Assembly (NCBI GenBank): GCA_017531225.1
Contig: JAFXLL010000008.1
Location: 62,001 to 126,000, forward strand
Reading direction: 5' to 3'
Origin: Bacteroidales bacterium
GTDB lineage: Bacteria; Bacteroidota; Bacteroidia; Bacteroidales; F082
DNA: 64,000 nt
Shown here: positions 1 through 64,000 of the stretch, in pieces
How the letters are laid out: each line of letters begins with the position of its first letter
How positions within the stretch are numbered: the stretch's first letter is position 1
The notes under the pieces: generated by a model
Database searches by the model: none
Seen by the model: only the letters and a program-made list of their open reading frames with translations
What the model was told of the DNA's origin: nothing
Translations under genes and position numbers: made by a program

Positions 1-44
1 TGCGTATTATCACACCATGTATGGTTATTAAGTAATTAGGGGGC

Positions 45-266
45 ATGAAAACGATTCATGCCCCTGTTTTTCCTATTATGACTGGAATTGTTCTAAAAGT
101 TATTGTCGCACTGTTTATTTGGTGGGTTTTGCCTTCGCTTGTAATCAAAAAGAAGAAAAGCCCCATGAAAAAATGGCTTACAGTAGTATGTGCTATAATA
201 GGGATTCTTTTATTAGTATATGCTGGTATTGATTTGATACAAATGCTGTTTCGTGAGGGCTCATAG
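45..266 (+). CDS. small two-helix membrane protein, unknown
   Basis: A 73-residue protein with two hydrophobic segments (about residues 10-33 and 43-69) separated by a lysine-rich loop (KKKKSPMKK), which places the loop in the cytoplasm by the positive-inside rule. The ATG at 45 follows a purine-rich GGGGG run. I recognise no family. It stands 75 bp upstream of the Ca2+ ATPase on the same strand and could share its transcript, but nothing links them functionally. The base composition is more AT-rich than the ATPase. Small membrane ORFs can arise by chance, so the call rests on the clean hydropathy pattern and the lack of any competing gene. Confidence 0.5.
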   Translation: MKTIHAPVFPIMTGIVLKVIVALFIWWVLPSLVIKKKKSPMKKWLTVVCAIIGILLLVYAGIDLIQMLFREGS

Positions 267-341
267 CGTTTTTGAAATTTCCTACATCTTTTTTATTGCC
301 TAGGGTTTGAAAAAAAAGTTTCTATAAAATTAATTACTGTT

Positions 342-3233
342 ATGCAACATTATCATCACTATTCTGGCCTTAATGATGCCGAGGTGCTAGAAAGCAGAGC
401 GAAAAATGGCATCAATGTATTGACTCCCCCTGAAAAGGAAACATTCTGGGATAAGGTGAAGGATTGTTTCAAAAATCCATTGATTATCGTCCTTATGTCG
501 TTACTGGTGCTTTCAGTCATCGGATTTGGCATTTGGGGTAATGTTCTGCCATCTGGCATTTGGATAGGCACTGCGGTGCTGGGTGCGCTGTTGGTTTTTG
601 GTCTCGTTGTTGCATTTTTTGGAGGTCTTGAGGATGAGCTTATCACCATTCTGATGTATGCCCTGATACTTTCTGGAGGTATTGCGTTTTACCAAGGCGT
701 TTGGGGCGGAGAAGCAGGCTGGGGGCCATATCTTGAGCCTATTGGAATTGCTGTTGCCATATTGTTGGCTACAGGTGTTGGCTTTTTCCTTGAACGTAGT
801 AACGAAAAGACTTTCCAGAGTTTAAACGAAGTAAATGATGACACCTTGGTGAAGGTGATTAGAAATAATAATGTGTGCCAAGTGCCGAGAAAAGATATTG
901 TTGTCGGTGACATTGTTTTGCTCGATACAGGTGAGGAGATTCCTGCCGACTGCGATTTATTGGAATCATATAACCTGTTGGTTGACGAATCGTCGCTTAC
1001 TGGCGAGCCTCCTTGCGAGAAAACTGCCGATAGGGAAAAAGTCAGTAAGGATGCCACTTATCCAATGTATCGGATTCTGAAAGGGTGTCTTATAGTGGAG
1101 GGCTCTTGCACTGCACAGGTCATCAAGGTGGGTGATGCCACTGATTGTGGAAAGGTGTTTGAGGCTGCACAGGTCGAAGAAGGCGATCCCACTCCATTGA
1201 GTGAGAAACTGGATGGATTGGCCGATTTGATTACCAAGGCAAGTTATATTATTGCAGGATTGATTATTGTGGGTCGTCTTGCTGTTTATTTTTTCCAGGG
1301 GAATGCCAACTTCTCCGATACACTTGGATGGGTGGATTTCGTGAAATACGTGCTTGATACCATCATGATTGCCGTGACCATTGTTGTGGTGGCTGTTCCC
1401 GAAGGTCTTCCGATGGCTGTTACGTTGAGCTTGGCCTTCAGCATGAAACGTTTGATGAAGCAAAATACGCTGCCCAGAACGATGCATGCCTGCGAAACCA
1501 TGGGCGCCACTTCTGTGATTTGCACGGATAAGACGGGAACATTGACCCAAAATCAGATGAAGGTCAGCGAAACTTACTTTGCCTCACTAAAGGGAGGTGA
1601 TCTTTCGGGAGACGAAATCTCTCGATTGCTGGTGGAGTGTATTGCTGTGAATACAACGGCGAATCTGGACTTTGCTGACCCGAACAAAATCAAATCGATA
1701 GGTAGTCCTACAGAAGGTGCGGTGCTCTTGTGGCTTCACCAGCAAGGTATCAATTACCTTCCAATCAGAGAAAGGTTTAGCATTATCGATAGGCTTCCAT
1801 TCTCGACAGAATTGAAATACATGGCTACCATCGTCAAGTCAGAGGTGCTGAACCAGAAAGTGCTTTATGTTGTCGGTGCTCCTGAAATCGTGATGTCATA
1901 CACTGATGTTGCGGGAGAAGAAAAGGCGGGCTATGAGGCCAAGCTTTTAGAATATCAAGGTAAGGCGAAGAGAACCTTGGGCTTTGCTTATTTGCCATTG
2001 GCCGATGATCAGGATGTCTTCTTTGAGGGACATTTGAGTGAAGCGAACGTTGCCGGTATGAAAATGTTCGGCATCGTTGCCATTGCTGATCCGATTCGTC
2101 CTGAAGTGCCAGCTGCCATCAAAGAATGCATTGACGCAGGCATACAGGTGAAGATCGTCACGGGTGACGCTCCCGGCACAGCCAAAGAGATTGGTCGCCA
2201 ATTAGGTTTGTGGACGGATGCTGATACGGATGCCAATATTCTGATAGGTAAGGAAACCGCTAAGATGACGGATGATGAGTTGAAGCAAAGACTTCCTGAT
2301 GTGAAGATTATCTCCAGAGCAAGGCCGAACGACAAGGAGCGTGTTGTGCGCGTTCTGAAAGACCTTGACATGGTGGTTGCCGTAACGGGTGACGGCACCA
2401 ACGACGCACCTGCATTGAATGTTGCCGATGTTGGCCTTTCGATGGGTGATGGCACGGCTGTGGCAAAGGAGTCGAGCGACATGACCATTCTCGACAACTC
2501 CTTTAGCACTATAGCCAACGCAGTGATGTGGGGACGGTCACTATATAAAAACATCAAACGCTTTATTTTGTTCCAAATGACCGTGAACGTTGCCGCATGC
2601 TTCATTGTCCTCGTCGGCGCTTTTATTGGTACTGACACACCTTTGACAGTTACCCAGATGCTTTGGGTGAACCTGATTATGGACACGTTTGCCGCTATTG
2701 CTTTGGCATCGCTTCCTCCAACTCATAAGGTTATGCAAGAGAAGCCTCGCTCTGTGAATGATCACATCCTCAAAGGAATGGGTAAGGACATTCTTGGTGT
2801 TGGTTTCGGATTTGCGGCTATACTATTGGCGATTTTGTTGTTTTTCCAGCATGCCGATGTTACTTCCTTGACTCATATTGATTTCACTTGGGGTGCTTAC
2901 AACGGTTTGTCGCCTTACGAGCTTGGACTATTCTTCACCGTTTTTGTGATGCTCCATTTCTGGTATATGTTCAATGCAAAAGTGTTTATGACCAACGATT
3001 CTGCTTTTAAAGTTATTTCTTGGAAAGAAACCCGTGGCTTTATTGCCATTGCCCTTGTGGTGTTTTTTGGTCAAGTGGCTATTATTGAAGTGCCGGGACT
3101 TCAGGAAATGTTTAATGTGGCCGAGGGTGGTCTAAAACTTTGGGATTGGGTCATTATTGTCTCCTTAACTTCGTTGGTGATGTGGATTGGCGAGATTGTG
3201 AGATGGAGAAGAAGGAGAAAAGCAGTCGATTGA
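342..3233 (+). CDS. calcium-transporting P-type ATPase, PMCA type
   Basis: A 963-residue P2-type cation ATPase that would pump Ca2+ out of the cytoplasm at the cost of ATP. Visible motifs: the phosphorylation site DKTGTLT with Asp396, the actuator loop SLTGEPP near residue 220, the M4 ion-site motif VAVPEGLP near residue 350, the hinge TGDGTNDAP near residue 684, and a C-terminal block of hydrophobic segments after residue 740. The acidic Glu in PEGLP fits a Ca2+ or Mn2+ site. The N-terminal membrane block is longer than I expect: two extra hydrophobic segments (about residues 45-93) precede the segment that aligns with the usual M1. Bacteroidota homologues are commonly annotated as PMCA-type Ca2+ ATPase. 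Specificity is inferred, not shown. Confidence 0.93.
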   Translation: MQHYHHYSGLNDAEVLESRAKNGINVLTPPEKETFWDKVKDCFKNPLIIVLMSLLVLSVIGFGIWGNVLPSGIWIGTAVLGALLVFGLVVAFFGGLEDELITILMYALILSGGIAFYQGVWGGEAGWGPYLEPIGIAVAILLATGVGFFLERSNEKTFQSLNEVNDDTLVKVIRNNNVCQVPRKDIVVGDIVLLDTGEEIPADCDLLESYNLLVDESSLTGEPPCEKTADREKVSKDATYPMYRILKGCLIVEGSCTAQVIKVGDATDCGKVFEAAQVEEGDPTPLSEKLDGLADLITKASYIIAGLIIVGRLAVYFFQGNANFSDTLGWVDFVKYVLDTIMIAVTIVVVAVPEGLPMAVTLSLAFSMKRLMKQNTLPRTMHACETMGATSVICTDKTGTLTQNQMKVSETYFASLKGGDLSGDEISRLLVECIAVNTTANLDFADPNKIKSIGSPTEGAVLLWLHQQGINYLPIRERFSIIDRLPFSTELKYMATIVKSEVLNQKVLYVVGAPEIVMSYTDVAGEEKAGYEAKLLEYQGKAKRTLGFAYLPLADDQDVFFEGHLSEANVAGMKMFGIVAIADPIRPEVPAAIKECIDAGIQVKIVTGDAPGTAKEIGRQLGLWTDADTDANILIGKETAKMTDDELKQRLPDVKIISRARPNDKERVVRVLKDLDMVVAVTGDGTNDAPALNVADVGLSMGDGTAVAKESSDMTILDNSFSTIANAVMWGRSLYKNIKRFILFQMTVNVAACFIVLVGAFIGTDTPLTVTQMLWVNLIMDTFAAIALASLPPTHKVMQEKPRSVNDHILKGMGKDILGVGFGFAAILLAILLFFQHADVTSLTHIDFTWGAYNGLSPYELGLFFTVFVMLHFWYMFNAKVFMTNDSAFKVISWKETRGFIAIALVVFFGQVAIIEVPGLQEMFNVAEGGLKLWDWVIIVSLTSLVMWIGEIVRWRRRRKAVD

Positions 3234-3256
3234 GAGTTGATTAAACCGTGAATTGA

Positions 3257-4066
3257 ATGAAGAATATGTGCAATCAATTAGGCAAGTGGTTTGTTGTTAC
3301 GATAGTATTGCACATATTCTTTTTATTGTTGCTTTTTTCGTGTTCATGTCATTCGTTAAGAATGATGGAGCCAGTTCAACCCGAGGAAATGGAAGTGCCA
3401 AGGGTCTCTGTTGACGACACACTTGTTTTTCATTCTGCCTACACTCTCTCCTACAACCCCAAAACCCTCACTGCCAATTGGGTCGCCTACGAACTGACGG
3501 CTAATGAAACCGAAGGCCTGTGGTCGAGAAAGGGCCTGCGCTTTATGCCTGATCCAGATTGTGATGAGGAACAAGCGGACAATGAAGATTATCGCAATTC
3601 GGGTTATTCCCGTGGGCATTTGGCACCCGCAGGTGACATGAAATGGGATAGCATTGCCATGTTGGAGAGCTTCTATTTCACCAATTGTATACCTCAGGAT
3701 ACAAGACTTAACAATGGCAAATGGAACCAATTGGAGGAAAAGACGCGTCGGTGGGCAAGGCAATACGGGAGGGTGTATGTGGTTTGTGGTCCCGCTTTTC
3801 TCACTGAAGATACCTTGAGGATAGGCCATAATGGAGTTGCTGTCCCTGATGCATGTTTCAAAGCTTTGCTTGTGCCAACGGATAGGGGATATTCTTCCAT
3901 TGCGTTTTTGATGAGCAATGGGGAAGAAAACCGATCAGTGGGAGAATGCGCTCTTACTGTCGATGCATTGGAGGCTTTGCTCGATATGGATTTTTTCTGC
4001 AATCTTCCGGATAAAGAAGAAGTGGAGGTTGAAAGCAAGGTGGTCAGGGAAGATTGGGGCTTGTGA
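3257..4066 (+). CDS. DNA/RNA non-specific endonuclease, lipoprotein
   Basis: A 269-residue member of the NucA/endonuclease G (beta-beta-alpha metal) family. The catalytic block reads YSRGHLAPAGD, with His121 as general base; the usual DRGH is SRGH here. Asn143 in FTNCIPQ is in the position of the metal-binding region, and the following QDTRLNNGKWNQLE matches the family helix. The N-terminus has a hydrophobic stretch ending LLFSC, so Cys29 is a likely lipidation site and the enzyme would act outside the cytoplasm, for example in nucleic acid scavenging. It starts 23 bp after the ATPase stop. Its 3' end overlaps the convergent gene at 4044 by 23 bp. Confidence 0.9.
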   Translation: MKNMCNQLGKWFVVTIVLHIFFLLLLFSCSCHSLRMMEPVQPEEMEVPRVSVDDTLVFHSAYTLSYNPKTLTANWVAYELTANETEGLWSRKGLRFMPDPDCDEEQADNEDYRNSGYSRGHLAPAGDMKWDSIAMLESFYFTNCIPQDTRLNNGKWNQLEEKTRRWARQYGRVYVVCGPAFLTEDTLRIGHNGVAVPDACFKALLVPTDRGYSSIAFLMSNGEENRSVGECALTVDALEALLDMDFFCNLPDKEEVEVESKVVREDWGL

Positions 4067-6197
4067 GAGCTCTAGCCATCTTTTCTCCATGGTAGTCGAT
4101 ATATACGTCGCAATGTCCACGGACAAAAGCAGCGGCAAGGGTTTCCGGATACTGTTCTTCGATGGTTCGGTGATTGCAGAATAACAATTGCGCCTGAGCG
4201 GCATACTCATCATCGGTAAAACTGCAGAAGGCCTTGCTGAAAAGCCGCTCTGCTCGCTCCATGGCTTCGTGGGCCAAATCTCCAGTCTCCCAAACGGATT
4301 CAAAGCAATCAACCCAACCACACCTATACTGCGTCAAGGCCCAGCAACGATCGAAAGAATTGCATATCCCAATGCCAAAGTCGATCATCAACATGGCTTT
4401 ACGGTTTGGGTTGTTGGCTGAGGCGATCTCTTGCTCCAAGGCATTCATGGTCTTTGCAAACTGTAGCTTGGCGTCAACGCCGTGGTTCCAACGCTTTTTT
4501 GTCACACTAAAAGGATCGCTGTTCAGATAGCCTCCTCTGTATACGTTGGTACGTGTGAAATAATCAAACGAAACCTTGGACAGGTAGTGCTCCGCGTCTG
4601 CATAGCGCATTTCACGCAAGCAGTGGGTTCCAACCATTTCATTGAGATAGTCGCTGTCAATGTAAGAATGGGCGTTGAGGAAACGCTGGAACTCCGTCTG
4701 TGGTTTCAAGGCGATGTTAGTATAGTCGATCAGTGCCTTGGTCGACAGTGAGTCCATCATTTCGGCAAAATGGCAGCTGTAGTCATAATAGTTGAATGAG
4801 CATTTGTTTCGGTATTTGTAGAGCATCGCCGGAATCTCGTTCGGCAGGGTATAACTCGACATGTTGGCCAGCTGCAGGGCAAGTGTGGTATTGCCTTGCT
4901 TGATCAACTTTGGACATACAGTACCTAACAGGATGCAGCGCATGGCGTCGTTCCAATAGTAGTAGCTGTAACATCCGCTTAATTGGTACATGTTGAAGCC
5001 GTCAATGACCTCTTTGTCAATATCCTTTTCAATCATTTCCTGCAACCATCGCAACTGGGCGAAAAGCTTTTGCTCGTAGGCTTTGTCGTAAGTGCTTGTT
5101 TGGGCGTCGATATAAATTCGCATCACCTTGATGGCATCCTCAAGGTTCTTGTCTTTGGCGGCACGCTCGGCCATTTTCAGATATTGGTCGGCCTTAGGGT
5201 CGTCTCCTTTCAAATGGGCAATGTATGTGGCGGCGTACGCCCACAGTGCCCTGTCTGCCTTGGCGTTTTCGTTTAGGACCCTGTCGCAAAGAACGGCCAA
5301 CTGATCGATCTCAACCCGTTCGTCTTCCCTATACACTCCCCAACGCCAATCGTCATCCCACTTGCGGTCAGGTTCGACTTTCCCCAGTATTTTCCAAAGT
5401 TTCAGCCGGAAATCAGGACAATCAGGATAAACTTCATAAAGAAGCTCCATTTTTTCCACACGGCTCATGTCAGGGTGATAACGCAGGTCGCATTCCAACA
5501 GCCCTTTCATATCGTTGGCCATGATGTACATGCTTTTGGCCAACTCGATGTTGCCGAGATGTACGTGTGCGCCTGCTACGTAGGAGAGGGCCATCTGCCT
5601 GAGAAAGCCATCTGGTATTTGTTTCTCAATTTCATTCCAAAAACGGATGATTTCTTCATATTGGCAGAGCGTTGTCATGGCCCTTACCGCCTGTAGCGCA
5701 TAACGTTCGCCATAATAGTCGGTGGATTTCTGTCGGGCCACCTCGGCCACTTCGTTGAGCGAGTATCTGACGGGGTCTTTCTTGGAAGGGTAGTACCATG
5801 GCGACTGGCATTTGCAGCGCAACCACTCGCAATTCTTGGCCAGTATAAGGAAATCCAATGCGTCTTCGCCATATGCTCCAGTCAACCATTTCGCCATTTT
5901 GTTCCCCCTGGCGGCCTTGGGCATGCTTCCGGATTTTAAGGCCATAAGCGTTTCCAAATCGTATTTATAAACCACCAGATAGATGTCATCCAATGGAATG
6001 GTCTCGTAGGCCTGTTGCTGCCACAATAGGCAGTTCTCATGGCTGTTAAGGTTGAATTCCTTTTCTGGACCGTCGGGCAGGTTGACCAGATGGAACAGGT
6101 AATACTCCGAAGGCGAACAATAGCTCGGCACGCAAGCAAAGGAATGGAAGGAGGCGCAAATGAGGCTAATCGTGACTAAAAATTTGGCGTATTTCAT
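4044..6197 (-). CDS. secreted repeat-helix protein, unknown
   Basis: I place the start at the ATG at 6197 (MKYAKFLV), giving about 717 residues with a signal peptide ending near SFACVPSYC; a longer in-frame start at 6263 would put extra residues before the signal. The body is helical with TPR-like stretches (for example YVAGAHVHLGNIELAKSMY and YAATYIAHLKGDDPKADQYL), and Cys- and Trp-rich patches near the start. I recognise no named family. The start overlaps the upstream lipoprotein gene by 32 bp, which suggests translational coupling. It is the last gene of the LytTR-led minus-strand group. Confidence 0.75.
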   Translation of the reverse strand: MKYAKFLVTISLICASFHSFACVPSYCSPSEYYLFHLVNLPDGPEKEFNLNSHENCLLWQQQAYETIPLDDIYLVVYKYDLETLMALKSGSMPKAARGNKMAKWLTGAYGEDALDFLILAKNCEWLRCKCQSPWYYPSKKDPVRYSLNEVAEVARQKSTDYYGERYALQAVRAMTTLCQYEEIIRFWNEIEKQIPDGFLRQMALSYVAGAHVHLGNIELAKSMYIMANDMKGLLECDLRYHPDMSRVEKMELLYEVYPDCPDFRLKLWKILGKVEPDRKWDDDWRWGVYREDERVEIDQLAVLCDRVLNENAKADRALWAYAATYIAHLKGDDPKADQYLKMAERAAKDKNLEDAIKVMRIYIDAQTSTYDKAYEQKLFAQLRWLQEMIEKDIDKEVIDGFNMYQLSGCYSYYYWNDAMRCILLGTVCPKLIKQGNTTLALQLANMSSYTLPNEIPAMLYKYRNKCSFNYYDYSCHFAEMMDSLSTKALIDYTNIALKPQTEFQRFLNAHSYIDSDYLNEMVGTHCLREMRYADAEHYLSKVSFDYFTRTNVYRGGYLNSDPFSVTKKRWNHGVDAKLQFAKTMNALEQEIASANNPNRKAMLMIDFGIGICNSFDRCWALTQYRCGWVDCFESVWETGDLAHEAMERAERLFSKAFCSFTDDEYAAQAQLLFCNHRTIEEQYPETLAAAFVRGHCDVYIDYHGEKMARALTSPNLP

Positions 6198-7146
6198 CGT
6201 CGGTATAGTTTGAAAGGTCGGCGGAATCAAGATGATAAAGAATGATGGAAGCGTTTTCTGCACCTGGCATTTTCAATTTTACAATGCTGTCCAATTTGCG
6301 AAGTTCATCAAAGCTGACGTGTTCAAAGCGTACCCTATCACCGGCTTCAAGTCCCATGGAGGGTTGGTTGTGGAAGAGTCCCATATAGGTGTTGTCGCGG
6401 AACCATACATACCAACTGTAGGTAGGGTAGGCGTAGTCCAGGGGAAGGCCGTAGGGCTTGTTTTTCAAGTAAGCATTCACGTCGTTGAGGTCGAGAATGG
6501 AATTATGGGTTTCGGGATTGGTGATGCTTCCGGTGTTGTATAGCATCAGCACGCCTCTGTCAACGGGCGGGCAGGCACAAGCCAACTGCCATAGGCGAAT
6601 GGTGCAACTGAGTTGGATGCCGTAAGGTTCCAACCGCTCTTTCACTTCTCGGCAGAAGTCGAAATAGCTTTCTTGCGTTTGCTGTGTCCAGTCGCAATCG
6701 AGTTGTACTTCGCGGATGTTGCCCAAATCGTGGAAGTCGGCCATGTTCAGGATGCGTTGGGTGATGATTTCGGCATAATTGTGCTTTGGACTGTTGATCA
6801 GGCGTAGCGCATCGATTGTGATGTAAACCACCGGCACAATTTCAACACCTTCAGGCATCGCCTCACGAAAGGCAACGGTGGCGTTGGGAACCACCTCGTA
6901 GTCATTGGTTGGGGTGATGTCAGCAGGTACTACGTCAAAAAGTCTCAGGTAAAGCCGTTTTACCTGATGCGTTTTTAGGAACGCTTTTTCTGAATCGTTC
7001 AGCTCAAAAGCCGTTTTCCAGTAATAGACGCTGTTTCCATGGCGCTGTCCGTCCTCTTCTACCGAATGGTTCCTTGCCTTTGGGGTAGATGAGCATCCAA
7101 TCACGGCGAGCGTCAGCAGCGTGATCAATAGGTGTTGTAGCCTCAT
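6166..7146 (-). CDS. lipoprotein with TIM-barrel-like domain, unknown
   Basis: Read from ATG 7146, the protein is 326 residues and opens with a lipoprotein signal, LLTLAVIGCSS, with Cys18 as the lipidation site. The in-frame ATG at 7152 is equally possible. The mature part alternates predicted strands and helices, with strand-end motifs such as EVQLDCDWTQQTQESYFDFC, IQLSCTIRLWQL and VLMLYNTG, which look like a TIM-barrel (DUF3142-like or glycoside-hydrolase-like) fold. That assignment is a guess from pattern. The WDWT-like acidic residues at strand ends would suit a hydrolase. It overlaps the downstream gene by 32 bp, and the two probably form one unit. Confidence 0.75.
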   Translation of the reverse strand: MRLQHLLITLLTLAVIGCSSTPKARNHSVEEDGQRHGNSVYYWKTAFELNDSEKAFLKTHQVKRLYLRLFDVVPADITPTNDYEVVPNATVAFREAMPEGVEIVPVVYITIDALRLINSPKHNYAEIITQRILNMADFHDLGNIREVQLDCDWTQQTQESYFDFCREVKERLEPYGIQLSCTIRLWQLACACPPVDRGVLMLYNTGSITNPETHNSILDLNDVNAYLKNKPYGLPLDYAYPTYSWYVWFRDNTYMGLFHNQPSMGLEAGDRVRFEHVSFDELRKLDSIVKLKMPGAENASIILYHLDSADLSNYTDDEIRQIFSHD

Positions 7147-7186
7147 AGTCATTGCATTTGTCATTCTTGTTAAATGCAAAATAACG

Positions 7187-7223
7187 GAACCCCGAAAGAC
7201 TGGCAAAGCGTTTTTCGGGGTTC
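7187..7223 (-). terminator. hairpin between two minus-strand genes
   Basis: An 11-bp perfect inverted repeat (GAACCCCGAAA and TTTCGGGGTTC) with a 15-nt loop lies between the end of the glycosidase-like gene and the start of the lipoprotein gene. There is no strong U tract, so it may be a weak terminator or an attenuator rather than a full stop. Confidence 0.45.
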
Positions 7224-7279
7224 TGTATGAAATGATTATGGAGTGTATGAAATCTCTTTCCGGGAGTGATTTCGTAAGA

Positions 7280-8170
7280 TTAAGGTTTTCCTCTCATCAC
7301 CAAGTAACTGATATTTCTCCACTTCTTGGTAAGATTGGGATTGAGGTCGCCAAATTCATGACGCGTACCCTCGCTGTCGGTTGCCCAGCCGTAAGCGTTG
7401 GCGCCAACCAGATAAATGGCATTGTCCACGCCAAGGTCGACCAAAGCCTGGGCGAAGTCGTGGAAGGATTCTGAGGTAAGGGTTTCAACGGTGAAAATCT
7501 CCCCGTTACGGTCGCACAATGCCCGCCGGACAGCCTTGCCCTTGGGTTCGTTCTCGACAAGGTTGGTGTTGTCCACCAAAGGATATTGACGGAAGAAATA
7601 GCCTCTTTTTTCCGTGGCCTCCTCAAAAAGAGGCGAGTTTTCGGCAACACCAACCTTTATGGTGTCGTTAATGATGGCACAATAGCCTTTTTTGGAAAGG
7701 CCCCATGCCTTGGGTTCGCCTTCCAGCACAAAAGCGCCGACAATACCTCCGTTGTCGGCACGAATGTCAGCGGCTTGTGCGGCGAATATGATGCCTGGAT
7801 CATTGCGGTCTATGGCTCCCAGGTGCAGGCTCATGCTTACCTGATGGGGAATATAGAGTCGTAGGGTGATGTCATTGATAATGGTATCTGAGATTTCAAC
7901 AAAGGCATGTCCTGTTTCCTCTGCCTTGGCAAGTGGGAGTTTGACTGAAGGTTGTTCCACGGGTATGGTTGAAGGGTCAAATACGCCTTGCTCAGGATCC
8001 TCATTCTGTGGCTCTGGTTGGGTTGGCCAACATTTCCAGACAATGATTCCTATGATGATACCGGCGAGTAAAAGCAATAACCATTTCCAGCCTTGGGGCT
8101 TATGTCCTTGGTCGTCCCTGCCACCAATGACACGGATTTCGTCGTCACGAATGTCTCTGGGCTCTTTCAT
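7280..8170 (-). CDS. membrane-anchored phosphodiester glycosidase-like protein
   Basis: A 296-residue protein with a charged cytoplasmic N-terminus, one membrane segment (WLLLLLAGIIIGIIVW, about residues 29-44), a Pro/Glu-rich linker to residue 75, then an exported domain. The C-terminal part (SFHDFAQALVDLGVDNAIYLVGANAYGW) resembles the end of NAGPA/DUF2233 phosphodiester glycosidase domains, where a strand is followed by a glycine-rich loop; here the usual GGGS is replaced by GANAYG. If right, it would cleave or bind sugar phosphodiesters or peptidoglycan-related substrates. Its start overlaps the LytTR gene by 4 bp (ATGA), so the two are translated together. Confidence 0.55.
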   Translation of the reverse strand: MKEPRDIRDDEIRVIGGRDDQGHKPQGWKWLLLLLAGIIIGIIVWKCWPTQPEPQNEDPEQGVFDPSTIPVEQPSVKLPLAKAEETGHAFVEISDTIINDITLRLYIPHQVSMSLHLGAIDRNDPGIIFAAQAADIRADNGGIVGAFVLEGEPKAWGLSKKGYCAIINDTIKVGVAENSPLFEEATEKRGYFFRQYPLVDNTNLVENEPKGKAVRRALCDRNGEIFTVETLTSESFHDFAQALVDLGVDNAIYLVGANAYGWATDSEGTRHEFGDLNPNLTKKWRNISYLVMRGKP

Positions 8171-8532
8171 TCTTTTGCCTCCTTCTCAATCAATTCCTTG
8201 AGATTTTTCAGGGCTTCTTTTGATGCCGATACTGTGTGGGTAAACATGCTGTTGTCCGACAGTATCAGTTTTTGGCTCTGAATATTGATGTAATAAATGT
8301 AGTTGCGGTTGATGATAACCCCTCTGCCTATACGGATAAAAGGGCTGATCTTCCCCAGTTGGTCATCAATCAACTCTTCAATCTGTCCTAACTGGTAGGT
8401 GAGCAGTCGTGTCTCATTGTCGGTCTGGACCATGTTGCTGTAATTGCCGTCCGACGAGATGTATACTATCTTTTCGGGGGCAATACGCACCAAATCGGCG
8501 GCGGTTGTTATGACCAGGTATTTCTTGAACAT
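8167..8532 (-). CDS. LytTR-domain DNA-binding regulator
   Basis: A 121-residue protein made almost only of a LytTR domain, without a receiver domain. Family marks are ISSDGNYSNM in the first half, LIDDQLGKISPFIRIGRGVIIN in the middle and the strand LILSDNSMFTHTVS near the end. I chose ATG 8532; the TTG at 8541 is a weaker alternative. Such stand-alone LytTR proteins in Bacteroidota usually regulate an adjacent membrane protein gene. Here the next gene overlaps by 4 bp and encodes a single-span membrane protein, so the membrane protein may sense or restrain the regulator. That link is inferred. Confidence 0.88.
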   Translation of the reverse strand: MFKKYLVITTAADLVRIAPEKIVYISSDGNYSNMVQTDNETRLLTYQLGQIEELIDDQLGKISPFIRIGRGVIINRNYIYYINIQSQKLILSDNSMFTHTVSASKEALKNLKELIEKEAKE

Positions 8533-8563
8533 CACAGGCAAAAGTAGTAACTTGTTTGAATAG

Positions 8564-8571
8564 CAAAGTTA
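8564..8571 (-). promoter_or_regulatory. candidate -7 box for LytTR operon
   Basis: TAACTTTG on the minus strand fits TAnnTTTG and leaves a leader of about 25 nt before ATG 8532. A second match, TACTTTTG at 8546-8539, is so close to the ATG that it would give a leaderless transcript. Confidence 0.45.
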
Positions 8572-8642
8572 ATCAATTCGTCGAAATGTACGAAATAGCC
8601 CGAAAAATGTATGAAATAACATTCTAAATGCAACAGATGTAC

Positions 8643-8650
8643 TATTTTTG
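8643..8650 (+). promoter_or_regulatory. -7 box for ADP-ribosylglycohydrolase gene
   Basis: TATTTTTG matches the Bacteroidota -7 consensus TAnnTTTG and sits 22 bp before ATG 8673. Confidence 0.65.
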
Positions 8651-8672
8651 TGCCAAATAAAACAGATTTATT

Positions 8673-9515
8673 ATGTTAGGCGCAATTACTGGAGATATCA
8701 TTGGATCCCGTTTTGAATTTCACGGGACAAAGAATACGGAATTCGATTTGCTAAGTAGGGGATGTCGCTATACCGACGATTCGGCGATGACTATGGCCGT
8801 GGCTGAATGGTTGCTCGACGATCCTGACCACTCGCTTGAGGTGTTGGAAGAAATGATGGTGAAATTCGGCGAGATGGATCCCGAGGCTGGTTTCGGAGGC
8901 AAGTTTTACAACTGGCTATTCAATCCCCATAAGCTTTGGCCTGATGGCGTTCGCCGTCCCTACAATTCTTGGGGCAACGGCTCGGCCATGCGGGTGAGCG
9001 CAGTAGGGTGGATGTTCGACACTTTGGAAGAGACTGAACTCGTGGCCGAGATCTCAGCCGGCATCACCCACAACCATCCCGAAGGCATCAAAGGCGCACA
9101 AGCCACTGCAGCAGTCATCTTCATGGCTCGCAACGGAGCCTCCAAGGAAATGATAAGATCCTATATCTCGAATAAGTTCGGTTACGACCTTAACCGTACC
9201 ATCGAGCAAATCCGCCCCTCTTACATGTTTGAGGTGTCGTGTCAAGAGTCGGTTCCGGAGGCTATCATCGCTTTCCTCGATAGCACCGACTACGAGTCTG
9301 CCATCCGTTTGGCCGTCTCGCTTGGCGGTGATGCCGACACCCAAGCCTGCATTGCCGGTGGCATCGCTGAAGCTTTCTATGGAATGCCAGACGACCTTGT
9401 TGAAGACATCGGTTACCACCTGCCTCCGATATTCAAAACCAACGTTATTCGCTTGGCGGAAAATTCAGCCTACCGCTGTTGTCGAGAACAACTGAAACGC
9501 TGCTGGAGAAAATAA
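8673..9515 (+). CDS. ADP-ribosylglycohydrolase family protein
   Basis: A 280-residue DraG/ARH-type hydrolase that would remove ADP-ribose from a protein or small molecule using two Mg2+ ions. The metal-binding signatures are present in order: GAITGDIIGSRFE at residues 3-15, YTDDSAMT near residue 33, HNHPEG near residue 132, and GGDADTQACIAGGIAEAFYG near residue 213. The length is normal for the family. It is a single-gene unit with its own promoter, and nothing nearby encodes an ADP-ribosyltransferase, so the substrate is unknown. Confidence 0.92.
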   Translation: MLGAITGDIIGSRFEFHGTKNTEFDLLSRGCRYTDDSAMTMAVAEWLLDDPDHSLEVLEEMMVKFGEMDPEAGFGGKFYNWLFNPHKLWPDGVRRPYNSWGNGSAMRVSAVGWMFDTLEETELVAEISAGITHNHPEGIKGAQATAAVIFMARNGASKEMIRSYISNKFGYDLNRTIEQIRPSYMFEVSCQESVPEAIIAFLDSTDYESAIRLAVSLGGDADTQACIAGGIAEAFYGMPDDLVEDIGYHLPPIFKTNVIRLAENSAYRCCREQLKRCWRK

Positions 9516-9550
9516 TAAATAGCACTTAGGTCGGCTTATAGAGAAGACAT

Positions 9551-9670
9551 TTATTAATTAAATCCATAACCAATTCATTATTTGTAATATAGATAATATT
9601 TGATGAAAATTTGAAAAATATTTCAAAAAAGCACTTGCGGAATTAAAAATAATTTCCATATCTTTGCAGC
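9551..9670 (+). repeat. 120-bp direct repeat, copy 1 (promoter segment)
   Basis: Matches 10301-10420 without gaps at an offset of exactly 750 bp, with nine mismatches in 120 bp by my count. It ends in a TATCTTTGCAGC promoter core directly upstream of the antitoxin gene. The segment is AT-rich and has no open frame. Confidence 0.9.
9659..9666 (+). promoter_or_regulatory. -7 box for toxin-antitoxin operon
   Basis: TATCTTTG is a perfect TAnnTTTG match inside repeat copy 1. A TTG at 9635-9637 is at a fitting distance for the upstream element. The leader to ATG 9718 is about 45 nt. Confidence 0.65.
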
Positions 9671-9717
9671 AAGATACAAAGTGAACTGTGTTTTTACAGA
9701 ATCTAAATTTACGTGAT

Positions 9718-9954
9718 ATGAAAAATATAGTTACCTTTGCAAATGATAATCAGTTTTCAGTACTGAATAGGCATCAGCTTATGATTGACAATAAAGGAAA
9801 TAGGGCGCAAGGTCTACATTCAGAGATGGAAGTGAAACTTCTTATTGCTGATCGTTTGAAACGCATTGCAGAAGGCAATGCCGTTACGATTCCGCATGAT
9901 GAAGTGAAAAACCACATCAATACCTTGCTCCAAGATGAATATCAGATGGCTTGA
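9718..9954 (+). CDS. type II antitoxin, putative
   Basis: A 78-residue protein read from ATG 9718; the GTG at 9688 would lie within the likely leader. It starts MKNIVTFANDNQF and ends with a helical C-terminal stretch (EVKNHINTLLQDEYQMA) that overlaps the toxin start by 20 bp. Size, position and overlap are those of an antitoxin gene. I cannot assign its DNA-binding fold; the N-terminus is not a clear AbrB or ribbon-helix-helix. The two genes would repress their own promoter in repeat copy 1. The region is AT-richer than its neighbours, as is common for acquired modules. Confidence 0.7.
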   Translation: MKNIVTFANDNQFSVLNRHQLMIDNKGNRAQGLHSEMEVKLLIADRLKRIAEGNAVTIPHDEVKNHINTLLQDEYQMA

Positions 9955-10252
9955 CTCAGCTGAAGAGGAGTTGACTGATTTCGTTAGGTTTGAGAGACAA
10001 TTTTTTGGATTTGATGTTGCCGCGCAAATAACTGATGAAATTTTGTCGCGAGTGGATGACCTAATAGAGTTCCCAACTATAGGAACTTTGGAGCCATCGT
10101 TAAAATACCAAAACCTTGAAATCAGGACTCTTCACGAAAGACACGCAAGGATTTTCTATACCATCGTTTCGGAAGAGATTATTATCGTATTGTTTTGGGA
10201 TAATCGCAGGGATGATAAAAAGATAGAGCCTTATATCATTACAGCCCAGTAG
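9935..10252 (+). CDS. RelE/ParE-family toxin
   Basis: A 105-residue protein of RelE/ParE superfamily pattern: an N-terminal helix with acidic residues (SAEEELTDFVRFERQFFG), a second helix, the strand-turn FPTIGTLEPSLKYQNLEIRTLHE, and the terminal strands ARIFYTIVSEEIIIVLFWDNRRDDKK. The family either cleaves mRNA on the ribosome (RelE) or poisons gyrase (ParE); the sequence alone does not decide. It overlaps the antitoxin by 20 bp, so both are made from one mRNA. Confidence 0.82.
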   Translation: MNIRWLDSAEEELTDFVRFERQFFGFDVAAQITDEILSRVDDLIEFPTIGTLEPSLKYQNLEIRTLHERHARIFYTIVSEEIIIVLFWDNRRDDKKIEPYIITAQ

Positions 10253-10300
10253 GATTGCAATAAAGGCGAACTGTAATCTTTCGGTTACTTGAGACGATAA

Positions 10301-10420
10301 TTATTAATTAATTTCATAACTGATTCATTGTTTGTAATATGGATAATATTTGATGAAAATTTGAAAATTATTTCAAAAAAGCACTTGCGGGATTAAAAAT
10401 AAATTCCATATCTTTGCAGC
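10301..10420 (+). repeat. 120-bp direct repeat, copy 2 (promoter segment)
   Basis: Second copy of the segment at 9551-9670. It again ends with TATCTTTGCAGC and drives the next gene, a DUF5618 protein. The two copies bracket the toxin-antitoxin pair. Confidence 0.9.
10409..10416 (+). promoter_or_regulatory. -7 box for DUF5618 gene
   Basis: TATCTTTG in repeat copy 2, 29 bp before ATG 10446. Confidence 0.65.
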
Positions 10421-10445
10421 GTAAATAATAAAACACTTGCTTGAT

Positions 10446-10898
10446 ATGAAAACAAAGAAACACCTTGGCCATAAACCCCCAAATGCCATTGTGAAAAAGA
10501 AAAGAGAACCAATCAAGGAAGCAAGGCGCTATGTCGATAACGCCAGAGAAATTCTGCTAGAACGTGGTAAACTGGATGACGAAGGCTTTCAATATGAAGA
10601 TGAGAAATATGTTCGAGCCGCTGGCAATTATCTATGGCTCGGTGTGCTGATGGCTCTCGATGGCGTGTTCCATGTCAGGGAAGACAGACGCACCCGTGTC
10701 AATATTGATGCTTATCAGGAGGCAGTCTCCAAACGGGATTTGAAATTGCTCTCATGGCTAAATGAAGGTTATGAAATCATTCATCTCTATATGAACTACG
10801 ATGGCAATTCCAATAAAGGCCTTTGTGATATGGGTTTCGAATATGCCAACCGAATCATCGACCGCTGTGAAGGGATGATGCCATCACCGACATGCTGA
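10446..10898 (+). CDS. DUF5618-like helical protein
   Basis: A 150-residue protein read from ATG 10446 (MKTKKHLGHK). After a basic N-terminus it follows the pattern I associate with DUF5618: a helix EARRYVDNAREILLERG, the block DEKYVRAAGNYLWLGVLMALDGVF, and ending LLSWLNEGYEIIHLYMNYDGN. The fold resembles small HEPN-type helical bundles, but I see no clear RX4-6H catalytic motif. Function is unknown. The same promoter segment as the toxin-antitoxin pair stands in front of it, so it may be a third member of that module. Its 3' end overlaps the convergent MATE gene by 44 bp. Confidence 0.75.
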   Translation: MKTKKHLGHKPPNAIVKKKREPIKEARRYVDNAREILLERGKLDDEGFQYEDEKYVRAAGNYLWLGVLMALDGVFHVREDRRTRVNIDAYQEAVSKRDLKLLSWLNEGYEIIHLYMNYDGNSNKGLCDMGFEYANRIIDRCEGMMPSPTC

Positions 10899-12174
10899 CG
10901 CCTCGGGCTACCATGAAGAGCAAGAAAGCAATCCATAAGCCGTGATTGCCGTATAAAGGCATCAAGATGTACCAGGCGGGAAGAAAGACCAACAACGATG
11001 CAATAATCATCGTATTACGGATCTCCTTTGCGGCTGTGGCTCCAATGTAAATGCCGTCCCAAAGGAAAGCGGCGAAGGTGATCACGGGAATCAAGATCAT
11101 GTAGATGTAGTAGGGACGGGCCTTCTCGATGATGTCGGGCTGGTCGGAGATCAGATGGATGAATGCATCAGGGAATGCCCAGTAGAGCAGGGTGAACGGC
11201 ACGCTCAATCCCACACCCCAAAGCAACAGATACCGAATCGTTTTCTTCAGATTGTCGAGGTCGTGCGCCCCAGTAAAACGCCCCACCAAAGCCTCACCGG
11301 CGTAAGCAAACCCGTCAGTGAAATAGCTGAAGATGTAGAAGAACTGCATCAAAATCATGTTGACGGCTAAGATGTCGTCGCCCAATTTCGCACTCTGGTT
11401 GGTGAAAAAGGCAAGGGTCAGCACCAACAGAATACTACGGATCATGAAATCGGTATTGACCTTGAAGAATCGCTTCAGCTTGTCGGCCTGCAACAGGATT
11501 CGTTTCTCAATAGGGATAAGATATTGGCGGTATTTCGTTGCCATGAAGATGATGGCCGTGAGCAAGCCGGTGTATTGCGCAATGACGGTGCCTAAGGCCA
11601 CACCGGCAACGCCCATGTGAAACACGTTGACAAACAACACGCTGAGCCCAATGTTCACCACGTTGATCAGAATGGCGATGGTCATAGGAATGGTGGTGTT
11701 CTGCATGCCGATGTACCAGCCGTTGAAGGTGTAGAGACTTAGCACTGCGGGCGCCGCCCAAATCCTCACCCTGAAATACTCGGAGGTGTACCGAAGCACC
11801 TCGGGGCTGCCGTTCAAAAGCTGCATGGCGATCCACTCGATGGGACGTTGCAAAGTCAATACAATCAATGTGGCCATCAAGGCGATGCACATGGAACGGT
11901 AGAAGGCGTAGGAAATCTCCTGATGGTCTTTGCCACCGTAGGCTTGGGCGGTAAAGCCCGTCGTCCCCGCCCGCATGAAGCTGAAGATGGAATACATCAC
12001 GCTGAAAATGGTGCCGCCCAGACCGATGGCGCCGAGATAGGCCACCGAATCGAGATGCCCCATCAGCATCATGTCCACCAAACCCAACAAAGGCACGGTG
12101 ATGTTGCTGATGATGTTCGGTATCGCCAGCCTCAGGATGCTGCGGTTAAGACTTTCACGATTTGCTCCAGCCAT
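10855..12174 (-). CDS. MATE-family multidrug/cation exporter
   Basis: A 439-residue integral membrane protein with about twelve hydrophobic segments in two halves. The N-terminal MATE signature RLAIPNIISNITVPLLGLVDMMLMGH is followed by GTTGFTAQAYGG, both typical of the DinF/NorM type. It would export drugs or metabolites by Na+ or H+ antiport. The start at ATG 12174 lies 43 bp inside the upstream msrC gene; the next Met would remove the first helix, so the overlap is real. Co-expression with msrC is likely. Confidence 0.93.
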   Translation of the reverse strand: MAGANRESLNRSILRLAIPNIISNITVPLLGLVDMMLMGHLDSVAYLGAIGLGGTIFSVMYSIFSFMRAGTTGFTAQAYGGKDHQEISYAFYRSMCIALMATLIVLTLQRPIEWIAMQLLNGSPEVLRYTSEYFRVRIWAAPAVLSLYTFNGWYIGMQNTTIPMTIAILINVVNIGLSVLFVNVFHMGVAGVALGTVIAQYTGLLTAIIFMATKYRQYLIPIEKRILLQADKLKRFFKVNTDFMIRSILLVLTLAFFTNQSAKLGDDILAVNMILMQFFYIFSYFTDGFAYAGEALVGRFTGAHDLDNLKKTIRYLLLWGVGLSVPFTLLYWAFPDAFIHLISDQPDIIEKARPYYIYMILIPVITFAAFLWDGIYIGATAAKEIRNTMIIASLLVFLPAWYILMPLYGNHGLWIAFLLFMVARGVSMSVMASSLHSGR

Positions 12175-12587
12175 TTTTTGTCGATCTCATCAAACGTGTT
12201 CAACTCTTTGCTGTCGATATCGAGCTCAGCCCACATTTCGCCATCCTTGAAGATGGGCACCACGATCTCGCTTCGTGACTCGCTACTGCAGGCGATGTGT
12301 CCGGGAAACTGCTCTACATCTGGCACTACGAGGGTTTTACCCTGAGCCCATGCCGTACCGCAAACGCCCTTGCCGTATGGGATTCGCGTGCATGCCAACG
12401 GCCCTTGGAAAGGTCCCAAGACCAGCTGCTTGCCGTCAACGAAATAGAAACCGGTCCACCAAAAACCGAAGGTGAAATGGATGAGCGAACTGAGGTTGCT
12501 CAAATTGGCAATCAAGTTGGTCTCGTCTTCGACCAGTGACTGCGCCTGCTTCAAAAGAAGCTGATATTGTTTTTCTTTGTCTTCCAT
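12132..12587 (-). CDS. msrC: free methionine-(R)-sulfoxide reductase (GAF domain)
   Basis: A 151-residue GAF-domain enzyme that reduces free methionine-R-sulfoxide in the cytoplasm. The three family cysteines are present at 66 (LACTRIPYG), 76 (GVCGTAW) and 100 (GHIACSSES), with the same 10 and 24 spacing as in the E. coli enzyme. Other marks are FWWTGFYF near residue 43 and SEIVVPIF near residue 106. It is followed by the overlapping MATE gene. Its putative -7 box is only a few bases before the ATG, so the mRNA may be leaderless. Confidence 0.93.
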   Translation of the reverse strand: MEDKEKQYQLLLKQAQSLVEDETNLIANLSNLSSLIHFTFGFWWTGFYFVDGKQLVLGPFQGPLACTRIPYGKGVCGTAWAQGKTLVVPDVEQFPGHIACSSESRSEIVVPIFKDGEMWAELDIDSKELNTFDEIDKKWLEQIVKVLTAAS

Positions 12588-12591
12588 GGCG

Positions 12592-12599
12592 CAAAATTA
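12592..12599 (-). promoter_or_regulatory. -7 box for msrC
   Basis: TAATTTTG on the minus strand fits TAnnTTTG. Its last base is five bases from the msrC ATG at 12587, which predicts transcription starting at or next to the start codon. Confidence 0.5.
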
Positions 12600-12611
12600 C
12601 ATAAAATTGAT

Positions 12612-12619
12612 TACTTTTA
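12612..12619 (+). promoter_or_regulatory. -7 box for mpl (one mismatch)
   Basis: TACTTTTA differs from TAnnTTTG only in the last base and lies 20 bp before ATG 12640. It is divergent to the msrC box, with 12 bp between them. Confidence 0.5.
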
Positions 12620-12639
12620 CCGCTTCAAATCAAATCGCT

Positions 12640-13992
12640 ATGAAAAAGGTTCATTTTATCGCTATAGGGGGCAGCGCCATGCACAACCTCGCCATCGCCT
12701 TGCACCGCAAGGGCTATGAAGTCACAGGTTCGGATGATGAAATCTTCGAGCCATCCAAGTCACGTCTCGCCAAAGAGGGTATTCTGCCTCCACAATGGGG
12801 CTGGTATCCCGAAAAGCTCGACAAGAGCTATGACGCCGTCATCCTCGGTATGCATGCTCGTATCGACAATCCCGAGTTGGTGCGTGCCCAGGAGCTTGGT
12901 CTGAAGGTGTATTCCTATCCGGAGTACCTTTACGAGCAGAGCAAGGATAAGACGCGTATCGTTATCGGCGGTAGCCATGGCAAGACTACCATCACCTCGA
13001 TGATTCTGCATGTTCTGCAAAAGGTTGGCATTGAGACCGATTTCATGGTGGGTGCCCAGTTGGAGGGCTTCGACGTGATGGTGCGCCTTAGCGAGACGGC
13101 TAAATACATGGTGATGGAAGGCGACGAGTACCTCACTTCGCCCATCGACCGTGTGCCGAAGTTCCATCATTACCATCCGCATATCGCTGTTATCAGCGGC
13201 ATTGGCTGGGATCACGTGAATGTGTTCCCGACCTTCGACAATTACCTGGAGCAGTTCCGCATCTTTGTCCGTACCATCGAACCTGGCGGATGCCTGATTT
13301 ATGATCAGACGGACGTGGAGGCCGATAAGATTGCCCAGGGTGCCGCTTGCAAGACTTTTGGCTACGGCGTGCATCCTTTTGAGAGCGATGGACTCAAGAC
13401 CACCTTGCTGTTACCTGATGGCAGTAGGAGGGAAGTTGGCGTGTTTGGCAGCCATAACATGAAGAATGTCAACGCCGCTCGCTTGGTGTGTAAGCAACTC
13501 GGGGTGACTGATGAGCAGTTCTATGCTGCCATCGCTTCGTTCAAGGGGGCTGCCCGCCGCTTGGAGCTGTTGTTCGAAAACGGCGACAATTTGGTGTTCC
13601 GCGATTTCGCCCATGCTCCTTCCAAAGTGAATGCCAGTGTGAAGGCTTTGCGGGAACAGTTCCCTGAAAAGCATCTGATTGCGGTGTTTGAACTGCATAC
13701 CTACAGCAGCCTGAGCGAGGTGTTTATTGACCATTACCGAGATGCCTTGAAATTGGCTGATACGGCCATCGTGTTCTACGATCCCCATGCCGTGGCCATC
13801 AAGAAGTTGGAGCTGATGAAGGATGAGCGCATCATGGAAGGTTTTGGCCGTCCCGACTTGAAGGTGGTTCACAACAAGGTTGAGCTGATGGCATTATTAG
13901 AAAAAGGCCAACGCCACAATGTCATTGGCGCTTTTATGAGTTCAGGCGATTTCAATGGCTTGACCACTGATGATCTAAAGACCTTGTATTAA
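12640..13992 (+). CDS. mpl: UDP-MurNAc:tripeptide ligase Mpl (recycling)
   Basis: A 450-residue Mur-ligase family enzyme, read from ATG 12640. It would re-attach the tripeptide L-Ala-gamma-D-Glu-meso-DAP (or the local equivalent) to UDP-MurNAc in cell wall recycling. The order is: Rossmann start HFIAIGGSAMHNLAIAL, ATP loop GGSHGKTT at 110-117, the central motif VMEGDEYLTSP, and the C-terminal block FRDFAHAPSKVNASV. The GGSAMHNLA start is the Mpl/MurC type; the length and EYLTSPIDRVPKF favour Mpl over MurC. It is monocistronic and its stop overlaps the convergent LolA-like gene by 4 bp. Confidence 0.9.
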   Translation: MKKVHFIAIGGSAMHNLAIALHRKGYEVTGSDDEIFEPSKSRLAKEGILPPQWGWYPEKLDKSYDAVILGMHARIDNPELVRAQELGLKVYSYPEYLYEQSKDKTRIVIGGSHGKTTITSMILHVLQKVGIETDFMVGAQLEGFDVMVRLSETAKYMVMEGDEYLTSPIDRVPKFHHYHPHIAVISGIGWDHVNVFPTFDNYLEQFRIFVRTIEPGGCLIYDQTDVEADKIAQGAACKTFGYGVHPFESDGLKTTLLLPDGSRREVGVFGSHNMKNVNAARLVCKQLGVTDEQFYAAIASFKGAARRLELLFENGDNLVFRDFAHAPSKVNASVKALREQFPEKHLIAVFELHTYSSLSEVFIDHYRDALKLADTAIVFYDPHAVAIKKLELMKDERIMEGFGRPDLKVVHNKVELMALLEKGQRHNVIGAFMSSGDFNGLTTDDLKTLY

Positions 13993-14597
13993 GGGACATT
14001 AAAATGGTGAGGATCCACCGTGACGTCATATTTGACGTTTGAAATGGTGTAAATGTCAACCGTTCCATTGGTGTCGATCAGTGTGATCTCTCTAAGCATC
14101 AGGCTGTCTTTCTCGAATTTGTAGATGACTTGTTTGAAGCCTACTCCTATGATTTTGCGCCTATTGTTCGTGAAGGTGACTTGTTGATAGCCATCCACCT
14201 CCTTAATGCTAATGCTATAGTTGTTTTCCTTAGCGAGGTCTTCGCATTTACCTTGGAATCCATAAAGGAAGATGTTGCTCAACGAGCGCAATTTGCCGCT
14301 TTTTCTCATGGCGAATGAGCCGTGGAACAACCCAATGTCGATCTTGAGCTTGTTCACATTGGAGATCATGTAGCTATCCTTAGTGAACAGAGCGGCGAAT
14401 TTGTCAGGCCTGACATAATAGAGTTTGCCGTCTTGCACGATCTCCTTTTTCGGCTTTATGGTAGTATTGCGTAGGTCGGACTCGAACGACTTTGCGGCGG
14501 AGTTGACTTGCAGGATTTGCTCTAAAATAGCATTGTCCTGAGCGCACAAAACCACTGAAAACAGTAGAGATGCGAGTAAGACGGCGAACTTCTTCAT
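13989..14597 (-). CDS. LolA-like outer-membrane lipoprotein carrier
   Basis: A 202-residue exported protein with a signal peptide (MKKFAVLLASLLFSVVLCAQ) and the LolA pattern: NSAAKSFESDLRNTTIKPKKEIVQDGKLYYVRPDKF is the strand-turn seen in LolA, where the substrate cavity binds the lipid part of lipoproteins. The first repeat strand is followed by a long run of beta strands through residue 200. It is 3 bp downstream of rho on the same strand. A second LolA-like gene occurs at 48146 in a different operon; this one is the better candidate for general lipoprotein transport, but that is not certain. Confidence 0.78.
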   Translation of the reverse strand: MKKFAVLLASLLFSVVLCAQDNAILEQILQVNSAAKSFESDLRNTTIKPKKEIVQDGKLYYVRPDKFAALFTKDSYMISNVNKLKIDIGLFHGSFAMRKSGKLRSLSNIFLYGFQGKCEDLAKENNYSISIKEVDGYQQVTFTNNRRKIIGVGFKQVIYKFEKDSLMLREITLIDTNGTVDIYTISNVKYDVTVDPHHFNVP

Positions 14598-14600
14598 GGT

Positions 14601-16493
14601 TTATTTGTCGAGGCTCATCAGGAATTCCTCGTTGCTGACGGTCTTGGCGACCCTGTCTTTCAGGAATTCCATGGCTTCCACTGGCGTCATGTCGGCAAAG
14701 TGTGTGCGCAGTGCCCATACTCTTGCCAGTGTGATCTCGTCGACGAGTAGGTCGTCGCGGCGGGTGCCTGAGGCCACAATGTCGATGGCAGGGAAGATGC
14801 GCTTGTTCGACAGACGGCGGTCGAGCTGGAGCTCCATGTTGCCGGTGCCTTTGAATTCCTCGAAGATGACTTCGTCCATCTTGGAGCCTGTGTCGATCAG
14901 AGCGGTGGCTAAGATGGTAAGGGAACCGCCGTTTTCGATCTTACGGGCGGCGCCAAAGAAGCGCTTCGGCTTCTGGAGGGCATTGGCCTCCACACCACCG
15001 GTGAGCACCTTGCCGGAGGCAGGTGACACGGTGTTGTAGGCGCGCGCCAAACGAGTGATGGAGTCAAGCAGGATGACCACGTCGTGGCCGCACTCGGTGA
15101 GGCGCTTGGCCTTCTCCAGCACGATGTTGGCAATCTGAACGTGTTTCGATGCAGGCTCGTCGAAGGTGGAAGCGATGACTTCCGCATTCACGCTACGCTG
15201 CATGTCGGTTACCTCCTCGGGACGCTCGTCGATGAGCAGGATGATCAGGTACACCTCGGGATGGTTGGCGGCAATAGCATTGGCCACCTCTTTCAGCAAC
15301 ACGGTCTTACCGGTCTTAGGCTGAGCGACGATCAAGCCGCGCTGGCCCTTACCGATAGGGGCGAACATATCCATGATTCGGGTGGAGATGGTGCCGCCTT
15401 GGTGACCCGTGATGGTGAATTTCTCGTTGGGGAACAAAGGCGTCAGGAAGTCGAAGGGGATACGGTCACGTACCTCTTCTGGCTTACGGCCGTTGATATA
15501 GTCCACACGCACCAAGGGGAAGAACTTCTCGCCGCTCTTCGGAGGACGGATGGCGCCTAAAATGGTGTCGCCGGTCTTCAAACCAAATAACTTGATCTGT
15601 GAAGTGGAAACATAGATGTCATCAGGTGAGGAGAGGTAGTTGTAGTCGGAGGAGCGGAGGAAACCAAAGCCTTCAGGCATGATTTCGAGCACGCCTTCGG
15701 CCACCACAACGCTGTCGAACTCGTTGAGAATCTCGTCGCGGCGCTGCTTCTCAGCCCTTTCGGCGTTCATCTGCAGCTCACGCTGTTCTCTTTGTTCGCG
15801 CTGCTCTCTTTGCTCTTTCTGCTCTTTCTGCTCTTTCTGTTCCTTTTCCTTTTCTACGTTCTGTACGTTTTGGTTGTTATTCTCCCTAACTTGTTGATGC
15901 TCCTTAAATTCTCTTTGCTCTTTTCTGTGCTCTTTATCTTTCTGAAGCTCTCTTTGCTGCTCTCTCTGTTGATCTCTCTGTTGAACTCTCTGGGGCTCAT
16001 GTTGTGGCTCTTTTGGAGCTTCTTTTTGAGGCTCTTTCGGCTCTCTTTGCGGTTCTTTGGCCTCCACGGGAGCTTGGTTTTCACGTGAGATTCTCGGGCG
16101 TTTTTCCCTTTTCTTGGATTCGGCTTGTGGATTAGGATTTACAGGCGTTTCCTCAGTGGGGAAGGGGATCTCTTGAGTCTTTTGGGCTTCTTCCTTTTTT
16201 TGGGGAGCCTCTTCTTTAGGAGCTTGTTTTTCTTTCTTCTGCTTTGGTTGCGTCTCCTTTTCGGGAGCGGCTTCTACGGGTGCTTGAGCTCCTTGGTTTT
16301 TGGGCTTTCTGCCACGTTTTTTCGGGGCTGCGTCCTGCGACTTTTTCACAGTCTCGGGATGCTCCACCTGATGGTCGATGATATCGTAAATCAATTGTTG
16401 CTTGCTGCGTCCTTCGTCGTCAATTCCTAATTCAATAGCGATAATCTTCAGATCGTCCAAAGTCTTATCGTTCAATTCATAAATGTTATACAT
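14601..16493 (-). CDS. rho: transcription termination factor Rho
   Basis: A 630-residue Rho hexamer subunit, read from ATG 16493 ([12 protein letters not shown]). Order: Rho-N helical domain (1-45), a charged low-complexity insertion of about 200 residues (about 50-245) rich in Lys, Glu, Gln and Arg, the RNA-binding cold-shock-like domain ([21 protein letters not shown]), and the RecA-type ATPase with Walker A AQPKTGKT near residue 390 and the R-loop/Q-loop region [22 protein letters not shown]. The insertion contains EQKEQ and EQREQ tandems. Such insertions are common in Bacteroidota and may help RNA binding or phase separation. Confidence 0.97.
15784..15860 (-). repeat. in-frame low-complexity tandem inside rho
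   Basis: Short repeats of a CTGCTCTTT type (plus strand) encode the EQKEQ/EQREQ tandems of the Rho insertion. They are in frame and could change copy number by slippage. Confidence 0.7.
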
Positions 16494-16567
16494 AAAAGGG
16501 CCTGAAAAGTGTTTGGAAAAATTTAGAGAAATTGATTTTTGTTCTAGGATTCTTTCAAAAATCACGG

Positions 16568-16575
16568 CAAAAATA
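16568..16575 (-). promoter_or_regulatory. -7 box for rho
   Basis: TATTTTTG on the minus strand, leaving a leader of about 70 nt before ATG 16493. A long leader would allow Rho autoregulation, as in other bacteria. Confidence 0.55.
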
Positions 16576-16625
16576 ATGAAAATTTATATACTCGCAAGAT
16601 TTTTCTTCATTTTTCGTCAAATTAT

Positions 16626-16633
16626 TATCTTTG
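16626..16633 (+). promoter_or_regulatory. -7 box for DUF4293 gene
   Basis: TATCTTTG, 27 bp before ATG 16661, divergent to the rho promoter. Confidence 0.65.
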
Positions 16634-16660
16634 CAGTCCAAAATTAAAACAGAAACAATC

Positions 16661-17167
16661 ATGAAACAGAGAGTACAATCCATTTTGTTTTTCCTTTCGG
16701 CCGTCGTTCTCGGTCTGTTGTTTTTTATGCCTTTAACAAGCTATCTTGATGAGTATGGCACCTATTATAAACTCTTCATACACGGTGTCAATGTCGTTTC
16801 GGTGGCTCAAGGTGTTGAACTCTCGTTCAGCTCGATCTACACGCTGCCGTTGCTGATCCTCACTGTGGCGATCATGCTGGTCAGTTTTTATATCTCTATG
16901 TCGATTTTCCGCGCTGTGAAATTGGAGCAATTCGTTAAATTGTTCAAGCTCTCGCGCGTTAACGTCGCCTTGATGGTGGTGCTGATTGCCACTATTTTCG
17001 TCTATTATCTGATGAAAACGGGTTCGGCTATTGCGGTAGCGCCTTCGTTCCGTTGGCCGGCATGGGGCGCTTTCCTGCCTTTGATCGCTTTGGTCATGAT
17101 GCTTTTGGCTTCGTCTGGCCTGAAGAAGGATATTGACAAGGTCAGATCGATCAATAGAATTAGGTGA
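16661..17167 (+). CDS. DUF4293-family membrane protein
   Basis: A 168-residue protein read from ATG 16661 with four hydrophobic segments (about residues 5-25, 50-75, 95-117 and 130-150). The start MKQRVQSILFFLSAVVLGLLFFMPLTSY and the location next to rho are typical of the Bacteroidota family DUF4293, whose role is unknown. The cytoplasmic C-terminus is basic. The neighbourhood is conserved in the phylum, which argues for a real gene with a housekeeping role. Confidence 0.88.
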   Translation: MKQRVQSILFFLSAVVLGLLFFMPLTSYLDEYGTYYKLFIHGVNVVSVAQGVELSFSSIYTLPLLILTVAIMLVSFYISMSIFRAVKLEQFVKLFKLSRVNVALMVVLIATIFVYYLMKTGSAIAVAPSFRWPAWGAFLPLIALVMMLLASSGLKKDIDKVRSINRIR

Positions 17168-17175
17168 GAGTTGAA

Positions 17176-17218
17176 AGGTTAAAGGTGAGAAGTACCTCTC
17201 ACCTCTCACCTTTAACCT
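17176..17218. repeat. inverted heptad repeats between convergent genes
   Basis: A perfect 15-bp inverted repeat (AGGTTAAAGGTGAGA and its complement) with a 13-nt loop, built from 7-bp tandem units (GAAAGGT, TAAAGGT; TCTCACC, TCTCACC). It lies between the stops of the DUF4293 gene and the phosphoesterase gene and may serve as a terminator on both strands, although neither side has a long T tract. Confidence 0.75.
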
Positions 17219-17706
17219 CTATCCTTTTCAAAGATTTCCATGTCTTTGAGTTCCTTTCCGTCGATGACGAGACGGATCATGGTGGTTTTCTTCTGAAAAC
17301 CTGAGTTACCGGCTGCACCCGGGTTGATGTGCAGCAGATTCAATTTTTTGTCGTAGATGACTCTAAGGATATGGGAATGGCCACAGACGAAGAGGTCGGG
17401 TTTCCTATCCTTTAGAATGTATTTTACCTCGGGCATATAATGATCCGGGTAGCCCCCGATGTGGGTCATAAAGACACGTACGTCCTCTACCTTGAAATGC
17501 TGGTCTTCGGGGTATTGCATACGAACGATGTGGTCGTCGATGTTGCCGTGAACAGCCCGAAGCGGCTTAAAGGCTTCGAGCTGTTCAGCGGTTTCAATAT
17601 TTCCAATGTCACCGGCATGCCAAATCTCGTCAACATCTTTGAAAAAGTCAAAGACTTGTGGAATGATGATGCCATGGGTGTCCGATAAGATGCCGATTCT
17701 TTTCAT
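17212..17706 (-). CDS. YfcE/MJ0936-type metallophosphoesterase
   Basis: A 164-residue calcineurin-like phosphoesterase. The metal-binding motifs are complete: LSDTHG (residues 7-12), AGDIGN (31-36), HGNID (53-57), a His in MTHIGG (80-85) and GHSH (about 108-111). The length fits the small YfcE/MJ0936 group, which hydrolyses phosphodiesters in vitro; the natural substrate is unknown. It starts 1 bp after the stop of the DUF3078 gene and so belongs to the TonB-like/DUF3078/phosphoesterase operon. Confidence 0.92.
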   Translation of the reverse strand: MKRIGILSDTHGIIIPQVFDFFKDVDEIWHAGDIGNIETAEQLEAFKPLRAVHGNIDDHIVRMQYPEDQHFKVEDVRVFMTHIGGYPDHYMPEVKYILKDRKPDLFVCGHSHILRVIYDKKLNLLHINPGAAGNSGFQKKTTMIRLVIDGKELKDMEIFEKDRG

Positions 17707-17707
17707 A

Positions 17708-18667
17708 TTAAATGTTGATCAAGAAGCCGACGCTCAGCACTTCCTTGAACTGTACTTTTGATCCTTTAGTCATCATGGTTTCACCAGTAGCTGGATCGAT
17801 CATGGGTTCACCCTGTCCGTCAAGAATGGGGAATTTGATGTCATAGTCGTAGATGAGATGGGTGCCGAAGTTGCAGTTGAGCCATGAATTCACTTTCAAA
17901 ACCAGAAGGTTCTGCCAGTCGACGTCGATGCGCTCAGGATGGTTGAGATAGTTGGAGAAAAGCTCCAACTTCGAGTTAAAGTCCACGTTTTTAAAGATGG
18001 TATAGTTGAGTTTGGCGACCATACGAGCACCAAATTCATAACGGATGGTCTTGATGGTGTGATCCGTCGGGTCATTTGCATCAAGGGTGTTGACGCCGTA
18101 AGCTCCGCTGGCGGCGAGTATGGTGTCATTCACAATTGTAATACGTCCGGCGAGTGGGGCAAAATTGAGGGAGAAATGCTCGCTGGGTACCCATTCCATA
18201 CCGAGACCGAGTGAGATGTAAGCAGGAGCGAGCCATCTGGAGGTGTAATTGGTTGAGTCTACCTTGTAGTCATAACCCTTGGCAAACTGCGAACGGAAGG
18301 CCAATTCCAAGCTATAATTCAAGGTCTTGCTGGCTTTCAGGGCGGCTAACGAGGTGAACTCAATCTGGTCGTCAGTTTTGATAGCCTTTTTTTTGAAATC
18401 AAAGAAACTGTAACCCAAGGCGGTGTTAAGGGTGTTGGTCCACTTAAAATTGTTTTTGGCGTAATTGATGGAGTAATTGAAGGTACCCATCCATGCCAAG
18501 GTGTTTTGTCCACCGGCTGCCCAGTTGGTATAAGAGCCTTGGGCGAAATTCAGACCGATGTTTCCTTTGCCGCTCCAGTGACTGGTTTTGGCAGGAGCTT
18601 CCTGTTCCTGAGCCATGGCGCCGACTCCCAATAGAAGTACGAGTGCCAATAATAAATGCTTTTTCAT
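17708..18667 (-). CDS. DUF3078 outer-membrane protein
   Basis: A 319-residue exported protein with signal peptide MKKHLLLALVLLLGVGAMAQ. The mature start WSGKGNIGLNFAQGSYTNWAAGGQNTLAW is the DUF3078 signature, and the rest consists of alternating amphipathic strands (for example TLNTALGYSFFDFKKKA, LNYSLELAFRSQFAKGYDY) ending in a strand with a final hydrophobic residue, as in outer-membrane barrels. Function is unknown. It lies 11 bp after the TonB-like gene. Confidence 0.88.
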   Translation of the reverse strand: MKKHLLLALVLLLGVGAMAQEQEAPAKTSHWSGKGNIGLNFAQGSYTNWAAGGQNTLAWMGTFNYSINYAKNNFKWTNTLNTALGYSFFDFKKKAIKTDDQIEFTSLAALKASKTLNYSLELAFRSQFAKGYDYKVDSTNYTSRWLAPAYISLGLGMEWVPSEHFSLNFAPLAGRITIVNDTILAASGAYGVNTLDANDPTDHTIKTIRYEFGARMVAKLNYTIFKNVDFNSKLELFSNYLNHPERIDVDWQNLLVLKVNSWLNCNFGTHLIYDYDIKFPILDGQGEPMIDPATGETMMTKGSKVQFKEVLSVGFLINI

Positions 18668-18678
18668 GGTATGTGTTT

Positions 18679-19467
18679 TTAATATGAATTTCCGTCTTGA
18701 TAATTCCTTGCTCCGAAGTTGAAGGTGATGTCCTGCTTGTTGAAGCTACGGACGTATTTGCCGTTCTTCACTGCTGGGATCCAGTGGGTGTTTTGAAGCA
18801 GGCGGATAGCCTCGTTGTCGCAACCGCCGCCCACCGAGTTCTGCACGGTGATGTTCGACACGTTGCCGTCGGTCTCCACCACAAAACTCAGTCTAACCGT
18901 GCCATGGATCTCTCCATACTTGGCTGCTTCAGGGTATTTAAGGTTCGTGAGGATGTAATGAGGCATAGTGCTGCCGTCGGCGAAATAGGGCTTGGCAGCC
19001 TCTTCAAGTTGGTGCATCTCGTAGATCCGATAGCCGCTGTCGGCTTCCAGGGTCAGTGGAACCGCTACACGCTCACGTTTTTTCCAATAGCGTTTGTAAG
19101 CCCTGGCATTGTAATCCACCTCATATTCCATGTCATACTCAACGGGTAGCATGTTTTTGGTGGCAGGCTCCCAAAGGATTTTCTTCACCATGTCCATGGC
19201 GTTGGCATTGGCGGCTTCACTGAAGGTCTCCTTCACCTGATAGTTGCTGCCGTTGCCTTTATCGTCGAGATGGAAGGTTATCACCACCTTGCCTTTGTTG
19301 CCGGCTTCAAGGTCGGCATCGGGATAAACGAGGTTCTGTAGAATGAAATCATCGGTCAATTGATGGCCCGCTTTCGGAGTAGGATGGCTGATTTGGGCGA
19401 AGCCAGTAGTGGCAATACATGCCATAATAAGGCAGATTAGCCGTTGAGCAGTTTTTAAGATATTCAT
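18679..19467 (-). CDS. protein with two TonB C-terminal-like domains
   Basis: Read from ATG 19467 (MNILKTAQRL), 262 residues with a signal peptide ending TTGFAQ. The sequence has two copies of the TonB-C pattern: LVYPDADLEAGNKGKVVITFHLDDKG in the first half, and NLKYPEAAKYGEIHGTVRLSFVVETDG near the end. Unlike TonB it has a cleavable signal and no membrane anchor, so it is not an energy transducer; such proteins are common in Bacteroidota and of unknown role, perhaps binding outer-membrane partners. An in-frame ATG at 19494 is possible but lengthens the signal peptide. Confidence 0.8.
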   Translation of the reverse strand: MNILKTAQRLICLIMACIATTGFAQISHPTPKAGHQLTDDFILQNLVYPDADLEAGNKGKVVITFHLDDKGNGSNYQVKETFSEAANANAMDMVKKILWEPATKNMLPVEYDMEYEVDYNARAYKRYWKKRERVAVPLTLEADSGYRIYEMHQLEEAAKPYFADGSTMPHYILTNLKYPEAAKYGEIHGTVRLSFVVETDGNVSNITVQNSVGGGCDNEAIRLLQNTHWIPAVKNGKYVRSFNKQDITFNFGARNYQDGNSY

Positions 19468-19533
19468 AATCAGTTTATTGTTGTTGTTTGACATATATTG
19501 TTTTTTGCGAGGCTAATTTACTGTTATTATTCT

Positions 19534-19541
19534 TATTTTTG
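19534..19541 (+). promoter_or_regulatory. -7 box for rlmB
   Basis: TATTTTTG, 18 bp before ATG 19560. Confidence 0.65.
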
Positions 19542-19559
19542 CAAAAAAAATACGTCATT

Positions 19560-20303
19560 ATGGAAATTAATGAGAAAAGCAACATGATATTTGGGGTGCA
19601 TCCCGTTCTGGAATTGATCCGATCGCAGAAAGAAATCGAGAAAGTCTTTATCCAAGCGGGTGTGCGTTCGCCTGAGATTACCGAAATCGCCAACCACTGC
19701 CGTGCCAATAGTATTCCCGTGCAGTATGTCCCGTTGGAGAAGATGAACCGCTTGACGCGCAAAAACCACCAAGGTGTGGTGGCTTTCATCTGCCCGATTG
19801 AGTACCAGCCGTTGGAGAAGGTGATCCCCGCCGTCTTCGAGGAGGGCCGCGACCCCTTCGTCTTGATGCTCGACCGTGTGACGGATGTGCGTAATTTCGG
19901 TGCCATTGCCCGTACGGCATACGCCGCCGGCGTGGATGCCATCGTCATCCCTTCCAAAGGCTCCGCTTTGATCAATGGCGATGCCATGAAAACCTCTGCT
20001 GGTGCATTGTCGTTGATCAATGTATGTCGTGTGGATAACATGAAAGACGCCATCGATTTCCTCCAAGCCAGCGGCTTGCGCGTGGTGGGCTTCACCGAAA
20101 AAGCCAAAGAGAGCCTGTGGAAATCAGATCTCACAGGCCCTCTTTGTGTGATGATGGGTTCCGAGGAGGACGGCATCAGCCCCGCTTACCTCAAACGCCT
20201 CGACGCTCACTTGATGATCCCTATGCCGGGTGATATCGACTCACTCAATGTTTCCGTAGCTACGGGAATCGTTTGTTTTGAAGTGGTGAGGCAAAGGATT
20301 TGA
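19560..20303 (+). CDS. rlmB: 23S rRNA 2'-O-ribose methyltransferase, TrmH/RlmB type
   Basis: A 247-residue SpoU-family enzyme that would methylate a guanosine ribose of 23S rRNA. It has the N-terminal L30e-like RNA-binding part (IFGVHPVLELIRSQKEIEKVFIQAG) and the knotted SAM-binding C-terminal domain with its three motifs: DRVTDVRNFGAIARTAYAAG (motif 1), MMGSEEDGIS (motif 2) and IPMPGDIDSLNVSVATGIVCFE (motif 3). I chose ATG 19560 because it follows the promoter; an upstream frame extension would overlap the divergent gene. RlmB fits better than TrmH for this length, but the target base is inferred. Confidence 0.92.
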   Translation: MEINEKSNMIFGVHPVLELIRSQKEIEKVFIQAGVRSPEITEIANHCRANSIPVQYVPLEKMNRLTRKNHQGVVAFICPIEYQPLEKVIPAVFEEGRDPFVLMLDRVTDVRNFGAIARTAYAAGVDAIVIPSKGSALINGDAMKTSAGALSLINVCRVDNMKDAIDFLQASGLRVVGFTEKAKESLWKSDLTGPLCVMMGSEEDGISPAYLKRLDAHLMIPMPGDIDSLNVSVATGIVCFEVVRQRI

Positions 20304-20372
20304 AAGTTGAAAATTGAAAATTGAAAGATCGTAAGAAAAAAAACTTTCAATTTTCAATTCTCAATTCTCAAT
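20301..20372. repeat. inverted heptad repeats between convergent genes
   Basis: Left arm 20301-20327 consists of 7-bp units (AAAGTTG, AAAATTG, AAAATTG), right arm 20344-20372 of the complementary units (TTCAATT, CTCAATT). They face each other across a 16-nt A-rich spacer between the rlmB stop and the S9 peptidase stop. The pair could form a long AU-rich hairpin and end transcription from both sides. Confidence 0.8.
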
Positions 20373-22465
20373 TATTTCAGGTATTTATCCAGCCAATTGT
20401 AGAAGCGTCTCTGCCAGAGCACGCCGTTCTGGGGTTTCAACACCCAGTGGTTCTCATCGGGGAAGTAGAGGAACTCAGCTGGGATGCCTCGCAGGACGGC
20501 GGCATTGTAGGCTTGCATGCCTTGCGTGAAGCAGATACGATAGTCGAGACCGCCGTGGATCACTAAGATAGGAGCAGTCCACTTGTCTACAAAGAGGTGA
20601 GGAGAGTTGGCGTAGGTCTTACGCACGGTGGCGTCGTTCCATTGCCAGTATGGGCCTCCAAGGTCCCAGTTCACAAACCACATCTCTTCGGTTTCGAGGT
20701 ATTGTGCCTCAAGGTTGAACATGCCGTCATGGGCAATCAAAGCCTTGAAACGTCCCTCGTGGTGACCAGCCAGCCAGTACACGCTGAAGCCGCCGAAGCT
20801 GGCGCCCACGGCACCGAGACGGTTCTCATCGATGTAAGGCTCCTTGCTAACCTCATCAATGGCGCTGAGGTAGTCCTTCATGCATTGTCCGCCGTAGTCG
20901 CCGCTGATCTGCTCGAGCCATTCCTGACCGAAGCCGGGCAAGCCGCGACGGTTGGGAGCAACCACGATATAGTCGTTGGCAGCCATCATCTGGAAGTTCC
21001 AACGGTATGACCAGAACTGGCTCACTGTGCTCTGTGGACCGCCTTCGCAGTAGAGCAGGGCAGGATATTGCTTGTTGGGATCGAAATGAGGTGGGTAGAT
21101 GACCCATGTGAGCATCTGCTTGCCGTCGGTGGTCTTAATCCAACGCTCTTTGACTTCTCCCATGGTAAGTTGGGCGAAGATATTGTCGTTGACATGGGTG
21201 ATTTGTGTGGCTTCGCCTGTGGTGGGGCTCAATGAGAACAACTCGGTGGGATGGCTCATCGACTGACGTCCGGCAATCAGCTTTTCGCCGTTGAACTTTA
21301 CAGAGATGTAGTTGTGCTTGCCAGTGGTGAGTTTCTTAATTTCACCGTTTTCAATGTTGAGTGAGTAGATTTGGTCAGTGGCGTAAGCGTCGCTAATGAA
21401 ATAGAGGGTCTTGCTGTCGTCAGCCCAGCTGAAACCTGTGCAGCACTGGTCGAACTTGGCGGTGTAGTCGGTCTTCTCGCCGATGAGGAGGTCCATCACG
21501 AAGATGCGTTGTTTGTCGCTCTCATAGCCGTCGCGTTCCATGCTCTCCCAAGCCATGTAGCGGCCGTCAGGTGAGAGGACAGGGTTGAGGTCGTAACCCA
21601 TCATGCCTTCGGTGAGGTTCTTGCACTCGCCGCTCAAGATGGTGTATTGGTAAATGTCGGTGTTGGTGGAGAGGGCGTAATCCTTGCCAACCTTCTTACG
21701 GCAGCAGTAAACGAAGCTCTTGCCATCGGGCAGCCATTGCACTTGTTCCATGCCGCCGAAAGGACGCACGGGGGCTTCCCATTGTTCGCCTTGCATGGCG
21801 TCAAACGAGGCCTCGATCTTGCCGCTGCTGAAGTTACCCACGAAGATATGGCCGTAGGTGTCCACCCATTGGTCCCAGTGGCGGTACATCAGGTCGTTGT
21901 TGATGCGGCCTGAAGAGAGTGGAAGGTCAGGATAGATGTCGGCCACGGTCTCTTTCAGCTTCACTTCCTTGGTGAAGAGCACCTGCTGGCAGTCGGGTGA
22001 ATAGAGGAAACCATTGATGTCTTCAGCTTCATTGCTGACGCATTCGCGGCCAGTGCCGTCAGGGTTGATCTCCCAAAGCTGCATCACGCCGTCATCGTTG
22101 GGGGAGAGGAAGCCGATCTTCTTGCCGTCGGGACGCCATTGTGGGCTGTATTCGCTCTTGTCGGAGTCTGACAACACGCGGTTTTCGGTGCCGTCAGCAT
22201 TCATAATATACAAGGTGGAACCGCTGCGGTTCTCTTCTACACTATAGTAAGTTACGTTGTAAACGATCTGGGAGTGGTCGGGCGAGAGGCTGTATTCGCC
22301 AATGCGACCCATGGCCCAAAGCACCTCTGGCGTCATGATGTCGGAGGTCAAGGTGAGTTCTTTCGGACCGATTTTGCTTTTAGGCTCGGCCTCGGGCTTT
22401 TGCGTGTTGCATGACACGATAATGCAAGTGATCATGGCTAACAATAGGATATTACTTTTTCTCAT
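20372..22465 (-). CDS. S9-family peptidase (DPP-like), lipoprotein
   Basis: A 697-residue serine peptidase of the prolyl oligopeptidase family, likely a dipeptidyl or acylaminoacyl peptidase. Lipoprotein signal: CIIVSC with Cys19. The N-terminal half is a WD-like beta-propeller with repeats such as YSPQWRPDGKKIGFLSPNDDG and NPVLSPDGRYMAWESMERDG. The C-terminal alpha/beta-hydrolase domain has the nucleophile in GASFGGF (Ser about 556), a downstream Asp in HGGLDYR, and the His in DENHW. It would act in the periplasm or at the outer membrane on peptides. It follows a T9SS-sorted protein gene by 14 bp. Confidence 0.94.
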   Translation of the reverse strand: MRKSNILLLAMITCIIVSCNTQKPEAEPKSKIGPKELTLTSDIMTPEVLWAMGRIGEYSLSPDHSQIVYNVTYYSVEENRSGSTLYIMNADGTENRVLSDSDKSEYSPQWRPDGKKIGFLSPNDDGVMQLWEINPDGTGRECVSNEAEDINGFLYSPDCQQVLFTKEVKLKETVADIYPDLPLSSGRINNDLMYRHWDQWVDTYGHIFVGNFSSGKIEASFDAMQGEQWEAPVRPFGGMEQVQWLPDGKSFVYCCRKKVGKDYALSTNTDIYQYTILSGECKNLTEGMMGYDLNPVLSPDGRYMAWESMERDGYESDKQRIFVMDLLIGEKTDYTAKFDQCCTGFSWADDSKTLYFISDAYATDQIYSLNIENGEIKKLTTGKHNYISVKFNGEKLIAGRQSMSHPTELFSLSPTTGEATQITHVNDNIFAQLTMGEVKERWIKTTDGKQMLTWVIYPPHFDPNKQYPALLYCEGGPQSTVSQFWSYRWNFQMMAANDYIVVAPNRRGLPGFGQEWLEQISGDYGGQCMKDYLSAIDEVSKEPYIDENRLGAVGASFGGFSVYWLAGHHEGRFKALIAHDGMFNLEAQYLETEEMWFVNWDLGGPYWQWNDATVRKTYANSPHLFVDKWTAPILVIHGGLDYRICFTQGMQAYNAAVLRGIPAEFLYFPDENHWVLKPQNGVLWQRRFYNWLDKYLK

Positions 22466-22479
22466 GTCGAAAATGGTTT

Positions 22480-23337
22480 TTATTTGGAAATGGTTAGTTT
22501 TTTCACAATGGTCGTCTCACCGTGGAGCTTCACGAAATACTGACCTTCTGGAAGATTTGAGACGTTGATCTCATCGCTGCTTTTAGCGCTGGCGACGGTA
22601 CGTCCGAGTAAATCTATGATTTCAATTTTTGAAATATTCAGATTGCTATTATTCAAAACTTTAACAACATCTTTCGTTGGGTTGGGATAGATGCTGATGC
22701 TGTTGTTGATGCTGCTTTCGTCAATATCGTCGACATCGCATACGTCGTAAGCCGGGTTGACGTAAACAACGTTGTTGTCAACATGGTAGCAAAGCAGGTG
22801 GAAGATGGCACCGTCGCTGGTAGGCGTATAATTGCCGCTGTTGACAAAGCCCTTGCTGCTTCCAACGCCCTCAATCCAGAATTCCCTCTCTTCGTCCAGA
22901 CCGATGAATTCGAACTCGAACTTTCTGCGTTCAACACCGTTGTTGTCGATGATGGTTGATATTTCGGTAACCATCATTGGGTGTGGGTCGTTTTCGTTGA
23001 AGTAATCGCCTTCTTCGAGGTCGTAGTCATAGAAAAGGACCTCTTCATTGTAGGCACTGCCGTTCCATTTGCAGTAATAAACCTGGTTCTCTTCGTTGCG
23101 ATAGGCGCCGAGAAGGATGCCCTGAGTATTGTTGTAGATGGTGTGGTACTCCATGCCGTTGATTTCAACGTCTTCACCTTGAACGTGAAGCTCTTCATAC
23201 GTTCCCTGGGGATGCGGCGGGCTCCAAATGTATTCGCCCATAACGTACCATTGTTGTGCCTTTACGCCAAACGAAACCGCAAACAATGCGATTGTCAGCA
23301 TGGCGATTTTTCTGAGGTTTTGTAAATTCTTAACCAT
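22480..23337 (-). CDS. secreted protein with T9SS sorting domain
   Basis: A 285-residue protein with a signal peptide (ALFAVSFGVKAQ), a central beta-rich region without a family I recognise, and a C-terminal type A sorting domain of the type IX secretion system: SISIYPNPTKDVVKV, then IEIIDLLGRTV, ending LPEGQYFVKLHGETTIVKKLTISK. The protein should therefore be carried across the outer membrane and released or attached to the surface. The C-terminal domain is normally removed on export. It is in one unit with the S9 peptidase downstream. Confidence 0.9.
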   Translation of the reverse strand: MVKNLQNLRKIAMLTIALFAVSFGVKAQQWYVMGEYIWSPPHPQGTYEELHVQGEDVEINGMEYHTIYNNTQGILLGAYRNEENQVYYCKWNGSAYNEEVLFYDYDLEEGDYFNENDPHPMMVTEISTIIDNNGVERRKFEFEFIGLDEEREFWIEGVGSSKGFVNSGNYTPTSDGAIFHLLCYHVDNNVVYVNPAYDVCDVDDIDESSINNSISIYPNPTKDVVKVLNNSNLNISKIEIIDLLGRTVASAKSSDEINVSNLPEGQYFVKLHGETTIVKKLTISK

Positions 23338-23371
23338 AATTATTGTAATTTAGATAAAAATATTCGATGGA

Positions 23372-23379
23372 CAAAAATA
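23372..23379 (-). promoter_or_regulatory. -7 box for T9SS protein operon
   Basis: TATTTTTG on the minus strand, about 35 bp before ATG 23337; divergent to the kinase promoter. Confidence 0.6.
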
Positions 23380-23410
23380 CAAAACTTTTTGGAAATGCAT
23401 ACGTTTGTGT

Positions 23411-23418
23411 TATCTTTG
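23411..23418 (+). promoter_or_regulatory. -7 box for nucleoside kinase gene
   Basis: TATCTTTG, 23 bp before ATG 23442. Confidence 0.65.
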
Positions 23419-23441
23419 CATCTCAAAACTGATTTCTATCC

Positions 23442-25091
23442 ATGTTACAGATCTACTGCCGCAACACCAAAACCACTAAGAGTTTCCCCGAAGGGACTAC
23501 GCTTCAGGAGATGCTCCCTGAATTTGAATTCGACAAGCCTTACGAAATCGTCTCGGCTCGCGTGAACAACGTGCCGCAAGGCCTCCGCTTCAAGGTCTAC
23601 AACAACCGCGATGTGGAGTATGTCGACGGTCGCGATCCTTCAGGTGCCCGTATCTACTTCCGCTCGCTCTGCTTCCTGTTGAGCAAGGCGGCCCGCGACG
23701 TGTTCCCAGGATCCAAAATCTATATGGAGAACGCCATTTCCAATGGCTATTTCTGTAACTTCCATAAAGCGGATGATTCAGAGGTGACCGATGCCGACAT
23801 CAAACAGATTCGTAACAGGATGCAGGAAATCGTCAACAAGGATGTCCCGTTCCATCGTTACGAGGTACAGACCGAAGAGGCCATACGCATTTTCCGTGAG
23901 CGTGGCTATGACGATAAAGTCAAGCTTATCAAGACGAGCGGCCAAGTCTATATGGATTATTACACCTTGGGCGATACAGCGGATTATTATTACGGCCGTC
24001 TGGTGCCATCAGCTGGCTATCTCAAGTTGTGGGGGTTGGAACGCTATTACCACGGTTTGCTGCTGCGCGTCCCCGATAGACATGATCCGAACCGATTGGC
24101 GCCGTTTGTTCCACAGCCTAAGACCTTCGAGATGTTCAACGAAAACCTGAAGTGGAACATCATTATGGACCTCAATAACGTGGGCGATGTCAATGAGGCT
24201 TGCCAAAACGGTTTTGCCAGTACGCTCATCAAGGTTTCAGAAGCTCTACAGGAGAAGAAAATTGTGCAGATAGCCGAGGAAATCGAGAGACGTTTTCATG
24301 GCGATAACGGCGTGCGTCTGGTGTTGATCACAGGCCCGAGCAGTAGCGGTAAGACTACCTTCTGCAAGCGACTTAGCGTCCAGCTTTTGGCCTGCGGACT
24401 GAAGCCACTGTCTTTCACCACTGACGACTATTTCGTCAACCGTGAGGACACCCCGAAGCTGCCTAACGGAGCCTACGACTTTGATAACTTCGAGACGGTG
24501 CAACACGAGAAGTTGCAATGCGACCTCTTGAAGCTGTTAGCAGGGGAGACTGTGGAAGTACCCGAGTTCAACTTTGTGACTGGCAAGCAAGAGTACAAGG
24601 GGAAACAACTCCATCTCGAAGCAAATACTGTGGTGCTCCTCGAAGGCATCCACGCACTTAATCCCAAGTTGACTGACCAAATCGCTGACGCGTTGAAGTT
24701 CCGCATCTTCATCAACACGCTGACGAGCACTTCTTTGGACGATCATAACATCATCCCGACCAGCGACAACCGCCTGTTGCGCCGTATCATCCGTGATTAT
24801 AATAAAGGTGCTTTTACGGCTCGTCAAACTATCGAACAGTGGCCTAACGTCATCGCCGCCGAGGAGCAGTGGATCTATCCATATCAGGAAAACGCCGATA
24901 TGATGTTCAACTCATCGTATCTGATTGAGTTTGCCGTCATGCGTAACCATGCGGAGCCCATCCTCACCAGTGTACCGAAGAATTGTTCCGCATACACCGA
25001 GGCGCATCGTCTGTTGCATTTTATCCATTATTTCACTCCGGTTTCTGATAAGGAAATACCACAAACTTCAATGATTAGAGAATTTATTTAA
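23442..25091 (+). CDS. uridine kinase-like nucleoside kinase with ThrRS-like N-terminus
   Basis: A 549-residue fusion. Residues 1-60 look like a TGS domain (KTTKSFPEGTTLQEMLPEF), and about 60-230 like the second additional (editing-related) domain of threonyl-tRNA synthetase, with KAARDVFPGSKIYMENAI and NGYFCNFHK. The C-terminal part is a P-loop kinase of the uridine kinase/phosphoribulokinase family: GPSSSGKTTF near residue 291, TTDDYFVNRE near residue 326 and LLEGIHALNP near residue 401. It would phosphorylate a nucleoside, but the substrate is not known. The architecture occurs in Bacteroidota and some Firmicutes; there are no tRNA synthetase catalytic motifs. Confidence 0.88.
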   Translation: MLQIYCRNTKTTKSFPEGTTLQEMLPEFEFDKPYEIVSARVNNVPQGLRFKVYNNRDVEYVDGRDPSGARIYFRSLCFLLSKAARDVFPGSKIYMENAISNGYFCNFHKADDSEVTDADIKQIRNRMQEIVNKDVPFHRYEVQTEEAIRIFRERGYDDKVKLIKTSGQVYMDYYTLGDTADYYYGRLVPSAGYLKLWGLERYYHGLLLRVPDRHDPNRLAPFVPQPKTFEMFNENLKWNIIMDLNNVGDVNEACQNGFASTLIKVSEALQEKKIVQIAEEIERRFHGDNGVRLVLITGPSSSGKTTFCKRLSVQLLACGLKPLSFTTDDYFVNREDTPKLPNGAYDFDNFETVQHEKLQCDLLKLLAGETVEVPEFNFVTGKQEYKGKQLHLEANTVVLLEGIHALNPKLTDQIADALKFRIFINTLTSTSLDDHNIIPTSDNRLLRRIIRDYNKGAFTARQTIEQWPNVIAAEEQWIYPYQENADMMFNSSYLIEFAVMRNHAEPILTSVPKNCSAYTEAHRLLHFIHYFTPVSDKEIPQTSMIREFI

Positions 25092-25123
25092 ATTGAAAAT
25101 TGAAAATTTAAAATTGAAAATTA
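25091..25123. repeat. heptad tandem repeat, left of four-helix gene
   Basis: Imperfect 7-bp tandem units (AAATTGA, AAATTGA, AAATTTA, AAATTGA) directly after the kinase stop and reaching the ATG of the next gene. Confidence 0.8.
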
Positions 25124-25126
25124 TTG

Positions 25127-25483
25127 ATGAAGAAAAAAAAGAATGTGATAAGTGAAAAAAGCTTGAAGTTTGCGGTACGAATAGTGAAGTTTTACCAGTA
25201 TCTTTGTGACGAAAAGAAGGAGTATGTGCTAAGTAAACAAGTATTACGTAGTGGAACGAGTATTGGGGCTAATGTCCGTGAAAGTAGGAATGCTCAGTCA
25301 GACGCTGACTTTATCAATAAGCTTAATATTGCTCTTAAGGAAGCTGACGAAACTCAATATTGGCTTGAACTTCTACGGTTGTCTGGAATTATCTCAGAAG
25401 AATCATTCGATTCATTGAACAATGACTTAAAAGAGTTGATTGCTATTTTGGTTTCGGTTATTAAAACCATGAAAACCAAATAG
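25127..25483 (+). CDS. four-helix-bundle protein, S23/IVP type
   Basis: A 118-residue all-helical protein read from ATG 25127; the TTG at 25124 is the alternative. It has the 23S-rRNA intervening-sequence family pattern: LKFAVRIVKFYQYLCDEKK, then LSKQVLRSGTSIGANVRESRNAQS, then ADFINKLNIALKEADETQYWLELL. Homologues also include Avd proteins of diversity-generating retroelements, but there is no reverse transcriptase here. Function is unknown. The gene is flanked on both sides by 7-bp tandem repeats in opposite orientation and is more AT-rich than the surrounding genes, which suggests insertion as a cassette. Confidence 0.88.
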   Translation: MKKKKNVISEKSLKFAVRIVKFYQYLCDEKKEYVLSKQVLRSGTSIGANVRESRNAQSDADFINKLNIALKEADETQYWLELLRLSGIISEESFDSLNNDLKELIAILVSVIKTMKTK

Positions 25484-25492
25484 GAACAGAAG

Positions 25493-25522
25493 TCTTTCAA
25501 TTTTCAATTCTCAATTTTCAAA
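25493..25522. repeat. heptad tandem repeat, right of four-helix gene
   Basis: TTCAATT and CTCAATT units, the reverse complement of the repeats at 25091-25123, directly after the four-helix gene and before the terminator. Confidence 0.8.
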
Positions 25523-25523
25523 T

Positions 25524-25555
25524 AAAAAAGACGGCTTTATAGCCGTCTTTTTTTT
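25524..25555. terminator. bidirectional intrinsic terminator
   Basis: A 13-bp stem (AAAAAAGACGGCT with AGCCGTCTTTTTT) around the loop TTAT, with a T run continuing to 25555 on the plus strand and an A run on the other side. It would end the kinase/four-helix transcript on the plus strand and the tRNA transcript on the minus strand. Confidence 0.92.
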
Positions 25556-25557
25556 GT

Positions 25558-25634
25558 TGGTAGCGGGAATGAGAATTGAACTCATGACCTCCGGGTTATG
25601 AATCCGACGCTCTAACCTACTGAGCTATCCCGCC
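25558..25634 (-). tRNA. tRNA-Met (CAU), elongator type
   Basis: The minus strand folds into a full cloverleaf of 77 nt including an encoded CCA: acceptor GGCGGGA with TCCCGCT (one G-U at 1-72), D arm GCTC/GAGC, anticodon loop TTCATAA with anticodon CAT, and T arm ATGAG/CTCAT with loop TTCAATT. The anticodon stem has an A-C mismatch at 31-39. The G1-U72 pair and lack of three G-C pairs below the anticodon loop argue against initiator tRNA. A CAU anticodon could also mean tRNA-Ile2 with lysidine, but the body looks like elongator Met. Confidence 0.93.
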
Positions 25635-25748
25635 GTGATTGCGGGTGCAAAAGTACTACAAATTTTGTTTCATGCAAGAGTTTTTGGAAAAAAATTGGTA
25701 TGGTTTTTGAATTTTTTGTCATTTTGTTCCTGTTAAAAGAAATATTTA

Positions 25749-25756
25749 TACATTTG
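25749..25756 (+). promoter_or_regulatory. -7 box for DUF1573 gene
   Basis: TACATTTG, 23 bp before ATG 25780. Confidence 0.6.
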
Positions 25757-25779
25757 CACATCTTTAAAATAAACGTAAT

Positions 25780-26235
25780 ATGAAAAAGCTTGTATTTTTG
25801 ATCGGTGTCCTCGTGATGATGGCCGGTGTTGCCATGGCACAGGAAGAGAAGGTTTCAGAGAATGGTCCAGAGATTGAATTCGAAAAGCTGGTCCATGATT
25901 ATGGCGAGGTTCAGTATAACGGTAACGGTGAATGCGAGTTCCGCTTTACCAATACTGGCAACGAACCCCTGATTCTCCAAAAACCCAAATCGAGCTGCGG
26001 ATGCACTGTCCCCACTTGGCCAAAGGAACCTATCCTTCCTGGCGAGTCAGATGTGATCAAGGTGACTTACAAGACCACTAAGGTGGGTACCATCAACAAG
26101 TCGATCACGGTGACATCAAATGCCAAGACCAACGCCACTGTAGTACTCCGTATCAAAGGCAACGTGCTGCCTCAGCCAACTGAGACACTTCCTGAAAAGG
26201 ATTTCGGTGAAGGATCTCCAGTGAACAACAATTAA
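25780..26235 (+). CDS. DUF1573 secreted protein
   Basis: A 151-residue exported protein with a signal peptide (MKKLVFLIGVLVMMAGVAMAQ) and a single immunoglobulin-like domain of the DUF1573 type: EFEKLVHDYGEVQYNGNGECEFRFTNTGNEPLIL, then SSCGCTVPTWPKEPILPGE, then IKVTYKTTKVGTINKSITVTSNA. The SCGC cysteine pair is characteristic of the family. The role is unknown; ASPM/SPD-2/Hydin-like domains of this kind act in protein binding at the envelope. It is followed at 27 bp by the aminotransferase gene, perhaps in the same transcript. Confidence 0.92.
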   Translation: MKKLVFLIGVLVMMAGVAMAQEEKVSENGPEIEFEKLVHDYGEVQYNGNGECEFRFTNTGNEPLILQKPKSSCGCTVPTWPKEPILPGESDVIKVTYKTTKVGTINKSITVTSNAKTNATVVLRIKGNVLPQPTETLPEKDFGEGSPVNNN

Positions 26236-26262
26236 TCAAAGAGCTAAAAGTTAAGTTTTTAT

Positions 26263-27483
26263 ATGCCACAGATTTCAAACAAAGGCTTAGAGCTTCCGCA
26301 ATCAGCGATTCGGAAGCTCGTTCCGTTTGCTGATGCCGCCAAGGAACGCGGTATCCATGTCTATCATCTGAACATCGGCCAGCCCGACATCGAGACTCCC
26401 AGCGGCGCCTTGAAGGCTCTCGCCGATACCGCCAACAAGATGGCAGAAAGCCACGGCGTGTTGGAATACAGCCACTCGGCAGGTATTCAGACCTATCGCC
26501 GCGCGCTCTGCAACTACTATCACCGTCACGGCATCGATGTCACGCCTAATCAGGTCATCGTCACCACCGGCGGCAGCGAGGCTTTGCAAATGGCTTTCAC
26601 CGTCTGCCTGAACCCTGGCGACGAAATCATCATTCCGGAACCTTATTACACCAACTATAATACCTTCGCCAAGTTGTGCGACGCTAAGATCGTTACTATC
26701 CCGAGCGATATTAAGACAGGTTTTGCTCTACCTCCAATCGAGGACTTCGAGAAGGCGATCACTCCACGAACCAAGGCTATCATGATTTGTAACCCTAACA
26801 ACCCGACTGGTTATCTCTATACTCACGAGGAGTTGCTGAAGGTTGCTGGCTTGGTCAAGAAGTACGACCTGTACCTCTTTGCTGACGAGGTGTACCGTGA
26901 GTTCTGCTACGACGGTCACAAGCACTTCAGCGTGATGCAGCTCGAGGGACTGGAACGCAACACCATCCTGTTCGACTCCGTCTCAAAGCGTTACAGCGCT
27001 TGCGGCGCCCGTGTAGGTTGCATGGTGACCCGTAACAGTGAGGTCTACGCCATCGCTATGCGCTTGGCTCAGGCCCGTCTGTCGCCACCGAGCTTCGGTC
27101 AGATCTTTGCCGAGGCCGCTGTTAACACTCCTCAAGAATACTTCGATAACGTTTACAATGAGTATATCGCTCGTCGTAATGTCATCGTCGAAGGCATCAA
27201 TAAGATCCCGGGCTGCTTCTGCCCAATGCCTAAAGGCGCTTTCTATACCGTGATCGACCTGCCTATTGATGATAGCGACAAGTTCTGCCAGTGGCTGCTC
27301 ACCGACTTCAGCTACAACGGTGCCACCGTGATGCTGGCTCCTGCTACTGGCTTCTATGCTGATCCCGAAAAGGGACGTCACCAAGCCCGTATCACCTACT
27401 GCATCTGCATCGATGACCTGAAGGCTGCCATCAAGTGCCTCGAAGAAGCCTTGAAGGAATATCCTGGGAAGATTAAGAGATAA
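26263..27483 (+). CDS. PLP-dependent aminotransferase, class I/II
   Basis: A 406-residue fold-type I aminotransferase. The Schiff-base lysine is Lys242 in SVSKRYSACGARVG; other cofactor contacts are TTGGSEALQMAF near residue 105, ICNPNNPTGYLY near residue 178 and ADEVYREF near residue 209. The C-terminal part carries an Arg in HQARITYCI near residue 375 for binding a substrate carboxylate. The sequence is in the AspB-type group, so aspartate or a related amino acid is the likely substrate. The plus-strand terminator for this gene lies inside the convergent namZ gene. Confidence 0.93.
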   Translation: MPQISNKGLELPQSAIRKLVPFADAAKERGIHVYHLNIGQPDIETPSGALKALADTANKMAESHGVLEYSHSAGIQTYRRALCNYYHRHGIDVTPNQVIVTTGGSEALQMAFTVCLNPGDEIIIPEPYYTNYNTFAKLCDAKIVTIPSDIKTGFALPPIEDFEKAITPRTKAIMICNPNNPTGYLYTHEELLKVAGLVKKYDLYLFADEVYREFCYDGHKHFSVMQLEGLERNTILFDSVSKRYSACGARVGCMVTRNSEVYAIAMRLAQARLSPPSFGQIFAEAAVNTPQEYFDNVYNEYIARRNVIVEGINKIPGCFCPMPKGAFYTVIDLPIDDSDKFCQWLLTDFSYNGATVMLAPATGFYADPEKGRHQARITYCICIDDLKAAIKCLEEALKEYPGKIKR

Positions 27484-27498
27484 AAGTTAAGAGCTCTA

Positions 27499-28683
27499 TT
27501 AATAGATTAGGTATTTGTTCCTGATTGCTTTGAACTCTTCGATCTCTTCAAGCCATGAAGCGCGGATGCTATCCGCGCTTTTTTTGTTCTCAATCTGCTG
27601 GATCAACAGCTTGTCGCCCGAAAGCAGGTTGAAATACTTGGTAAAGAAAAGATAGTTCTTTTCGCTGAGCTGCCGATAGGCATCGATGAGCCAGTCAAGC
27701 TGTAGTTGAGCGGGGGTGACGGCATAGTCATGGGCATAATCGGTCAAGTCAAAGCCACGGCAACGCTCTCCTTCAAACATAGGCTTGGAGGCACCGCCTT
27801 TGCTCTCGGGAGTGAAGGTGAAATCGCCTCTCAGGTCTGGATGGCCGAAGATCTGGAAAGGCTTTTCGGTGCCACGTCCCACGCTCACGATGGTGCCTTC
27901 AAAGAAGCAAAGGGAAGGGTAGAGGTAGACCGACTCCCAGTTGGGTAGGTTGGGTGAGGGCTTCACAGGCAGCTCATAGATGGCGTTGCGGTCGTAGTCG
28001 GGCACGGGGATCACTGTGAGATCGCAAAGGATGCCACTCTTCAGCCAGCCTTCGCCATTCACCATCTGGCCATATTCGCCAATGGTCATGCCATACACCA
28101 CAGGCACAGGATGCATGCCCACAAACGATTTGTTTTCGGCTTTCAAAACAGGGCCGTCGATATAGAAACCGTTGGGGTTGGGACAATCCAAAACCACTAC
28201 AGGAATACGCTGTTCAGCGCAGGCTTCCATCACATAGCTCAAAGTGGAGATATAGGTATAGAAACGCACGCCTACATCCTGCAAATCGAACACCATCACA
28301 TCGATATCCTGAAGCATTTCAGGCGTGGGTTTCTTGGTCTTGCCATACAAAGAGGCAATCTCGATGCCGGTCTTCTCGTCCTTGCCATCGGTGACCTTAG
28401 CGCCAGCATCGGCTGAGCCGCGGAAGCCATGCTCTGGAGTATAGATGCGTTTGACGTTGATGCCAAGCGCAATCAGCGAATCCACCAGATGGGTCTCGCC
28501 GATGATGCTGGTTTGATTGGCCACCACGCCGACCGTCTTTCCATCGAGCAACGGAAGATAGCGATTGGTTTCCTGAGCACCGCAGCGGTATTCCTCCTTA
28601 GGGATCAAGCGAATCGATTGGCCGCAAGCCGTGGCACTGATCATCATGGCTAAAAACAAGAGAAGATGTGTGTTTCTTTTCAT
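27499..28683 (-). CDS. namZ: NamZ-type exo-beta-N-acetylmuramidase (DUF1343), lipoprotein
   Basis: Read from ATG 28683, 394 residues with a lipoprotein signal ending SATAC (Cys20). The family pattern is clear: VGVVANQTSIIGETHLVDSL, then IYTPEHGFRGSADAG, SLYGKTKKPTPEML, VFDLQDVGVRFYTYISTL and VVLDCPNPNGFYIDGP. NamZ enzymes remove terminal MurNAc from peptidoglycan fragments, so the protein would act in cell wall recycling in the periplasm, together with mpl elsewhere in the window. A much longer frame continues upstream but lacks a signal and covers the neighbour's promoter. The last 90 bp hold a plus-strand terminator. Confidence 0.93.
   Translation of the reverse strand: MKRNTHLLLFLAMMISATACGQSIRLIPKEEYRCGAQETNRYLPLLDGKTVGVVANQTSIIGETHLVDSLIALGINVKRIYTPEHGFRGSADAGAKVTDGKDEKTGIEIASLYGKTKKPTPEMLQDIDVMVFDLQDVGVRFYTYISTLSYVMEACAEQRIPVVVLDCPNPNGFYIDGPVLKAENKSFVGMHPVPVVYGMTIGEYGQMVNGEGWLKSGILCDLTVIPVPDYDRNAIYELPVKPSPNLPNWESVYLYPSLCFFEGTIVSVGRGTEKPFQIFGHPDLRGDFTFTPESKGGASKPMFEGERCRGFDLTDYAHDYAVTPAQLQLDWLIDAYRQLSEKNYLFFTKYFNLLSGDKLLIQQIENKKSADSIRASWLEEIEEFKAIRNKYLIY
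27558..27585 (+). terminator. intrinsic terminator inside namZ 3' coding part
   Basis: AAGCGCGGAT and ATCCGCGCTT form a perfect 10-bp stem with a 3-nt loop (GCT), followed by a T run at 27579-27585. It has the right polarity and distance (75 bp) to end the aminotransferase transcript while lying in the coding region of the convergent namZ gene. Confidence 0.85.
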
Positions 28684-28692
28684 GGTAATTTG

Positions 28693-28700
28693 TATTTTTG
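28693..28700 (+). promoter_or_regulatory. -7 box for permease gene
   Basis: TATTTTTG, 33 bp before ATG 28733. It directly touches the namZ -7 box on the opposite strand. Confidence 0.6.
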
Positions 28701-28708
28701 CAAAATTA
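28701..28708 (-). promoter_or_regulatory. -7 box for namZ
   Basis: TAATTTTG on the minus strand, adjacent to the permease -7 box, so that the two promoters overlap and could not be occupied at the same time. Confidence 0.55.
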
Positions 28709-28732
28709 ATACAAAAATCCAACCAAACTGGC

Positions 28733-29956
28733 ATGTCAGGCTCCAAATTCATCTCCGGTCGTCTGTTCTCACTCTCGAAGGACAATCTGTCGTCGACGGT
28801 GATGCGCCTTGCCGTGACCAGCGTTGCCTTAGCCATCACGGTGATGCTCATCTCGTTAGCCGTAGTGGTGGGCTTCAAAAACCAGATTCGCGACAAAGTG
28901 GTTGGTTTTGTGGCTCCCGTTCACATTCAAACGTTGGATAGGAACGAGTCGTACGAGGAAATGCCTTTTGTGATCGATGAAAGGTTGCGCAACAGCCTTA
29001 CCAACACCAAGGGCATCAGGCATTACCAGCAGGTGGCCAACAAGGCTGGCATCATCAAGACCGACGAAGAGATTCAGGGTGTGGTGATGAAAGGTGTGGA
29101 CAGCCGCTACGACTGGAGTTATTTCAAGAACTGCATGATTAGTGGCGAGGTGCCTCAATACGTCGATGGCGAGCGTTCCAACGATGTGTTACTTTCAAAG
29201 AATATTGCCGACAAGATGCTCCTTGAGGTGGGCGATGCGGTACGTGTTTGGTTTATCGACGAAGACATGCAGGCGAGGGGCAGGAAATTCAATGTGGTAG
29301 GCATTTTCGAAACGGGACTCTCGGAGTTCGACATGCGTTATGTGTTCTGCGACTTGAATCAGATACGCAAACTCAACCATTGGAATGAAGACGAAGCCGG
29401 TGTCGTTGAAGTCTGGACCGATGATATGGACCAGATGGATGAAGTCAATAATGACCTGTACTTTAGCATCCCCGCCAACTTGGCCTCATATACCGCTCGT
29501 GAGAGCAATCCGCAAATCTTTGATTGGCTTGCTTTACTTGATACCAACGTTTGGCTGATTCTCGTGCTGATGTTTCTTGTGGCAGGCATCACGGTGATCT
29601 CCATGCTTCTGATTATCATTATTGAGAGGACCTCGACCATAGGCTTGCTTAAAGCCATGGGCGCTTCCGATAGATTTGTCCGAAAAGTGTTTCTGTATCG
29701 CTCCGTCCGAATCCTGCTGATTGGCATGGTTATTGGAAATCTACTCGGTCTCGGCTTCTGCCTTGTGCAGTATTACACAGGTTTCATCCACCTGAATCCT
29801 GAGACATACTACCTGTCAGCGGTTCCCGTTGAGATGCATCTTTCCACAGTCATCGCCTTGAATCTTGGCACTTTCGCCTTATGGATGCTGATGCTGCTAA
29901 TTCCGACAAGCATTATTAATAGAATCAGGCCTTCGCGATCGATACGATTCGAATGA
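28733..29956 (+). CDS. FtsX-like ABC permease, LolC/E type
   Basis: A 407-residue permease read from ATG 28733. It has one membrane segment near residue 25-45 (AVTSVALAITVMLISLAVVVGF), a large periplasmic domain (about 50-260), and three more segments in the C-terminal FtsX domain, with VISMLLIIIIERTSTIGLLKAMGA near residue 290, the conserved cytoplasmic signature. The topology and ISGRLFSLSK start are those of LolC/LolE/MacB-type permeases in lipoprotein release. No ATPase gene is adjacent, so it would partner with one encoded elsewhere. Confidence 0.9.
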   Translation: MSGSKFISGRLFSLSKDNLSSTVMRLAVTSVALAITVMLISLAVVVGFKNQIRDKVVGFVAPVHIQTLDRNESYEEMPFVIDERLRNSLTNTKGIRHYQQVANKAGIIKTDEEIQGVVMKGVDSRYDWSYFKNCMISGEVPQYVDGERSNDVLLSKNIADKMLLEVGDAVRVWFIDEDMQARGRKFNVVGIFETGLSEFDMRYVFCDLNQIRKLNHWNEDEAGVVEVWTDDMDQMDEVNNDLYFSIPANLASYTARESNPQIFDWLALLDTNVWLILVLMFLVAGITVISMLLIIIIERTSTIGLLKAMGASDRFVRKVFLYRSVRILLIGMVIGNLLGLGFCLVQYYTGFIHLNPETYYLSAVPVEMHLSTVIALNLGTFALWMLMLLIPTSIINRIRPSRSIRFE

Positions 29957-29960
29957 TAAA

Positions 29961-30037
29961 CGTCATTGCGAGCGAAGCGAAGCAATCCAGTTCGAGTCTA
30001 AATGGATTGCTTCGTCGCTATGCTCCTCGCAATGACG
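29961..30037. repeat. REP-like palindromic element
   Basis: An imperfect inverted repeat. Outer arms CGTCATTGCGAG and CTCGCAATGACG pair perfectly, inner arms CGAAGCAATCCA and TGGATTGCTTCG pair perfectly, with a bulge between them. The sequence GTCATTGCGAG...GAAGCAATCC is a pattern I recognise from short palindromic intergenic repeats in several phyla. It sits after the permease gene and may stabilise or end its transcript. Confidence 0.8.
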
Positions 30038-30138
30038 ATCATAATTTAGAAAGATTCTAAATTTTAAAAGAGCCTGCTATTTCAATAAAAAGACCTATTT
30101 TCACGGCTCCAAATAATCATAAAAAACAAGCTAAAGAC

Positions 30139-30591
30139 ATGATGAAAAACTTTGTGATTGAGCCGCTGATAGGATTCGGTGAAATTCCTTTTGGGATGCC
30201 GATGGACGACGCAGTGAAGCTGCTGGGCTCTCCTAATTTTTACGAGGAAGTGAGCGACATGGAAGAGACGGGCAACCGTTCCATCTTCTATGAATATGAC
30301 GACATCGCTACCAACATTTATTTTGAAGGCATTACCAAATCGGTGGCTGCATGCTTCGAGACTGAAAACGAGGATGCAGTGCTGTATGGCACCAAAGTCA
30401 TGGATTTGAACCGCGCTCAGGCTATTGAGCTGATGCGTGAGAATGGCTTCAAGGAGTTGGAAGAGGAGGATGAAGACGGCGAACACCGTGTTTCATTCGA
30501 AGACGCCATGATCGATTTCTTCTTCGTCGGCGACGAGATGACCGCTGTTAGCTGGGGCGTGCTTGTTGACGAACAGGGAAATATTATTTAG
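30139..30591 (+). CDS. acidic cytoplasmic protein, unknown
   Basis: A 150-residue acidic protein without signal or membrane segment. The start FVIEPLIGFGEIPFGMPMDDAVKLLGSPNFYEE resembles a regulatory or immunity-type alpha/beta fold, followed by repeated strands and the acidic patch LEEEDEDGEHRVSFEDAMI. I cannot assign a family. It begins about 100 bp after the palindromic element and ends 8 bp inside the convergent xerD gene. The MGMPMDDAVKLLG start is like the N-terminus of small SMI1/Imm-type folds, but that is a weak resemblance. Confidence 0.7.
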   Translation: MMKNFVIEPLIGFGEIPFGMPMDDAVKLLGSPNFYEEVSDMEETGNRSIFYEYDDIATNIYFEGITKSVAACFETENEDAVLYGTKVMDLNRAQAIELMRENGFKELEEEDEDGEHRVSFEDAMIDFFFVGDEMTAVSWGVLVDEQGNII

Positions 30592-31501
30592 GCCTTTTTA
30601 GCCTTGGGTGAAAACTGCTTAGGGTTTCCCGTAACAAATCATCTGAAATATGGGTATAGATCTCGGTGGTGCTGACGCTGGCATGACCGAGCATTTGCTG
30701 TACGGCCAATAAGTTGGCTCCACCTTCCAAGAGGTGGGTGGCAAAGCTATGCCTAAAGGTATGTGGGCTGATGGCTTTGTGGATGCCGTTGCGTTCAGCC
30801 AATTCCTTCACCAATAAAAAGACCGATTGCCGCGTCAGTCCCGTGCCTCGGTTATTCAAAAACACGATGTCGGTGAATTTGGGTTTCGGCGTGATGTGAA
30901 GCCGTGCACCTTCTATATATTGATATAGGATTTTCAAACTGGAGTCGCCGATGGGGACGAGCCTTTCCTTGCTGCCTTTGCCGAAGATGCGCAGGAATCC
31001 ATCCACCTTATAAATATTGCTGATCTGTAGCCCGATGAGTTCAGAGACGCGTAAGCCACAGCCATACATCACTTCGATCATCGCTTTGTTGCGGTGACCG
31101 TTGGGTTGACTGAGGTCGATGCTGTCAATCATCTTTTGGATTTCCTCAACGCTCAACACCTCGGGAAGATGGCGACCTAATGAAGGGGAGTTGATGAGCA
31201 TGGTGGGATCGTTATCGGCCAGGTTTTCTTGGATGAGGTAACGCCAAAACGACTTTAATCCGGAGAGGATGCGAGCCTGTGAGGTGGCTCCGATGTGTAA
31301 ATCATAAAGGTAGGCGAAGAAGTTCTCTATGGTGTCCTGCTTGATGTCGTTGACTTCAGTGGAAAGGTTTTGGTTTTCCAGGTATTGCAAAAACAGGTGG
31401 ACATCATGGCAATAGGCCTCTACGCTGTTGTCGGACAGCGAAAGCTCCAGCCGCAAGTGATCGGCGTAGTGCTTGATGAGGTTTTGGTTGATGTTTCCCA
31501 T
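30584..31501 (-). CDS. xerD: tyrosine recombinase XerD
   Basis: A 305-residue integrase-family recombinase with the N-terminal SAM-like core-binding domain (1-110) and the catalytic domain (115-300). The active residues are visible: Arg in GCGLRVSELIGLQ, Lys in GKGSKERLVP, His-x-x-Arg in HTFRHSFATHLLEGG, His in LGHASVSTTEIYTH and the Tyr nucleophile in the same block. The length and the LLAVQQMLGH block are those of XerC/XerD, which resolve chromosome dimers at dif. It is not next to any mobile element. Whether it is XerC or XerD cannot be fixed with certainty. Confidence 0.9.
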   Translation of the reverse strand: MGNINQNLIKHYADHLRLELSLSDNSVEAYCHDVHLFLQYLENQNLSTEVNDIKQDTIENFFAYLYDLHIGATSQARILSGLKSFWRYLIQENLADNDPTMLINSPSLGRHLPEVLSVEEIQKMIDSIDLSQPNGHRNKAMIEVMYGCGLRVSELIGLQISNIYKVDGFLRIFGKGSKERLVPIGDSSLKILYQYIEGARLHITPKPKFTDIVFLNNRGTGLTRQSVFLLVKELAERNGIHKAISPHTFRHSFATHLLEGGANLLAVQQMLGHASVSTTEIYTHISDDLLRETLSSFHPRLKRPK

Positions 31502-31507
31502 AGAGTC

Positions 31508-31540
31508 TAAAAAAATAGAGACGCCACACGGCGTCTCTAT
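31508..31540 (-). terminator. intrinsic terminator of the DUF1015/serA/serC group
   Basis: A perfect 11-bp stem (ATAGAGACGCC and GGCGTCTCTAT) with loop ACAC; on the minus strand it is followed by a run of seven T. It stands just after the DUF1015 stop and before xerD. Confidence 0.92.
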
Positions 31541-31545
31541 TATCT

Positions 31546-32868
31546 TTAATCCAAAGTGTGGATCACCAGACCGGATCTGAGTTTCGGCTCAAACCAAGTG
31601 GTCTTGGGAGGCATGATGTTGCCAGTGTCGGCGATGTCGATGATTTGCTTCATGCTCACAGGATAGAGCGCGAAGGCGACCTTCATCTCACCGCTGTCGA
31701 CGCGACGCTTCAGCTCGCCGAGGCCGCGGATACCGCCAACGAAGTCGATGCGCTTGTCGGTGCGGAGGTCCTTGATGCCTAAGATCTTGTCGAGGACAAG
31801 GTTGCTGAGGATGGTGACATCCAACACGCCGATAGGATCGTTATCGTCGTAGGTGCCGGGTTTGGCCGTCAGGCTGTACCACACGCCCTCGATGTACATC
31901 GAGAAGTTGTGGAGCTTGTTGGGCTTGTACTCGGTGTCGCACTCGCAGTGGCAGGGGAACTCGCAGTTGCACTTGCCACCGTCCTTGGTGCAGTTGCACT
32001 TGCATTCGATGTCGAAGTTCTCTTGCAGGGCCTTGAAGAAGTCCTTGGTGCTGAGGCCGTTGAGGTCTTTCACGACGCGGTTGTAGTCGATGACGTTCAG
32101 CTGGTTGTCGGGGAAGATGACGGTCATGAAGTAGTTGTACTCTTCCTTGCCAGTGTGGGCAGGATTCTTCTCTTTCTTCTCTTGTCCGACGAGGGCTGCG
32201 GCAGCGCTACGGTGGTGACCGTCGGCGATGTACATGGCAGGGACCTTCTTGTCGAAGAGCTCGACGAGGCGGGCGATGGTGGCTTTGTCGTCGATGATCC
32301 AGAAACGATGACCGAAGCCGTCTTCCTTGGCGATGAAATCATAGATGGGCTTCTCAGCGGTGATCTTGCTCACGATGGCGTCGATTTCGGCGACGGCAGG
32401 GTAGGCGAAGAACACAGGCTCGACGTTGGCGTTGGTGAGGCGGACGTGCTTCATGCGGTCTTCCTCTTTGTCTTTACGGGTCAGCTCGTGCTTCTTGATG
32501 ACCTTGTTCACATAGTCTTCGCTGTAGGCGCAAGCCACGATGCCATACTGCCAGTGGGCGTTGGCGTCGGTTGGGTTCATGCTCTGGGCATAGATGTAGA
32601 GTTTTTCCTCCTGGTCTTGTTTGATCCATCCGAAGTCTTTGAACGAGTTGAAGTTCTCAACGACTTTCAGATAGGTCTCGAGGTCGCTGTCCTTGTGACC
32701 TTCAGGCAGGTCGATTTCGGCCTTGGTCACGTGGAGCAGGCTATAGGGGTTGCCCTCGCATTCCTTGCGTGCTTCTTCGGTGTTCAGCACGTCGTAGGGG
32801 CGGGAGGCTAATTTTTGGACGATGTCCACGCCGGGACGCCATCCTTTGAACGGTTTGATTATTGACAT
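31546..32868 (-). CDS. DUF1015 protein with a Cys-rich insertion
   Basis: A 440-residue protein of the DUF1015 family: KPFKGWRPGVDIVQKLASRPYDVLNTEEAR at the start, IYAQSMNP and YIADGHHRSAAA in the middle (residues about 216-227), and VEVTILS-like and GIRGLGELK blocks near the end. The family is of unknown function but regularly sits with serA and serC in Bacteroidota, as here. Between about residues 286 and 311 there is an insertion with eight cysteines in CxC pairs (ECKCNC, KCNC, PCHCEC), which I do not know in other family members; it could bind a metal or cluster. Confidence 0.88.
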   Translation of the reverse strand: MSIIKPFKGWRPGVDIVQKLASRPYDVLNTEEARKECEGNPYSLLHVTKAEIDLPEGHKDSDLETYLKVVENFNSFKDFGWIKQDQEEKLYIYAQSMNPTDANAHWQYGIVACAYSEDYVNKVIKKHELTRKDKEEDRMKHVRLTNANVEPVFFAYPAVAEIDAIVSKITAEKPIYDFIAKEDGFGHRFWIIDDKATIARLVELFDKKVPAMYIADGHHRSAAAALVGQEKKEKNPAHTGKEEYNYFMTVIFPDNQLNVIDYNRVVKDLNGLSTKDFFKALQENFDIECKCNCTKDGGKCNCEFPCHCECDTEYKPNKLHNFSMYIEGVWYSLTAKPGTYDDNDPIGVLDVTILSNLVLDKILGIKDLRTDKRIDFVGGIRGLGELKRRVDSGEMKVAFALYPVSMKQIIDIADTGNIMPPKTTWFEPKLRSGLVIHTLD

Positions 32869-32880
32869 AACAGTTTCTAA

Positions 32881-33294
32881 TTAGCAGTTTAAAGTTTGTT
32901 GTTGGTTGTTTTCTCCTTGGAGCGAGACAATCAGGGCACCTGTCATCTTGGTCAGTTCGATTAGCTCGTTACGGATATCGTTGGATTGTTCCTCGTCGAT
33001 CACTCTGCGGGTAAGCAGGATGGCTGTGTAGGATACGCAAGTGCGGATGTCGCCTTTGGCTTGCTGGAGATACTCGATGAAGGCGGCCTTCTGGGCGCAT
33101 GAACCTTCGACAATGTTGTTAGTAATACTGGAGGCAGCTTCAAAGAACAGCTTGGCGACCATGCGGTCACTGTCGGTGACTGCATGGTCGTAAATAGTCA
33201 ACACTGCATTTGAGAACAACAGTGACTTGTGATAGATTCTGAGATTCTCAAACTTGAAAAATGGAGCTGCCTTTAGCGTCTCTGCTGATGTCAT
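32881..33294 (-). CDS. four-helix-bundle protein (S23-like), in ser operon
   Basis: A 137-residue all-helical protein: FENLRIYHKSLLFSNAVLTIYDH, then SITNNIVEGSCAQKAAFIEYLQQAKGDIRTCVSYTAIL. The NIVEGS motif and the order of helices match the four-helix-bundle family that also contains 23S-rRNA IVS proteins. It is more divergent than the copy at 25127 and lies 6 bp after serA and 12 bp before DUF1015, inside the serC-serA operon, so it is co-expressed with serine synthesis genes. Function is unknown. Confidence 0.85.
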   Translation of the reverse strand: MTSAETLKAAPFFKFENLRIYHKSLLFSNAVLTIYDHAVTDSDRMVAKLFFEAASSITNNIVEGSCAQKAAFIEYLQQAKGDIRTCVSYTAILLTRRVIDEEQSNDIRNELIELTKMTGALIVSLQGENNQQQTLNC

Positions 33295-33300
33295 GATAAG

Positions 33301-34218
33301 TTATTTGTTCACTTGGAAACGCTTGTTGCCTGTCTTAAAGAAATCGGCGATTTGGTTAGCGGCAGCAAGACCAGCATTGATATTGGCTTCCTCGGTTTGG
33401 GCGCCCATCTTCTTGGGCGTGGCGAAGTAGCGGCCTTCGAAGGCTTTGAACTCGGCGTCGGCATCGGGCATGATGTCGGTGATGTACTTGAGGTCAGTAC
33501 GCTCGGCCATCAGCTTGAGCAGTTCGGGCTCGTTGATGACTTCCTTACGGGCGGTGTTCACGAGGATGCCACCTTTGTGCATCTTGTTCACCACAGCGTA
33601 GTTGATGCTCTGCTTGGTCTCGGCAGTGGCCGGGATGTGCAGTGAAACGACGTCGCAGGTCTCGAAGAGGGCGTCGCGGTTGGCAACGGCGTGCACACCG
33701 GCTTCTTCGATCTTCTCAGCGGGGACGAACTCGTCGAAGGCATAGACATCCATGCCGAAGCCCTTGGCGATGCGGGCCACGTTGCGACCCACGTTACCAA
33801 AGGCGAGAAGGCCGAGTTTCTTGCCCATGAGTTCGGTGCCACTCTTGCCGTTATAGAAGTTACGGACGGCATAGACCAGCATGCCCATGACGAGTTCGGC
33901 AACGGCGTTGCTGTTTTGACCAGGGGTGTTCATGGCCACGATGCCTTTGGCGGTGCAAGCCTCGAGGTCGAGGTTGTCGTAACCGGCGCCGGCGCGGACG
34001 ACGATCTTCAGGTTCTTGGCATGGTCGATGACTTCCTTAGTCACCTTGTCGGAACGCACGATGAGAGCGTCGGCGTCGGCCACAGCCTTGTAAAGGTCAT
34101 TGACATCGGTATATTTTTCCAAAAGAGCCAGTTCATAGCCGTTCTTTTCAACGACTTCGCGGATGCCGTCAACAGCGATCTTTGCGAAAGGCTTTTCAGT
34201 AGCAACTAATACTTTCAT
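33301..34218 (-). CDS. serA: 3-phosphoglycerate dehydrogenase, short form
   Basis: Read from ATG 34218, 305 residues: the NAD-dependent first step of serine synthesis. It lacks the regulatory ACT domain. The nucleotide-binding loop is LLAFGNVGRNVARIAKG (138-152), substrate Arg is in SLHIPAT-NTARKEV (about 224), and the catalytic region that normally reads TPH is TPKKMGAQTEEA (267-279), so Lys269 takes the place of the active-site His. This His-to-Lys exchange is known from the Bacteroidota-like PGDH of Entamoeba histolytica. A Glu partner is in KEVINE. Confidence 0.95.
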   Translation of the reverse strand: MKVLVATEKPFAKIAVDGIREVVEKNGYELALLEKYTDVNDLYKAVADADALIVRSDKVTKEVIDHAKNLKIVVRAGAGYDNLDLEACTAKGIVAMNTPGQNSNAVAELVMGMLVYAVRNFYNGKSGTELMGKKLGLLAFGNVGRNVARIAKGFGMDVYAFDEFVPAEKIEEAGVHAVANRDALFETCDVVSLHIPATAETKQSINYAVVNKMHKGGILVNTARKEVINEPELLKLMAERTDLKYITDIMPDADAEFKAFEGRYFATPKKMGAQTEEANINAGLAAANQIADFFKTGNKRFQVNK

Positions 34219-34244
34219 GTTTTGTTCTTTTATTGTTGTTAGTG

Positions 34245-34313
34245 GCACCCCTTCGGGGTGCTAGCTCGGTAGGAAAACATTCCCTACCAAGCTAGCATCC
34301 GCGGAGCGGATGC
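34245..34313. repeat. three tandem hairpins between serC and serA
   Basis: Three near-perfect hairpins abut and share end bases: GCACCCC-TTC-GGGGTGC (34245-34261), CTAGCTCGGTAGG...CCTACCAAGCTAG (34261-34295, one mismatch), and GCATCCGC-GGA-GCGGATGC (34295-34313). In the serC-serA mRNA they would form a compact three-stem element. It could protect the upstream mRNA, or act as an attenuator, or be a dispersed palindromic repeat. Confidence 0.85.
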
Positions 34314-34324
34314 CCGTTTACCAT

Positions 34325-35428
34325 TTATTTATTAGCTTTTTCAAAGTCTTGCATGCACTGCACGAGAGCTTCGACGGCCTCGATTGGGCAAGCGTTGTAG
34401 AGGCTGGCACGGAAACCACCGACTGAACGGTGACCCTTGATGCCGACCATGCCGCGTTCCTTGGCGAATGCCATGAAAGCGTCTTGCTTGTCCTCGTAAC
34501 CTGGAGCCATCACCCAGCAGTGGTTCATGATGGAACGGTCTTCCTTCTCAGCGGTGCCGACGAACATGCTGTTGCGGTCGATCTCTTCGTAGAGCAGGTT
34601 GGACTTCTTGGTGTTGATCTTGTTCATAGCCTCGACGCCACCGATGGTGTCCTTCAACCACACGAGGGTCTCGTGCATCATGAAGATAGGCAGTACCGGA
34701 GGAGTATTGAACATGGAGATGTTCTTGGCTTCTTCTGCAGCGTGGGTGCGGAAGTCAACCATAGTCGGCAGCGGGTTCATGTAGGCGCGGTCGCCAATGT
34801 TGCCGAGGATGTCCTTCTTCACGATGACGAAGGTCACGCCAGCAGGGCCGACGTTCTTCTGAGCGCCACCGTAGATGAGACCGTACTTCTTCACGTCGAC
34901 GGGACGGCTCATGATATCAGAGCTCATATCAGCGACGAGCATGATGGGGCAGTCCATATCGTACTTGATCTCAGTACCGTAGATGGTGTTGTTGGTTGTG
35001 ATGTGGAAGTAGTCGGCATCCATCGGGATGGTGTAACCTTTAGGAATGTAGGTGTAGGTCTTCTCTTCTGATGAAGCGACGATCTCAACCTTACCGAACA
35101 GCTTGGCTTCCTTGGCGGCCTTCTTGGCCCAGACACCGGTCTGCAGATAAGCAGCCTTGGTCTTCATCAAGTTAGCGGGAACGGTGAAGAACTGGGTGCT
35201 GGCACCACCACCGAGGAAGAGAATTTCGTACTCGGCAGGGATGTTCAGGAGGTCACGCCACAATTGGCGGGTTTCTTCCATGATGCGCTCCCAACCTGGA
35301 GTGCGGTGTGAAATCTCGGCGATGCCGATGCCAGTGTTGTCGAAATCATAAAGCGCCTTGACGGTGCTTTCAATTGCTTGCTTGGGCAAAACGCATGGAC
35401 CTGCGTTGAAGTTAAAAGCTTGTTTCAT
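34325..35428 (-). CDS. serC: phosphoserine aminotransferase
   Basis: A 367-residue class V aminotransferase for the second step of serine synthesis (and of pyridoxal phosphate synthesis). The start [14 protein letters not shown], the block [15 protein letters not shown] near residue 75 and the cofactor lysine in [12 protein letters not shown] near residue 193 are SerC hallmarks. The C-terminal [14 protein letters not shown] near residue 340 binds the substrate. It is the first gene of a minus-strand operon with serA, a four-helix protein and DUF1015. Confidence 0.97.
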
Positions 35429-35495
35429 TACAAAAAATGATTAAATGTTTTGATTTATAACTAGTTAATTAAGTTTATATACTCTAAAAGTGCTG

Positions 35496-35503
35496 CAAAG
35501 ATA
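35496..35503 (-). promoter_or_regulatory. -7 box for serC operon
   Basis: TATCTTTG on the minus strand, with a leader of about 60 nt to ATG 35428. Confidence 0.65.
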
Positions 35504-35595
35504 ATAATTAAAACGGTGTGAAAATCCTTTTTCTCAACAATTTATCTCTTTAGAAAAAAAAACTGAAAAAATGTTGCCAGTTCAAAAAAATGTTG

Positions 35596-35603
35596 TACTT
35601 TTG
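35596..35603 (+). promoter_or_regulatory. -7 box for L31 gene
   Basis: TACTTTTG, 29 bp before ATG 35633. The AT-rich region 35429-35632 otherwise holds only this and the divergent serC promoter. Confidence 0.65.
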
Positions 35604-35632
35604 CACCCTCGAAACTAAAAGGAAAGAAAGCA

Positions 35633-35902
35633 ATGAAAAAAGACATTCACCCCAAGAATTACCGTCTGGTTGTTTTCAAAGATATGTCCAACGAACAGAC
35701 CTTCCTGTCACGTTCCACTATCAATACCAAGGATACCATCGTCTGGGAAGACGGTCAGGAATACCCCCTGGTGAAGCTTGAAATCTCCAGCACATCACAC
35801 CCCTTCTATACTGGTAAGATGAAGCTCGTCGACAGCGCTGGTCGCGTTGATAAGTTCAACAACAAGTACAAGAAGTTCTTCGAAAAGAAGGACGCCAAGT
35901 AA
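35633..35902 (+). CDS. rpmE2: 50S ribosomal protein L31, type B
   Basis: An 89-residue ribosomal protein. The start [18 protein letters not shown] and the block [31 protein letters not shown] are typical of L31. There are no cysteines, so this is the zinc-free type B form, which replaces the zinc-ribbon form in zinc shortage in many bacteria; in Bacteroidota it is often the only form. It is closed by a strong terminator. Confidence 0.97.
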
Positions 35903-35930
35903 TTGGCTCGGTGTTTTACCAATTCATAGA

Positions 35931-35962
35931 AAGCTCTCGATGCTGATTCGAGGGCTTTTTTT
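35931..35962 (+). terminator. intrinsic terminator of L31 gene
   Basis: AAGCTCTCGA and TCGAGGGCTT form a 10-bp stem (one G-U) with loop TGCTGAT, followed by a run of T ending at 35962. It lies just before the lon start. Confidence 0.9.
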
Positions 35963-35974
35963 GACTTAAATAAG

Positions 35975-38449
35975 ATGCAAGATATGATAGATTCCAATAA
36001 CGGAGATTTCATCCCAGTCCTCACCATCGACGATATCCATCTCGACCAAAACGAGGCGGTGCCGGAGGAACTGCCTATTCTGCCTTTGCGGAACTCGGTA
36101 CTCTATCCAGGCGTGGTTATTCCCATCACCGTGGGCCGCGAGAAGTCCATCCAGTTGGTCAAGGAGTATTACAGGAAGAAGAAGCTGATCGGCGTGGTGG
36201 CTCAGAAGGATGCGAATGTCGAAGATCCTGGCATCGCCGACCTCTATCCCGTGGGTACGGCAGCTCAGATCCTCAAGACCTTCCAGATGCCCGACGGCAA
36301 CCTTACCGTCATCATTCAAGGCAAGAGCCGCTTTGAACTCGTCGAGATCAAACAACTCGACCCGTATTTCATCGCCGCCGTGCAGCCTTTCCAGGCCTCT
36401 GACGAAATCCCCCGCGACCGCAAGTTCAAAGCGATGATCCAGTCTATCAAGGAACTGGCATCACAAGTCATCTCACGCAACCAACGTCTTCCCGAAGAGG
36501 CCGACTTCGCCATCAAGAACATCGACAGTCCGGTGTTCCTGCTCAACTTCGTGGCAAGCAACGTGGAAGCCGACCTGCCGTCGAAGCAACTCCTGCTGGA
36601 ATGCACCAACGTGGTGGATATGGCCAACAACCTGCTCGGCATCCTGACGACCGCCCAGCAGATGAATGAGCTGAAACAGCAGATCCAAAACAAGGTGAAG
36701 AACGACCTTGACAAGCAACAGCGTGAGTTCTTGCTGAACCAACAGCTGCGCACCATCCAGGAAGAGCTGGGAGGCACTCCCAATGAACACGATATCAAGG
36801 AACTGCAGGAGAAGGCCGAGAAAAAGAAATGGAGCAAGGAAGTGCAAGAGGTCTTCGAGCGTGAGCTCAAGAAACTGGAGCGTACCAACCCCCAAGCAGC
36901 AGAATATGGCATTCAGCTCAACTATTTGCAGTACCTGGTGGATCTTCCGTGGATGGACTATACCAAGGACAACTTTGACCTGAAGCGCGCCCAGCGTATC
37001 CTGGATGCCGATCACTATGGTCTCGATAAAGTCAAGGAACGCATCATTGAGCATCTTGCCGTGCTGAAGCTGAAAAATGACATGAAGGCGCCGATCCTCT
37101 GTCTGGTAGGCCCTCCCGGAGTGGGTAAGACCTCCCTCGGGAAGTCGATCGCACGTGCCTTGAACCGCAAATATGTGAGGATGTCGCTCGGTGGACTCCG
37201 TGACGAGTCCGAACTCCGTGGCCACCGCAAGACCTATATCGGTGCCATGCCTGGACGTATCATCCAGAACCTCCGTAAGGTGAAGTCGGGCAACCCCGTG
37301 TTTGTGCTCGATGAGATCGACAAGGTCAGCGGCAACAATATCAACGGCGACCCGCAAGCCGCATTGCTTGAGATTCTCGACCCTGAACAGAACTCCACTT
37401 TCTATGATAACTTCATGGAACTGGACTATGATCTTTCCAAGATTATGTTCATCGCCACAGCCAACACCCTGTCAACTATTCATCCGGCATTGCTCGACCG
37501 TATGGAGGTGATCGACTTGAGCGGCTATCTCCGCGAGGAGAAATACGAGATTGCCAAACGGCACCTGATTCCCAAGCAGCTCAAGGAACACGGCATGGAT
37601 GCTAAGCAGATCTCCTTCTCGAAGGACATGGTGATGCACATCATCGACGACTACACCCGCGAAGCCGGCGTCCGTAACTTGGAACGCCGCATTGCCGACG
37701 TGATGCGTGCCCGTGCCAAGGACATCGTGATGGATGAAATCAAAGACCGTAGGGTCACTAAGGATGAGTTGCGCAAAGTGTTGGGCGTGCCAATGCATCA
37801 CGATGAGGACGAAGTGAAGCATGTTATGCCTGGCGTGGCCACAGGTCTGGCTTGGACATCGGTGGGAGGGGAGATCCTCTCGATCGAGGTGAGCCTCAGC
37901 CGTGGCGCAGGTCGTCTCTCATTGACCGGCAACCTTGGCGAAGTGATGAAAGAGTCGGCAACAATTGCCTACGAGTTCATAAAGTCACATACAACGTTAT
38001 TGGATATTAATCCTGATGTGTTTGATGGATGGAATGTTCACGTTCATGTGCCAGAAGGTGCAACGCCAAAGGATGGCCCTTCAGCGGGTATCACCATGCT
38101 CACCGCCCTGACTTCAGCGTTCACCCAACGCAAGGTGAAGGGACAGCTGGCCATGACGGGTGAGATCACCCTGCGTGGCCGTGTGCTGCCTGTGGGTGGC
38201 ATCAAGGAGAAGATCCTGGCTGCCAAGCGTAATGGCATCACCGACCTGATCCTTTCCGTGGATAACAAACGCGACATCGAAGACATTAAGGAAGACTTCA
38301 TCAACGGACTGAACTTCCATTATGTCAGCAATATGATGGAGGTAGTCAACCTGGCGCTCGAGAAAGAGCAGGATCAGAACGACCTCGACTACAATAGGTA
38401 TTTGCTCAATTTACGGACGGAAGTCATTGGATTTAAAGGCGATAGGTGA
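35975..38449 (+). CDS. lon: ATP-dependent protease Lon
   Basis: An 824-residue LonA protease with the N-terminal substrate-binding domain ([19 protein letters not shown] at about 33-51), a coiled-coil region (about 225-290), the AAA+ ATPase with Walker [14 protein letters not shown] and Walker [10 protein letters not shown], and the protease domain with Ser703 in [11 protein letters not shown] and the dyad Lys in [14 protein letters not shown]. It degrades misfolded and regulatory proteins. The stop overlaps the next gene's possible GTG start, so transcription probably continues into the peptide-binding lipoprotein. Because a terminator stands directly upstream, lon needs its own promoter, which I could not place. 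Confidence 0.97.
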
Positions 38450-38451
38450 AA

Positions 38452-40056
38452 ATGAGAGTTGAGAGATGGGTTTTGTTGTTGATAGGATTCATGTTCCTCA
38501 CTTCTTGTGGGAAACATGAAGACCCCAACGAAGGCTTATCCATATTCAAATACAATGAGTCGGGTGGCATTATGACGCTCGACCCGATTTATGCCAAGGA
38601 CTTGCCTCATATCTGGGCCTGCAACCAACTCTTCAGCAGCCTGGTGGCCTTCGACGAAGAGATGAACGTGGTGCCACGGGTGGCCAAGTCGTGGGACATC
38701 AGCGACGATGGCACCGTCTATACTTTCCACCTGAGAGACGACGTCTATTTCCATGAAGATGCCTCGATGCCTGAGCCCCGTTGCGTGACGGCAGAGGACT
38801 TCCGCTATTCGTTCAACCGTGTGGTCGACAAACGCTTAAGCTCACCTGGAGCTTGGGTCTTTGCCATGGTCGACCATGAGGACGGGAACTATGCCTTTCA
38901 GGCCATCGACGACTCCACTTTTCAAGTGAAGCTCTCGAAGCCATTCCCTCCATTCCTCGGCATCCTCTCGATGACCTACGCCTCTGTCGTTCCCAAGGAG
39001 GCAGTGGAGTATTATGGCGATGATTTCCGTAGTCATCCTGTCGGCACAGGCCCGTTCCACTTCCAGTATTGGAACGAAGGCGTGAAGCTCGTTTTCCGCA
39101 AGAATCCCCATTACTTTGAAGTAGATGAAAAAGGGGAGAGGCTACCTTATCTGGACGCCGTTTCCATCAGCTTCTTGATCGATAGACAGGTGGCGTTCTT
39201 GGAGTTCGTCAAAGGCAAGTTCGACTTCATGTCGGGCATCGACGCCCGTTACAAGGATGAGCTGCTGACTTACGACGGCGAGCTGCGTCAGAAGTACGAA
39301 GGCAAGATTGACCTGATCACTGGACCTTATCTAAACACAGAATACATCAGCTTCTTCGTTGATCCCGACGACAGTTTGGGCGTTGACCGAGCACGCGCAA
39401 TGCGTCAGGCGGTGAACTACAGCATCGACCGTGACAAAATGCTGCGTTATTTGCGCAATGGCATTGGCATTCCCGGCACGGGCGGCATGATTCCCGATGG
39501 TTTGCCTGGCCACAACGATGGCATTGGTTACGACTATGACCTGAAGAAAGCACAACGCTTGGTGAGAGATTTCCGTCTGGAAGGCTATCAGCTGAATCTC
39601 TCTACTTCGGCTGAATATGCCGATATCGGCAAGTTTGTGCAAAGTCAGGTGGAGCAAACCGGAATGAAGTGTAAGATGGAGGTAATGCCTCCTGCTACCA
39701 TCAGGAGTATGAGAGCCAACGGCAGCTTACAGTTCTTCCGTGCCTCATGGGTGGCCGACTATCCCGATGCCGAGAACTACCTCTCACTGTTCACCACTGC
39801 CAACTTTGCGCCTAACGGTCCCAACTATTCCCATTACTCCAGCAAGCGTTACGATCAGCTGTACAACAAGGCCATGTCGGTTACCGACGACGATGCCCGC
39901 GAGCGCTTGTATAGTGAAATGGACAGCCTGATGATGCAGGATGCCCCCGTGGTAGTGCTGTTCTACGACGAGGTGCTCCGTTTTGTCAACAGTCGTGTGA
40001 AAGGATTGGGATGCAACCCGACGAACCTGCTGGATCTCCGCAAGGTGACTTTGTAA
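38452..40056 (+). CDS. peptide ABC-transporter substrate-binding lipoprotein
   Basis: A 534-residue family-5 extracellular solute-binding protein (OppA/DppA type), read from ATG 38452; the GTG at 38446 overlaps the lon stop and is an alternative. Lipoprotein signal MFLTSC with Cys19. Visible family blocks are LDPIYAKDLPHIWACNQLFSSLVAFDEEMN, SWDISDDGTVYTFHLRDDVYFHED, the SHPVGTGPFHF loop and YFPDAENYLSLF-like WVADYPDAENY. It would bind a peptide in the periplasm. No permease or ATPase genes are adjacent, so it is an orphan binding protein. Confidence 0.92.
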   Translation: MRVERWVLLLIGFMFLTSCGKHEDPNEGLSIFKYNESGGIMTLDPIYAKDLPHIWACNQLFSSLVAFDEEMNVVPRVAKSWDISDDGTVYTFHLRDDVYFHEDASMPEPRCVTAEDFRYSFNRVVDKRLSSPGAWVFAMVDHEDGNYAFQAIDDSTFQVKLSKPFPPFLGILSMTYASVVPKEAVEYYGDDFRSHPVGTGPFHFQYWNEGVKLVFRKNPHYFEVDEKGERLPYLDAVSISFLIDRQVAFLEFVKGKFDFMSGIDARYKDELLTYDGELRQKYEGKIDLITGPYLNTEYISFFVDPDDSLGVDRARAMRQAVNYSIDRDKMLRYLRNGIGIPGTGGMIPDGLPGHNDGIGYDYDLKKAQRLVRDFRLEGYQLNLSTSAEYADIGKFVQSQVEQTGMKCKMEVMPPATIRSMRANGSLQFFRASWVADYPDAENYLSLFTTANFAPNGPNYSHYSSKRYDQLYNKAMSVTDDDARERLYSEMDSLMMQDAPVVVLFYDEVLRFVNSRVKGLGCNPTNLLDLRKVTL

Positions 40057-40067
40057 AGAAATAATCG

Positions 40068-40075
40068 TATTTTTG
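40068..40075 (+). promoter_or_regulatory. -7 box for sugar transferase gene
   Basis: TATTTTTG only 5 bp before the GTG start at 40081, which predicts a leaderless mRNA. Confidence 0.5.
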
Positions 40076-40080
40076 TCAAC

Positions 40081-40719
40081 GTGAAATCAAGCATCAACCG
40101 TATCGTTAAGTTTGTTTTCGACAGGGTAGTGGCTCTGTTGGGATTGGTTGTGCTTGCGATTCCGTTGATGGTCATCGCCTTGTTGGTGAAGCTGTCCAAT
40201 CCGAGGGAAACGGTGCTCTTCACCCAGGTGCGCGTGGGACTGCATGGCAAGTTGTTCAAGATCCATAAGTTCCGTACCATGACTAACGAGAAGGAAATCA
40301 CCAACATCGCTTATCCCAACAGGGCTCGCATCACGCCAGTGGGAGCCTGGTTGCGCCGATATAAGATCGATGAGTTGCCCGAACTCTGGGATGTGTTGAT
40401 CGGTAATATGAGCTTTGTGGGTCCACGTCCCGATGTGCCAGGTTATGCCGACCTACTTGAGGGAGACGATAGGGTAGTGCTCGATATGCGACCAGGTATC
40501 ACCGGACCAGCTACACTCAAGTATAGCAACGAGGAGAAACAGATCGAGGATTATGTGAAACAAGCCAAAGCCAACGGCGATCAACGTACTGAGGATGAGA
40601 TCGCTATTTGGTACAACGATGAGGTGATTTATCCCGATAAAGTCAGGATCAATTGCGATTATTATCGGAATTATTCCTTTTTTACGGACCTTAACATCAT
40701 TTTTAAGACTCTTTTTTAA
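40081..40719 (+). CDS. undecaprenyl-phosphate sugar-phosphate transferase (PglC/WcaJ type)
   Basis: A 212-residue enzyme with a GTG start at 40081; no later start keeps the membrane anchor. It is a monotopic initiating transferase: a single N-terminal hydrophobic helix (about 12-38), then the conserved cytosolic core with LFTQVRVGLHGKLFKIHKFRTM, RRYKIDELPELWDVLIGNMSFVGPRPDVPGYADLL and MRPGITGPATLKYSNEE. It transfers a sugar phosphate from UDP-sugar to undecaprenyl phosphate, the first step in a surface glycan. No further glycan genes are adjacent. The short size fits PglC rather than WbaP. Confidence 0.93.
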   Translation: MKSSINRIVKFVFDRVVALLGLVVLAIPLMVIALLVKLSNPRETVLFTQVRVGLHGKLFKIHKFRTMTNEKEITNIAYPNRARITPVGAWLRRYKIDELPELWDVLIGNMSFVGPRPDVPGYADLLEGDDRVVLDMRPGITGPATLKYSNEEKQIEDYVKQAKANGDQRTEDEIAIWYNDEVIYPDKVRINCDYYRNYSFFTDLNIIFKTLF

Positions 40720-40739
40720 AGAGGAATAAAGATTTTTGG

Positions 40740-40747
40740 TATTTTTG
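40740..40747 (+). promoter_or_regulatory. -7 box for MMPL-fak-plsX operon
   Basis: TATTTTTG, 25 bp before ATG 40773. It is the only promoter I see before the nine-gene run ending at 52762. Confidence 0.65.
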
Positions 40748-40772
40748 CAGCTTTTAAAAGCGACAATAATAC

Positions 40773-43259
40773 ATGCATAAGATTTTTATTCCCATCTATA
40801 ATTTCTTCAAGGGCAGACAAGGTTTGATGTATATCATCATGACGGTTTCATTTTTGGTGTTTGCCTTTTTCGGTCTTCAACTTCATTTCGAGGAGGATAT
40901 CACTAAACTTCTGCCTACATCGAGTGTGGAAAGCCAGCTGGCTTTTGGCTCCATTGGCTTGAAGGACAAGGTCTTCATTCAAGTCACTTCGTCTGGCGAA
41001 CAGCTCTCTCCCGTAGAAATCGGAGAGATGACGGACAGCTTTATTGAGATGTTGTTTGAGAAGGACTCAGCCAATCATTACATCTCCAACATCCTCTACA
41101 AGATGGAGCCTGAGATGGCACTCAACGCCTTGGATTTCGTGCTGGAACATCTCCCTTCATTTGTGGACACTTCCGCTTATCAGGGTATTGCAAAAGCCTT
41201 GGAACCCGAGGCTGCTGCCGCTCAGATGCAGGCCAATTATGACTTGCTGATGAATGATGAGACCGGAGAGATGCTTCAGATGGTGGCATACGACCCGCTT
41301 AACCTGAAGGATGCGATCATCGGTGACATGCTGGAAAGCGCCGTTGGTGGTTATAACATGGTTGACGGCCATTTCTTCTGTGCCGACAGTACCGTTGCCA
41401 TTGCTTATTTGGCTCCGGCTTTCAAGACGCTTGATTCCAAGTCCGCTCGCGACTTCTCTCGCATGATGTCCAAGGCGAAGTATGAATTTGAAGAGGCACA
41501 TCCCGAGGTGAAGGTGCTGGTGCATGGCGACCCCATCGGCAGCGTGTCGAACGCCGGCCGTATCCGTACCGACTTGGTGGTGACGGTGGGCATCTCGCTC
41601 CTTCTGATTCTCATTCTGCTGGGACTTTGTTTCAAGAGCTTCTCCTTCTTGTGGAAAATGTTGTTGCCCATTGTTTATGGTACCGTCTTTTCGTTGGCTG
41701 TCATCTACTGGTACAGGGGCGAGATGTCGCTCATGTCGCTGGGCCTTGGTGCTATCGTTTTGGGTGTAGCCATCAGCTATTGCCTCCACGTGATGATCCA
41801 TCATTTCTTTGTGGGTGATCCCGAGAAACTGTTGCTCGACGAGTCAACTCCGGTGTTTTTGGGTTGCCTCACCACAGTGGGTGCTTTCTGCAGCTTGCTG
41901 CTCACCGATAGCGACTTGCTTCGTGACTTTGGACTCTTTGCCTCTGTGGCTCTCATAGGAAGCACACTGTTTGCCTTGATATTTTTACCTCACTTCCTGC
42001 CCAAGCGTCATGCTGATTCCAGTGGTGTGGTGTTCCGCCATATCACCCGCCTCAATTCATTGCCTTACGACCGTCGTAAATGGTTCCTTGGATTGATGGT
42101 GGCCATCATCATCGTGGGTTGCATCTTCTCACCGAATGTCACTTTCGACAGCGATTTGCGCAACTTGGACTTCAACTCGGAAGATGAGCTGGCAAGTGAG
42201 GCTTTGTTCAACGCCAAGAACAACGATGGTTTCGCGCACCAGTATTATGCCACAGTCTCTACTGATTTCGATGAGGCTATCCTTGCCAACCAGTCGTTGA
42301 TGGTCATCCTCGACTCATTGAAGCAGGCTGGCATCGTCCATTCTTATACCGACTTGATTCCGAAACTGTTTATCACCCAAGAGGAGCAGGAGCATCGCAT
42401 CGCTGCTTGGAACGCCTTCTGGACAGAGGAGCGCAAGCAAGAAACCATGGCTTTGGTGGAGACCAACGCCAAGCAACTCGGCCTCGATCCCAGTATGTTT
42501 GCCGATTTCCAATGGATCATCGATTCCGATTACGAACCCGCTTCTTTGCTGGAGAGTGGCATCATTCCTGAGAACCTGTTGGGCAACTTCATCGAATGTA
42601 ATGCCGATGGTCAATACATGGTGTTCACTGACGTGGCGCTGTTGTTTGAGGACAAGGATCCCGTTACAGTGGCGCTGATCAACAATCCCAGAACATTCAT
42701 CCTCGATCCGTTCTATTACTGCAAGGACATGGTTGAGGTTATTCACGACGACTTCGACATCGCTGTTTGGATTTCGTCGATTTTTGTGCTGGTTATTCTG
42801 CTGATTTCGTTCCGCAACATCCTCACCGCTCTGCTTTCGTTCATCCCGATGGTGGTCAGCTGGTTCATGGTTCAGGGCTATATGGCCTTGATCGGTTTGG
42901 AATTCAACCTGATCAACATCATCATTTCCACGTTTATCTTCGGCATTGGCGTGGACTACAGCATCTTCATCACCGAAGGCTTACTATCAGAGGCGCGAAC
43001 GGGCAACCGTGACGTGCTTACATGGCATAAGGTGGCCATCTTCTTCTCGGCCATCATCCTGGTTATTGTGATTTCTTCCTTGCTTTTCGCAGTTCACCCC
43101 GCTATCCGGTCCATCGGGCTCAGCACCCTCATCGGAATGGCATCAACCATAATGATATCCTACTCGCTGCAGCCGTTTGCGTTCAGGCAGTTGATGAAGA
43201 TTCCGGCTTACAAGCGTAGCGTACTTTCGAAAAAACCATGGAAAAAACAGCAGAATTAG
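40773..43259 (+). CDS. MMPL/RND-family lipid exporter
   Basis: An 828-residue RND superfamily membrane protein. One N-terminal segment (about 19-38) is followed by a periplasmic domain (40-265), a five-helix block (about 270-410) that includes LGAIVLGVAISYCLHVMIHHFF, a second segment near 445, another periplasmic domain, and a last block (about 665-810) with FIFGIGVDYSIFITEGLL, the classic MMPL motif. The family exports lipids or polyketides across the inner membrane. It is the first gene of the operon and overlaps the FakA-like gene by 22 bp, which supports export of an acyl product made by the neighbours. Confidence 0.9.
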   Translation: MHKIFIPIYNFFKGRQGLMYIIMTVSFLVFAFFGLQLHFEEDITKLLPTSSVESQLAFGSIGLKDKVFIQVTSSGEQLSPVEIGEMTDSFIEMLFEKDSANHYISNILYKMEPEMALNALDFVLEHLPSFVDTSAYQGIAKALEPEAAAAQMQANYDLLMNDETGEMLQMVAYDPLNLKDAIIGDMLESAVGGYNMVDGHFFCADSTVAIAYLAPAFKTLDSKSARDFSRMMSKAKYEFEEAHPEVKVLVHGDPIGSVSNAGRIRTDLVVTVGISLLLILILLGLCFKSFSFLWKMLLPIVYGTVFSLAVIYWYRGEMSLMSLGLGAIVLGVAISYCLHVMIHHFFVGDPEKLLLDESTPVFLGCLTTVGAFCSLLLTDSDLLRDFGLFASVALIGSTLFALIFLPHFLPKRHADSSGVVFRHITRLNSLPYDRRKWFLGLMVAIIIVGCIFSPNVTFDSDLRNLDFNSEDELASEALFNAKNNDGFAHQYYATVSTDFDEAILANQSLMVILDSLKQAGIVHSYTDLIPKLFITQEEQEHRIAAWNAFWTEERKQETMALVETNAKQLGLDPSMFADFQWIIDSDYEPASLLESGIIPENLLGNFIECNADGQYMVFTDVALLFEDKDPVTVALINNPRTFILDPFYYCKDMVEVIHDDFDIAVWISSIFVLVILLISFRNILTALLSFIPMVVSWFMVQGYMALIGLEFNLINIIISTFIFGIGVDYSIFITEGLLSEARTGNRDVLTWHKVAIFFSAIILVIVISSLLFAVHPAIRSIGLSTLIGMASTIMISYSLQPFAFRQLMKIPAYKRSVLSKKPWKKQQN

Positions 43260-44878
43260 ATAGCTTGACCTTTGCCGCCATGCTCCGTCAAGGGGCTGTG
43301 GCGCTGGGAAAAGAGAAGAACACCGTAAACGATTTAAACGTGTTTCCCATCCCTGATGGAGACACGGGCGACAATATGCACATGACTTTGAAGGCGGGTT
43401 GTGCTGCCCTCAAAGACAATTTAGGAACCCTTTCAGAGATCTCTGCAGCAGCCTCTTCAGGTATGCTGTTGGGCGCCAGAGGCAACTCGGGCGTTATCCT
43501 GTCACGTATTTTCGCAGGACTTGCCAAAGGCTTGCAAGGCGTGATTGTGGCTGATACCAAGGCTTTCGCAAACGCCATGGCGTCAGCCGTCGCCGAAGCC
43601 TATAAAGCCGTTCCCGTTCCTGTGGAAGGCACCATCATCACCGTGCTTCGCGAAGGCGCCGCCGGTGCCGATGCCTCAGCCGACCTCAACCATTATTTTG
43701 AGACGCTTCTGAGCGCCATGCAGATCTCACTCGACCATACGCCTGAACTGCTTCCGGTGTTGAAAGACGCTGGGGTGGTTGACAGCGGTGGCGCTGGTTT
43801 GCTCTGCATCTTCCAAGGCATGAACGACGCCCTCTGCGGCCGTATCAGCGAGGAGGAGTTGGCCCCTGCATCAACGCCAACCGCACCTGTGGTGGAGCTC
43901 GACAAGTTTGATGAAAACAGCACCCTTGAGTTTGGCTATTGCACCGAGTTCCTGCTCCGACTGATGCGCTCAAAAATCGACCTGGAGACCTTTGACGAGA
44001 AGGTGATCATCGATTACTTGAATCAGATTGGTGAGTCGGTGGTGGCATTCCGCGAAGGCAGCATCGTAAAGGTGCATGTGCATACCTTCAACCCTGGAGT
44101 CATCCTCAACGAGATGCAGAAATACGGCGAGTTCCTGACCATCAAGATCGAGAACATGTCGTTGCAGCACCACCAGTCGGTGAATCAAAACAACGCATCG
44201 TTCAAGAAGCCGCAACAGCCGTATGGCATCGTGGCCGTGGCTTCAGGTGAGGGATTGATCAACGCCTTCCGTGAACTTGGCACCGATGAGGTGATAGCCG
44301 GCGGTCAGACTATGAATCCTTCCACCCAGGACTTTTTGGATGCCTTCTCACGCATCAACGCACAGCATATTTTAGTGTTCCCGAACAACTCGAACATCAA
44401 GATGGCAGCTGACCAAGCGGCTGAGTTGTATGATAAGGCCGACATCCGTGTGATGCCTTCAACCACCATTGGCGAAGGCTACTACGGCGTGGGTTCGGTG
44501 GATCGTTCATTGAATGATATCGAGGAAGTCGTTGAAAGCGTGAACGAAATCATGCAATCCGTGAGCACTGGCATGGTATCCACGGCCATCCGTGATGCGG
44601 AAGGCGATGGCGTGACAGTGCATACCGGTAATTTTGTCGGCTACTATGGCAAGAAGATCCTTTCGGCTTCCGACAACCGTCTGGAGGCCGCCAAAGCCCT
44701 TTGCGAACGCCTCGATGCCGCTTCGCGCGACGTGCTGTTGGTGTTCTTTGGACAAGACGTTCCTGAAGAGGAAGCAGAAAAACTCGTTGCTGAACTGACA
44801 GCGACTTACAAGAATTTGGAAATTATGTTGAACAACGGCACACAGCCGGTTTATGATTATATCTTTGTATTATGTTAG
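43238..44878 (+). CDS. fakA: FakA-like fatty acid kinase (DhaL plus C-terminal domain)
   Basis: A 546-residue protein with an N-terminal DhaL nucleotide-binding domain: LNVFPIPDGDTGDNMHMT (residues about 33-50, the Asp residues bind Mg-ATP) and SSGMLLGARGNSGVILSRIFAGL. The middle region and the DegV-like C-terminal half (from about residue 330, GIVAVASGEGLINAFRELGTDEVIAGGQTMNPST) are those of FakA, which phosphorylates fatty acids bound to FakB. The next gene encodes exactly such a DegV/FakB protein. Fak systems are best known from Gram-positive bacteria. It overlaps both neighbours. Confidence 0.85.
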   Translation: MEKTAELDSLTFAAMLRQGAVALGKEKNTVNDLNVFPIPDGDTGDNMHMTLKAGCAALKDNLGTLSEISAAASSGMLLGARGNSGVILSRIFAGLAKGLQGVIVADTKAFANAMASAVAEAYKAVPVPVEGTIITVLREGAAGADASADLNHYFETLLSAMQISLDHTPELLPVLKDAGVVDSGGAGLLCIFQGMNDALCGRISEEELAPASTPTAPVVELDKFDENSTLEFGYCTEFLLRLMRSKIDLETFDEKVIIDYLNQIGESVVAFREGSIVKVHVHTFNPGVILNEMQKYGEFLTIKIENMSLQHHQSVNQNNASFKKPQQPYGIVAVASGEGLINAFRELGTDEVIAGGQTMNPSTQDFLDAFSRINAQHILVFPNNSNIKMAADQAAELYDKADIRVMPSTTIGEGYYGVGSVDRSLNDIEEVVESVNEIMQSVSTGMVSTAIRDAEGDGVTVHTGNFVGYYGKKILSASDNRLEAAKALCERLDAASRDVLLVFFGQDVPEEEAEKLVAELTATYKNLEIMLNNGTQPVYDYIFVLC

Positions 44879-45741
44879 TGTTTTTTAGCGATACAGATTG
44901 CGACATCACTCCCAAGGAGTGTGCCGAATATGGCATCAAGATGATCAGCATGCCATACACCGTTGGTGATCAAGTGATTTACCCATACGTCGACTTTGAA
45001 GAGTTCGATGACCACAAGTTTTACGATATGCTGCGTGCCGGCACCATGCCGACTACCAGCGCCATGAGCGAGGAGGCTTATTGCCAGTACTTCGAGCCCG
45101 AGTTTCAGGCAGGAAACGACATCCTCTACGTGCATTTCTCCTCAGGCACTTCCAATACCTTCACCATCATGGGTCAGGCAGTGGACAAGCTTCTTGCAAA
45201 ATATCCCGAAAGAAAGTTCTATCATATTGACACCTTGGGCATCACCGCTTTGTCCTACAACATCGTGCTTGAATGTGCCGATATGTATAAGGCTGGCAAG
45301 ACCGCTGAAGAGATTGTGGAATGGGCTAAGGTTGAAGTGCCTAAGTTCCCCATGTATTTCTTCGCTGACGACCTGAAGTTCTTCCGCCGCAGCGGCCGTG
45401 TGAGCGGTCTGGCTGCCACCATGGGAGGCCTCATCGGTATCCGTCCCATCATCTACCTCAACGACGAAGGTAAGATGGTCTCGATCGGCAAGGAAAAAGG
45501 TCGTGCCAAGGCTATCGCTCGTTTGGTGCAGTATGTGGAAGAACTCGGTGAGGATGTGAAAGCCCACCGTGTGTTGATCGGCCACACCGATTGTCCCGAG
45601 ATTGTTGAGGAAGCCAAGCGCTTGCTGAAGGAGAAGTTCGGTGACGATTTGAACATTATGGTCAATGCTGTCAATCCTACCATCGGCAGCCATTGCGGCC
45701 CCAATGCCATCGGCATCTGCTTCCACGCAAAACATAGATGA
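44872..45741 (+). CDS. fakB: DegV family fatty-acid-binding protein (FakB)
   Basis: A 289-residue DegV protein: FFSDTDCDITPKECAEYGIKMISMPY at the start, TMPTTSAMSEEAY (residues about 58-70) and SSGTSNTFTI for carboxylate binding, and GSHCGPNAIGICF at the C-terminus. DegV proteins hold a fatty acid in a closed pocket and present it to FakA for phosphorylation. The gene overlaps the FakA-like gene by 7 bp and the next by 4 bp (ATGA). The conserved His of the C-terminal motif is present. Which fatty acid it binds cannot be read from the sequence. Confidence 0.88.
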   Translation: MLVFFSDTDCDITPKECAEYGIKMISMPYTVGDQVIYPYVDFEEFDDHKFYDMLRAGTMPTTSAMSEEAYCQYFEPEFQAGNDILYVHFSSGTSNTFTIMGQAVDKLLAKYPERKFYHIDTLGITALSYNIVLECADMYKAGKTAEEIVEWAKVEVPKFPMYFFADDLKFFRRSGRVSGLAATMGGLIGIRPIIYLNDEGKMVSIGKEKGRAKAIARLVQYVEELGEDVKAHRVLIGHTDCPEIVEEAKRLLKEKFGDDLNIMVNAVNPTIGSHCGPNAIGICFHAKHR

Positions 45742-46865
45742 TTATGATTACAGTTGAACAGGTTAAAACCAAAAAACAACAAAAGGAGTTTCTCAACTTC
45801 CAGCTGAAACTCTATAAAGGCAATCCATACTACGCTCCGCCGTTGTACATGGATGAGAAGAAGATTTTTAGCAAGAACTTCGTGTATAACGACATTTGCG
45901 AAAGTGTCTACTTCAACGCCTATAAGGATGGCGTGATGGCTGGACGCATCTCCGGCATCATCCAGAAGTCAGCCAACCAGAAGTACAACCAGAAGCGGGT
46001 GCGCCTATCGAAGTTCGATGTCATTGAGGACGAAGAAGTGGCCAGGGCTTTGTTCAAGACCTTGGAAGACTGGACGCTCCAGCATGGCATGGAAGAGGTA
46101 GTGGGTCCCTTGGGCTACTCCGACTTGGAGCGCGAAGGCTTGTTGATTGGCGGTTTTGACCAGCCTGCCACCTTTGAGGAAAACTACAACTATCCATATT
46201 ATCAGACCTTCTTGGAAAACTATGGTTACCAGAAGGAAGTGGATTGGTCAGGTAGCAACATCCGTGTTCCCAAGGATTATGACGGCGAGATGCATCGTTT
46301 GGCCGAGTTTGTGTTGAAGCGTTACAATCTGCATATCGGAAAGTCCAAGAATACTAAGGATTTCCTCAAAAAATATGCTGACGGCATCTTTGAACTGCTG
46401 GATAAGTCGTATGACATGCTGTATGGCACCGTGCCTTTCACTGAAGGCATGAAGAAGATGATGATCGAGAACTTCAAGTTGATCATCCGTGTGGAAAATG
46501 CAGCTGTGATCCTTGATGAGAACGACAAGATGGTGTGTTTTGGCCTGGCATTTCCTGGTATTGCCGATGCCGTTCGTAAATCAGACGGCCATTTGACCCC
46601 AGGAGCGCTTATCAGGGTTTTGAAGACCTTGAGGAAGCCAAGGGTTCTTGACCTTTGCTTGGTGGGTGTTGATCCTGTTTGGTTTAATCGTGGCGTTAGT
46701 GTGGTGGTATGCATGGGCTTGATCGACATGCTTAAGAGAAAGGATATCGAGTATGCCGATACCAACCTTAACCTGGAGGACAATTATCCCATCTTGAATC
46801 TCTGGAAACGCTTTGACTCACAAGTGGTCAAGCATTACCGTTGCTTTGTCAAGAAATTAGTGTGA
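45738..46865 (+). CDS. GNAT-like acyltransferase, unknown substrate
   Basis: A 375-residue protein related to the two-domain GNAT-like proteins common in Bacteroidota and Clostridia: KKQQKEFLNFQLKLYKGNPYYAPPLYMDEKKIF at the start, EEVVGPLGYSDLEREGLLIGGFDQPATFEENYNYPYY in the middle, and a C-terminal stretch with VGVDPVWFNRGVSVVVCMGLIDML. The family is usually annotated only as hypothetical or N-acetyltransferase. Its position between the fatty acid kinase pair and PlsX/ACP suggests that it uses acyl-ACP or acyl-phosphate as donor. That role is inferred. It starts inside the DegV stop and ends 1 bp before plsX. Confidence 0.7.
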   Translation: MIMITVEQVKTKKQQKEFLNFQLKLYKGNPYYAPPLYMDEKKIFSKNFVYNDICESVYFNAYKDGVMAGRISGIIQKSANQKYNQKRVRLSKFDVIEDEEVARALFKTLEDWTLQHGMEEVVGPLGYSDLEREGLLIGGFDQPATFEENYNYPYYQTFLENYGYQKEVDWSGSNIRVPKDYDGEMHRLAEFVLKRYNLHIGKSKNTKDFLKKYADGIFELLDKSYDMLYGTVPFTEGMKKMMIENFKLIIRVENAAVILDENDKMVCFGLAFPGIADAVRKSDGHLTPGALIRVLKTLRKPRVLDLCLVGVDPVWFNRGVSVVVCMGLIDMLKRKDIEYADTNLNLEDNYPILNLWKRFDSQVVKHYRCFVKKLV

Positions 46866-46866
46866 T

Positions 46867-47886
46867 ATGATTAAGATATTGATCGACTGCTTCGGGGGCG
46901 ACCATAGCCCGCAAGCCAATATTGACGGTGCCTTGGCGGCATTGGCCAAGACCCCGGACTTGTATCTGATTTTTACTGGCGACGAGAAAACCATTAAGGA
47001 CTATCTCGCTGGGAAGACATACGATACTAAGCGAGTGGAGATCGTCCACGCTCCCGAGGTTATCGGTTGCGATGAGCGTCCCATCGACGTGATCCGCCTG
47101 AAGAAGGAAAGCTCGATGATCAAGGCGGTGCGTATGTTGCGTGACCGTGACGACATCAACGCCATGGTGAGCACAGGCTCCACAGGTGCCTTGGTGGCTG
47201 CGGCTCTGACCCGCATCGGACGTGTGAAAGGCGTGATCCGCCCAGCGTTTTGCCCCATCCTGCCTACCATGAACGGCGGCATCGTGGGCGTCTGCGACAG
47301 CGGCGCCAATGTGGAGGTGACTCCGGAGCATCTGCGCCAGTTTGCCATCATGTCGAGCCTCTATATGCAAAAAGTCTATGGCATTGAAAGACCGAGAGTT
47401 GCACTGCTAAATGTAGGAAAAGAAGCAGAAAAAGGTGACGAGATACGACAAAAGGCATACATTTTGCTACAAGAGACCCCTGAAATCAATTTTGTGGGCA
47501 ATATGGAGAGCCGCGATTTGCTGTCAGGCAGCTACGACGTGGTGGTGTGCGACGGCTTTTCAGGCAACGTGCTGGTAAAGACCACAGAGGGAACCGCTCT
47601 TGAACTGTTGAAGAAGCTGAAGAAAGACATCTATTCAAGGACTTTGTACAAGATTGGTGCTTTCCTGATGAAGAAGATGTTCGCCGATGAAAAGGAGTTC
47701 ATGAACTACCAGAACTACGGCGGCAGCGTGTTGCTCGGGACATCGAAAACGGTGGTCAAGGGACACGGCTCAAGCAAAGCGGTGGCAGTGGAGAAGTGCA
47801 TCGAACAAGCCTACAAGATGGAGGTCAGCTCATTGTCATCGAAGATGGAAGAAATAATTATGAAATACGAACATTACGAGTATTAG
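46867..47886 (+). CDS. plsX: phosphate acyltransferase PlsX
   Basis: A 339-residue PlsX, which interconverts acyl-ACP and acyl-phosphate. Marks: IDCFGGDHSPQANIDGAL at the start (usual form DAMGGD), AMVSTGSTGALVAAALTRIGRVKGVIRPAF, ANVEVTPEHLRQFAIM, and VVVCDGFSGNVLVKTTEG. It is not in the usual rpmF-plsX-fabH context, so it is probably a second copy dedicated to this operon. With FakA/FakB upstream and ACP downstream it would convert acyl-phosphate to acyl-ACP. The DCFGG start is a departure from the housekeeping enzyme. Confidence 0.92.
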   Translation: MIKILIDCFGGDHSPQANIDGALAALAKTPDLYLIFTGDEKTIKDYLAGKTYDTKRVEIVHAPEVIGCDERPIDVIRLKKESSMIKAVRMLRDRDDINAMVSTGSTGALVAAALTRIGRVKGVIRPAFCPILPTMNGGIVGVCDSGANVEVTPEHLRQFAIMSSLYMQKVYGIERPRVALLNVGKEAEKGDEIRQKAYILLQETPEINFVGNMESRDLLSGSYDVVVCDGFSGNVLVKTTEGTALELLKKLKKDIYSRTLYKIGAFLMKKMFADEKEFMNYQNYGGSVLLGTSKTVVKGHGSSKAVAVEKCIEQAYKMEVSSLSSKMEEIIMKYEHYEY

Positions 47887-47919
47887 ATAAAAGATAAGAG
47901 ATAAAAGATAAAAGTTCAA
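47885..47919. repeat. heptad tandem repeat between plsX and ACP
   Basis: Four units of 7 bp (AGATAAA, AGATAAG, AGATAAA, AGATAAA) followed by AGTTCAA, filling the only gap of more than a few bases inside the operon. Confidence 0.8.
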
Positions 47920-47921
47920 TT

Positions 47922-48149
47922 ATGTTTGATGAAGTAAAAGAAATCTTAGCGCGTCAACTAAGAGTATCACCGGAAAAGGTGACCCTTGATGCGCAAATCA
48001 AAAAAGACCTCGGCGCCGACTCAGTGGATATCCTTCAACTGTTAATGCGCCTTGAAGACGATTACGGCATTGTGATTCCCGATCAGGAATTGGCTAAATT
48101 TGAAACCGTTGGCGACGTGGTCGCTTTCTTAGATAGCTTGAAAAAATGA
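47922..48149 (+). CDS. acyl carrier protein
   Basis: A 75-residue ACP of the helical-bundle type. The phosphopantetheine site is Ser34 in LGADSVDILQL (usual DSLD is DSVD). Family pattern: VSPEKVTLDAQIKKDLG, then LLMRLEDDYGIVIPDQELAKFETVGDVVAFL. It is a dedicated carrier rather than obviously the housekeeping one, since it stands in the lipid operon between plsX and a LolA-like gene and not with fab genes. It overlaps the LolA-like gene by 4 bp. Confidence 0.93.
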   Translation: MFDEVKEILARQLRVSPEKVTLDAQIKKDLGADSVDILQLLMRLEDDYGIVIPDQELAKFETVGDVVAFLDSLKK

Positions 48150-48670
48150 GACGTTTTGGATTGATGATCGTGGCGATGCTGCTCTCAGTGGTGGCTTTCG
48201 CACAAAAGCAATATGATGCAGATTTCACCCAAACCCGTTTGGTGAAGGTGTCGGGAAAGACCACTACCATGACCGGTCATTTGAATTTTGACGGCGTTGA
48301 TCACCTGACGATGGACTATACCGATCCTTTGGGTGAGTTTTTTTACATCTCAGGCAATACGGTGTCATTGAACCTCAATGGTAAGCAGACCATATTGGAT
48401 GCTTCAAAAGTGAAGATGGTTGGCTTGCAGCGCTCTACTTTGCTGAACTGCATCTCGGGCAACTGGGAACAGGCCGCTATCGACAATAACGCAGAGACTA
48501 CAGTTACTGAAAAAGATGGCCTGCGCCATGTCGTCATCACCGTCAAAGGCAAGGTGCCAAGAGGTGGTTACTCATCGGTGGAGCTGACTTATCGTTTGAA
48601 GGACAACGCACTCGTCAAGATGGTGTTGGAAGAAGCCATTGGCATTATTAACACCTACGAGATGCGCTGA
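48146..48670 (+). CDS. LolA-like periplasmic lipid carrier
   Basis: A 174-residue exported protein with signal peptide MRRFGLMIVAMLLSVVAFAQ and the LolA pattern: YDADFTQTRLVKVSGKTTTMTGHLNFDGVDHLTMDYTDP, followed by strands such as GEFFYISGNTVSLNLNGK. LolA-like proteins next to an ACP and MMPL exporter are a known feature of aryl polyene-type clusters, where they are thought to move a lipid product across the periplasm. That supports export of a lipid here. It overlaps the ACP gene by 4 bp and sbcD by 1 bp. Confidence 0.85.
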   Translation: MRRFGLMIVAMLLSVVAFAQKQYDADFTQTRLVKVSGKTTTMTGHLNFDGVDHLTMDYTDPLGEFFYISGNTVSLNLNGKQTILDASKVKMVGLQRSTLLNCISGNWEQAAIDNNAETTVTEKDGLRHVVITVKGKVPRGGYSSVELTYRLKDNALVKMVLEEAIGIINTYEMR

Positions 48671-49848
48671 TGAAGATCTTGCATACCAGCGACTGGCATC
48701 TGGGTCATTTGTTGTATAACTATGACCGAAGGGAAGAGCAGCTTTCCATGCTCAACCAGATGACGGCGTTGGTGTGTGAGGAGCAACCCGATGTGTTTCT
48801 GTTGGCTGGTGACGTGTACGATACCACCCAGCCGTCCGCATCCGTGCAAACCCTGTTTTCGGATGCCCTGACCAAGATTCATGAAGCCTGTCCGACGATG
48901 CGGATCGTTTGCATCGCTGGAAACCACGACAGCAGCAGTAAGTTGATGATCTTCCATTCCCCTTGGGAACGGATGAACGTGAGCATGCTGGGCAACGTAA
49001 GCCGGGAGGCAGATCCCAATGACTATATAATTAAGGTAGGAGACAAGGGCTATGTGGTGGCGGTGCCATACGCTGCCGACCGTAACATGCCTGATGATTT
49101 CTTCAAGCGTCTCTCAGTGCAAGTCGACGAGATGAATCGTTCGACGCAACTCCCTGTGGTACTGATGGCGCATTTAGCCGTCACGGGTGGTGATTTCAAG
49201 GGACATGATAACGCAACAGAGACCATGGTCGGCGGCATCGACTGCCAAAGTGCCGAGGTGTTTGGCGAAGGCTATGACTACATTGCCTTAGGCCATATTC
49301 ATCGCACACAGTTCGTCCATGGCACCAACCATAAGGCACGCTATTGCGGCACCCCGATCCCTGTCAGCTTCGACGAGGCTATGGGTGACAAGGAACACAG
49401 CGTTAGCATTGTGGAATTGGCACAGCATGGTGATATGCCATCGGTGCGCACAGTAGCGATTGAAGACCCACGACCATTGGTGAATCTGCCCTTGGAAGGC
49501 TTTGAAGAATGGGAGACGGTGAGAAAACAGTTTGAGGAGTTCCCTGACGACATCCCGGCGTATATTCGTCTCAATGTGTTGGTCGAAGGCTATCTGCCAG
49601 TGATGGCGAATACTGAGGCTCAGCAGATCGCATCACGAAAGCAATGCCGTTTATGCCTGATCAATGCGAAACGCAAAGCGCAGCCAAATCAAAGCAACGG
49701 CTATCAGGAGCTGACTACTACCGAGTTCCAAAAGATGAACCCTGCGGAAGTGGCTAAGATGTACCTTGAAGCCAAAGGGGAATCCTGTGACGAAGAATTA
49801 ATGGTGCTGTTTAACGAAGTGATGAAAGGGTTGGACGATGAGGATTAA
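48670..49848 (+). CDS. sbcD: nuclease SbcD (Mre11 type)
   Basis: A 392-residue Mre11-type nuclease subunit. The metal-binding motifs are complete: TSDWHLGH (residues 6-13), GDVYD (47-51), GNHDSSS (about 83-89), AHLAVTGG near residue 167 and GHIHRTQ near residue 212. With SbcC it processes hairpins and DNA ends at stalled forks. Its ATG overlaps the LolA-like stop by 1 bp, so it is transcribed with the lipid operon, although the functions appear unrelated. Confidence 0.96.
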   Translation: MKILHTSDWHLGHLLYNYDRREEQLSMLNQMTALVCEEQPDVFLLAGDVYDTTQPSASVQTLFSDALTKIHEACPTMRIVCIAGNHDSSSKLMIFHSPWERMNVSMLGNVSREADPNDYIIKVGDKGYVVAVPYAADRNMPDDFFKRLSVQVDEMNRSTQLPVVLMAHLAVTGGDFKGHDNATETMVGGIDCQSAEVFGEGYDYIALGHIHRTQFVHGTNHKARYCGTPIPVSFDEAMGDKEHSVSIVELAQHGDMPSVRTVAIEDPRPLVNLPLEGFEEWETVRKQFEEFPDDIPAYIRLNVLVEGYLPVMANTEAQQIASRKQCRLCLINAKRKAQPNQSNGYQELTTTEFQKMNPAEVAKMYLEAKGESCDEELMVLFNEVMKGLDDED

Positions 49849-52762
49849 ACAGCTGTATATCCATAATATCGCCTCTATCGAGAATGCCTTCATCGACTTC
49901 GATGCCGAGCCCTTGAAGAGTAGCGATCTGTTCCTGATCTCCGGCAAGATCGGCGCAGGTAAATCCACTATCCTTGATGCCATCTGCTTGGCTTTATATG
50001 GCACTACACCCCGTGTCAATGCAGGCACACGTGACCGAATCGATGCCAATGAGGACAACCTATCAGGTCGCGACCCGAGGCAATTTATGCGTCAAAACAC
50101 AGGTGAGGCAAGCGCCCGACTGGTGTTTGATGGCACTGACGGCAATAGCTATGAAGCGGAATGGCATGTGCAGCGTGGCGCCTTGAAGAAAGCCACCTCA
50201 GCACTCAGTCCAGATGTATGGACCCTGCATAACCTGACATCGGGAGAGGTGTTGATTGGCAGCACCAATAAGGATAAAGGCATCCGTAATGCCGTCGAAA
50301 AAGCTGTCGGTCTTGACTTTGAACAATTTTGCCGCACTACCATATTGGCACAAGGTGAGTTTACCAAGTTCCTGAAGAGCGACGAGAGCGAGAAAGCCGC
50401 CATCTTGGAAAAGATTACTGGAACGGAGATCTTCTCGAGGATCGGCGTAAGGATCTTTGAACGTACCAAAGAGAGACGCGAAAGCCTGAAGGCTGAGACG
50501 GAAAAACTCAGTGGCATCACCCTGTTGAGCGAGGAAGAGATTCAAACGAAAACCGCCAGAAGCCAAGCTATTGCTTCTGAAAACGAAGCTTTGGTCAAAG
50601 AGTGGGAACAAGCGGTGGAGGCCCGCCGTGACCTGAAAGAGGTAGAAGAACGGCAAACCGAAATCCAACGGCTTGACCAAGAGGTAGAGACCCAACTGAA
50701 ACCTAACTATGAGGTAGGACTGAAAGGCAAACAAGGCTTGGAGCAGCGGATGCAGAGCTTGAAGAGCCAGCAGGAATCCCTCAGTATTAAGATTGAAAAC
50801 CAACAGAAGAAGGCGTGCGTCTATGAACAGAGCCAAACCATACTACAACTGTTGCGGTCGATCTACAAGGCACAACAGCAGATTCAGCTGAAACGTCAGG
50901 AAGCTCCTAAGGTTGCTTTCAACGAATTGGATGCAGTACTGAAAGCCGACGAAGAACGGCTGAAATCCATGAATCTGCCTGGCTTGCGCACACAAAAAGA
51001 GACACTCGTCAAGACGGCCAATGAGCTACAGAACCTGCTGACCCGATTGGATGTCCTGACTAATCAGAGCAAGCAACAAAGTGAGCTTGAACGACAAAAC
51101 AAAGCCCTTTGGACAGAAGTGGAACAGCTTGAACAGACTTTGCCCGTGCATCAGGAGAGACTGAAGGCAGGGAAGGAGTTGCTGGCTTCGCTCGAGACCA
51201 TTAAAAACCTGAGTGCCCAAACTGTCGATCAATGGTCGAAACAAATCCGTGCCACTTTGAAGGAAGGCTGTGTTTGTCCCGTCTGCCAACAGACCTTGCA
51301 ACAGGCGCTGCCCGTGGAATCTGAGTTGGATCAAGTCTATCAGGAAAACCTATCTAAATACGAACGTCAGAAGCTGGAAGTGGAAGCCCTGACGGATAAG
51401 CTGAATGGCTTAAAAGCCAATGTTGAAGCCAAAAAGCGCCAACATGGGCAGAACGCTGAGAACCTGGCGAAGTCCAGCGCTGAGCTTCAACGCGAAACAC
51501 AACGCTTCCTTTCGGATGCCTCAAAACAGGGCATTCAAACCATGCCTGAAGCGACGGAAAGGTTGAAGCCTTTGAAGCAAGCGAAAGAAGACGAGGCTTA
51601 TCAGTTAGGCCTTCGCATTACGGAAGCGGAGCGTTTGGAGCTGCAGGTTAACGAGAAACGGGCACAGCTGAATCAGCTTGCCACTATCGCTGAGTTGGAG
51701 AAGAACGTCAACGAGATGTGGCAGGAGGTGGATGCCTTGCTTAAGGATCAAGAGTGGTCGGTGGATTGGCATATCGACATGACCTCGTTTGCCAATCAGC
51801 TGAAGGAAGAGGCCAAGCAGTTCATGGACAACAAGGAACGCGTCAAAGAACTAGACCGTCAGCTGAAAGAGTGTGAGACAACGCTCCAGGAGGTGAAGGA
51901 ACTCCAGTTGAGGGTCGTGTCAGTGCTGCCATCTTGGGGCCTCATCAAAGTGGATGAATCGCAAGACATGGAGCGGATTTCAGCCTATTGGAACGACTTG
52001 CTTGCACGATTGAATACCAACCGTCAGCTGAAGGCGGCGGCTGTGCAGAAAAAACAAGATGCCGAAAAGCGTTTGGCGGCTGTGCAGGTGAACGACACTC
52101 CCGAATTGCTCGATAAGAAGATCGCCGACCTTGATAAGCGCGTCAACGCCTTAAAGGAGGAGCGTGTGGAGATCACCAAGGCGTTGGAGTTGGATGCCAA
52201 CCAGCGCAAGGACAAGGAGGCACTGCAGCAACGCGTCACAGCGTTGACAGAGTCGTATGCCCAATGGAAACGACTCTGCGATCATTTCGGCAGTGCCGAC
52301 GGTAGCCTGTTCCGAAAGATTGCCCAGAGTTTCATCTTAGGCAACCTGCTTCATTCCGCCAACAACTATCTGAAGACAATGCATCCTCGTTATTCGCTTG
52401 AGGTGGTTCGAGGAACGTTACACCTGTCGTTGGTGGATGCCTATCAAGGATACGCCACTCGAACTGTCTCCACATTGAGTGGGGGTGAGAGTTTCTTGGT
52501 GTCGTTAGCCTTGGCATTGGCCCTGTCGGATATCGGGCAAAACCTTGCTGTCGATACCTTGTTCATCGATGAAGGCTTCGGCTCGCTCAGCGGAGAGGAG
52601 TTATCGAATGCCATCAACACGCTTCGTGCCTTGCATCGTGCCAATGGCCGTCATGTGGGCATCATTAGCCATGTGGACACGGTGAAAGAAAGCATTCCCG
52701 TCCAGATTCAGGTGATCCAGGAAGGGAATCAATCCAGCAGTATTGTTAGCGTTGTGAGTTAG
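49838..52762 (+). CDS. sbcC: nuclease SbcC (Rad50 type)
   Basis: A 974-residue SMC-like ATPase. N-terminal Walker A ISGKIGAGKSTILDAI (about 34-49), two long coiled-coil regions (about 200-460 and 510-800) and the zinc-hook motif CVCPVCQQ near residue 480 between them, then the C-terminal signature TLSGGESFLVSLALALALSDI and Walker B TLFIDEGFGSLSG. The hook joins two molecules. The gene overlaps sbcD by 11 bp and ends the plus-strand operon 2 bp from the stop of the glucan synthase gene. Confidence 0.96.
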   Translation: MRIKQLYIHNIASIENAFIDFDAEPLKSSDLFLISGKIGAGKSTILDAICLALYGTTPRVNAGTRDRIDANEDNLSGRDPRQFMRQNTGEASARLVFDGTDGNSYEAEWHVQRGALKKATSALSPDVWTLHNLTSGEVLIGSTNKDKGIRNAVEKAVGLDFEQFCRTTILAQGEFTKFLKSDESEKAAILEKITGTEIFSRIGVRIFERTKERRESLKAETEKLSGITLLSEEEIQTKTARSQAIASENEALVKEWEQAVEARRDLKEVEERQTEIQRLDQEVETQLKPNYEVGLKGKQGLEQRMQSLKSQQESLSIKIENQQKKACVYEQSQTILQLLRSIYKAQQQIQLKRQEAPKVAFNELDAVLKADEERLKSMNLPGLRTQKETLVKTANELQNLLTRLDVLTNQSKQQSELERQNKALWTEVEQLEQTLPVHQERLKAGKELLASLETIKNLSAQTVDQWSKQIRATLKEGCVCPVCQQTLQQALPVESELDQVYQENLSKYERQKLEVEALTDKLNGLKANVEAKKRQHGQNAENLAKSSAELQRETQRFLSDASKQGIQTMPEATERLKPLKQAKEDEAYQLGLRITEAERLELQVNEKRAQLNQLATIAELEKNVNEMWQEVDALLKDQEWSVDWHIDMTSFANQLKEEAKQFMDNKERVKELDRQLKECETTLQEVKELQLRVVSVLPSWGLIKVDESQDMERISAYWNDLLARLNTNRQLKAAAVQKKQDAEKRLAAVQVNDTPELLDKKIADLDKRVNALKEERVEITKALELDANQRKDKEALQQRVTALTESYAQWKRLCDHFGSADGSLFRKIAQSFILGNLLHSANNYLKTMHPRYSLEVVRGTLHLSLVDAYQGYATRTVSTLSGGESFLVSLALALALSDIGQNLAVDTLFIDEGFGSLSGEELSNAINTLRALHRANGRHVGIISHVDTVKESIPVQIQVIQEGNQSSSIVSVVS

Positions 52763-52764
52763 CT

Positions 52765-55700
52765 TTAAGCTATCACTTCGTGTTCCTGTCCATCGTCCAC
52801 GAGGTTGATGACAGTAGGAGCGATGTGTGCACTTGGGGTGTTGTAATGGATCACGTAGGTGCTACTGCCGAAGCGGTAACGGATGGTGAAACCTTCCCAG
52901 TCGGTGGGCACATGCGGATCGATGGTGAGGGTGTTGCCTTCCTTGTGGAAGCCGAGAATGTTCTCGATACCGGTCTTGTAAGCCCATGACGCTGATCCCG
53001 TGTACCATGTCCAGCCGCCGCGGCCAGGATGCTGACGGTTGCTGTAGATGTCGGCTGCGATGCAGTACGGTTCCACTTTGTATTTCAGCACATCGGCAAG
53101 GGTTTGGGTGCGGTGTATCGGGTTGATCAGCGAGTAGAGGAAGTAAGCCATGTCGATGCGGCCTTCCTTGAGCTGTGCCATGATGTACCACATGGCGCCG
53201 TGGGTGTACTGACCGCCGTTCTCGCGGACGCCTTCAGGATATTGCATGATGTATCCTGGATCGTCGGTGGAGTGCTTGAATGGAGGCGTGAGCAGTTGGA
53301 TGATCTCATGGGCACGGTTGACCAAGCGGCTGTCGGTCTCACGGAAGATGGACTGTTTCTGCTCAGGTGTAGCGACATCGGTGAGGATGCTCCATGCCTG
53401 GGAGATGAGGTCGATCTGACACTCGGTGTTGTTGCGTGAACCCATGGGGTTGCCGTTGTCGAAGAAGGCGCGGAGGAACCAGTAACCGTCCCAAGCATTG
53501 TCTTGCAAAGCCTTGACGAGGCGGTTGCGGAACTGGCTCAGCTCTTCGCAGTAGCTGAGATCGGCATCAGGTATCTTCTGGGTGAGTTCTTCCATCTTGG
53601 GCAACAGGTCGCAGAGGAAGAAGGCCACCCACACGCTCTCACCCTTGTTGCCGATGCCGACGCGGCTCATGCCGTCGTTCCAGTCACCGCAGCCCATCAG
53701 CGGCAGGCCGTGGGCACCGATACGTCCCATGGAACGGTTGACGGAACGGCGTAGATGTTCGAACAGCGTGGCTTTATTGTCGGATGCCGAGTAATTCAGG
53801 CAGCGTTCGGCTTCGTTAGGAGCGAGTTGATCGGCTTGGCAGAACGGCACCTCTTCCATAAGGATGTTGAGGTCGCCTGTGACCTTGATGTATTGGTAAG
53901 TGACATAAACGAGCCACAGGTAGTCGTCGCTGAAGGTAGTGCGGGCGCCGAGTTTAAGGCTCTCATGCCACCAGTGCAGCACATCGCCTTCGGGGAACTG
54001 ATGTGCGGCGTGGTCGAGGATCTGACGACGGGCGTAGTCGGGATCGCTGTAAAGGCAACTCATCACGTCCTGAAGCTGGTCGCGGAAGCCAGTGGCACCG
54101 CCCACTTGGTAGAAGCCAGCGCGTGCATAGAGGCGTGAGGCATACACTTGGTACAGGTACCAGCGGTTCAACATATAGTTGAGCGACTTGTCGGGCGTTT
54201 CCACTTGGATGTGACCAAGTTTCTCGTCCCAGAAATGGGTCACGGCATCGAATTCCTTGTAAATATCAGCAGTGCTATAGGTAGCCGGTGCCATATTGCG
54301 ATCCTCGATGACGGCGATGACGAAATCAACCTCACGCACCCCCTTGGCCGGGATATGCACCTTCATGCCAAGACGTTTGCGGTTCGGGAACTTGAGTGAA
54401 TAGTCGTATTGCTTCTCAGGATCATCCTCGCACAAGGCGGTGAGTTGTACCCATGTGTCGCGATACAGATCGTGATAGACGTTGCGGACAAAGATGCTGT
54501 TTGAGTTCTCGTCCCATTCAGAGTAGAGGTAACGTGCCGTCTTTTCCTCGGTGGTGCCCATCACGAGTTTATACACCATGTCGAGTTGGAGCTCGGTATC
54601 TTCGTTGGTCTTGTTCTCAATCTTGATTTGATAGTACTTCTCAAGGCGTTCGGTAGCCACAAACACACGTACCTTGACGTTGAGTTCGTCGTATTGGGCA
54701 TCGAAAGAGGAGAAGCCTTGACCGTGGCGTGCCGTGGCCGGGACGAATTGTTTCTTGTTGATGAGCAGCATCTCCGAAGCGTTGTCGCGGACAATGTCGT
54801 TGCTCCAGCCCGTGAGCTTGAACTGCTGGGCGTTGTAGGCAAAAGTGAATCCTGCCATGGTGGAGCTGACGATGCAGCCGAATCTTGGGTTGGCGATGAC
54901 GTTGACCCAAGGCATCGGCGTGTTGGTGTTGGTGACCACGTAGTCGCGACCGACGTTGTCGAAACCGCCGTATTGGTTGTAGAAGTCGAGGGTGCTCCAA
55001 ACGTGGAACTGGGCGCTGGGCTTCATCACCGGGTATTCCACCTTGTCCTGATACTGCTGGTTGGCAGCCTCGAGGTTTTGCAACTGCTGTTCGATGCGTT
55101 CATGGTCGTTGAAGTCGATGCGTGCCACGGTGCGGAGCAGGATGCGCTCTTCCTCACTGATTTCATTGCCGTTGAGGATGAACACCTGTCCAGTTTGTTC
55201 GTGCGTAGCCCACAGATGCTCGGTGTTGGCCATGTTACGGATGAAGTGGGTGAGGCCGTCGTGGTTGTTGCCAGGCACGTCGTTGATGAAGACGAGGTCT
55301 AGCACCAGACCGTGTACCTTATAATATTCGAAGGCGCGAAGCATCTCCTTGGCGAAGCCTGACTTATCGATGTCGTCGATTTCCATCAGCACGATGGCGT
55401 GGTCGCCGCTGATGCCGAAGCGCCACAGGCCGCTCTGAGAGAGTCTGTTCTTGGCCAGGACTTCTTGGCGTTTGTTACCGAAGGTGGCTGTCTGGAGGAT
55501 GTATTTCGAGATGCTGTTGTAGAGGCGCATCTGTGAGCCTTTCAATAGCGACATGTCAGTGCGCATGTTGTTGAACACCGAGGCTTTCTTGAAAGCATCT
55601 TCAACGTCAACAGCATTCTGATACTGATCCACAAGATGGAAGAGCTGCTCCTTGGCTCTTGCGAAGCCAGTGATGATGAAAGCGGAGACGGCTTTACCAG

Positions 55701-58700
55701 CTGGGACGTGAATGCGTCGGCGCATGCTCATGATGGGGTCGAGGGTGGTGCCGACGGTGTTGCTCAAAGTACGGTGGTTGTCGATGACATGGGCGTGTCG
55801 GATGCTGCCGCCGCGGCCTAAGAACTTGATTCTTGAGGTCTCGTAACTCACCAAGTTGTTCTGATTGTCGGTTTCTTCTTTATCTACAAAGAGCTTATGG
55901 ATGACGTAATCATAGCCTTCATTTTCAATTTGTGAAGGCTTGCTGAAGATCAAGGACTCGTGATCGCTGTCGTACTCACTGAATATCTTCATGCTGTTGA
56001 AGACACGGTGTCCGGCATCGACGTCACGTGGAGCCATCACCACTTCGCCGTAGCTAGTGATTTCCAAATCGACATCAAGCTGGCTGTTGTTAGTGAAAGT
56101 GATCCTGCGGATCTCAGCGAAATAGTCCTTTAACACCGTGATCTCCGTCTTGGTCTCAATGTCGTCATCGACACGCATGAAGCTGATCTTGTCGGAAGCG
56201 AAGCTTACCCTATATTGCGATGGCATCACGTCGAGAGGAGAGTATGTGTTACACCAGAGCTTGTCGTCGCGGAGGTTACGGATATACAAATAGGTGCCGT
56301 AATGGTCGGCCGTGATTTTGCGGTAACGGTTGACGAGAATCTTGCGGTAGCGTGAGAAACCTGAGCCTCGGTCGTTGAGCAGCACGGTATAATGACCATT
56401 GCTGACCACGCCGATTTCGGGAACGGTGGCAATGCCGTCATAGTCGCGGGCATCGCTCTCAGTCTGTACCTTGGAATATTGGTAACGCTTGTATTGCGTG
56501 ACTTTCAAGTCGATGTAAGGCTGAACCTGAGCCTTCTCCTTGAGCAGCGTCTCCATGGATTTGAAGACGGGTTCTTGCATGAAGTAGCGCTGCAGGCAAT
56601 GGTCGCCGAGGTAGTTGGCGAGTGAGGCCAGAATCATACCTTGATGGTGGGCGTAATGGGCGACTACCGGCACGTGGTCGTCCTCGTCGTAGCTCTCATA
56701 GAAGCCCATGTCGTCATACATGTTGAGGCTCTTAAAGCGTTGTAGGTTGTCGTAAACGGCACGGTCGTTGACGCTGATCGATAACAACGAGCTGTAAGGT
56801 GAAATCACGATGCGGTCAGGGGTGGTGTTCTGGAACTTCAAGTATGGCACACCGAAGGCGTGATACTTATAGTTCTTGGCATCGTCCAGCTCGTTGTAGG
56901 CGGTCTCAGAGATACCCCAAGGTAAGGCATCATTGATGTTTTTGATGAATGCGCGCTGTGCCCTAACGGCGAAGCTATAGGTCTCGTCCATGAGGGTGTG
57001 CTTGTAGGTGGGCAGGAAGATGAGCGGCATGAAGTACTCGAACAGGGTGCCATACCACGATGCCACGCCTTTGTAGCCTTTGTATTGGACCAAGGTTTTA
57101 TCGAGGCAGAACCAATGCTTGTATGGCGCATCGCCTTGTGCGATGGTGAGGAAGCTGGTGAGACGAGCCTCGGAGGCGAAGTTGTTGTAATGGTAGGGCA
57201 GGAGGGCATGGGCACCATAGTCGTAGCCGATGCTGAACACATCGAGTTCAGGATTGTAGAGCTTGGAGAAATCCGTCTCCTCAATCAGTTTCTGAATCCG
57301 ATCATGCAAATCGGTGTTTTGGTTCGCTTGGGCGAAGGCTTTGGCCACATAGAGACATGCTACGAAGTTGCCACTGTCGCAGGTAGAGATGAAGAAGTTC
57401 GGCAGCGTCTTCAGCGTGTTGATGTGATACCAGTTGAAGAGGTGACCATTCCATTTCTCCAGCTTCTCGACGGTGTCGATGATATGGCCGAGTCGCTCAA
57501 TGGCTTCTTCTTCGGTAATGAAACCGAGTTCTGAAGCGGAAATGATGGAGGTGATGGAGTAGCCGATGTTGGTTGGCGAGGTCTTGTAGTCGGCTTTCTT
57601 CTGACGGTTGAGTTGATAGTTGTCAGGGATGAGGTAATGGGTATCCTCTGTGATGAGGGTATCGAAGAAATGCCATGTGTCCTTGGCGAGTTGGCGGATC
57701 TCCTCAGTCTCTTTGGTGTTGAGTTTTTTCTTGTCTTGGAATTTCTTGCCCAGCCAGAACATCAGGAATGGCGCACCGCACCAAGAAATGACGCAGAAGA
57801 GCATTGCCAGCAGGGCAAGCGTGTTCACAGGGTTCGAGACATAGAGGAAGATCAAGATAGCTGAAGCCACATAGTTGAACCAGAATTTGCCGATGTAGTC
57901 GCCGAGGGTGCCTTTGGTGCTCTTTGCAGCTTCGTCACTGGTGATCCAGTTGAGCAGGTTTTTGTGGCTGAACCACATGCGATAACAAGCACGAACCAAG
58001 GCATCGGTATACATCCAAGCCTCTTTGGGAAGCAATGCAAATTGAACCAATGAGCGGTTGATGATCACATTGAAGCCACGCATCAATGTGGCGTAGTAGT
58101 GGTAGCGTTTGCCGAAACGAGGCAAAGTGGTGATCTGTCCTAAGATAAAGAATACGATAGGGCTGGCCACGGCAATCAGTGCCACTAAGAGGAACCATGC
58201 GGGGTGGAACCATGTGAGGCTACTGAAGCCGACGTATAGGATCACCATTAAGGCCAAACTCAACACGGAACGGCGCAGATTGTCGAAGATCTTCCAGCGA
58301 CCGATGGTGTTCACCTGATTCTTTACCTTAACGCCTTGCTCGTTGCGTACTTTGTTGAACAGCCAGCTGATGATCTGCCAGTCGCCACGGGTCCAGCGGT
58401 GGTGACGCTTGGCGTCGTCGATATAATTGGACGGGTTGTCGTCAAATAATTCCAAGTCGTTGATCAAGCCGCAGCGGATGTGGCAGCCTTCAATCAAGTC
58501 GTGGCTGAGGATGAGGTTCTCGGGGAAAGTACCTTTTAGCACTTTTTGGAACACCTTCAGGTCGTAGATGCCTTTACCGCAGAAGCTTCCTTCGTTGAAG
58601 ATGTCTTGATACAGCTCAAACGAAGCGGTGGTATAGACGTCGAGGCCGCCGAGACCGGCAAACAGCTGGGCGTAGCGGCTCTTGTTGGTGACTTCCACAT

Positions 58701-60330
58701 CCACGTTGACGCGAGGCTGCATGATGCCGTAGCCAGCATTGACACGCTTGCCGTCGGGCGACAGCTGCGCACGGTTCAAAGGATGTGCCATGGCGCCGAT
58801 GAGCTTCTGGGCGGAATAGAGCACCAACTCAGTGTCGGTATCCAAGGTGATGATGAACTGGATGGGAGGCACAGCGCCTTCGAGCCAGCGGGTGATGGTC
58901 TCGCAACGGAAACGTTTCTGTCGCTCACCCTCCGTAGTGTTGCCTAAAACCAAGTCGTTGAAATGCAGAATGGCGCCACGCTTGCGCTCGTAGCCAAGCC
59001 AGCAGTTTTCGCCGTCGCTCCAAGCACGTTTTCTATAAACGAAATTGAAGATGGGAGCACCGTATTTCTTATTCAGTTCTTCGACTTTAGCCAGACCCGC
59101 CTGTGCCACTTCATCGTCCCAAGGCATGTCTTCATTAGGACCTGCCGCAGCATCACCGATGAGGGTGTAGAAGATGTTTTGTGGACGGCTCTCCAAGCGC
59201 TGACCTTCGCTGGCACGGTTGATATTGGAGAGGTAATAGATCTCCAACTGTTCGAGCAACTCGATGGTTCTGGCTTTGTTCTTTAAAATGGTTGGCATGA
59301 TGACCATGGTGGCGTATTCCTTAGGAATCAAGCCGTCCTTGAACTTGATCTTGAAGGTGTTGACGGGCTTGTGAATCTTATAAAGCAGCTGGTTGAACAG
59401 GTCGATGACGATTTGGCTCATTGGCACCCACATGATGATGGTCAGCAGTACCGTGAGAGCGCTAAAGCCTTGCTTGGAGGTGGCCCACCATGCGAATCCT
59501 AAGGCCAGTCCAAGGGTGAGCAGCACCACGATCCACACGTACCAGTGGGCACGGGCGTTCCATTTCTTGGGAGGGAATAGTTGCCAGCCCACATGCTCGC
59601 CTTTTTCGTCGGCCTTGGCTACCAACGCTTTCACGAAGTCGTGTTCCTTGACTCTATGCTTCTTACACTGTCGAGTGATCATGGCACGGTAGTCGTCCTT
59701 GGTGCGGTCGTACATCTCGTCGTACATACCGGCCTTCTCAGCTTTCAGCATCTGCTCGGAATAGCTCACGGTGTCGATCAGTTCCGATACAGGAAGTTTG
59801 GTCATCTTCTTCAACGAATTGAAGAGATTCATCATCATTAGGTTCTGCTGGGCTGCCACGTTCAGCTTATCCATGTTGGCCATGGAACTGTCAGTGGGGG
59901 AGTAGTGGTAGGCGTTGCTGGTCTTCAGCTGTGTGCAGAGCTCGGCCAACTCCTTGAGCAGGATACACTTCATTAATGGAAGCAGGGCGCATACTTCGGG
60001 GTAGGACAGGTAATCCTTGTTATTCTCCTGTTCCTGAAGCAGGTAGTTGAAAAACATACCCTTGTCGATCTGGTAATGGCAACGTGTCAGAAACTCGCGG
60101 AGCATCGACTCCAGATGTTTCATCCGCTCGCCTTCGAGCTTCTTGAAACTCCTGCTTTGCAAGTCGATCTTCAGCACTTTCTCCTGCTCGCTGATCATGT
60201 AGTAGTTGTCCAAGACCCATTCGTTGGTGCTGCCCACAAGGCGTTGCGACTTGGTCTCTTCTACAAGTAACAGGTAGTAGTCCGTGATGATTTTTATGCT
60301 GTCCTTAAAGATGCGGTAGGTGCTTTTCAT
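52765..60330 (-). CDS. cyclic beta-1,2-glucan synthase-like protein (NdvB/ChvB type)
   Basis: A 2521-residue membrane protein with the architecture of cyclic beta-1,2-glucan synthase. Order: helical N-terminal part; membrane segments (about 266-320); GT84 glycosyltransferase domain with LDTDTELVL near residue 497 and RHHRWTRGDWQI near residue 650; more membrane segments (about 690-880); a glycoamylase-like cyclisation domain with GISETAYNEL and MGFYESYDEDDHVP near residue 1209; two beta-sandwich domains; and a C-terminal GH94 phosphorylase-like domain with GGATGFRDQLQDVM and CGDWNDGMSR near residue 2213. Proteobacterial enzymes are about 2830 residues. It lies last in a minus-strand operon, 19 bp after the radical SAM gene. 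Confidence 0.9.
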   Translation of the reverse strand: MKSTYRIFKDSIKIITDYYLLLVEETKSQRLVGSTNEWVLDNYYMISEQEKVLKIDLQSRSFKKLEGERMKHLESMLREFLTRCHYQIDKGMFFNYLLQEQENNKDYLSYPEVCALLPLMKCILLKELAELCTQLKTSNAYHYSPTDSSMANMDKLNVAAQQNLMMMNLFNSLKKMTKLPVSELIDTVSYSEQMLKAEKAGMYDEMYDRTKDDYRAMITRQCKKHRVKEHDFVKALVAKADEKGEHVGWQLFPPKKWNARAHWYVWIVVLLTLGLALGFAWWATSKQGFSALTVLLTIIMWVPMSQIVIDLFNQLLYKIHKPVNTFKIKFKDGLIPKEYATMVIMPTILKNKARTIELLEQLEIYYLSNINRASEGQRLESRPQNIFYTLIGDAAAGPNEDMPWDDEVAQAGLAKVEELNKKYGAPIFNFVYRKRAWSDGENCWLGYERKRGAILHFNDLVLGNTTEGERQKRFRCETITRWLEGAVPPIQFIITLDTDTELVLYSAQKLIGAMAHPLNRAQLSPDGKRVNAGYGIMQPRVNVDVEVTNKSRYAQLFAGLGGLDVYTTASFELYQDIFNEGSFCGKGIYDLKVFQKVLKGTFPENLILSHDLIEGCHIRCGLINDLELFDDNPSNYIDDAKRHHRWTRGDWQIISWLFNKVRNEQGVKVKNQVNTIGRWKIFDNLRRSVLSLALMVILYVGFSSLTWFHPAWFLLVALIAVASPIVFFILGQITTLPRFGKRYHYYATLMRGFNVIINRSLVQFALLPKEAWMYTDALVRACYRMWFSHKNLLNWITSDEAAKSTKGTLGDYIGKFWFNYVASAILIFLYVSNPVNTLALLAMLFCVISWCGAPFLMFWLGKKFQDKKKLNTKETEEIRQLAKDTWHFFDTLITEDTHYLIPDNYQLNRQKKADYKTSPTNIGYSITSIISASELGFITEEEAIERLGHIIDTVEKLEKWNGHLFNWYHINTLKTLPNFFISTCDSGNFVACLYVAKAFAQANQNTDLHDRIQKLIEETDFSKLYNPELDVFSIGYDYGAHALLPYHYNNFASEARLTSFLTIAQGDAPYKHWFCLDKTLVQYKGYKGVASWYGTLFEYFMPLIFLPTYKHTLMDETYSFAVRAQRAFIKNINDALPWGISETAYNELDDAKNYKYHAFGVPYLKFQNTTPDRIVISPYSSLLSISVNDRAVYDNLQRFKSLNMYDDMGFYESYDEDDHVPVVAHYAHHQGMILASLANYLGDHCLQRYFMQEPVFKSMETLLKEKAQVQPYIDLKVTQYKRYQYSKVQTESDARDYDGIATVPEIGVVSNGHYTVLLNDRGSGFSRYRKILVNRYRKITADHYGTYLYIRNLRDDKLWCNTYSPLDVMPSQYRVSFASDKISFMRVDDDIETKTEITVLKDYFAEIRRITFTNNSQLDVDLEITSYGEVVMAPRDVDAGHRVFNSMKIFSEYDSDHESLIFSKPSQIENEGYDYVIHKLFVDKEETDNQNNLVSYETSRIKFLGRGGSIRHAHVIDNHRTLSNTVGTTLDPIMSMRRRIHVPAGKAVSAFIITGFARAKEQLFHLVDQYQNAVDVEDAFKKASVFNNMRTDMSLLKGSQMRLYNSISKYILQTATFGNKRQEVLAKNRLSQSGLWRFGISGDHAIVLMEIDDIDKSGFAKEMLRAFEYYKVHGLVLDLVFINDVPGNNHDGLTHFIRNMANTEHLWATHEQTGQVFILNGNEISEEERILLRTVARIDFNDHERIEQQLQNLEAANQQYQDKVEYPVMKPSAQFHVWSTLDFYNQYGGFDNVGRDYVVTNTNTPMPWVNVIANPRFGCIVSSTMAGFTFAYNAQQFKLTGWSNDIVRDNASEMLLINKKQFVPATARHGQGFSSFDAQYDELNVKVRVFVATERLEKYYQIKIENKTNEDTELQLDMVYKLVMGTTEEKTARYLYSEWDENSNSIFVRNVYHDLYRDTWVQLTALCEDDPEKQYDYSLKFPNRKRLGMKVHIPAKGVREVDFVIAVIEDRNMAPATYSTADIYKEFDAVTHFWDEKLGHIQVETPDKSLNYMLNRWYLYQVYASRLYARAGFYQVGGATGFRDQLQDVMSCLYSDPDYARRQILDHAAHQFPEGDVLHWWHESLKLGARTTFSDDYLWLVYVTYQYIKVTGDLNILMEEVPFCQADQLAPNEAERCLNYSASDNKATLFEHLRRSVNRSMGRIGAHGLPLMGCGDWNDGMSRVGIGNKGESVWVAFFLCDLLPKMEELTQKIPDADLSYCEELSQFRNRLVKALQDNAWDGYWFLRAFFDNGNPMGSRNNTECQIDLISQAWSILTDVATPEQKQSIFRETDSRLVNRAHEIIQLLTPPFKHSTDDPGYIMQYPEGVRENGGQYTHGAMWYIMAQLKEGRIDMAYFLYSLINPIHRTQTLADVLKYKVEPYCIAADIYSNRQHPGRGGWTWYTGSASWAYKTGIENILGFHKEGNTLTIDPHVPTDWEGFTIRYRFGSSTYVIHYNTPSAHIAPTVINLVDDGQEHEVIA

Positions 60331-60349
60331 TTATTATGGAGTGTTGTTG

Positions 60350-61423
60350 TTATCCTTGAATCATGTTGTATTGACAGACTTGGAGTTTGCCTTCGCCGTC
60401 GCGCAGGTGGAAGCCGTTGCCTTGGCAATAGCGCCACATCTTGCAATGGGCGCATTGGTCGGTCTTCATCCATTTACGGTCGCGATAGACGTTGAATCTG
60501 TTTTGCCACACCTTCCAGAAGCTATCTTGGTAGATGTTGCCTTGATGGTAGTCGCTGCGGATGCTGAGGCAGCCCGAGATGGAGCCGTCGGCGAGGATGG
60601 ATGCCACGTTGATGCCGGCGCTGCACGAGTAGTAGTGGTTGCGCACTTCGCCTTCGTATCTTCCTAAGAAGCCGTCGCAGCCGTAGTCAGCGCGGATCTT
60701 GCCTTCGAGCCTTGTCTGTTTGATGAATTCCATCATTTGAACGAATTGCTCGTTGGAGAGTTTTAGCTCGGGCTCGTTGGCGGCGCGACCGAAGGGAAAC
60801 ACCGTGAACAGGCGCCACCGCTTGATGCCCAATGAGATGAGGTAATCGCGGAACTTCGGCAGGTATTGGATGGTGCGTTGGTTGACGCAGGTGATGACAT
60901 CCCAGGTGAGATCAGGGTGTTGCTTGAGCGCTTCCACGGCGACGAGTACGTTCTTGAAACTGCTGGAGTTGCCGCGCATCCAGTTATGGTCCTCTTCAAA
61001 GCCGTCGAAGCTGACGGCGATGGACTTCAAGCCGGCGTCAACGTATTCGTTGAGTTTTTGCGGGGTGAGCAGCATCCCGTTGGATACCATGCCCCACACG
61101 AAGCCGCGTTGGGAGATGGCTTTGCCACATTCTGCCAGGTCGGGGCGCACGGTGGGCTCGCCGCCAGTGGTGATGACCATCACCTTGGCGGGGTCTTCGT
61201 GCAGCTTGATTTCATCAAGCACGCCGACAAAGTCGGCGAGGGGCATGTCATCCTTCTCGGAGAGCATGCGACAGTCGGAGCCACAGTGCACACAGTTGAG
61301 ATTGCACCGAAGGGTACATTCCCAAAACAGCTGGTGCAGTTCGTGCTCTTCGATCCGGTCTTGCAGCGTGGCGCGGTTGAGTTCGAGCATCAGCCTTTTA
61401 TATAGGCCGAGCTTCTCACTCAT
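60350..61423 (-). CDS. radical SAM/SPASM enzyme of the rSAM/lipoprotein system
   Basis: A 357-residue radical SAM protein. The cluster motif is CNLNCVHC (Cys40, Cys44, Cys47). The C-terminal SPASM part carries further cysteines in YYSCSAGINVASILADGSISGCLS, CAHCKMWRYC and LQVCQYN. GGEPTVRPDL near residue 98 is the SAM-binding glycine motif. It overlaps by 8 bp a gene for a small lipoprotein with a conserved GACVYGSPE motif; I recall this pair as the rSAM/lipoprotein system (TIGR04133 with TIGR04134). The enzyme would modify the lipoprotein, probably at Cys or a neighbouring residue. The reaction is unknown. Confidence 0.9.
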   Translation of the reverse strand: MSEKLGLYKRLMLELNRATLQDRIEEHELHQLFWECTLRCNLNCVHCGSDCRMLSEKDDMPLADFVGVLDEIKLHEDPAKVMVITTGGEPTVRPDLAECGKAISQRGFVWGMVSNGMLLTPQKLNEYVDAGLKSIAVSFDGFEEDHNWMRGNSSSFKNVLVAVEALKQHPDLTWDVITCVNQRTIQYLPKFRDYLISLGIKRWRLFTVFPFGRAANEPELKLSNEQFVQMMEFIKQTRLEGKIRADYGCDGFLGRYEGEVRNHYYSCSAGINVASILADGSISGCLSIRSDYHQGNIYQDSFWKVWQNRFNVYRDRKWMKTDQCAHCKMWRYCQGNGFHLRDGEGKLQVCQYNMIQG

Positions 61424-61703
61424 TCTCTAATTCCTTGATTTGTTGCTTGATGCTTTCAGCTTCTTCTCTCAGTCTTCTGGTCTCCTCGCCGTATTGTTTG
61501 ATGATCTCAGGAGAGCCATAAACACAGGCTCCTTCACGGCGTTGGATGATGTTGTTGATGGAGTCGAGCTGTTGGGTGAGTTGGACGACTTTTTGATGCT
61601 TTTCTTCCTTGTCCTTGTTGACTTTGTTCTGGGTGGTGCAGCCCACGATGAAAGCCAGTCCTGACAACAGGCCGATCCATACGTTTCTAACGACTTTCTT
61701 CAT
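61416..61703 (-). CDS. lipoprotein partner of the radical SAM enzyme
   Basis: A 95-residue lipoprotein with signal FIVGCTTQ (Cys22). The mature part is a short helix, then RREGACVYGSPEIIKQYGEETRRLREEAE (about residues 55-83) and a charged coiled-coil tail. The GACVYGSPE block, with Cys60, is the conserved core of the partner family and the probable site of radical SAM modification. The overlap with the enzyme gene shows joint expression. There is no hint of a peptidase or exporter for a cleaved product, so the modified protein probably stays as a lipoprotein. Confidence 0.85.
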   Translation of the reverse strand: MKKVVRNVWIGLLSGLAFIVGCTTQNKVNKDKEEKHQKVVQLTQQLDSINNIIQRREGACVYGSPEIIKQYGEETRRLREEAESIKQQIKELENE

Positions 61704-61705
61704 AA

Positions 61706-62185
61706 TTAATATTCTGTTTTATCTGTTTTTTCTGTCCAAAGTTTAAAGGAACTCAGTGCCTCTTCGTTGAGCATGTGGATGAATGGCACGGAGCGGCGGT
61801 CGATGGGCTTGTCGAGTTCTTCGTAGATGAAGTCATCGGCAAAGTCGATGTCGCGCGCGTCCTTTTTGGTGTTGCCGTAGTACACGCAGCGGAGGTGAGC
61901 CCAATAGATGGCGCCGAGGCACATGGGGCAGGGCTCGCATGAGGTGTATATCACGCAATCGGAGAGGTCAAAAGTGCCCAACTTGCGGCATGCCAGACGA
62001 ATGGTATTCACCTCGGCGTGGGCGGTGGGGTCGTTGTCGATGGTGACACTGTTGGAACTACCTGCGATGATCTCACCGTTCCTCACGATGACGGCGCCGA
62101 AAGGCCCTCCGCCGTTCCGAACGCTCTCGTCGGCAAGACGGATGGCCTCGCGCATGAATGTCTTATCTTGTTCAGTAACAATCAT
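61706..62185 (-). CDS. guaD: guanine deaminase, cytidine-deaminase fold
   Basis: A 159-residue deaminase of the CDA superfamily. Zinc and catalytic residues are in TAHAEVNTIR (His and Glu, residues about 55-64) and TSCEPCPMCLGAIYW (Cys pair, about 81-95). The whole length follows the B. subtilis GuaD pattern, including GGPFGAVIVRNGEIIAGSSN and FADDFIYEELDKP, so guanine to xanthine is the most likely reaction; TadA is less likely as the length and C-terminus differ. It overlaps the flavodoxin gene by 4 bp and is 2 bp before the lipoprotein gene. Confidence 0.92.
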   Translation of the reverse strand: MIVTEQDKTFMREAIRLADESVRNGGGPFGAVIVRNGEIIAGSSNSVTIDNDPTAHAEVNTIRLACRKLGTFDLSDCVIYTSCEPCPMCLGAIYWAHLRCVYYGNTKKDARDIDFADDFIYEELDKPIDRRSVPFIHMLNEEALSSFKLWTEKTDKTEY

Positions 62186-63015
62186 TGTCTTTGTCTAACT
62201 ACTTGGGTGAATTCAGGGGCTTGACCGTCCATTACGTTGACATAAACCTTCATTTGGCCCGCTGGAGGCATGTCTGGGGCATCCTCACGAGGAAGGTCGA
62301 CGGCGACAAACAAGTATTCGGTGCCACCGAGAATGGCGCGTGAGCAGAAATACTCAGCCTTGGCATGTATCATCGGGTAGTCGCCAACAGCCGCGTTGAA
62401 GATGGCTTCTTCGGTTTCGGTCACAGGTTTCATTTCGTTGAAGTCTTCCAATCTGACGAAGTCACCCTCGATGAATTGGTTTTCTTTCAGGAATTGGTCG
62501 ACCTCATTGGGCATGGCCGCCAAACGTGCTGCACGGATACCGAAACCCGTGGGTATTCTTGAGTTAGGCAGTTTCCTAACCAAGTCTTGAACGCTTGAGG
62601 ATAAACCGCCGCTGCCGAAGGTGCAGAAGGGGACAACGGTCTTGCCGCTCAGGTCGATCTGATCCAACAAGGAAGCAATAGGTGGAGCGTATGTGCCGAA
62701 CCACACAGGGTAGCCGATGAAGATGGTTTCGTACTTTTGGAGATTGGCTTTGATGGGTTTGATTTCAGGGATAATACCATTTTTGCGCTCCTGAAGACAG
62801 CGGTCGACGGTAGCTTCGAAGTCGCCATCGTATGGGTTCACGACGACGATCTCTTCCAAGTCGGCATTCATCCGTTTGGCGATCTCCTGAGCCACGGCCT
62901 TGGTGTTTGAAGTCTGAGAATAATAGAGTACAAGAGATTTTGGTTTCTTGGGTCCACATGACACGGCGACCATCGTTACTGTCGCAAGGACCAACATGAA
63001 TTTCAATGCTTTCAT
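62182..63015 (-). CDS. flavodoxin-like lipoprotein
   Basis: A 277-residue protein with a lipoprotein signal VAVSC (Cys20) followed by a flavodoxin fold: VLYYSQTSNTKAVAQEIAKRMNADLEEI (residues about 28-55, FMN phosphate loop), IFIGYPVWFGTYAPPIASLL and VPFCTFGSGGLSSSV. After about residue 185 comes a second region of about 90 residues with strands (YLFVAVDLPREDAPDMPPAGQ) that I do not recognise. An FMN protein outside the cytoplasm is unusual; it could carry electrons or reduce quinones at the membrane. It is the first gene of the operon that continues to the glucan synthase. Confidence 0.85.
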   Translation of the reverse strand: MKALKFMLVLATVTMVAVSCGPKKPKSLVLYYSQTSNTKAVAQEIAKRMNADLEEIVVVNPYDGDFEATVDRCLQERKNGIIPEIKPIKANLQKYETIFIGYPVWFGTYAPPIASLLDQIDLSGKTVVPFCTFGSGGLSSSVQDLVRKLPNSRIPTGFGIRAARLAAMPNEVDQFLKENQFIEGDFVRLEDFNEMKPVTETEEAIFNAAVGDYPMIHAKAEYFCSRAILGGTEYLFVAVDLPREDAPDMPPAGQMKVYVNVMDGQAPEFTQVVRQRQ

Positions 63016-63098
63016 AATGAATTGTGTTTTGTTGTATTTTGATACTAATTTAAAGTTGTAAAATTACAAAAAAATACGATTTCCAATTCAAAAAACGC

Positions 63099-63106
63099 TA
63101 TTTTTG
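63099..63106 (+). promoter_or_regulatory. -7 box for thioesterase gene
   Basis: TATTTTTG, 37 bp before ATG 63144. I found no clear minus-strand box for the divergent flavodoxin operon. Confidence 0.6.
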
Positions 63107-63143
63107 CGGCCAATTAAAAATTAAAAAAGTAAAATCCTGATTT

Positions 63144-63551
63144 ATGAACACTTACAAGCACGAGGTTAAATACTACGAGTGTGACCGAATGGGCATCACA
63201 CACCATTCCAACTACGTTCGCATCATGGAAGAGGCCCGCGTGGACTATCTCGACCAGTTGGGATACGGCTTTGACCGTATCGAGGCCGAGGGCGTCGTGT
63301 CGCCAGTGATTTCCATTAGTTGCAACTACAAACGTCCGACCACGTTTAAGGATGTCATTGAAGTGGAGGTGAGCATCAGTAACATGCAGGATCTCAAGTT
63401 TGAATTTACTTACACGATGCGAGTGGGCGATAAAGTCGTATGCGTCGGACAGAGCACGCATTGCTTTACGGAAAACGGCAAGCCTGTTGTCATCGCAAGA
63501 AGGTTGCCAGAGCTGTTTGAGAAGATCCAAAACGGCAAAAATGCGGTCTGA
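63144..63551 (+). CDS. hotdog-fold acyl-CoA thioesterase (YbgC/FadM type)
   Basis: A 135-residue thioesterase of the 4HBT family: VKYYECDRMGITHHSNYVRIMEEARVDYLDQLG, with Asp in ECDRMG as the catalytic residue and the long helix after HHSNYV, and the beta strands YKRPTTFKDVIEVEV. It would hydrolyse acyl-CoA or acyl-ACP in the cytoplasm. No lipid genes are directly adjacent, though the window holds an acyl-phosphate operon. It is monocistronic and followed by a new promoter. Confidence 0.92.
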   Translation: MNTYKHEVKYYECDRMGITHHSNYVRIMEEARVDYLDQLGYGFDRIEAEGVVSPVISISCNYKRPTTFKDVIEVEVSISNMQDLKFEFTYTMRVGDKVVCVGQSTHCFTENGKPVVIARRLPELFEKIQNGKNAV

Positions 63552-63579
63552 AACGCCGTCGAGTTAAGTCGGTTTTGTG

Positions 63580-63587
63580 TAACTTTG
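63580..63587 (+). promoter_or_regulatory. -7 box for outer-membrane protein gene
   Basis: TAACTTTG, 19 bp before ATG 63607. Confidence 0.6.
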
Positions 63588-63606
63588 CAGCAACTAATTT
63601 TTATTT

Positions 63607-64000
63607 ATGAAAAGATCGTTTTTGTATAGAGCATTGTTGTTAACGACACTTGTGATGTCGGCAGTTTTTTGTGAAGCTCAGTTCCCAGGGGGTAGACCTC
63701 CCGGAGGCCGTCCACCTGGAGGCCGTCCACCTGGAGGCCGTCCGCCTTTTGGCGACAACAGAGGTGATTGGAATCAGAATCAAAACAATACCCCTATCAA
63801 ACAGAAGAAAAAAGTCAGGGCAGGGGATACCTTTACCGTGGTTGGATTGCTGCGCGATGCCAAGACCGGCGAGTTTTTGCCCTATGTGAACCTGGCAGTG
63901 CTCGACTCCATCGATTCGACCTTCGTGAAAGGCGGTATCAGCGATATCAATGGCCGTTTTGAGCTTACAGAAGTGCCTCAGGGCGCTTTCCTGCTTCGCG
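63607..64000 (+). CDS. outer-membrane beta-barrel protein, partial
   Basis: The gene runs off the window with 131 codons visible. It has a signal peptide (RALLLTTLVMSAVFCEAQ), then four GGRPP repeats, a polar linker, and a carboxypeptidase-regulatory-like domain (TVVGLLRDAKTGEFLPYVNLAV, then GGISDINGRFELTEVPQG). This order is found in TonB-dependent-receptor-like outer-membrane barrels of Bacteroidota. The barrel itself lies beyond position 64000, so the exact type is open. Confidence 0.85.
   Translation, partial: MKRSFLYRALLLTTLVMSAVFCEAQFPGGRPPGGRPPGGRPPGGRPPFGDNRGDWNQNQNNTPIKQKKKVRAGDTFTVVGLLRDAKTGEFLPYVNLAVLDSIDSTFVKGGISDINGRFELTEVPQGAFLLR
63688..63747 (+). repeat. four 15-bp units encoding GGRPP
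   Basis: Four 15-bp units in frame; the second and third are identical (GGAGGCCGTCCACCT). Tandem units like this can change number by slippage. Confidence 0.9.

Follow-up and report, generated by a model that had tools for sequence, protein, structure and literature searches.

Within the 64,000-nucleotide stretch of DNA analysed here (the window), seven same-strand genes at positions 40773-48670, overlapping or no more than 35 bp apart, contain what appears to be a conserved block by which some gut and rumen Bacteroidales take free fatty acids, load a carrier of their own and supply an N-acyltransferase. The reading that we favour, with a probability of roughly 0.55, is a self-contained operon that would turn free fatty acids into an N-acyl lipid via FakB/FakA, PlsX, ACP and the acyltransferase GNAT1, with export by MMPL and LolA in the lineage of the window. 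The product is probably an exported lipid and not an ordinary phospholipid. The seven genes, with the identities that the first-pass annotation had given them, were confirmed and are listed below together with a candidate promoter element.

40740..40748, + strand: candidate Bacteroidales -7 element TATTTTTGC, 24 bp before the first ATG (MMPL)
40773..43259, + strand: MMPL/RND-type exporter, 828 aa, HpnN-like with a score far under the HpnN cut-off (domain and family profiles, hydrophobic segments)
43238..44878, + strand: FakA-like fatty acid kinase, 546 aa, PDGDTG motif (profiles, 7w7h_A match)
44872..45741, + strand: DegV/FakB fatty-acid-binding subunit, 289 aa (profiles; the genome's only DegV)
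45738..46865, + strand: GNAT1, tandem-GNAT N-acyltransferase-like protein, 375 aa (fold search; own clade)
46867..47886, + strand: PlsX, 339 aa (equivalog profile; the genome's only PlsX; separate clade)
47922..48149, + strand: dedicated ACP, 75 aa, Ser34 in DSVD (profiles)
48146..48670, + strand: LolA-fold periplasmic carrier, 174 aa, hydrophobic N-terminus (profiles, fold search, hydropathy)

In the proposed route FakB (DegV) would take a free fatty acid, FakA would phosphorylate it to give acyl-phosphate, and the operon PlsX would move the acyl group from phosphate to the operon ACP. GNAT1 may then use this acyl-ACP to acylate an amine, a reaction that its paralogs near Spt may likewise carry out when ceramide is made. 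For the lineage of the window we propose that MMPL would extract the lipid from the inner membrane, and that the crossing of the periplasm would fall to the LolA-like carrier. What the sequences show is which genes are present, the order that they keep, their domains and folds, and the lack of PlsY. Fatty-acid activation with a dedicated ACP is strongly supported, whereas the forward direction of flux and the amine acceptor are predictions, and we infer a lipid product, its export and the 'host or diet' source of the fatty acids that the first-pass annotation had proposed.

Fatty acid activation genes

The FakA-like protein has the Dak2, middle and C-terminal domains, scores over the cut-offs of the Pfam and YloV models and matches 7w7h_A over its full length (9-543, E 5e-113); the DegV protein exceeds those of PF02645 and TIGR00762, as a DegV/EDD fatty-acid-binding subunit. 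Both stay under the NCBI equivalog cut-offs, FakA with 431.1 of 975 (NF038248) and DegV with 88.1 of 350 (NF038249, FakB1), and we call the pair Fak-like by its predicted domains, claiming no equivalence to the S. aureus proteins. Across the 37 genomes of the genus, PlsX and a stand-alone DegV were found together in 12, PlsX alone in 1, DegV alone in 2 and neither in 22 (p 6e-7). Fragmentation affects both genomes with DegV alone: the G019 contig stops within GNAT and its FakA is split into two ORFs, and the G029 contig starts at FakA, with no GNAT match in the 2.7 kb that follow DegV. We also noticed a 594-aa fusion of FakA (N and middle domains) with DegV at L147:565-2349 (genome G009), a candidate one-chain fatty acid kinase. 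Similar long DegV frames, by frame length, occur in G001, G027, G041, G053 and G056, the domains having been scanned in L147; PlsY is present in all six genomes.

The operon PlsX scores 338.3 over the equivalog cut-off of 243.4 (TIGR00182), and B. subtilis K184 and N229, which we take to be catalytic, have its K189 and N234 as their counterparts in the alignment. PlsX was detected in 13 of the 37 genus genomes (61 genomes were searched), and three of the 24 genus genomes without it are scored 100% complete. In a tree of 13 operon-type and 12 other PlsX proteins, a check that the first-pass annotation had suggested, the operon type formed a clade apart from the PlsX of other families (support 100/100). 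The PlsX of the 12 other families share 30-39% identity with the operon PlsX, and no operon partner lies near them within the stretches read; three (L050, L054 and L061) come after ORFs that by eye we take to be YceD-like and L32-like, two of them being followed by a presumably FabH-like ORF.

PlsY (PF02660) was found in none of the 14 genomes with operon-type PlsX (the 13 of the genus, own genome included, and G039) and in all 12 genomes with other-type PlsX (Fisher p 1e-7, the genome sets for these tests having been compiled by hand), so that acyl-phosphate made by the operon would be without a known glycerolipid outlet. Over the genus as a whole (G000-G036), 34 of the 37 genomes lack PlsY and 21 lack both PlsX and PlsY. 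The own genome has five PP-binding places, the operon ACP being one of three small ACPs; the other places are one beside a ketosynthase on contig C11, one within a group of FabH, FabF, FabA/Z-like and ACP genes on contig C4, and two in one 2425-codon frame on contig C10. A second FAS-like group, composed of FabH-like, ketosynthase, FabA/Z-like, ACP and SDR genes, was noticed at G000:C4 (L062:3547-7237).

Conservation of the five-gene core

Species genomes were scanned with the PlsX alignment, giving 260 confirmed stretches, the best 80 of which (Bacteroidales) were analysed; among these 80, the records that name an animal point to ruminants, plus one horse-faeces record and one Candidatus Cryptobacteroides. 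The order FakA-FakB(DegV)-GNAT-PlsX-ACP is kept in 64 of the 69 loci with enough contig, which supports a conserved gene unit for this five-gene core, and every core gap is below 500 bp in 59 of the 69. Five looser loci (L167, L177, L178, L181 and L183) have their insertion always between DegV and GNAT. The exceptions to the order are L158, with PlsX on the opposite strand; L162, whose other half is on a separate contig (L253); L193, which is without GNAT; L210, where no FakA or DegV was found; and L219, where no ACP was found. Greedy ORF calling was not used for these counts, as antisense ORFs make it undercount DegV, GNAT and ACP, and 'far' flags with small negative distances correspond to over-long PlsX starts. 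The operon of G022 is split between DegV and GNAT onto two contigs, both halves being kept (L253 and L038). The samples overlap (L164, L159 and L162 are the same records as G031, G034 and G022), and completeness is just 58-89% for some genomes, so that absences carry less weight. The five core genes also diverge together (r 0.80-0.92 over 70 of the 80 loci, those with all five), in part owing to common descent.

The GNAT is not indispensable to the block, because in L049 (genome G039, 744-2120) a PlsC-like acyltransferase of 458 aa, possibly bearing a zinc-ribbon, takes its place between DegV and PlsX, and L193 has neither protein in that slot. Flanking genes recur in no more than a minority of loci: the same-direction neighbours of the operon, a sugar transferase (Pfam) and genes that by eye we take to be lon, an OppA-like gene, sbcD and sbcC, form the full neighbourhood only in L155 and L156 among the best 80 of 260 loci. 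Antisense ORFs in the window were set aside. Farther along the window (52765-60330, - strand) there is a 2521-aa protein that by eye presumably resembles cyclic beta-glucan synthases.

GNAT1 and its family

GNAT1 matched no family in Pfam/NCBIfam, and a sequence search of the PDB gave nothing useful; its superfamily was settled by fold search, which assigned it the tandem-GNAT N-acyltransferase fold, a GNAT-type fold in keeping with a bacterial ceramide synthase (bCerS-like). In the GNAT tree (124 sequences reduced to 46 at 82% identity) GNAT1 forms its own clade on a long branch; one GNAT comparison used the window and 35 of 66 GNAT ORFs. The GNAT-family alignment matches 255 of 295 genomes, a number that measures the whole GNAT family because the alignment mixed 12 GNAT1 and 3 GNAT2 rows. 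Since the best foreign row of this search (G232) is a GNAT2, the operon (GNAT1) clade looks confined to few families.

Variable candidate export genes

Of the 62 loci with room, 41 have an upstream MMPL gene within 7 kb, and in 2 loci it is farther off (best 80 of 260 loci); in G016, G021 and G031 the contig that carries FakA also has MMPL, some 7.3, 8.6 and 9.5 kb ahead of it. A search of 20 whole genomes (E 1e-30), most of them picked for missing MMPL at the locus, found it in 8 and not in 12. In 33 of 78 loci LolA shares the strand of the operon, and in 17 it lies on the opposite one; its assignment came from fold search, the PDB sequence search with this protein having returned no LolA, and one LolA comparison used the window and 24 of 48 LolA ORFs. 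The route of the first-pass annotation holds as a complete parts list from fatty acid through acyl-phosphate to acyl-ACP, with an N-acyltransferase-fold protein placed to use the acyl-ACP, but not in its treatment of MMPL and LolA as fixed parts. Export would apply to part of the relatives only.

A possible sphingolipid connection

In some relatives the GNAT paralogs cluster with serine palmitoyltransferase (Spt), a KdsR-like reductase, an acyl-ligase and an ACP. A paralog adjoins Spt and KdsR in L096. Among the 17 Spt loci read, 6 show this arrangement (L235, L236, L237, L248, L249 and L250), and no GNAT paralog was found within the stretch read in the other 11. Such neighbourhoods hint at a ceramide-synthase-like family, and at a sphingolipid connection that is new here, the first-pass annotation not having seen it. 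Besides, ligase-ACP2-GNAT2 adjoins the operon in 5 of the 80 loci (best 80 of 260), and Spt is present in 11 of the 13 operon genomes of the genus versus 7 of the 24 others (p 0.002), as well as in 38 of 50 operon genomes, plus one fragment (50 of the 80 loci). A true Spt was taken as one above 640 bits in the genus and above 470 bits in the 50-genome set, the next rows, below 325, being presumably mostly Kbl/BioF-like. Compact candidate sphingolipid clusters were noted at L235:5381-10217, L236:5384-10258, L248:5401-10295 and L096:8010-13024.

Genome G034, scored 100% complete, carries the whole operon and no Spt, and a distance of 1.2 kb separates its nqrF (a name given by eye) from sdhC, with none of the five cluster genes that G335 has at this site; an obligatory sphingolipid role is weakened by this genome. 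In the own genome no Spt was found, only two weaker matches of a kind present in nearly every genome searched. A gap in this genome is possible, because nqrF, the neighbour of the sphingolipid cluster in G335 and G036 (both close relatives), was not found in it either, the nqrF query being positive in 42 of 61 genomes and in 16 of the 19 genus genomes scored at least 90% complete.

Alternative explanations

A narrower form of the favoured explanation, possible but doubtful, would make GNAT1 a salvage-type ceramide synthase that acylates sphingoid bases with scavenged fatty acids, while the de novo route (acyl-ligase, ACP2, GNAT2, KdsR and Spt) runs alongside in the same cell. The paralogs beside Spt and KdsR, the enrichment of Spt in operon genomes and the five loci where ligase-ACP2-GNAT2 adjoins the operon are consistent with it, although kinship alone makes related species share genes, GNAT1 sits on its own long branch, no GNAT paralog turned up in the stretch read at 11 of the 17 Spt loci, the own genome shows no Spt, and G034 combines a whole operon with an empty nqrF-sdhC site. 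It also counts against this link that the Spts of Bacteroidetes use acyl-CoA and not acyl-ACP (PMC11324152, excerpt). More speculatively, and in our view improbably, a Fak of Gram-positive type, PlsX and the private ACP might constitute a salvage line for sphingolipid-like lipids instead of glycerolipids in rumen and gut Bacteroidales. In this line a ceramide-synthase-like tandem GNAT would couple scavenged fatty acids to sphingoid bases, which Spt would supply or, where a species lacks Spt, neighbours would provide, and MMPL/LolA would export the product.

It is unlikely that flux runs in the opposite or a regulatory sense, with PlsX drawing acyl groups from ACP to acyl-phosphate, Fak balancing fatty acid and acyl-phosphate, and the GNAT using acyl-phosphate or another donor: PlsX is reversible (PMC10146087, excerpt) and no PlsY would drain the acyl-phosphate, but an acyl-phosphate-making kinase and a private ACP beside PlsX fit the forward route better, as does the E. 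faecalis precedent (PMC6509188, excerpt). That the GNAT acylates a protein or lipoprotein (on lysine or an N-terminal amine) which MMPL/LolA then move seems very unlikely, given that the informative neighbours of its paralogs are sphingolipid genes. Least credible of all is an ordinary housekeeping PlsX and ACP for phospholipid, placed beside fatty acid kinase genes by chance. The first-pass annotation had reasoned that these would be the housekeeping copies if the genome had no other plsX and acp; the operon copy is indeed the genome's sole PlsX, but the premise fails, as 24 of the 37 genus genomes do without plsX, and the own genome has other ACPs. The absence of PlsY (PF02660), the separate clade and this distribution led us to reject the housekeeping reading, and the order kept in 64 of 69 loci argues against chance.

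Comparison with known systems

FakAB-PlsX makes acyl-ACP from exogenous fatty acids and is the Gram-positive route of these into phospholipid, other uses being theoretical (PMC10146087, excerpt), and the E. faecalis gene that follows plsX encodes AcpB, the ACP that better accepts acyl groups from acyl-phosphate (PMC6509188, excerpt). The operon shares with these systems FakA, FakB, PlsX and an extra ACP gene directly after plsX, as well as the predicted path from fatty acid through acyl-phosphate to acyl-ACP, but here the genes form one operon in a Gram-negative order and a genome without PlsY, with an N-acyltransferase gene between fakB and plsX. Caulobacter and Rhodobacteria sphingolipid clusters contain Spt, ACP, acyl-ACP synthetase, reductase and N-acyltransferase (PMC9386255, PMC11324152 and PMC11087976, excerpts); a private ACP, an acyl-activating enzyme of its own, an N-acyltransferase and, in relatives, GNAT paralogs beside Spt are common to both, whereas activation here would be by kinase and PlsX instead of an AMP-forming ligase, and the operon has no Spt or reductase. 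MMPL and LolA do resemble the transport half of aryl polyene clusters, as the first-pass annotation had remarked, since these also bring together ACP, a LolA-like chaperone and an RND-family exporter (E. coli apeL/apeM; PMC8253772, excerpt). In contrast to those clusters, the operon has no ketosynthase, dehydratase, ketoreductase or thioesterase (none of the first three was found among the eight proteins scanned at the locus), so that the chain would be taken ready-made.

Our literature search, beyond whose reach most subscription journals lay, found no description of the operon. Because the operon combines FakAB-PlsX with an ACP and an N-acyltransferase of its own where the genome lacks PlsY, a non-glycerolipid use becomes directly testable; the analysis also points to candidate Bacteroidales genes of the ceramide-synthase family and suggests where free fatty acids of the rumen may end up.

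Candidate promoter

The element upstream of MMPL corresponds to TANNTTTGC, which we take to be the Bacteroidales -7 promoter consensus. TANNTTTGC occurs 21 times in the whole window versus 8.4 expected, an excess that a candidate promoter element of the phylum would produce. Control windows were taken from coding DNA inside the gene, which makes them a loose control. In the 250 bp upstream of MMPL, 24 of 42 relatives had TANNTTTG versus 0 of 42 controls, and in 16 of those 24 it stood 29-35 bp before the called MMPL start; among 24 loci where no MMPL is adjacent, 11 had it upstream of FakA, versus 0 of 24 controls.
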